From a virus: DNA of 25,050 nucleotides. The position numbers and the translations under genes were made by a program. Positions 1-25,050 of this stretch are shown piece after piece; within the stretch, counting starts at the first letter, position 1; every line of letters starts with the position of its first letter. Below the pieces are notes generated by a model, which was not told the DNA's origin, did not search any database, and saw only the letters and a list, made by a program, of their open reading frames with translations. The stretch is from positions 1-25,050 of IMG/VR virus record IMGVR_UViG_3300030333_002541. One strand, given 5' to 3'.

Positions 1-310
1 TACTATTCTCTTCAAACTTAAATGTAGCATCAGCACCAGCAGTAGTTCCTATACCTGTACTTGCTGGTTGGGTAACAGTTGTTGTTACAATTCCTACTGT
101 ACCATTACCTCTACTAATATCATCATCAGTAAATTGATACTTTAATGGTAGTTTAACTACACCATCATAATGCCTCTCGTTCCAAAACTGAAATGCATCA
201 TCTACTAAGTCACTAATCTGTTCATCAGCAACATTTATTTCGAGAACGGGAGCACCTAATTGTCTCTTCCCGTATTCTATTAATTCTGTTCTAGAAGCAG
301 GCTTTGACAT
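1..310 (-). CDS. 13: Neck protein gp13 homologue, N-terminal 103 residues (3' end outside window)
   Basis: Reading down from an ATG at 308-310 gives an open frame of 103 codons that runs off the left edge. The N-terminus contains the segment LGAPVLEINVADEQI (residues 18-32), followed by a DDA...ERHYDG stretch at about 37-50. This parallels the N-terminus of T4 gp13 as I remember it (LRRLGAPIINVELTPDQI, then EYHFDG). In T4, gp13 joins gp14 in the neck that closes the filled head and receives the tail. Residues 61-103 are Thr/Gly-rich, include GIGTT (86-90), and look like a loop insertion relative to T4. The position after the baseplate genes also fits T4 order. A candidate late promoter lies just upstream, so the gene may be transcribed separately. 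Only the N-terminal third or so is visible. Confidence 0.85.
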   Translation of the reverse strand, partial: MSKPASRTELIEYGKRQLGAPVLEINVADEQISDLVDDAFQFWNERHYDGVVKLPLKYQFTDDDISRGNGTVGIVTTTVTQPASTGIGTTAGADATFKFEENS

Positions 311-327
311 ATCACCAGTTTTCTAAG

Positions 328-335
328 TATTTATC
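328..335 (-). promoter_or_regulatory. Candidate T4-type late promoter upstream of gp13
   Basis: On the minus strand the octamer GATAAATA matches the T4 late promoter TATAAATA at seven of eight positions. It starts inside the TGA stop codon (334-336) of the preceding 125-residue gene and ends 17 bases before the gp13 ATG. Late T4-like promoters are read by the host polymerase with the phage gp55/gp33/gp45 factors. In AT-rich DNA a 7/8 match can arise by chance, but its position in the only gap before the neck gene supports function. Confidence 0.55.
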
Positions 336-711
336 AAAGAGTGGATGATATACCACCCCTCACCATAATTTGACCCTCTACAATCCTATAAACTGTATCT
401 CCGGTCTTAACATTAACGTCATATACATGTCTTCCTTCCGTCAATTCTGATGTTTGAGTCGTGGTTAACCCAATAAACATTTTTCCATCATAAGCACTAG
501 AAAAACCAACAGTAAAAGTTGCTGTTGCAGCAGCTCCAACATATTTGGCCATCTGAGAAGATTCTGCAGTATAGTCAGTAAAATCTATTGCAGTGCCAGA
601 CGTATCATTTACTGTATACGTACAAGTAAATGACGCACCAACATTAACTACCAAATCTACAACAGATGGATAGTCAGATGTTGAATCAAATGTGAAGGTT
701 CTAGTTGCCAT
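334..711 (-). CDS. Small virion-type beta-sandwich protein, function unknown
   Basis: This 125-residue protein has no signal peptide or membrane segment. It is rich in alternating Thr, Val and aromatic residues typical of beta strands. The pattern is an N-terminal strand (TFTFDS), then VVNVGASFTCTYTVND (22-37), a middle region with KMFIGLTTTQTSELTEGRH, and a C-terminal strand VYRIVEGQIMVRGGIS. It recalls the Ig-like N-terminal domain of phage upper-baseplate (BppU-type) proteins, where a modifier is followed by a closing strand. That comparison is by pattern only. The start ATG at 709-711 has a good Shine-Dalgarno sequence (AAGGAG at 720-725). The first 11 bases overlap the end of the upstream 65-residue gene. 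Its place between baseplate and neck genes suggests a virion or tail-fibre accessory protein. T4 has unrelated genes (11, 12, wac) in this place. Confidence 0.75.
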   Translation of the reverse strand: MATRTFTFDSTSDYPSVVDLVVNVGASFTCTYTVNDTSGTAIDFTDYTAESSQMAKYVGAAATATFTVGFSSAYDGKMFIGLTTTQTSELTEGRHVYDVNVKTGDTVYRIVEGQIMVRGGISSTL

Positions 712-898
712 TTACAATACTCCTTAACATTTCCTTAATCTCTTTGATTTCACCTTTAAGTTCATCTAATTCAGCACGTTCACTTTGTTTATGTTTACGA
801 GCCTGAATGTACTTTTTGTACTCAGTCATATCAGTTGAAACGATTGCGTTTGAGTTCTCATCTCTATAAAGAGCATGATTATCTTTTACTGGTATCAT
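701..898 (-). CDS. Small coiled-coil protein, function unknown
   Basis: This is a 65-residue charged protein. Residues 1-25 contain HALYRDENSNAIVSTDMTEY, a pattern I associate with small hypothetical proteins of marine T4-like phages. Residues 26-60 are strongly helical and heptad-like (LDELKGEIKEIKEMLRSIV at 45-62), so the C-terminal half probably forms a coiled coil and could oligomerise. The ATG overlaps the TGA of the large DUF4815 gene in an ATGA arrangement, and its own 3' end overlaps the next gene by 11 bases. Translation of the three genes is therefore probably coupled. By position it may serve as an assembly factor, a chaperone or a short structural connector for the neighbouring giant protein, but nothing in the sequence proves this. 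Confidence 0.75.
   Translation of the reverse strand: MIPVKDNHALYRDENSNAIVSTDMTEYKKYIQARKHKQSERAELDELKGEIKEIKEMLRSIVNGN
720..725 (-). promoter_or_regulatory. Ribosome binding site of the 125-residue gene
   Basis: On the minus strand AAGGAG lies 8 bases before the ATG at 709-711, inside the coding region of the upstream 65-residue gene. It is the clearest Shine-Dalgarno sequence at any gene junction in the window. It fixes the start of the 125-residue protein despite the 11-base overlap. Confidence 0.75.
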
Positions 899-3800
899 GA
901 TAATGCAATCGCTCTAAATTCAGAAACTCTAGGTGGTTTAGCCTGATTAGTTCCTGTCATTATAACCTTAATCTTGAATCCAGTAAATTCTCTCAAGTCT
1001 TCAATAGTAAATTCATATTCACGGAAATCATCTAATCCCTGTGAAGGAGCAACAAATTGATCAGGTAGACCTGTATTACCTTGAGGATTAATGATTATTC
1101 CATTCTCATCAAGGTTATCATAACCAGGGAAGAGTTCATAACGCATTTCATTTTCTGCCTCATCTTGTCTAAAGATAGCATATGCTACTCTGATATCAGA
1201 AGTAGATGATCTATTACCAGAGAATAGAACTTTAATTCCTGTGGCAGGAACTTTAAGACCAATATTCTTAGTAACATAAGTTGCAGAAGATGGATCTTGA
1301 CCTGCAATCTTAACTAAAGAATTTTGAGCAAAGTTATCAATAGGATCATCAATTCTATTAGTTGTAAGAATGGCACTTACTCTATCAATATCAATAACAG
1401 GTGATACATTAGGATCATCACTATCAAAATCACACTGTAGATTGAATGACTTGTTACCAGGAAGAGAAGTTAATTTACTATCTTCATTAACCTTAGAAGC
1501 AATCATCCGAGGTGTTTCAAGATAATTGGAATCATTTAACCTAATTCCTTGGAACCCTTCATCCTCAAATGATGTTTCAATACCACTTACACTTCTTGCA
1601 GTAACAGTTCTCATTCTAGATGTTATTGCAGTTCCTTTAGGAGTTAATGTTTGAACGTTTGGAGTAATAACTTCAAATTGAATGTTCTGGGAAGCTTTAA
1701 TTCTAGACTCTCCACCACCCTTTGTAGTATCAAAATATAGACTTGGTAATCCATTAGCACTAGATGATCTACTAATACCAATACCAACACCATCAGATGC
1801 TGTCTCATTCATATCAATACCAAGGAAATAAGTATCCATTGTTATAGGATGAGATCCTTGATTTGCAACTTCAGACATATTATGAGTCTTATTAATTCTC
1901 CTTAGAGATACTCCATTAAACTCATACTTATATGCTAGTGAATTTATTGGATGAGTAAATGCAAGAGTTGAATCTTGTGCTCTAGTAATTCCACTAATTG
2001 TAGTACCACTAACTGAAGTGTACTTAATAATCTCATTTCCAATCTTAAGATATCCTGGGTTAGTTGTACCAACTCCGACACCTTCGAATGAAGTAAATGC
2101 ACTACCAGCACTTACAACTAAATCTCCAGTGTTATCTCTACCATAAGCAGCAGTTATAGAAGTTGGAGCAATATCACTCACAATACCATCAATCTTAACG
2201 AGGTTATTGGATTCATGCATAGCATGATTCTTATGATAAACCTTCATTGATTTACCATCATAATAAGGATCTGCAATTGCTTGACCAGATAAAATAGTTA
2301 CATTGGAACCAGAACCATTAATTTCAGATCTAATACCAGTATTAGTAACATAATTCATACTAGCACCAGCAGCAACAAAGTCTCCCTGAACATCATCTAA
2401 GAATAATGTATTAGTAAATCCAATTGAGACAACAGATAGTTGTGCTCCTGTACCAATACCATTCATAGAAGCAGTTGGAATACCAACTACGTCACCAATC
2501 TTATATCCTCTACCACCATCAGTAACACTAACAAGTCCAACTAATCCAGCCTTATTATTAGGATCTTGATATACAGAACCAGCAGTAGATACCTGAACAG
2601 TAACCACCATTCCAGAACCACTACCAGTAATAGTAAATGGTTGAATATTTTCTGTAGTTGCAACAGTATATCCAGTACCAGCATTAACTGATAATAGAGA
2701 ATCTGTAGAACCACTACTTACAACAGAACCACCAATCGCAATAATACGTCCTAAACCACCTGATAAACCAGATCCAGTTTGTGCAATTGCAACACCAGTA
2801 GTAATACCAAGTGTATCAATACTATCCGCAATAGAAGAAGTTAAACCAAGTGTAACTCTCTTAGAAAGAACCGTAAGTGGGTTACGAGTTAATTCAACTA
2901 ACTCATTATTACCAACAGCAAGTTGTGGGTTATAGAAGTTAACAGTTCCAGTAGTACCAGCCGTGAAGTCCGCTTTATTCAATACAAACTTCATATCCTC
3001 ATACTGAGACGCACTCCATGTAGAAGCATTCTGAGATTTGAATAATGATCCCAAATATGGTTGTTGGGTTATAATTACTTTCTGAGATTCTCCTAATCCC
3101 GTAGTAGAAATATCTTCATCACCTAATCTCGAAATCCATATGTTATATTCAGTAGAAGGAGATATAACAATCAATGCATATTCATTGCCACCTTCAACAT
3201 ATACTGGAGAATCAAATGTAAATCTAGTAGGAACACTAGCATCTGCTGATACATTAATATTAGCAGCAGATACATCAACCTTACTGAATGGTAAGATGGT
3301 TGTAGTTGGATAACCAGTTTCTACAGTTCTAACTTCAACTCCGCAAGGTAATATCTCATCCTTAGTTTCAAAGTAAAGATCTACACTTGTAAGGAATACA
3401 CCATTAGCTTCAGGTACACTGAATGTTTGTGCTAGAGGGTCACACCATCTAGTAATAACTCTTTGTCTAACTGTTGTAGTTGTTGTGTTAAGAACAGCAA
3501 CATCTCTTCTACCAATCTCTCTTCTTTGTCTATCAGTAAGAACTCTGTTATCAGTCAACTCTTCAGTTACAATTTCAGCATTTCTGGTATTAATAATTGT
3601 TTCTTGAATAGTTTCAAGAACACCAGAAGACTCATAATTCTTCTCTACTGCTGTCGCAATAGTTCCTGGTATAAGTGAATTAACAGGAGAAGAAGTGAAA
3701 CGAAGGCTCTTATTACCAGCAGTAAACTGTGGGTTTTCTGCTATTGTAGAATCGGGAACAAAGAAAGAACCAATTAATGTACCAACATTATCACTTATAA

Positions 3801-6800
3801 GACGTGATTTTGTAACTGTTGCTTGAGCACCACTACTTTGTCCTCTAAGAGTCATGCTTCCATTTATAAATCCATAATAATCACCTTGTGGTTGGTTCTG
3901 AAGACTGAATGTATCAACGTTTAAAATAACAGCAGTTGATGTATAAACTTCTGCTATGCCTTGATTATCAGCATATGGGTTAACAGTATAGGTATCAGTA
4001 GGAGCATTATATGGACCATACTTATGATTTGGTGTAGCAGTTCTAAACTGAATGTAAGGAGTAGATGCAGTATTTGCTCCTTCATCTAAAATTGATGGAG
4101 TACCAATAACAGTTTCACCCACTTGGAATGTACCATTATCCATCGTTATTTCCAACAGTTTAGGGAAACAGAACTTAGCAACGTCTTCCCCTTCAAAGAA
4201 TCCATATAATTGAGTTCTTGGTTTCAATCCCTTAATCACATATTCAATATTACGTGAACGCATGAATGGAAGATTCTCACGATCAACAACACGATCTCCT
4301 AAAGATTCTGTATCAATTCTTTCAACTAATCTAGTTGTAAGTCCAGTCCTAGACTGATGAGTACTTGTAGTAGTTTCTTGGTTAGTTACCTCAACCTGAA
4401 TTGTCTGAGCACTAACCTCAACATTTCTAAAGAACCACTGACTTGGAGAACCCCAACCTCTGTTAGATGCAATATCAATTGTTCTAGGAACATCACCAGT
4501 TCTCTGAACACGAGTTTCATGACTGACTGTTGTAGCTACATCAACACCAACCCAATCTGTCTGCCATGAATTCCATACAGTAGAGATAAGACCTGTATTT
4601 GGATCAGCACCTGTCTCCTTGAGCATATCTTCATAATTTCCTTCAATATTAATAACTTGCGTATCAATTCTCTTTGTATCAATCCAAACATCAGAAGATG
4701 GATTTAATTCCATACTTCCACGCCAGAACAATACAGCAAATGGTTGAACATTTTCTGTTCGAGAAGCATAAAGATTCTCAACCATTATAGTTTCATCGTA
4801 ATCCAGAGTAATTAAATCTCCTGTTCTACGACATCCACTACCAACTAAATCTGTGGCAAAACCATAATCCTGAGAAGGATCTGCTGTTTGACCTATACCA
4901 ATAATGGCATTAGTACCTAATAGTAAATCTACTGCAGTAGTATAGTGGGATGGACGCATCTCACCAGCATTTTTATCAATTGAAGCATTGAAATCAGGAT
5001 CATTTACACTAGAAGCAAGGTTAGATTTAAAGTTATCTACTAAGAATCCACACTTAAATCTGTCCAATCCATCAGCATCTTTGATGGACATATTCTTTGT
5101 ATCACTTTCCAACATAGAAAGTGCTGTATAATACTCAAGGTTCTTAACTCTATTATCAAGTCTACCGATATCTTTCATTTGATATCTCTTGTATGACTTA
5201 AGTAGAGTCTTTACTTGCTGTGCTTCAAAAGTATAAGGTGGAACCCATATTGTCCCCACATCTAAAGCACCATTTACAGGAGCTGGTGCAACTGGTTCAT
5301 CCGCAGGATTACCAACTTGGATCTGGAAAGAACCATTAGTTGTTAAAAATATTCTATCAATTCTTCCCTGATAGTAAGTATATGTTAAATTTAAGGTCTC
5401 ATCATCAGAAAGAACATAAGGTGGAGTTTGTCCAGTACCAGTATAAACTCTTGAATCAAATTCAAACGCTGACTTTGTAGCACTATCAGGATCATAAGTT
5501 GAAACAACAGGCCTTATATCAATATAATCAGTTAATCTATCTGTATATTTTTCATCTAGGTAGAAAATATCAGCATCAAATCTATCAACATCAAAACTCT
5601 TAACACTAAACATATCTCCTTCATCAGCAGAAGGAACCACATAATGATGATAAACTACTTTTACTCTATTAGAAGGTGCTGTTTCATCTTTCTTTCTAAC
5701 AATTCTTCCGAAATCATAGAAAGCAGGTCTCTGTCCAGTGTCAACAGTATACTTATTAAGAATATTTCTATCACCAATAGTAAATGCTGTTACTGTTCCA
5801 CTAATACCTGATGACTGGAATGTTACTGTATCCCCAGTTTGTATAATAGAATCATTTCTATAAACAACTCCAAGTTGAGTAGAACTTGTTATTTCTGCTA
5901 TAACAGCAACAGAACCATTGGAAGAAACTATTTCTTCACCAACTGTTAAATCAGCAGTTGTTCCATTAGGACCTGATAATGAAGCCAAAGTAATAGATGG
6001 CAGATCAGGATCTGTCATGTCATTGGATTCATAAACACCAAGAACCCTAATAACATCAGGAACATTCAAACAAATTTCTTCATCTTCAACACGAGACCCA
6101 TAAAGATTACTAAATGTTAATCCGTTTTGAAGACTTTCTGTTGAAGAACCAGAACCTACTTTAGAAGATCTTGTAATAACTGTAACACCAGTATTAAATC
6201 TCTTCTCTTTTGATGATGGATTATCTTTTTTAAGTGTTACATCTACTCTAGTCTGAGTATCTGCTGCTCTTGAAAGGTTGAAGAAACTCAGAGTTTTGCT
6301 GTCAGCACTAATTTCTACTTGACCAGCAGTAAGTGGTTCATGTGAACCATCCCCATAAGAAATAACATACCTCTCTGGAGTAAAGGGAAGATAAGTAAAG
6401 TCTGCTTCTAAACTAAACTGAGAAGCGGCAATCTGATTACTTGCAACAGTTACATTTCTAAATTGCTTTTTGACAATAATATGTGAATCAAGAATATTAA
6501 TATCATTAACATTAGAATCAGGTAGTCTAGTAAGTAAGGAATTACCAGCCTGAACTTTATTATCTAATGAACGAATTTGTAATGTTTGAGTTACAACGTC
6601 ATTAACACCAGGAAGTTGACCATTATAAACACCGGATACTGATGTAGCAGCGGCCACAGTAATACTATTACCATCAGCAGCAACTGCAGTGACTCTGTTT
6701 AAACTAGTATCAGTAGTAGTTCCTGCATAAGAAACATAATTACCTGTTGTTACAATGCCAGCGAAATTATTACCAGCACTTGTTATAGTAGATATTCCTT

Positions 6801-8565
6801 GATTTCCTGGAGTAATCGTAAATGATGGTACATTACCACGGAAAGTTCTTGCTTTAGGAGATACACCTTTAGGTAATTTAAAATCAGCATTAAATGTCTG
6901 TCCTACCCCTGGATTTGAGTAAACAGAAAATGCATCATTTAGTCCATAATCCTTAATAGTCTTAATGATAGGACCTACATCGTTACCATTAACCTTAAAT
7001 GACTCATCTTTAACAAAATTACCATTACTACAGTAAACACTGAGACTTGTACCATTAGTCACAGCAGCTGTGAGATACCCCTCAGCACCGCTAGAATCGC
7101 CTGTAATACGTGCCGGTAGGGAAATATTGATATCAGTACTAATTCCTAATGTTGTGTATGTTTGAATATCAAACAAACGTAAATCCCATTCATTCTCATC
7201 TTGATTAGATGACTTAAGATTTACTGATTCTGCAGAGAATCCATATACTCTTGCTTTACCAATTTCATCTCCAGCAGCAGTAGCACTGGTTACACCAATT
7301 CTTTCACTTCTTAGAGTAACAAAAGAGGTAGTTCCTAATCCAACGTTGGGAACACCAAATACTCTATTAACAATAAATTGTGATCCAGTATTATAATCTA
7401 TTCCAATATTTTTTACTTCTTTTGTAGTCCTAGCCTTAGGAACATCTATGTTAGTATTACTAATTGTTTCAATATCATATCCACGTACATATGCTTTACC
7501 AGGACTAATCTGGTAAATCATAGTATCTTTAGATGGAGTATTTCCGTCCTGCGTAGTTTGACCAGGTAAATAAACTCCTTTATTTCCAATTCTATTGTTT
7601 AAAGACTCTTTAACCTTTAATCTAAAAGGTTTTACATAATAATTACCAGATTCGTCAAATGTCCTCTTTGCTAAGGCATCTCTTATAAGTGAAAGTTGTG
7701 AATCGTCTTGGAAAAACTCCTTTTCTCCATCAACAAGACGCATTATTTCTACAAAATTCTCATCATTAAGTTCATCAACATTTTTCTTTGCTAAAATAGC
7801 AGATATTTTAAGTCTATCTGCACCAGGAGCAGCAAAATTATTAAATCCTTTAGCATTATCATACAATGAAGGATCTGCACCAGCAGTTATAATTTCTTCT
7901 TGTACAGATAATCCAACACGATATGATGGTGTATTGGTGTATTGATCTAGAATAAGAGTCTGTTTTGCAACTCTTACAAAATTTCCTCTAAGCCAATAAA
8001 CACCTTCTGTTATTTGAACAGCACATCCAGTAGCTGTAGCACCACTAGGAATAGCATTTGCAAATCCTTCATTAGCAGCAATTACAGTATTTGCATAAGT
8101 TATTGAAGATAGAGTTAAAAGAGTTTCTCCATCTTGGAATGTTTGTCCACTAAAAGTAGTAGAAGACTTTTCATACTGAAGATAAAAAGTTAAATTTCCA
8201 TTATCAGACTCTGATTCTGTAATATAATCAACAACTTTTGCAGTAACTCCAGAAACTTCCCCTTGTATTCTATTACCAATTAACTTTTCAGCATAAAATG
8301 ATACAGGAATACCGAAATATGCTGCCTCAACTTGTACAGCATAATAATCAGACTGGTAAGAAACTTGACCAGGTATTACTTTAGAACCTTCTCTAAACGT
8401 ATAATCTCCATAACTCTCAATCTGATTCTGAAGAATAGATTGTAAAGTCGTTAATTCCCTTGCCTGAACTGGAAAACCAGGCTTAAATAATACTTTATGA
8501 AAATCATTAGCCGCATCAAAGTCGTCAAAATATGGACTAACGTTTAGGTTCGTTTCCTGTGACAT
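895..8565 (-). CDS. Giant DUF4815-type virion structural protein, probably peripheral baseplate
   Basis: This 2556-residue protein begins with a segment typical, from memory, of the DUF4815 family of phage structural proteins: SPYFDDFDAANDFHKVLFKP (10-29), then GFPVQARELTTLQSILQNQI and a GSKVIPGQ turn near 60-67. A second conserved block occurs at about 1430 (PFMRSRNIEYVIKGLKP, then YGFFEGEDV). A third, at about 1706-1810, starts WCDPLAQTFSVPEANGVFLT and ends IWISRLGDEDI, resembling a carbohydrate-binding-like beta sandwich. Between about 1955 and 2030 are two GG/AG-x-GY modules (VNAGTGY, TDGGRGY), and near 2170 a YLKIGNEIIKYTS module. Both types also occur in the gp7-like giant. The gene follows gp8 after 3 bases and overlaps the next gene by ATGA. 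It occupies the place of T4 genes 9-12, so it probably takes over peripheral baseplate or fibre-attachment roles. The role is inferred; the structural nature is well supported. Confidence 0.85.
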   Translation of the reverse strand: MSQETNLNVSPYFDDFDAANDFHKVLFKPGFPVQARELTTLQSILQNQIESYGDYTFREGSKVIPGQVSYQSDYYAVQVEAAYFGIPVSFYAEKLIGNRIQGEVSGVTAKVVDYITESESDNGNLTFYLQYEKSSTTFSGQTFQDGETLLTLSSITYANTVIAANEGFANAIPSGATATGCAVQITEGVYWLRGNFVRVAKQTLILDQYTNTPSYRVGLSVQEEIITAGADPSLYDNAKGFNNFAAPGADRLKISAILAKKNVDELNDENFVEIMRLVDGEKEFFQDDSQLSLIRDALAKRTFDESGNYYVKPFRLKVKESLNNRIGNKGVYLPGQTTQDGNTPSKDTMIYQISPGKAYVRGYDIETISNTNIDVPKARTTKEVKNIGIDYNTGSQFIVNRVFGVPNVGLGTTSFVTLRSERIGVTSATAAGDEIGKARVYGFSAESVNLKSSNQDENEWDLRLFDIQTYTTLGISTDINISLPARITGDSSGAEGYLTAAVTNGTSLSVYCSNGNFVKDESFKVNGNDVGPIIKTIKDYGLNDAFSVYSNPGVGQTFNADFKLPKGVSPKARTFRGNVPSFTITPGNQGISTITSAGNNFAGIVTTGNYVSYAGTTTDTSLNRVTAVAADGNSITVAAATSVSGVYNGQLPGVNDVVTQTLQIRSLDNKVQAGNSLLTRLPDSNVNDINILDSHIIVKKQFRNVTVASNQIAASQFSLEADFTYLPFTPERYVISYGDGSHEPLTAGQVEISADSKTLSFFNLSRAADTQTRVDVTLKKDNPSSKEKRFNTGVTVITRSSKVGSGSSTESLQNGLTFSNLYGSRVEDEEICLNVPDVIRVLGVYESNDMTDPDLPSITLASLSGPNGTTADLTVGEEIVSSNGSVAVIAEITSSTQLGVVYRNDSIIQTGDTVTFQSSGISGTVTAFTIGDRNILNKYTVDTGQRPAFYDFGRIVRKKDETAPSNRVKVVYHHYVVPSADEGDMFSVKSFDVDRFDADIFYLDEKYTDRLTDYIDIRPVVSTYDPDSATKSAFEFDSRVYTGTGQTPPYVLSDDETLNLTYTYYQGRIDRIFLTTNGSFQIQVGNPADEPVAPAPVNGALDVGTIWVPPYTFEAQQVKTLLKSYKRYQMKDIGRLDNRVKNLEYYTALSMLESDTKNMSIKDADGLDRFKCGFLVDNFKSNLASSVNDPDFNASIDKNAGEMRPSHYTTAVDLLLGTNAIIGIGQTADPSQDYGFATDLVGSGCRRTGDLITLDYDETIMVENLYASRTENVQPFAVLFWRGSMELNPSSDVWIDTKRIDTQVINIEGNYEDMLKETGADPNTGLISTVWNSWQTDWVGVDVATTVSHETRVQRTGDVPRTIDIASNRGWGSPSQWFFRNVEVSAQTIQVEVTNQETTTSTHQSRTGLTTRLVERIDTESLGDRVVDRENLPFMRSRNIEYVIKGLKPRTQLYGFFEGEDVAKFCFPKLLEITMDNGTFQVGETVIGTPSILDEGANTASTPYIQFRTATPNHKYGPYNAPTDTYTVNPYADNQGIAEVYTSTAVILNVDTFSLQNQPQGDYYGFINGSMTLRGQSSGAQATVTKSRLISDNVGTLIGSFFVPDSTIAENPQFTAGNKSLRFTSSPVNSLIPGTIATAVEKNYESSGVLETIQETIINTRNAEIVTEELTDNRVLTDRQRREIGRRDVAVLNTTTTTVRQRVITRWCDPLAQTFSVPEANGVFLTSVDLYFETKDEILPCGVEVRTVETGYPTTTILPFSKVDVSAANINVSADASVPTRFTFDSPVYVEGGNEYALIVISPSTEYNIWISRLGDEDISTTGLGESQKVIITQQPYLGSLFKSQNASTWSASQYEDMKFVLNKADFTAGTTGTVNFYNPQLAVGNNELVELTRNPLTVLSKRVTLGLTSSIADSIDTLGITTGVAIAQTGSGLSGGLGRIIAIGGSVVSSGSTDSLLSVNAGTGYTVATTENIQPFTITGSGSGMVVTVQVSTAGSVYQDPNNKAGLVGLVSVTDGGRGYKIGDVVGIPTASMNGIGTGAQLSVVSIGFTNTLFLDDVQGDFVAAGASMNYVTNTGIRSEINGSGSNVTILSGQAIADPYYDGKSMKVYHKNHAMHESNNLVKIDGIVSDIAPTSITAAYGRDNTGDLVVSAGSAFTSFEGVGVGTTNPGYLKIGNEIIKYTSVSGTTISGITRAQDSTLAFTHPINSLAYKYEFNGVSLRRINKTHNMSEVANQGSHPITMDTYFLGIDMNETASDGVGIGISRSSSANGLPSLYFDTTKGGGESRIKASQNIQFEVITPNVQTLTPKGTAITSRMRTVTARSVSGIETSFEDEGFQGIRLNDSNYLETPRMIASKVNEDSKLTSLPGNKSFNLQCDFDSDDPNVSPVIDIDRVSAILTTNRIDDPIDNFAQNSLVKIAGQDPSSATYVTKNIGLKVPATGIKVLFSGNRSSTSDIRVAYAIFRQDEAENEMRYELFPGYDNLDENGIIINPQGNTGLPDQFVAPSQGLDDFREYEFTIEDLREFTGFKIKVIMTGTNQAKPPRVSEFRAIALS

Positions 8566-8568
8566 GTT

Positions 8569-10134
8569 TTAAAACTCGACGATGATTTTGATGTCTTCTT
8601 TTTGATTGATGGACCTCGTAATAGATGCCCTATTATCAACGTATATAATCTCTCCAGAATATTTTTTAACTTCTGGTGGAGCAACTCCTTCTGTAAAGGT
8701 TTGTCCTAAGTTATACGTTTTATTATTTATTACGGTGGTGATACCGCTATAGTCTAGATCGATATTCAAATCAACTGATCCACCACTAATAACAGTTGTT
8801 CCTCCTGTTGCTACAGTAGATGAGAAATCATGCAACTCAAATCCATATTCTGGATTAGTCTTTGCTATACCTGCAGTAGTAAATCCTGCAAGAGCACTGG
8901 ATTGCCAATACTTAAGAACACGTGTTGTAGCATTCCAAGCAATAACTTGACCTACAGCAGTAGATCCTAAACCAACTGTTTGACGAACTCTGGAATCTGC
9001 AGTAAATGTTGCTGCAGTTACACCTGCTCCAGTTAATCTTAATGCATAAACAGCACTCGCTTGAGTGGCACTAACAACTGTAGAAGATGCATTTTCTTCT
9101 GGGTTCTTTACAAGACCAACTCTTGCAAATTGTTGTCCTGTAACAAAATCAGGGTTAGAGTCATCATTCTCTATACGAGAATAAACTAAGACTCTAGTTG
9201 CTCCTAACTCTCTATAAATGTCAGCACCATGTCCTCCTTGTGGAGGAATAATAACATTAAAGACTGCATCAGTACTACCAGCAGTGTTAGTAATACCACC
9301 TGTTTCTAAATCAACAGTACCATATGTGTATCCATCACCACCCTGTGTAACACTAATAGCAGATACTTGACCAGAAGAGTTAACAGTTACAGAGCATTTA
9401 GCATTATTTCCATTTCCATTAATGGGAACATTAGTATAAGTAGCAGCATTACCATAACCAGCACCTCTATTAGTAATAACAATATTCTTTAACTGGTTAC
9501 CAGCAAGAGCAGCATTACCTCTTACTGCAGTAATATTAGCATTAGTAGTAGTCATCCAGTCATCAGGAACTGGGATGAAATTAGTTGACTCAAACTTAAC
9601 CAAATCTCCTGGATTAATAGTATAGAGATACTTCCATAGATAACCATCACCACTAGTACCAGCAGCCTTTGGTTCCAAATCTGTGTGAAGAGGTTCATCA
9701 AGAGACGGTTTACCTAGTAAGTTATCTGGGTCATAACCATTAGCAATACAAATATAAACTCTGTAATCACTATTCATTACATAGTAATTTGCACCATAAA
9801 GGTTAGATGAACCAGTTTGTGCAGCAGTATTAGATCTACTATAATCGTCTCTATAATAATCGTATGTTGTACCTGAAGTCCACTGTAATTTTCTTACAAC
9901 TCTTTTTACGTCTCCAGCATTGATTTTCTTCAATGCTATCATAGTATCCCAATATCTATCTTCCTGATGAAAAGAATCCTTAGGATCAGGAACATTAGTA
10001 TCCCAATCTGACTGAACATCAGTTGCGTTCGGCAGATTAATAAAACTATAATAACTATTTGTAGTCGTCTTAATACCTGCTGCAAAATTAGCGGCATTCA
10101 AGACCCTCAATTGATCTGTTATAATAGCAGACAT
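8569..10134 (-). CDS. 8: Baseplate wedge protein gp8, enlarged by insertions
   Basis: This 521-residue protein aligns with T4 gp8 (334 residues, from memory) at two diagnostic places. Residues 162-192 (GDGYLWKYLYTINPGD..., then NFIPVPDDW) match T4 GDGYVWEYLFEIPPD... and YIVVPWPEE. The C-terminus, YSGEIIYVDNRASITRSINQ plus the final KEDIKIIVEF, matches T4 HSGEMIYMENRPPIIMAMDQ and its end. gp8 is a dimeric wedge component that binds gp7 and gp6 in the T4 baseplate. The extra length lies mainly in two insertions. One, at about 205-290, carries two glycine-aromatic modules (TNRGAGYGN at 221-229, TQGGDGYTYG at 263-272). The other lies at about 350-480. The first insertion resembles modules in the upstream gp7-like giant. 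A candidate late promoter lies 20 bases before the ATG. No strong Shine-Dalgarno sequence is visible. Confidence 0.92.
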   Translation of the reverse strand: MSAIITDQLRVLNAANFAAGIKTTTNSYYSFINLPNATDVQSDWDTNVPDPKDSFHQEDRYWDTMIALKKINAGDVKRVVRKLQWTSGTTYDYYRDDYSRSNTAAQTGSSNLYGANYYVMNSDYRVYICIANGYDPDNLLGKPSLDEPLHTDLEPKAAGTSGDGYLWKYLYTINPGDLVKFESTNFIPVPDDWMTTTNANITAVRGNAALAGNQLKNIVITNRGAGYGNAATYTNVPINGNGNNAKCSVTVNSSGQVSAISVTQGGDGYTYGTVDLETGGITNTAGSTDAVFNVIIPPQGGHGADIYRELGATRVLVYSRIENDDSNPDFVTGQQFARVGLVKNPEENASSTVVSATQASAVYALRLTGAGVTAATFTADSRVRQTVGLGSTAVGQVIAWNATTRVLKYWQSSALAGFTTAGIAKTNPEYGFELHDFSSTVATGGTTVISGGSVDLNIDLDYSGITTVINNKTYNLGQTFTEGVAPPEVKKYSGEIIYVDNRASITRSINQKEDIKIIVEF

Positions 10135-10154
10135 TTACTTAGACTTTTTTTCTT

Positions 10155-10161
10155 TATTTAG
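10155..10161 (-). promoter_or_regulatory. Candidate late promoter (CTAAATA) upstream of gp8
   Basis: On the minus strand the heptamer CTAAATA spans the TAA stop codon of the gp7-like gene (10158-10160) and is followed by a purine-rich run before the gp8 ATG at 10132-10134. CTAAATA and TATAAATA-like motifs are the late promoter type of T4-like cyanophages. The same heptamer occurs in the same relation to a stop codon before gp25, which makes a chance match less likely. Confidence 0.55.
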
Positions 10162-13100
10162 TAAGAACGTTTGACGTTTTTGATTCGACGTATTACAGGA
10201 GCTGTTGCCAACCCAGTAATTCCATTATCCGTTACAATATTAAACGCATGAGGGTCACTATCTCTAGTAACATTAGTCAATTTACCGAAAGTATAATTTC
10301 CGAAGTAACTATTGATTCCAGTAGTAACACTATCTGTAGAAGATACACTAACTGTGACTCTTTGAACCCCAGTAGTACCTACACCAACTACATAATTTTC
10401 ACTATATGAAACCGCCATAGCTTCATATATGTTATCTATAAAGGTAGATCCAATACCAACAGTTCCGATACCCGTTCCAGTACCGTAAGATGTTAGTCCA
10501 ATACCTGTGTTAGAATTATGTACATAGAAGATATCACCAACAGTTAAAGCAGATATAGTTACTGCAGTACCAACTCTGGTAGCATCTCTGAACAATTCAT
10601 TTACGTATAAGTCAAATATAAGACCAGTAGATGCAACTCCAACAGTAGTAGCAGCAATACCAGAAATAAATCCAAAATCACCTTGCATAACAGGAGTACC
10701 GAGTGTATCCGCAACACCAGTTGGTTCTCCTATTAGAACTAAAGGAGTAGTTGCATTGGTATAACCAGCACCTACCTCATCAACAGTTATAGTATTAACT
10801 GTACCAGCAGCACTTACAGTAGCAGAAGCAGTTGAAAGTGTTGTTACACCGAAGTACGTACTAATAGAAACAGTAGGTGCTTCAGTATATCCCATACCTG
10901 CATTTGTCAAATCTAGACTAATGGTTCCTGTATCAGAAACAATAGCAGTTGCAGCAGCAGAAATCTTAGGTGTATTCTCATCTACAATAATCAAATTCAA
11001 CTCAGAACCTGTGTATCCTTCCTCACTATCATCAAATAATGGACGGAGACTCTGAACATAGATTGTAGTAGATCCTACTCCAACATTACTAATGATTCTA
11101 GTAGAAGGAGTAATTGCAGATTCATTAATGATTCTTGCTTTAGAAACATATACACCATCAACAACAATATCATCCTTTTGCTTACTCCACGTCATAGGAC
11201 GTTCCATAGCAGTATTAGTAGTAATACCAGGACCGAAATACTGAACTGTGCTAAACTTATCAGATGTCTGAATACCGCTAACAATACGTTCAGTTTGATC
11301 GAATCCAAAAGTAGAAGACTTAGTAGCTTCATCACGAAGACGAATCTTATCACCCTTCTTGATTGTTTCAATAATATCAACAAATACTGAGTCAGCAGCA
11401 GAACCCTTAAAGTAATATACTTTTAAAGTATCACCTGCTTTAGGTGCTTCAAGGAAGTCAATAACACTACCACCCTTGAACTCGTAAGAAACTCCAGGAT
11501 CTTGTAAAATATCATTAATAAACAAAATCAAATTATCTTGAATTCTAATAGGTGATCCCTTAGCAGACCTAAGTGAAACAGGAACACCCGCTTTCTTAAT
11601 TGTAAATGATTTCTTAACTCCATCAAAGAATGGACTGAAGTTATCAAGAACTTCTAATTGTCCAAATGTCCAAGCAGAGAAACTATCATCATGAACTGAT
11701 TCAACAATAATCTGGAAATCCTTAAAGTTTGCAGGTGTACCAGTTGTTGGAATACCAGCAAAGTTTGCAGTATTAGCAGGAACAGTTAATACATCACCAA
11801 CAGCATAGTTACGTCCAGTATCACCAATTTTAAATTGAATTACACTATTACCTAAACCAACTGTAATATCAACGGTAGCATCAACTCCATTTGTAGTAGA
11901 ACCACCAGCAGCAACTAAAGGAATATTTTCATATCCTGTAGGAGCATCAATAAAGACTTTAGGTGGATTAGTAAATGTATATCCAGCAGAAACACCATCA
12001 GTAACTCCAATACTTACAATGTATCCACTTTCAACAACAGCAGTACCAATAGAAACAATATTTGGATATCCAGTAGCCCCTGAAGTACCAACTCCAACAT
12101 AAACCGTTTGAATACCGATTCTATAACCACTACCACTATTACCAATCGATATTGACTCAATAGTACCTAAACCAGAAACAATAGCAGTACCACCAGCAGC
12201 AACAAGTGGTTGATATCCCATTCCTTCAGAAGAACCAACATTAACAAGAATACCACCTCTAGGAAGAGTACCAACATTTAAATCAGATGTTACAGATGAA
12301 GCAGTACCAGTAAATGTTATGGAAGATATTCCACTAACATCTTCAGTTAAAGTGTAATCAACATCTGGTCCTTGGAATATTTCATTTAATAAGAATACAC
12401 CATTATTTGTAGAGAATCCAACTACACTACCAGACTCACTAGTTAATGTAAATGTCTTAGCAATGCCAGTAAAATCTTTAGATATAGAATCAAAGAGGAG
12501 GTTATCCTTATAAGCCTCACTGTCATCAGATTCTGCAGTTCTAATAAATGACCTTCCTTGGAAAGTAGAACGTGTTTGTAGTCCAGCATAACCTTCCTCA
12601 CCATAAGGAGGTTCTACAAAGTTAAGTGAATTACCTAGTATAGTGTAATTACCATCATACTTAGTAACAACAGCAGGGTCTGTAGATGTTGCAGTATGAA
12701 CTCCTAAGTCACTTCCTAACCATCCTCTATCTACTAATAATTGATCTGCAACTCCACCATAACCAGTAGATTTAACTCTCATGTATTCATCGTCAATCTT
12801 AATGATATCACCACCAATCATTGAAGCAATACCAGTAATACGAGCATTTACCTGGGATGCATTCATGGTACTAACCAATCCAACAGTAACACCAGTAGAA
12901 ACAATAGGAGATTGAATATTATTATCAAGAGCAATTAAACACTTAGTATCTTGCTTATGACATGTAATAGAATGACTATTACCAGTTCCAACTGTAGTAA
13001 ATCCTAAAGTTGTTGGAGGGGTCGCAAGAGCATCAGATGCAGTAGGTGATAGTCTAATAAGATCTTCACTAACCTTTACAGCATAAACAGTAGTTCCAAT

Positions 13101-16100
13101 TACTCCACCAGATGTAGCAATACCAGCTCCATCATAAGCATATGTAAGTTTCTCACCACTAACTAAGAAATGATCTGCAATTTGAATAGTATTTGCATCA
13201 ATACTAACAATTGAAGTATCTACTTCAGGATCCCATACCTTTCTAAAGATGGGTCTGTTTCTATGAGTAAGGTTAAAGTTACGTTTAACAACAGAAAGAG
13301 TACCACTATAAGTACCTTCTCCAGTACGGAATTGACCGATAGAATCTGAACCAGTTCCTATACCAATAGTAGAGATACCACCAGATCTTTGATTCTCAAG
13401 AGTTTGACCAAATACTCTTACCTTAGTTGCTATACTTGCATTTGGTGTAAAGTATAAGCAGAAATCGCTACCTGAGAATCCAGCACCAACAGTTCCTAAT
13501 CCTACATCTAATCCATTGCCATCATCATCATAAGTAAGAACTTCACCATATTCTGCAGAGTAAGTTTGAGCAGTAATACCATCACTTGAATGTGAAACAA
13601 GTAATTCAGTAAGAGCTGCCTTAGTATTTGTAGTATCCTCAATATTGACTATAAAATGAGCACCTTCATACTCTGTACTTGTAAATCCACAAATCTTATT
13701 CTCACCAGGAGTTCCAGAAGCAGAGATGGAAGTATAGAACGACTCCATCATTGATTCTATCATTGTTGTAGAACCAACTCCAGTAGCATTAGCATTAAAT
13801 TCATAATCAACAATCTTCACAGCACAAGTTGTATTAACACCAGCATTTGGATAGAAATTCAAATTGGTTGGCCCATTTGTTTCAACTCCAAATGTTCCAA
13901 TCATTGGACCACTGGAGAATGTACCATAATCGACAAATCCAGTACCAGAATCATTACCAGTTCTATCATGAATGATATTAAGTTCTGCTAATTGATGAGT
14001 GGCAATACCAGCTTCAGTTTGTACAACTTCAACTATTACTTTATTAGCAGCAGAATTAGAAGAACTAATACCAAGAATAGTACTTGCTGCTCCAATAGAA
14101 GTAGTTGTAGTAAATCCTGTGACTGTAACTAAATCACCTATAGAAGTTGATCCAATTCCAGTAACAGCACCAGTTCCAACACCAGTCATTCTATTGAAAT
14201 CAACAGCAAGGAAATCAATAACGTAATTGTTTAATTCATACTTAGTTGGATAGAAATTAACGTTAGCAAACGCACCACTAAAGACATAATCAAAATATCC
14301 TAAGAAACCAGAACTGTCTATGCTATACTGGTTAATATAAGAATAAGAACCATCTTGGACAATATTGAAGAATCCAGTTTGAGTCTCTCCAGTATAACGT
14401 GTGTCTTTTATATGATAGAAGTATCTGTGGGCAGAGAAGGTATCTTTGTTTACAAAATCAAACTTCTCAAAGGGGTCTGTTCTAGGAGTACTAGAGAATA
14501 AATCTCCAATATCATCGATGGATAGAACCCTATTAGTTCTTGCTTCCTCATAGTCAGTAAGAATCTTATTTTCTAAAACAATTTCTTTAGAAACTGTTAT
14601 TTGATTCGCACTGCTTATACCAGCAACCTCAACACTTAATTCAGAAGCTTGATCAAAATCTAATCTAGTATCAACATCAGTTACCGCTGATAAATCAACT
14701 TTAATACTTACTGTTTGAACTCCAACATTTGCAGAAGCACTACCCCTACTAGGGTTAGGGAATCCAATACCACCTGTTCCATAAGAACCAGCTCCTTGCT
14801 CATCTGCATCATTGGGTCTTCCATCAAAGGATTCAATCTCCATATCAGAGAACTTCTTAAATCCACTGGTATGAGTTATTTCACTAACTACATCTTTCCA
14901 TGTAGCATACTGAACAGGTGATTTAATAGCATATGAGAATGCTTGGTAATAATCATTATCAGCCACTCTTTGACGAGAATCATTTAAGAAACCAGTTATA
15001 TTTTGGTTTCCTTGTCTTTGCTCTACAAGAGGTCCTACATCAAAAGTAGAATCAAAAGATTCGATTGATTGGATAAATCCAACTTGATTAGATGATCCTC
15101 CTTCAATTTCCCTACCATCTTCAAATACATCACTAGTAGCAACTCTTAGAGTATTATTATTTCTATTCCAACCAATTACAGTACCTGTCTTAGTTCCTGT
15201 AAGTGTTTCTTGGGTAATTGTTTCTTTAAGATTAAAATCACCTTTTCTAGTAACTGGTTCAAAACCAGGGAAATGTTTTTCCGGTATTACTCTACCAGCC
15301 GAAGCATCAGGATCATATTCACCAGGATTATCATTTTCTAGGACAAAAGTAACTTTTGGATTAGCTCCACCAAAATTAGGAGTAATAGAATTAAGAGTAA
15401 AGAGATTATAATCATATTCACTAGAGTTATATCCAAATCCAGTAGTAGCAATGCCAACACCCTCAACTAAAACTTTATCACCCACAGCAAATGGGAAGTC
15501 TTGTCCCGAAGAAAAATCAGTATCAAGAGTTAGTTCAACAGTTGCTGAAGTGGTTGTAAATCCAACAGTTTCAATACCAACTCCATTAGAGTTATGAATA
15601 GGTATTATGGTTGGTTTAGGATCTTGAAGTCTCTTAGTATTTTTCTTAATAATAGCACTAGAAACACCAACTGATCCACTTACCTCAGTAACAATATCAC
15701 ATTCATCTAAAATTAATCCACTTACCCTATCTTTAACAATTAACTTAGGTGCAATAGAATAATTATGGCCACCAGAACTAAGTCCAATATGATCTAAAGT
15801 TCTAAACCTATCAATCTTAAAGAGACTTGGTAATGCTCCTGTTGGACGTAAAGTTTGATCATATGGGAATTCGTAACCAGGATTAGTAATATGAGTTGTT
15901 TGTACTTTACCAATTGAATCACTTTCAACTCTTAAAACACAACCATTACCATAAGTTGTAGCAGCAGCTCCTGTATATGTTCTTCTAACAGTAGAAATGC
16001 CAGGAATAATATTATAACCAAATCCTTTATTGGTTATCTTAACATCTGCAATAGGACCTAAAGCACCTTCAGAAGATGTAGTATATGAAAGGTCTGCAGT

Positions 16101-19100
16101 TATATTAGTATATTCTGCACTTTCTGGTTCCTTTGGAACATTAAAAGTAAACGTGGTTGATCCAATAGCAGATAGTTTAAAATTACCATCATATAAAGAA
16201 TCTACTAATTTAATTGTATTATAATTCTTAACAGTCTTATCAACCACAATCTCAGACTGAACTGTAGTAATTCTATCTGGATTAACCGGAGTTAAATTAT
16301 AATAAAGTATTTCAGGAGTCTTAGCATTAGTTTGTAAGAATACCCTTCCTCCAGTTATACCAACGCTTCCGCTAGTACTAACATCAAATTGATCTGGTGT
16401 TACTGTAAGGAATTCATGTTTAAAATCTTGATCTCTATAGAAATTAACTGAGAATGCAGAATAAGTTGTACCACCTGAAACATTAGCTAATGAACTATCA
16501 GCAACATTGAGTTCTAACTTTTGTCCTCTTGTTACTGTAAGAAGAGGGTTAATAGGAAGAAGAGAATGTGTTACTGCTCCACCAGTAGATGCTAAAGAAA
16601 CTGCTAATGGATATTGAATAGTAGCATTATGATAATTAGAAGCTAATCTAATCTGATCTGAATTATCTTTGATAACAAAATAACCAGAATTATCACTTAA
16701 ACCAGATACTGCACTAGTTGATTCATATATTACTTGATCACCAGTATTAAGTCCATGATTAGTAATACTAATAGTATTATTAGTGGTACTTACATCCCCT
16801 TGTAAGAAAGTTGCTAATCCTACAGTTGTCTTTCTATTATAATCATTATACTTAACGATATATGAAGAAGTAATTCCAGGTAGTACACTTAAAAAGACGG
16901 TATCACCAATTCCAAGACCATGAGCAGTAGTAGCAGTTGCAGTAACTACAACTTTCTCCAATATACCAGTTAACTGAGTATCTTGAGTAGTTAATGAATG
17001 TGTTACTCCAGTACCAACACTATGGAAATAAAGTTGTTCCGCAGCGGTAGATCCAACACCAACCACATAACCAGTAGAACCCATTCCAACTGGCATTGAT
17101 GTTAAACCAATAATATTCTGTCCTAAGTTAATAGAATAAACTTGTGTTGGAAGATTAAAGTTATTAACTCCATCAGTAGAAACTGAAACAACAGTTCCAC
17201 CACCACTTGAATAAGTTAAAGAATCTCCAGTATTAAAATTATGACTTGGAATATAAATTGATCTTGTTGGAATAGCAACAGAAGTACCAACCCCAACTGC
17301 TAAACCAGGAGCAGTTACAGATATAACACTATTAATACCCACACCTGCAGTAGTTCCAAGACCAACTACTTCTGATGGATCAAAATAAGTACTATTCTGA
17401 AGTTTAATTTCTTTATCTGTTTTAACACCAACGTTAAGAGTAAGAGCTCTTGGTTTTTCTTCAATTATTGAACCTTGAGTATAAGCAGTACCTACAGTTC
17501 CACCATATTCTCTTATTACTCGAATTCTTGAATTAAATTCATCAATATTTACAACAAACATTTGTTCTGTTGAAATACCAATTACATCAGTTGGTTGTAG
17601 AACTGCTACATCTCCATTAATTGGAATAAAGGTAACAATTCCTGTAACACCAGTACTTCCAATACCAGTTGCTACTTTAAATGTTGAAGTATTAACTCCA
17701 ATATTATAAACACCATCTAAATTAATAATAGACTGAGAAGATATTCCAGATACACTAACAAAGTCACCATTTTTGAAATCATGTGGTGCAGGTGTTCTAG
17801 CAATAACTTTCTTCTTATCAAGAGCTACTTCAAAAGTAACTCCATCCTTCTTAGTAGTAGAAGAAGAAATTTTAACTATATCTTTTCCACCAATTTTAGT
17901 TACTCTTGATGATGCATTAGAACCACCAGTTTCTGTATTATCAAATATTACTTGATCACCAACTTTATAATCGACTCCACCATATTCAATTTTAACAGAC
18001 TCTACACCACCAGTAGCAGCATAAACTATCGATGCAAAATCATCAACATTCTTGTCTGGACGTTTTACATATTCATAATCACTCGCATTAAACGAAAGTT
18101 TATATGGATAAATGTTTCTTACATAACCACCCTTATCAAGTTCAACTTTATCTGTAATTGAATCAGGACTGAAGTTATAAGAATCAGGTTTAGACTTAAA
18201 TGCTTCTCCAACTGCATATGGGAATACAGGAGTAAAATATTTGTCAAAAGTAGCATCCTGTTGGGAAGAACTATCAATAGTTGCAAAGTATGCGTAAGTA
18301 CCTTCTGGGTAATCAGGTGTCTTACAGAAACGACCATTATACTTGTCTAAATCACCTTTATTAGTAAATGTGTAATCATTAGTAAATGATCCCAATTCCC
18401 AGTCACCAACACTAGGTCCAAGTGACCTAGTAGCATTTAATTCATAACCAGGAACCATTCTCCTAATAGCACCACCATCAATATTGGCAAATCCATAAGG
18501 ACCATAGATTGGATTGCCATCATAAGCAAATCCTAGTATCGGAGAATGATTCTCAGAAACTTCTTCAGCATTTTCATACTCTAGATCATATGTACCATAA
18601 TCTTTCTCACCATTTAATTTTAGAGATGGTAACATCTCTCTTAATTTTCTAGGAGCATACAAATGGGTAAATTGTGATCCAAATGTAGCAGTACTAGGCT
18701 CCATAAAGCCATCATCAAGTTTAATTAATGACTTATAACGTTTTACATTATCCAGTTCCCATGCTTTAACTTTAGGTTCAATAACAGGTGCTCTACCAGC
18801 AGCATCTACAGCAGTCTCTACGCTTAAGAAAGATCTATCAGTAACAAATCCAACACCACCATTAACAACGGTCACAGAAGTGATTACACCGTCCTCTATG
18901 ACTGGAGTTAGTGTTGCATAAGTACCAATACCAGATGTAATGATTTCTGGTGGGGAATTATATCCTGTTCCTCCCCTAGTAACGATTACCTGGTCAATTT
19001 TACCATCTTGGATAACTGGTCTAAGTTCAGCACCAGATCCAGCAAGAAAATCGATATTTGGTGTTCTGTTGTAACTTACGATTGAAGAGTTACCATATCC

Positions 19101-22100
19101 ACTACCATTTTGGGTTAAATCAACCGTTGTAACAGATCCTCTTACAACAGGAATCATAGTTGCATGATAATCACCCAAAGAAGAAGAAATACCAAGTTCT
19201 CCACTAATTGAAACAGAAATTGGTTGATAATTGAATATATGAGTTCCTACTCCAACTCCAGTAAACCTAACATAGGTTCCATTATCATAAGATTCAGTTA
19301 AAGTACCTCCAACACCAGCAAGAGCAACTCTAAAGTTATTATTATCAACAACAAGAGCCTGATATTGTGCTGTAGTTACTAAACCGCTAATTGCAGTTCC
19401 TGTAGTCTCATATGTTAAAATTTCACCATCTTTATATCCATGATTCTTGATATTGATGGTATTTCGAGCCGTGTTGATTCCAGTGACCAAAACACTTCTC
19501 TTTTTATACTCATATCCCGTTCCTGGGTTTGTAATAAAGATTTTATCAACAACATTCTTCTTATCGACACTTTCAAACTTCTGAGTACCTGATCCTTTAT
19601 CAGAAAGGTCTATAGTGTTAATTCCAGCAATCGCATCATCATAATGGGAGTGTAATGTGATGGCAGTATTACTAGAAAGTCCAACAAAGTAAATTGAACC
19701 ATCACCTAAGGAAGTTGTACCTGTTCCAACGGCAGTACCATTGTTTTGACGATAGAATACTCTTTCACCATTATTGAATAGGTGGTAAGTAGTAAATCCA
19801 ATGATATTATCTGATGTATTAATACCAACTTCTACGTCAAGGGTTGGAGCATGTGTCCCTTGCTTCATTTTTGCTTCTGCTTTAGCACCTACACCATTAC
19901 CACCAGAAATTGTAATTTGAGGTTGTTCTAAGTAATCAAATCCAGCATATTTTACATCTATTCTTTCAAAAGATCCTTTTACATTAACATGACCAGTAGC
20001 ACCCACACCTGCATTGTCAGTAATAAGTAATTCGGGTGGATTTATGACATCATGTCCACTTCCACCATTCAAAACGTTAACTCCTTCTAATTCTCCATAA
20101 TAAATTGCATCTCTTGACTTATAATTTGCAAGTTCAACACCATTTACAAACATACCTGTCTTTTCACCAGGAATAGTTGTAAATTCCTCACCAGAGGAAT
20201 CAAAGACAGGTTCTGAGAACCTTCTTACAAGTCTTTGTGAATCAATTGCCTTATCTTTAAGTCTACTAGCAAATTCATGTGTCGTAATACCAGCCGAATT
20301 ACCACTTATATCAATAAACTTACCAGCATCGATGTTTGCACGAGAATATGCTAATTTAAATGATTGATCATCAACTTTATACGCAAAATATGAACCTTCT
20401 GTTAAAGGAGATAGTGGTAAAGTAGTCGTAGAAGTAGAAACAACTCCATCAATCAAAGTAGAGGTTGTTGTAGTACCTGGAACATAATAAACTTCATCAC
20501 CAGTGATAAAATCATGACTTCTAGAAGTTGAAATAGTTTCTCCAGAGAAAGTAGACGCAATTTTTACTGAAATACCTCTTAAGTCAGCATTAAGTTGCTG
20601 ATTAGCATAATAGGGAATAGACGAAGATGTTACATAAGTCTGATTCTCTGGTGTACCTTCAATATAATCATGTGGAGCATCAGTATGCCTTGGCCCCACC
20701 ATTTTTCTACCATTGTGGGTATGATAAGGTCCTGCATAAGGAACTCCACTCACAATACCAACAACGTTTAAATCATATGCATTAGAAACGTTTGCACTAA
20801 ACTTATAAGTTGGTTGCTTAACAGCAGGAAGTACTTCAGCCCTAATTAATTGATTTCTAGCTTTAAATGTATGTGCTAAATCTATAAATCCAACACCACT
20901 AAGAATTGCAATTTTATTAGAAGGTACATCAACTACTTCTGCACTACTTTCTGCAGAAGTTGTTTGGTCAACAAGAGTAACCTTATCACCAATATACAAA
21001 AGATGAACTTCTGGACATGTAATCTTAGTATTACCGTTACCAATATCTTCAACAGTCTCTACATTAAAAATATTAGGAACATTATAGATCCATTCAGTAA
21101 ATGATTTCTTAGTATCTTCTAAAATACCAAGGTTCTGTACATCAATCGAATCCCCAGTAACCATTTGATTACTTGGTCCAGGAATTACAAAATCAGAGAC
21201 AACACCTGTAATTCTTACAGTTATCTTATTACCATCATCATCATATCCGTAAATACTAGATTTTAACCTAACTAAGGCATCTCTATTAATAGCAGCAGTA
21301 TTATTAGAAAGTCCTAAGAATTGAGTTGTAGTAATACTAGTATAAGTAATTTCCTTACCATCAATTACTAGAGTCCCCGAAGATGGGAAACCAATAGTAG
21401 AATCAACATAGATTGTATTGACACTAGCAATTTCATCAGTTACAGTTCTAGTTGTAGGAGTAATACTAAACTTACCGTAGATAGATCCAGATTCACTAAT
21501 ATCTTTATCTGAACCAGCATCCAAACTTATTTGATATAATGTATTTCCTTCTCTATTATAGGAAATTACATTCGCAATTGAACCATATGAATAATTAAGA
21601 ACTCCATCAACAGCATCTTGATATAATGTTTGTCCAATAAGTTTATAAGGATCTCCAGAAAGAGCAACTACTACTAAATCTTCTGTTATTCTATAATCTG
21701 CATCAGAAGGTTTAATTGTATTTTCATATGGTTTTACGATAGTTGCTGTTGCACCATACAAAGCACGAAATAAAATCTCAAATGAATCATCAGTACCTTT
21801 TGTTGTATAAAGGTCTTTAGCCTGTTTTGCAAAAAGAGATTGGTCAAGTCCACTAACGAAAGATCTGTCCTGTAATCCAGGAACATAAAGTTCCTTATAT
21901 TTTCTGAAAAATTCAATAAGGAAAAGATTACTTAAGTTATGTACTACACTATCATCTACATGTGCTGCAGATTCTGAAGTTGAAAATGTAAGTCTATCAC
22001 TTTCATCACTATTAAACAAAGATGTAACTGCACTGAAAGCACGTTTACAATCAAAAAATTGTCTTTTACTTTTACTTGTATATGTTATTATCTCATTATC

Positions 22101-22397
22101 AATTTTTAAATATCCATAACGTTCAGGAAAACCTACAGTAGAGTTTACTGAGATAGTTGTATCAAACGCATTAATTGCTCCATCTAAATTAGTTGATGTA
22201 ACAAGAGATTGTTGACGGAAAGAGTCATTCTTAATATATTGATCTAAATTCTCCGCAAGATCAATTGGTGCTCCTTGAGCTTCTTGTGATTTATAATATT
22301 GCTGCAAAAATTCTCCAAACAGTGGAGACTCACTTCTAATCTGTTCAGGAATCTGATTAGAGACTACCGAGTAAGTTTTGGCTCTTGTTTCTATCAT
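10158..22397 (-). CDS. 7: Giant gp7-like baseplate wedge protein with many repeated beta modules and a YHYH domain
   Basis: This 4079-residue protein (roughly 430-440 kDa) fills about half of the window. Its N-terminal 270 residues carry a gp7 core. KDLYTTKGTDDSFEILFRAL (about 194-213) and KLIGQTLYQ (about 251-259) correspond to T4 gp7 DFYSTKGIEASYKFLFKVL and DLVGQTIYT, which lie late in the 1032-residue T4 protein. A YLKIDNEIITYTS module (71-125) interrupts that core. The rest is a long chain of modules: at least twelve GG-x-GY units, about nine H-x-x-x-GD units (for example NHGLNTGDQVIYES near 1875), and two FDG/LNE units near 3300 and 3555. There is also a histidine-rich block (PYHTHNGRKMVGPRH, about 554) and a YHYH-type domain at about 1280-1370. 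It follows gp6 by 5 bases. gp7 links inner and outer baseplate in T4; the extra length probably forms peripheral arms. The gp7 assignment rests on the N-terminus and gene order. Confidence 0.85.
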   Translation of the reverse strand: MIETRAKTYSVVSNQIPEQIRSESPLFGEFLQQYYKSQEAQGAPIDLAENLDQYIKNDSFRQQSLVTSTNLDGAINAFDTTISVNSTVGFPERYGYLKIDNEIITYTSKSKRQFFDCKRAFSAVTSLFNSDESDRLTFSTSESAAHVDDSVVHNLSNLFLIEFFRKYKELYVPGLQDRSFVSGLDQSLFAKQAKDLYTTKGTDDSFEILFRALYGATATIVKPYENTIKPSDADYRITEDLVVVALSGDPYKLIGQTLYQDAVDGVLNYSYGSIANVISYNREGNTLYQISLDAGSDKDISESGSIYGKFSITPTTRTVTDEIASVNTIYVDSTIGFPSSGTLVIDGKEITYTSITTTQFLGLSNNTAAINRDALVRLKSSIYGYDDDGNKITVRITGVVSDFVIPGPSNQMVTGDSIDVQNLGILEDTKKSFTEWIYNVPNIFNVETVEDIGNGNTKITCPEVHLLYIGDKVTLVDQTTSAESSAEVVDVPSNKIAILSGVGFIDLAHTFKARNQLIRAEVLPAVKQPTYKFSANVSNAYDLNVVGIVSGVPYAGPYHTHNGRKMVGPRHTDAPHDYIEGTPENQTYVTSSSIPYYANQQLNADLRGISVKIASTFSGETISTSRSHDFITGDEVYYVPGTTTTSTLIDGVVSTSTTTLPLSPLTEGSYFAYKVDDQSFKLAYSRANIDAGKFIDISGNSAGITTHEFASRLKDKAIDSQRLVRRFSEPVFDSSGEEFTTIPGEKTGMFVNGVELANYKSRDAIYYGELEGVNVLNGGSGHDVINPPELLITDNAGVGATGHVNVKGSFERIDVKYAGFDYLEQPQITISGGNGVGAKAEAKMKQGTHAPTLDVEVGINTSDNIIGFTTYHLFNNGERVFYRQNNGTAVGTGTTSLGDGSIYFVGLSSNTAITLHSHYDDAIAGINTIDLSDKGSGTQKFESVDKKNVVDKIFITNPGTGYEYKKRSVLVTGINTARNTINIKNHGYKDGEILTYETTGTAISGLVTTAQYQALVVDNNNFRVALAGVGGTLTESYDNGTYVRFTGVGVGTHIFNYQPISVSISGELGISSSLGDYHATMIPVVRGSVTTVDLTQNGSGYGNSSIVSYNRTPNIDFLAGSGAELRPVIQDGKIDQVIVTRGGTGYNSPPEIITSGIGTYATLTPVIEDGVITSVTVVNGGVGFVTDRSFLSVETAVDAAGRAPVIEPKVKAWELDNVKRYKSLIKLDDGFMEPSTATFGSQFTHLYAPRKLREMLPSLKLNGEKDYGTYDLEYENAEEVSENHSPILGFAYDGNPIYGPYGFANIDGGAIRRMVPGYELNATRSLGPSVGDWELGSFTNDYTFTNKGDLDKYNGRFCKTPDYPEGTYAYFATIDSSSQQDATFDKYFTPVFPYAVGEAFKSKPDSYNFSPDSITDKVELDKGGYVRNIYPYKLSFNASDYEYVKRPDKNVDDFASIVYAATGGVESVKIEYGGVDYKVGDQVIFDNTETGGSNASSRVTKIGGKDIVKISSSTTKKDGVTFEVALDKKKVIARTPAPHDFKNGDFVSVSGISSQSIINLDGVYNIGVNTSTFKVATGIGSTGVTGIVTFIPINGDVAVLQPTDVIGISTEQMFVVNIDEFNSRIRVIREYGGTVGTAYTQGSIIEEKPRALTLNVGVKTDKEIKLQNSTYFDPSEVVGLGTTAGVGINSVISVTAPGLAVGVGTSVAIPTRSIYIPSHNFNTGDSLTYSSGGGTVVSVSTDGVNNFNLPTQVYSINLGQNIIGLTSMPVGMGSTGYVVGVGSTAAEQLYFHSVGTGVTHSLTTQDTQLTGILEKVVVTATATTAHGLGIGDTVFLSVLPGITSSYIVKYNDYNRKTTVGLATFLQGDVSTTNNTISITNHGLNTGDQVIYESTSAVSGLSDNSGYFVIKDNSDQIRLASNYHNATIQYPLAVSLASTGGAVTHSLLPINPLLTVTRGQKLELNVADSSLANVSGGTTYSAFSVNFYRDQDFKHEFLTVTPDQFDVSTSGSVGITGGRVFLQTNAKTPEILYYNLTPVNPDRITTVQSEIVVDKTVKNYNTIKLVDSLYDGNFKLSAIGSTTFTFNVPKEPESAEYTNITADLSYTTSSEGALGPIADVKITNKGFGYNIIPGISTVRRTYTGAAATTYGNGCVLRVESDSIGKVQTTHITNPGYEFPYDQTLRPTGALPSLFKIDRFRTLDHIGLSSGGHNYSIAPKLIVKDRVSGLILDECDIVTEVSGSVGVSSAIIKKNTKRLQDPKPTIIPIHNSNGVGIETVGFTTTSATVELTLDTDFSSGQDFPFAVGDKVLVEGVGIATTGFGYNSSEYDYNLFTLNSITPNFGGANPKVTFVLENDNPGEYDPDASAGRVIPEKHFPGFEPVTRKGDFNLKETITQETLTGTKTGTVIGWNRNNNTLRVATSDVFEDGREIEGGSSNQVGFIQSIESFDSTFDVGPLVEQRQGNQNITGFLNDSRQRVADNDYYQAFSYAIKSPVQYATWKDVVSEITHTSGFKKFSDMEIESFDGRPNDADEQGAGSYGTGGIGFPNPSRGSASANVGVQTVSIKVDLSAVTDVDTRLDFDQASELSVEVAGISSANQITVSKEIVLENKILTDYEEARTNRVLSIDDIGDLFSSTPRTDPFEKFDFVNKDTFSAHRYFYHIKDTRYTGETQTGFFNIVQDGSYSYINQYSIDSSGFLGYFDYVFSGAFANVNFYPTKYELNNYVIDFLAVDFNRMTGVGTGAVTGIGSTSIGDLVTVTGFTTTTSIGAASTILGISSSNSAANKVIVEVVQTEAGIATHQLAELNIIHDRTGNDSGTGFVDYGTFSSGPMIGTFGVETNGPTNLNFYPNAGVNTTCAVKIVDYEFNANATGVGSTTMIESMMESFYTSISASGTPGENKICGFTSTEYEGAHFIVNIEDTTNTKAALTELLVSHSSDGITAQTYSAEYGEVLTYDDDGNGLDVGLGTVGAGFSGSDFCLYFTPNASIATKVRVFGQTLENQRSGGISTIGIGTGSDSIGQFRTGEGTYSGTLSVVKRNFNLTHRNRPIFRKVWDPEVDTSIVSIDANTIQIADHFLVSGEKLTYAYDGAGIATSGGVIGTTVYAVKVSEDLIRLSPTASDALATPPTTLGFTTVGTGNSHSITCHKQDTKCLIALDNNIQSPIVSTGVTVGLVSTMNASQVNARITGIASMIGGDIIKIDDEYMRVKSTGYGGVADQLLVDRGWLGSDLGVHTATSTDPAVVTKYDGNYTILGNSLNFVEPPYGEEGYAGLQTRSTFQGRSFIRTAESDDSEAYKDNLLFDSISKDFTGIAKTFTLTSESGSVVGFSTNNGVFLLNEIFQGPDVDYTLTEDVSGISSITFTGTASSVTSDLNVGTLPRGGILVNVGSSEGMGYQPLVAAGGTAIVSGLGTIESISIGNSGSGYRIGIQTVYVGVGTSGATGYPNIVSIGTAVVESGYIVSIGVTDGVSAGYTFTNPPKVFIDAPTGYENIPLVAAGGSTTNGVDATVDITVGLGNSVIQFKIGDTGRNYAVGDVLTVPANTANFAGIPTTGTPANFKDFQIIVESVHDDSFSAWTFGQLEVLDNFSPFFDGVKKSFTIKKAGVPVSLRSAKGSPIRIQDNLILFINDILQDPGVSYEFKGGSVIDFLEAPKAGDTLKVYYFKGSAADSVFVDIIETIKKGDKIRLRDEATKSSTFGFDQTERIVSGIQTSDKFSTVQYFGPGITTNTAMERPMTWSKQKDDIVVDGVYVSKARIINESAITPSTRIISNVGVGSTTIYVQSLRPLFDDSEEGYTGSELNLIIVDENTPKISAAATAIVSDTGTISLDLTNAGMGYTEAPTVSISTYFGVTTLSTASATVSAAGTVNTITVDEVGAGYTNATTPLVLIGEPTGVADTLGTPVMQGDFGFISGIAATTVGVASTGLIFDLYVNELFRDATRVGTAVTISALTVGDIFYVHNSNTGIGLTSYGTGTGIGTVGIGSTFIDNIYEAMAVSYSENYVVGVGTTGVQRVTVSVSSTDSVTTGINSYFGNYTFGKLTNVTRDSDPHAFNIVTDNGITGLATAPVIRRIKNVKRSY
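18285..18560 (-). other. YHYH-type domain inside the gp7-like protein
   Basis: Residues about 1280-1370 of the giant protein contain HSPILGFAYDGNPIYGPYGF, followed about 60 residues later by LDKYNGRFCKTPDYPEGTYA and YFATID. This order (HSP, DG-x-PIYGP, NGR, P-E-GTYAY) is the signature of the YHYH domain, otherwise found in secreted bacterial proteins and in large virion proteins of marine phages. Its biochemical role is not known to me. The tetrapeptide YHYH itself is not present near this segment. Confidence 0.7.
18835..19135 (-). repeat. Tandem block of three glycine-aromatic (GG-x-GY) protein modules in the gp7-like gene
   Basis: Three successive units are encoded here: DLTQNGSGYGN, VIVTRGGTGYNSPPEIIT and VTVVNGGVGFVTD, spaced by about 40 residues. 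Each is preceded by a strand pair of the form V-I-(Q/E)-D-G-x-I. The repeat is clear in protein but the DNA of the copies has diverged, so these are old duplications. At least nine further copies are scattered through the gene, near residues 775, 820, 955, 1467, 2120, 2205, 3417, 3524, 3828 and 3873. Confidence 0.7.
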
Positions 22398-22402
22398 TAG
22401 TA

Positions 22403-24475
22403 TTAATATCCGCCGTTGATTGAATTAGCTGTTACTTCAGTAGAATTAAATGTTGTAGAAGTGGTATAAGTTGTTGCATAAGAAGTATCAACTTCTTGTA
22501 CAGTGTATGATTCAGTACCAGTTATAGTTGTATATTGAGGAACTCCTCTTACTAAAGGAGATTCACGGTCATCTCTTCCATTAGGGAAACTAGAACTAAC
22601 CACATAGTTAGAACCAGATATATCAGCACCAGAAGATATAGTATCGGAAACCATCGTAACTAAACTGTTACTATTATCTAGTTGCAAATAAAGATCCTGT
22701 AATCCGATAACATCATAAGACTTAGGTGTACCACTGATTTGTATAGTTGGTTGATCACCAGCAATAGTTGTTGAATTAATAATTAGAGCATTTAATAGTA
22801 TTTCACCTTTCGTATAATCTATTGTACCAATATTATTTCTAACAACTGCAACCTGGTTAGAAGCTAATAGTTTGAATAAAATTACTCTACCACTCTTTCT
22901 ATCTGGATTAGGTATATCAGAAAGATAAACTGTTCCACTTATACCACTAACAGTAAAACCAGAAGACTTAATATTATAACCATTTAATGAATTAACATTA
23001 AATGCATTACCATAACAAAGTTCATATGTTGCTAAGTCATTCAAAGCAGGTCTTAAATCTCTTCTCATAGAGACTCTAGTGATATTAGAGGTAATAGCAC
23101 TATCAGTCTTATCGATTAAATTCAATGCCTTAGAGAACTTAAATCGTGCTCCAAAGGTGTTTAATTCACTTGACTTAGCATATGTATCCAAAGTGCTAAT
23201 AACCGCTGTTTTAAGGGCATTTACACTATTCGTAGCGTTAGCATTATAATATACACTACTATCCAATTCAACATACAGATACTTAAGATCTATAATGTTT
23301 GGAAGGATTCCAGCAACTGTATAACGCTTTAATTTGTTCTTAAGTTCAATTTTCTCAATTTGAGACAAATATTTACCATTTCTTGGTTTTATACTAATAA
23401 AGACTCTACCAAATTGTGGAGGACTTGTATCTTCACCACCATACACTGAAACTGACTCTGTATTAGAGTAAATTTTAGTAACAATTGCTTTATAGTCGTC
23501 TGCAGTCACTGCACGGTTCTGAGCAGAGTAAACTAATGGTGCATATTTCTTAATTGACTGAACTGATTCAATTGAAGCCCCATTTTCTGCTTTTTGGGTT
23601 GATGTAAGTAAAGAAATTCCTTCAGTAACAACAACACCTGTATTATCTTCAATATTTCCAGTAAATGTAAACGAATCTACACCATTTGCATCTAAACCAT
23701 TAGTAGAAATGTAATTTACTGTTATAAAATTAGAATCTTCAAGTTTTTTACCAAACTTACCGTCTCCAAACAGTATTTCATACTTTTCATCAGCAACTTC
23801 TTGTAAAAGGAAGATTAAAGAAGTGTTTGTAACGTCAACAATGTTATTTGTTAACTTATAAATGGTTTTTAAGTTAGTTGCAGCACTATTAGGTGATACA
23901 CTTACCTTAATTGTTGATGTATCGATCCCATCATTCGGTAAAATGAACTTTTCAATGGGAACATCGTCTCCAGTCTCTCTATAAGTGAAAGTTTTCGTTA
24001 AATATGACCCTTCTTTAATTTCAACATTAGAAAAAGTTGCAATTTCATCAACAACAGGTACTGTTACATCATTCATTATAGCAAAACTATAATTTTCACT
24101 CGCAAAAGTGTTAGAAACAGCTACAATTCCTGCTTTTAATGTTAAAGTTAGTGGTTGAACTGAATATGTAGACGTATCAACGAAAAAACTTACCTTTGCA
24201 GTTGCTGCTTGCTTCGATCTAGGGGTATATCCAACGTTTCGAGCCAAAGCGGCAACATTTTCTCTTAAAGTTGCACTATCAATGAAGACTTCATTAGCAA
24301 CCATGTTGCTATTATAGGCAGTAATGTAAGAATTATACGCAAGAGTGTCTATTAGGACCGACATGTTCGATCCTTCGAAGTCAAAATCGGTAAAATTAGA
24401 ATTTGCCCTCAAATAATCCTTAATTTGAGTCTTTATTTGGTCAAAATCTAGATTTGTAAACTGAGTTAATGGCAT
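22403..24475 (-). CDS. 6: Baseplate wedge protein gp6
   Basis: This 690-residue protein is close to T4 gp6 in length (660, from memory). Conserved points are the helical N-terminus with DFEGSNMSVLIDTLAYN (32-48), T4 DFEGSRLNVLCDLLAYN. Others are FGDGKFGKKL (236-245), STNGLDANG (257-265; T4 STNGADANG), RAVTADDYKAIV (321-332; T4 RCVTATDYDTFV) and IKPRNGKYL (362-370; T4 AKPKSGLYL). gp6 dimers form the inner ring of the baseplate and belong to the family shared with phage P2 gpJ and Mu gp47. The gene starts directly after the TAA of gp25 (TAAATG, no gap), and the gp7-like gene follows after 5 bases, so gp25, gp6 and gp7 probably form one transcription and translation unit. No strong Shine-Dalgarno sequence precedes the ATG, consistent with coupling. 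The identification is secure. Confidence 0.95.
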   Translation of the reverse strand: MPLTQFTNLDFDQIKTQIKDYLRANSNFTDFDFEGSNMSVLIDTLAYNSYITAYNSNMVANEVFIDSATLRENVAALARNVGYTPRSKQAATAKVSFFVDTSTYSVQPLTLTLKAGIVAVSNTFASENYSFAIMNDVTVPVVDEIATFSNVEIKEGSYLTKTFTYRETGDDVPIEKFILPNDGIDTSTIKVSVSPNSAATNLKTIYKLTNNIVDVTNTSLIFLLQEVADEKYEILFGDGKFGKKLEDSNFITVNYISTNGLDANGVDSFTFTGNIEDNTGVVVTEGISLLTSTQKAENGASIESVQSIKKYAPLVYSAQNRAVTADDYKAIVTKIYSNTESVSVYGGEDTSPPQFGRVFISIKPRNGKYLSQIEKIELKNKLKRYTVAGILPNIIDLKYLYVELDSSVYYNANATNSVNALKTAVISTLDTYAKSSELNTFGARFKFSKALNLIDKTDSAITSNITRVSMRRDLRPALNDLATYELCYGNAFNVNSLNGYNIKSSGFTVSGISGTVYLSDIPNPDRKSGRVILFKLLASNQVAVVRNNIGTIDYTKGEILLNALIINSTTIAGDQPTIQISGTPKSYDVIGLQDLYLQLDNSNSLVTMVSDTISSGADISGSNYVVSSSFPNGRDDRESPLVRGVPQYTTITGTESYTVQEVDTSYATTYTTSTTFNSTEVTANSINGGY

Positions 24476-24877
24476 TTATCTAAATGATTCTAATAGAAAA
24501 TTGAGTGATTGAGGTTGTGCTTCAATCCCAACAATATCATAAACAATTGTTACGTCATATGCGTTAGAATCATAGTAAGGAATGACTTCTACACTCCGTA
24601 AACTGACTCTTGGTTCAAAATTATCAATAGTTTCAGTAATTTCTTCACTTATAGCAGATGCTGATGTAGTATCCATCAACTCAAATAGACTTTTACTCAA
24701 CCTAGAACCCAAATTTGGATTAAAAGGACGTTCTTGAAGCTGAGTTAAGACTAAATTTTTGACTGCACGAGATATCGCATTCTCATTCTTCAGAGGAATT
24801 ACGTCTCTGGTAATAGGATGAGGTACAAAAGACAGAGAAATGTCCTTAAAAGTACGTGATACTCGTTGGACAGGCAT
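24476..24877 (-). CDS. 25: Baseplate wedge protein gp25
   Basis: This protein of 133 residues compares with 132 for T4 gp25 (from memory). The core motifs are ERPFNPNLGSRLSKSLFELM (49-68; T4 SRPFDPEFGCDLSDQLFENM) and DNFEPRV (85-91; T4 NYEPRI). The EPR tripeptide at 88-90 is the hallmark of the gp25/GPW/TssE family. gp25 binds the gp6 dimer at the centre of the wedge and helps nucleate tail sheath assembly. Despite the old family name it is not a lysozyme. A candidate late promoter, CTAAATA, lies 20 bases before the ATG. The gene is followed without a gap by gp6. The start chosen gives a normal family length and the only sensible N-terminus. Confidence 0.95.
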   Translation of the reverse strand: MPVQRVSRTFKDISLSFVPHPITRDVIPLKNENAISRAVKNLVLTQLQERPFNPNLGSRLSKSLFELMDTTSASAISEEITETIDNFEPRVSLRSVEVIPYYDSNAYDVTIVYDIVGIEAQPQSLNFLLESFR

Positions 24878-24897
24878 TTAACGCTACTATTTTTTAT

Positions 24898-24904
24898 TAT
24901 TTAG
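24898..24904 (-). promoter_or_regulatory. Candidate late promoter (CTAAATA) upstream of gp25
   Basis: On the minus strand CTAAATA overlaps the TAA stop codon (24901-24903) of the upstream partial gene and is followed by an A-rich stretch leading to the gp25 ATG at 24875-24877. It would start transcription of the gp25-gp6-gp7 unit. It has the same heptamer and the same overlap with a stop codon as the motif before gp8. Confidence 0.6.
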
Positions 24905-25050
24905 ACACGTTTTTCTGGATTAAACAATTCTTTATCATCACCGTATGGGTCTTCGTTCTCTAGATCTTGAAGGATTGCCCTTTCATACAGTTCTCCGTCG
25001 TTTTTTCTTCTCTTTTTAGGGGTTAAATCATCTTCCCAGATCTCTCTAAG
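24901..25050 (-). CDS. 3' end of an unidentified gene upstream of gp25
   Basis: Reading in from the right edge, 49 codons are open before a TAA at 24901-24903. The visible C-terminus is very charged: it contains LTPKKRRKNDGELYERAILQ, followed by an acidic DLENEDPYGDD stretch, and ends in FNPEKRV. No conserved domain is visible in this short piece. In T4-like phages gp5 (baseplate hub) or gp53 (wedge) genes commonly lie just before gp25, so a tail or hub component is possible. The visible residues do not show it. The coding call rests on the open frame reaching the edge, the protein-like composition and the tight 23-base spacing to gp25. Confidence 0.6.
   Translation of the reverse strand, partial: LREIWEDDLTPKKRRKNDGELYERAILQDLENEDPYGDDKELFNPEKRV

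Follow-up and report, generated by a model that had tools for sequence, protein, structure and literature searches.

The gp8-like baseplate wedge protein of this virus probably consists of a T4-type core carrying two small beta domains, the first of which (module 1) would be an outward decoration or docking domain related to Domain I of the tail sheath protein gp18. The insertion that holds module 1 is present, it is conserved among gp8 homologues, and it is homologous to modules of the gp7-like protein and of the neck protein gp14. An outward position and a docking or adhesive role are suggested by analogy with the sheath. This reading covers the phages examined outside the T4/Tevenvirinae branch. 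The window, the 25,050-base virus record that we analyzed, carries genes for gp6-like, gp7-like, gp8, and DUF4815 proteins together with small genes, all on the minus strand (Table 1). A further minus-strand gene is presumably gp25-like, a name that we assigned from gene order.

The gp8 core and its two insertions

PF09215 (Phage-Gp8) matched window gp8 at 39.8 bits against a cut-off of 25, which places the protein in the family, and the match covered only about residues 3-190 and 485-521. The profile phrog_438 (baseplate wedge subunit) spanned residues 1-521, insert included, at 523.7 bits. An AF2 model built with 69 sequences (pLDDT 91.5, pTM 0.87) had the fold of T4 gp8 (1n7z_A: Z 20.2, rmsd 3.0, 275 aligned residues). 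Judged by its sequence, window gp8 is an ordinary phrog_438 member, although the library entry for that family mentions no module within gp8. Over half the length of a gp8 of this kind lies outside the PF09215 model, a warning for annotation. T4 gp8 is described in the baseplate part of PMC3004832 as dimeric, with two per wedge, and as binding gp6 and gp7.

We aligned a profile of 69 gp8 sequences to T4 gp8 and obtained three anchors, which pair window residues 2-192 with T4 9-213, 329-350 with T4 262-283, and 484-521 with T4 297-334; the middle anchor is weak alone (probability 2.4) yet in order. Because these anchors bound them, two insertions can be delimited. The first comprises gp8 residues 193-328 (136 residues) in place of T4 residues 214-261 (48 residues), a net gain of 88. 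The second comprises 133 residues in place of 13 in T4 gp8, a net gain of 120. T4 gp8 (PF09215; 1N7Z) thus shares with window gp8 the core and both termini, which align, but is without either insertion. An earlier note on this DNA had claimed an enlargement of gp8 at positions 9240-9525, and an insertion is indeed found there (residues 204-298); its statement that T4 gp8 passes almost directly between the flanking regions was wrong, given the 48 residues between the T4 anchors, and the second insertion is absent from it.

The first insert contains the two GxGY units that had been reported, at residues 224-227 and 266-269. In the AF2 model, a structure prediction of the kind proposed in the earlier note, residues 216-297 form a predicted six-strand domain (strands at 217-222, 231-240, 245-251, 257-264, 272-274, and 291-295). 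The GxGY motif alone is nonspecific, as a third gp8 copy at residue 162 lies in the core stretch aligned to T4 gp8. When the PDB was searched by sequence with the insert profile, the only match was 6xi1, a chain with a flagellin hook motif in which no single stretch passed by itself, and we set it aside as compositional. Pfam searches with 42 gp8 inserts (E ≤ 0.1) yielded 14 families with one member each, which we set aside as chance, and no Ig, fn3, or BIG family. Ig-like domains recur among phage virion proteins, T4 Hoc being one example, and module 1 resembles them in being a small beta domain reused across many virion proteins. It differs from them in its distinct GxGY/GDG signature and in the lack of an Ig Pfam family among the 42 inserts.

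The second insertion holds module 2, which has a signature of the type F..GE.ItG..SGA.G.V.sW. A profile of module 2 (gp8 370-452) scored 34.0 bits on gp14 of S-SCSM1, 23.9 bits on a DUF4815-type protein of Melnitz, and 21.3 bits on window gp7, and matched further proteins as well, with shuffles at 7.4 bits or less. Both gp8 insertions therefore hold modules that recur in one protein set. In the PDB, module 2 reached a Z of about 4 at most, the matches being small barrels from ATP synthases and from tail proteins of phages. Weak module 2 matches also occur near the T4 Domain I site in gp18 of S-RIM2 and S-TIM4 (L478 and L477; about residues 158-227; 11.2 and 6.5 bits).

Table 1. Features of the window discussed in the text (window positions; residues are those of the named protein)
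Feature	Position	Strand	Details
gp8-like baseplate wedge protein	8569..10134	-	521 aa; PF09215, phrog_438, AF2 fold match
First insert, module 1	9241..9525	-	gp8 residues 204-298; two GxGY units; predicted six-strand domain 216-297
Second insertion	8686..9084	-	gp8 residues 351-483; holds module 2 (about 370-452)
gp7-like giant baseplate protein	10158..22397	-	4079 aa; phrog_2885; several module 1 copies
Module 1 in gp7	18801..19043	-	residues 1119-1199; within the reference region of the earlier note; six strands in the confident portion of the AF2 segment model
Module 1 copy in gp7	19872..20099	-	residues 767-842; 13.1 bits, domain E 0.0048 (gp8-insert profile)
Module 1 copy in gp7	10740..10916	-	residues 3828-3886; 19.8 bits, domain E 4.1e-5 (gp8-insert profile)
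Module 2 copy in gp7	15096..15242	-	residues 2386-2434; 21.3 bits
Weak module 1 in DUF4815/VrlC-type protein	2428..2715	-	residues 1951-2046; 12.9 bits (gp8 profile)

Distribution and descent of module 1

The gp7-like protein takes its name from phrog_2885 and from PF23786 at 19.2 bits, which is under the cut-off of 27; cyano- and pelagimyophages are described in the cited portion of PMC7029224 as having VrlC in place of T4 Gp7. Two profiles of the gp7 region singled out in the earlier note, one with 29 orthologues and the other with 30, scored 16.5 and 17.9 bits on window gp8, bearing out the shared units it had proposed. Of 500 shuffles made, 384 and 398 gave scores, and none reached these values. 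Among the matches listed, the same profiles scored 8.9 to 51 bits on other gp8s. Profile-profile comparison of the gp7 units with the gp8 insert gave a score of 82.1 (probability 98.7), against 20.9 for the best of 200 column shuffles. These sequence comparisons show homology between the gp8 insert and the units of gp7. The orthologue-based profile replaced one made from twelve pattern-picked units of window gp7 only, which was too noisy: it gave gp8 9.6 bits, against at most 6.3 bits for shuffled gp8 and 11.2 bits for shuffled gp6.

The count of at least twelve units in gp7 that had been put forward depends on a loose pattern, because strict GxGY gives 9 occurrences; 14 are found when F is allowed for Y. 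With the gp8-insert profile, three two-unit domains were detected in gp7 at domain E < 0.01, and five at E ≤ 1 when more than 50 columns were required. The AF2 model of the gp7 segment was poor overall (pLDDT 56.5). A fold search with this model placed gp18 third (Z 3.8), after Ig-type domains (Z 4.5 and 4.1), and so gave no separation of the two. Against predicted viral structures, it matched a 514-aa Mendera protein of the length of that phage's gp8 (E 1.0e-4), a cyanophage neck protein (E 1.5e-4), and the phiM9 sheath (E 2.6e-3). A YHYH domain (window 18267-18557, residues 1281-1377, E 1.7e-23) stands close after the module 1 units in gp7, and a Flavobacteriales protein (L417) pairs YHYH with module 1 as gp7 does.

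In the window DUF4815 protein (2556 aa), the two GxGY sites noted earlier are present, but the profile match is weak. The gp8 profile found the domain listed in Table 1 with a whole-protein E of 0.7 and a best score of 7.8 bits among 600 shuffles. The gp7 profiles, with which it had been proposed to search this protein, gave 4.8 and 3.0 bits, scores that 1 shuffle in 343 and 5 in 329 also reached and that are hence background, and the protein was absent from the matches of the twelve-unit window gp7 profile. The DUF4815-type protein of S-H34 carries module 1 clearly (26.7 bits with the gp8-insert profile). The gp7 profiles scored 27-30 bits on this protein of S-H34, 17-23 bits on that of S-PM2, and a weak 5.4-6.0 bits on that of S-SCSM1.

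Beyond these proteins, the gp8-insert profile matched neck protein gp14 of S-RIM8 and S-SCSM1 (35.3 and 23.0 bits) as well as structural and fibre proteins of S-PM2. When the 42 gp8 inserts were compared with PHROGs, 36 matched phrog_460 (head closure), 27 matched phrog_5342 (tail fibre), and 8 matched phrog_1922 (hub and lysozyme). Module 1 was also found in hub/tail lysozyme genes, namely gp5 of S-PM2 (L394:1574-1753; E 9.3e-8) and a gene of S-H34 (L483; E 8.8e-6). Across 11 whole phage genomes, the number of insert-profile matches at E ≤ 0.1 ranged from 1 (T4 and pf16) to 20 (S-RIM8). For pf16 and OC, all whole-genome matches at this threshold lay in gp8; the gp8 copy therefore needs no detectable partner copy. 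In S-RIM8 (MK493324, about 49-68 kb, L092 start), a 6395-aa open frame holds 14 of the 20 module 1 matches of that genome, one of which runs into a gp8-like IIPP ending.

Module 1 is also present in bacterial genomes, in large open frames that hold as many as 14 copies. Of 80 bacterial loci, 79 yielded an ORF, and each of these 79 had a module match, a proportion that is uninformative on frequency because the loci were fetched by module query. Pfam scans of five bacterial carriers returned DUF5649 just below its cut-off, DUF11, multicopper oxidase with fn3, YHYH, and autotransporter repeats. One open frame of Geomesophilobacter sediminis (L468) combines a multicopper oxidase match with 12 module 1 domain matches.

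We found gp8 relatives by tblastn in 526 phage records, 467 of which had a single locus spanning 80% or more of the query. From 320 gp8 loci we obtained 319 with a profile-matching ORF, 298 closed ORFs, and 286 sequences after length and start filters. The first-insert columns are filled in all 287 gp8 sequences (286 homologues and the window), a figure that describes the insert-bearing gp8 family and not T4-like phages broadly, because the queries carried the insert. G224, G240, G242, and G266 are each conserved in 287 of 287, Y269 in 286, and the first unit's Y227 in 228. Carriers of the first insert in gp8 also include pf16 (Pseudomonas), phiN3 (Sinorhizobium), Mendera (Stenotrophomonas), OC (Ochrobactrum), and RHph_I9 (Rhizobium).

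We used nearest neighbours alone to trace descent; a FastTree tree of 66 modules had too few columns for deep branches. A same-phage comparator existed for 11 of the 21 gp8 module rows, 3 of the 11 being repeats of one phage, Mendera. In all 11, the gp8 module was closer to the gp8 of another phage than to any module found in its own phage. The nearest of all modules was another gp8 in 20 of 21 rows; for the Mendera gp8 row Mend_240 it was a non-gp8 module from another phage. The 11 of 11 result therefore indicates old vertical inheritance of the gp8 copy. It points to an entry of module 1 into gp8 that would predate the split of the lineages examined and would have been followed by vertical descent.

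A probable relation to Domain I of the tail sheath protein

Domain I of T4 gp18 (residues 98-188) is an insertion in Domain II that combines a barrel of six strands with a helix and protrudes, and the sheath description in PMC3004832, as excerpted here, gives it no inter-subunit contacts in the sheath and has it bind the baseplate and the retracted long tail fibres. VIA paired gp8 216-297 with gp18 99-187 in three T4 entries at a moderate Z of 6.0, below 8 (rmsd 2.8, 74 aligned residues), and paired the insert with the KP1 sheath at Z 5.4. Among the best 50 VIA matches, only these three gp18 entries and the KP1 sheath were confined to the insert. Foldseek with gp8 returned no sheath among its best 50 matches. 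Searched against the T4 genome, the insert profile had a sole match at E ≤ 0.1, gp18 residues 95-155 (E 0.024). The sequence alignment starts by pairing gp8 217 with gp18 100 and the fold alignment by pairing 216 with 99, an equal offset.

Direct sequence scores with the T4 copy were low. T4 Domain I against gp8 was marginal (17.1; reached by 2 of 200 shuffles), the insert profile gave T4 gp18 7.1 bits against 7.8 for the best shuffle, and the gp7 module against T4 Domain I was background (13.97; reached by 16 of 200 shuffles). The sheaths of the rhizobiophages RHph_I9 and phiM9 carry a clearer module 1 copy at the T4 Domain I site, and a profile of these two sheaths scored 27.9 on the gp8 insert, 25.9 on the gp7 module, and 36.5 on T4 Domain I, with 0 of 200 shuffles reaching each value. 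Two sequences make up this bridge profile, which reached moderate hhalign probabilities (59, 42, and 88%). By tblastn, the RHph_I9 sheath module matched cyanophage structural proteins at 52-54% identity over 40-44 aa (E 8e-4 to 4e-3). Our gp18 Domain I profile excluded L346 (17 stops, out of frame), phiN3, and OC.

A match falls inside the sheath gene in 4 of the 11 whole genomes (T4, RHph_I9, Mendera, and S-PM2). The Mendera sheath (L484:1719-3692) has a clear module 1 at about residues 235-321 (36.6 bits with the gp7 profile) and the S-PM2 sheath a weak one at residues 252-294 (11.8 bits), both off the T4 site. Independent gains of the module by sheaths are therefore possible, and the argument from a common site is weaker for it. 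No module 1 was found at the T4 site in the sheaths of S-TIM4, S-RIM2, ACG-2014f, phiN3, and OC; two further Tevenvirinae-type sheaths and a Vibrio T4-like sheath align at Domain I but gave no hit with the insert profile (0.2-2.6 bits). If Domain I is a module 1 copy, T4 has the module in its sheath but not in gp8; RHph_I9 and Mendera have it in both. Because Mendera carries both, we dropped the notion of sheath and gp8 copies substituting for each other, and because S-PM2 has its weak copy elsewhere, we likewise dropped the view that cyanophage sheaths as a group are without module 1.

Taken together, the fold match, the sole T4 match, and the rhizobiophage bridge make the relationship of module 1 to gp18 Domain I (3FO8, 3FOA) well supported. 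The two share six strands, predicted in gp8, a moderate fold match, and the equal offset of sequence and structure. They differ in that the T4 copy retains little of the GxGY signature, has the published helix, and is located in the sheath rather than in gp8. In a literature search of titles and abstract openings, with subscription journals mostly outside its coverage, we found no link of gp18 Domain I to the gp7, gp8, or gp14 modules.

Candidate roles of module 1

We favor a reading in which each module 1 domain is made of two GxGY units with six predicted strands, and in which the first gp8 domain is homologous to the gp7 units, the gp14 modules, and some VrlC/DUF4815 modules in addition to its relationship with the sheath domain. 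By analogy, module 1 would be an autonomous domain set in a loop of its carrier, facing out and dispensable for the core fold. An outward, autonomous state in gp8 would follow from its homology to gp18 Domain I. As a decoration or docking domain, it may touch fibres, neighbouring tail parts, or the host envelope. More broadly, gp18 Domain I could be the solved prototype of a reusable outward module that is found along the whole T4-like tail, serves general docking or adhesion, is shared with bacteria, and has been gained and lost by position; we regard this extension as tentative, at slightly less than an even chance.

Module 1 might instead be a carbohydrate- or envelope-binding module whose copies are weak adhesins that together lend avidity for the cell surface or for particles. 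The YHYH domain beside the gp7 modules, the equal pairing in the L417 bacterial protein, and the DUF11, fn3, or autotransporter repeats in 3 of the 5 bacterial carriers scanned would all suit such a role, but conservation is highest at Gly and Tyr positions, which we interpret as turn and core residues and not as a ligand site, and we consider this explanation rather unlikely. Slightly less likely still is a pure spacer, a ligand-free filler that sets the geometry of a large baseplate. Its appeal is that the insert is filled in every homologue with conserved glycines and that several carriers are giant proteins; T4 gp8 nevertheless manages without the insert, and its reuse in such a variety of proteins would point to a more particular benefit.

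The earlier note had proposed a building block common to three interacting baseplate proteins, and a private code of this kind would have the gp8, gp7, and DUF4815 modules bind one another to form an outer lattice. The homology of the gp7 and gp8 modules and the clear DUF4815 copy of S-H34 sustain the common block, and T4 gp7 and gp8 jointly form a platform for gp6 in the baseplate passages of PMC3004832. Its exclusivity does not hold: module 1 is not a private code of three baseplate proteins, because neck (gp14), hub (gp5), fibre, sheath, and bacterial proteins contain it too. The confinement of the pf16 and OC matches to gp8 and the contact-free state of Domain I described for the T4 sheath (PMC3004832, same excerpt) likewise count against it. 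A lattice among baseplate proteins is thus possible but not favored, and we judge the private code improbable. Binding of a common ligand, the other role suggested in the earlier note, is a candidate function of the modules. That the modules are convergent, non-homologous low-complexity Gly/Tyr-rich beta repeats is highly improbable, since composition-keeping column shuffles reached the gp7-gp8, gp8-RHph sheath, and RHph-T4 sheath scores in 0 of 200 cases each, even though, by eye, Gly, Thr, and Val abound in the modules and a crude unit profile was marginal.

A docking domain related to gp18 Domain I would bear on the tails of marine T4-like phages, whose very large baseplate proteins have received little structural annotation and for which the solved sheath domain would be a first structural handle. 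The origin and purpose of Domain I in the T4 sheath would in turn become a comparative question.
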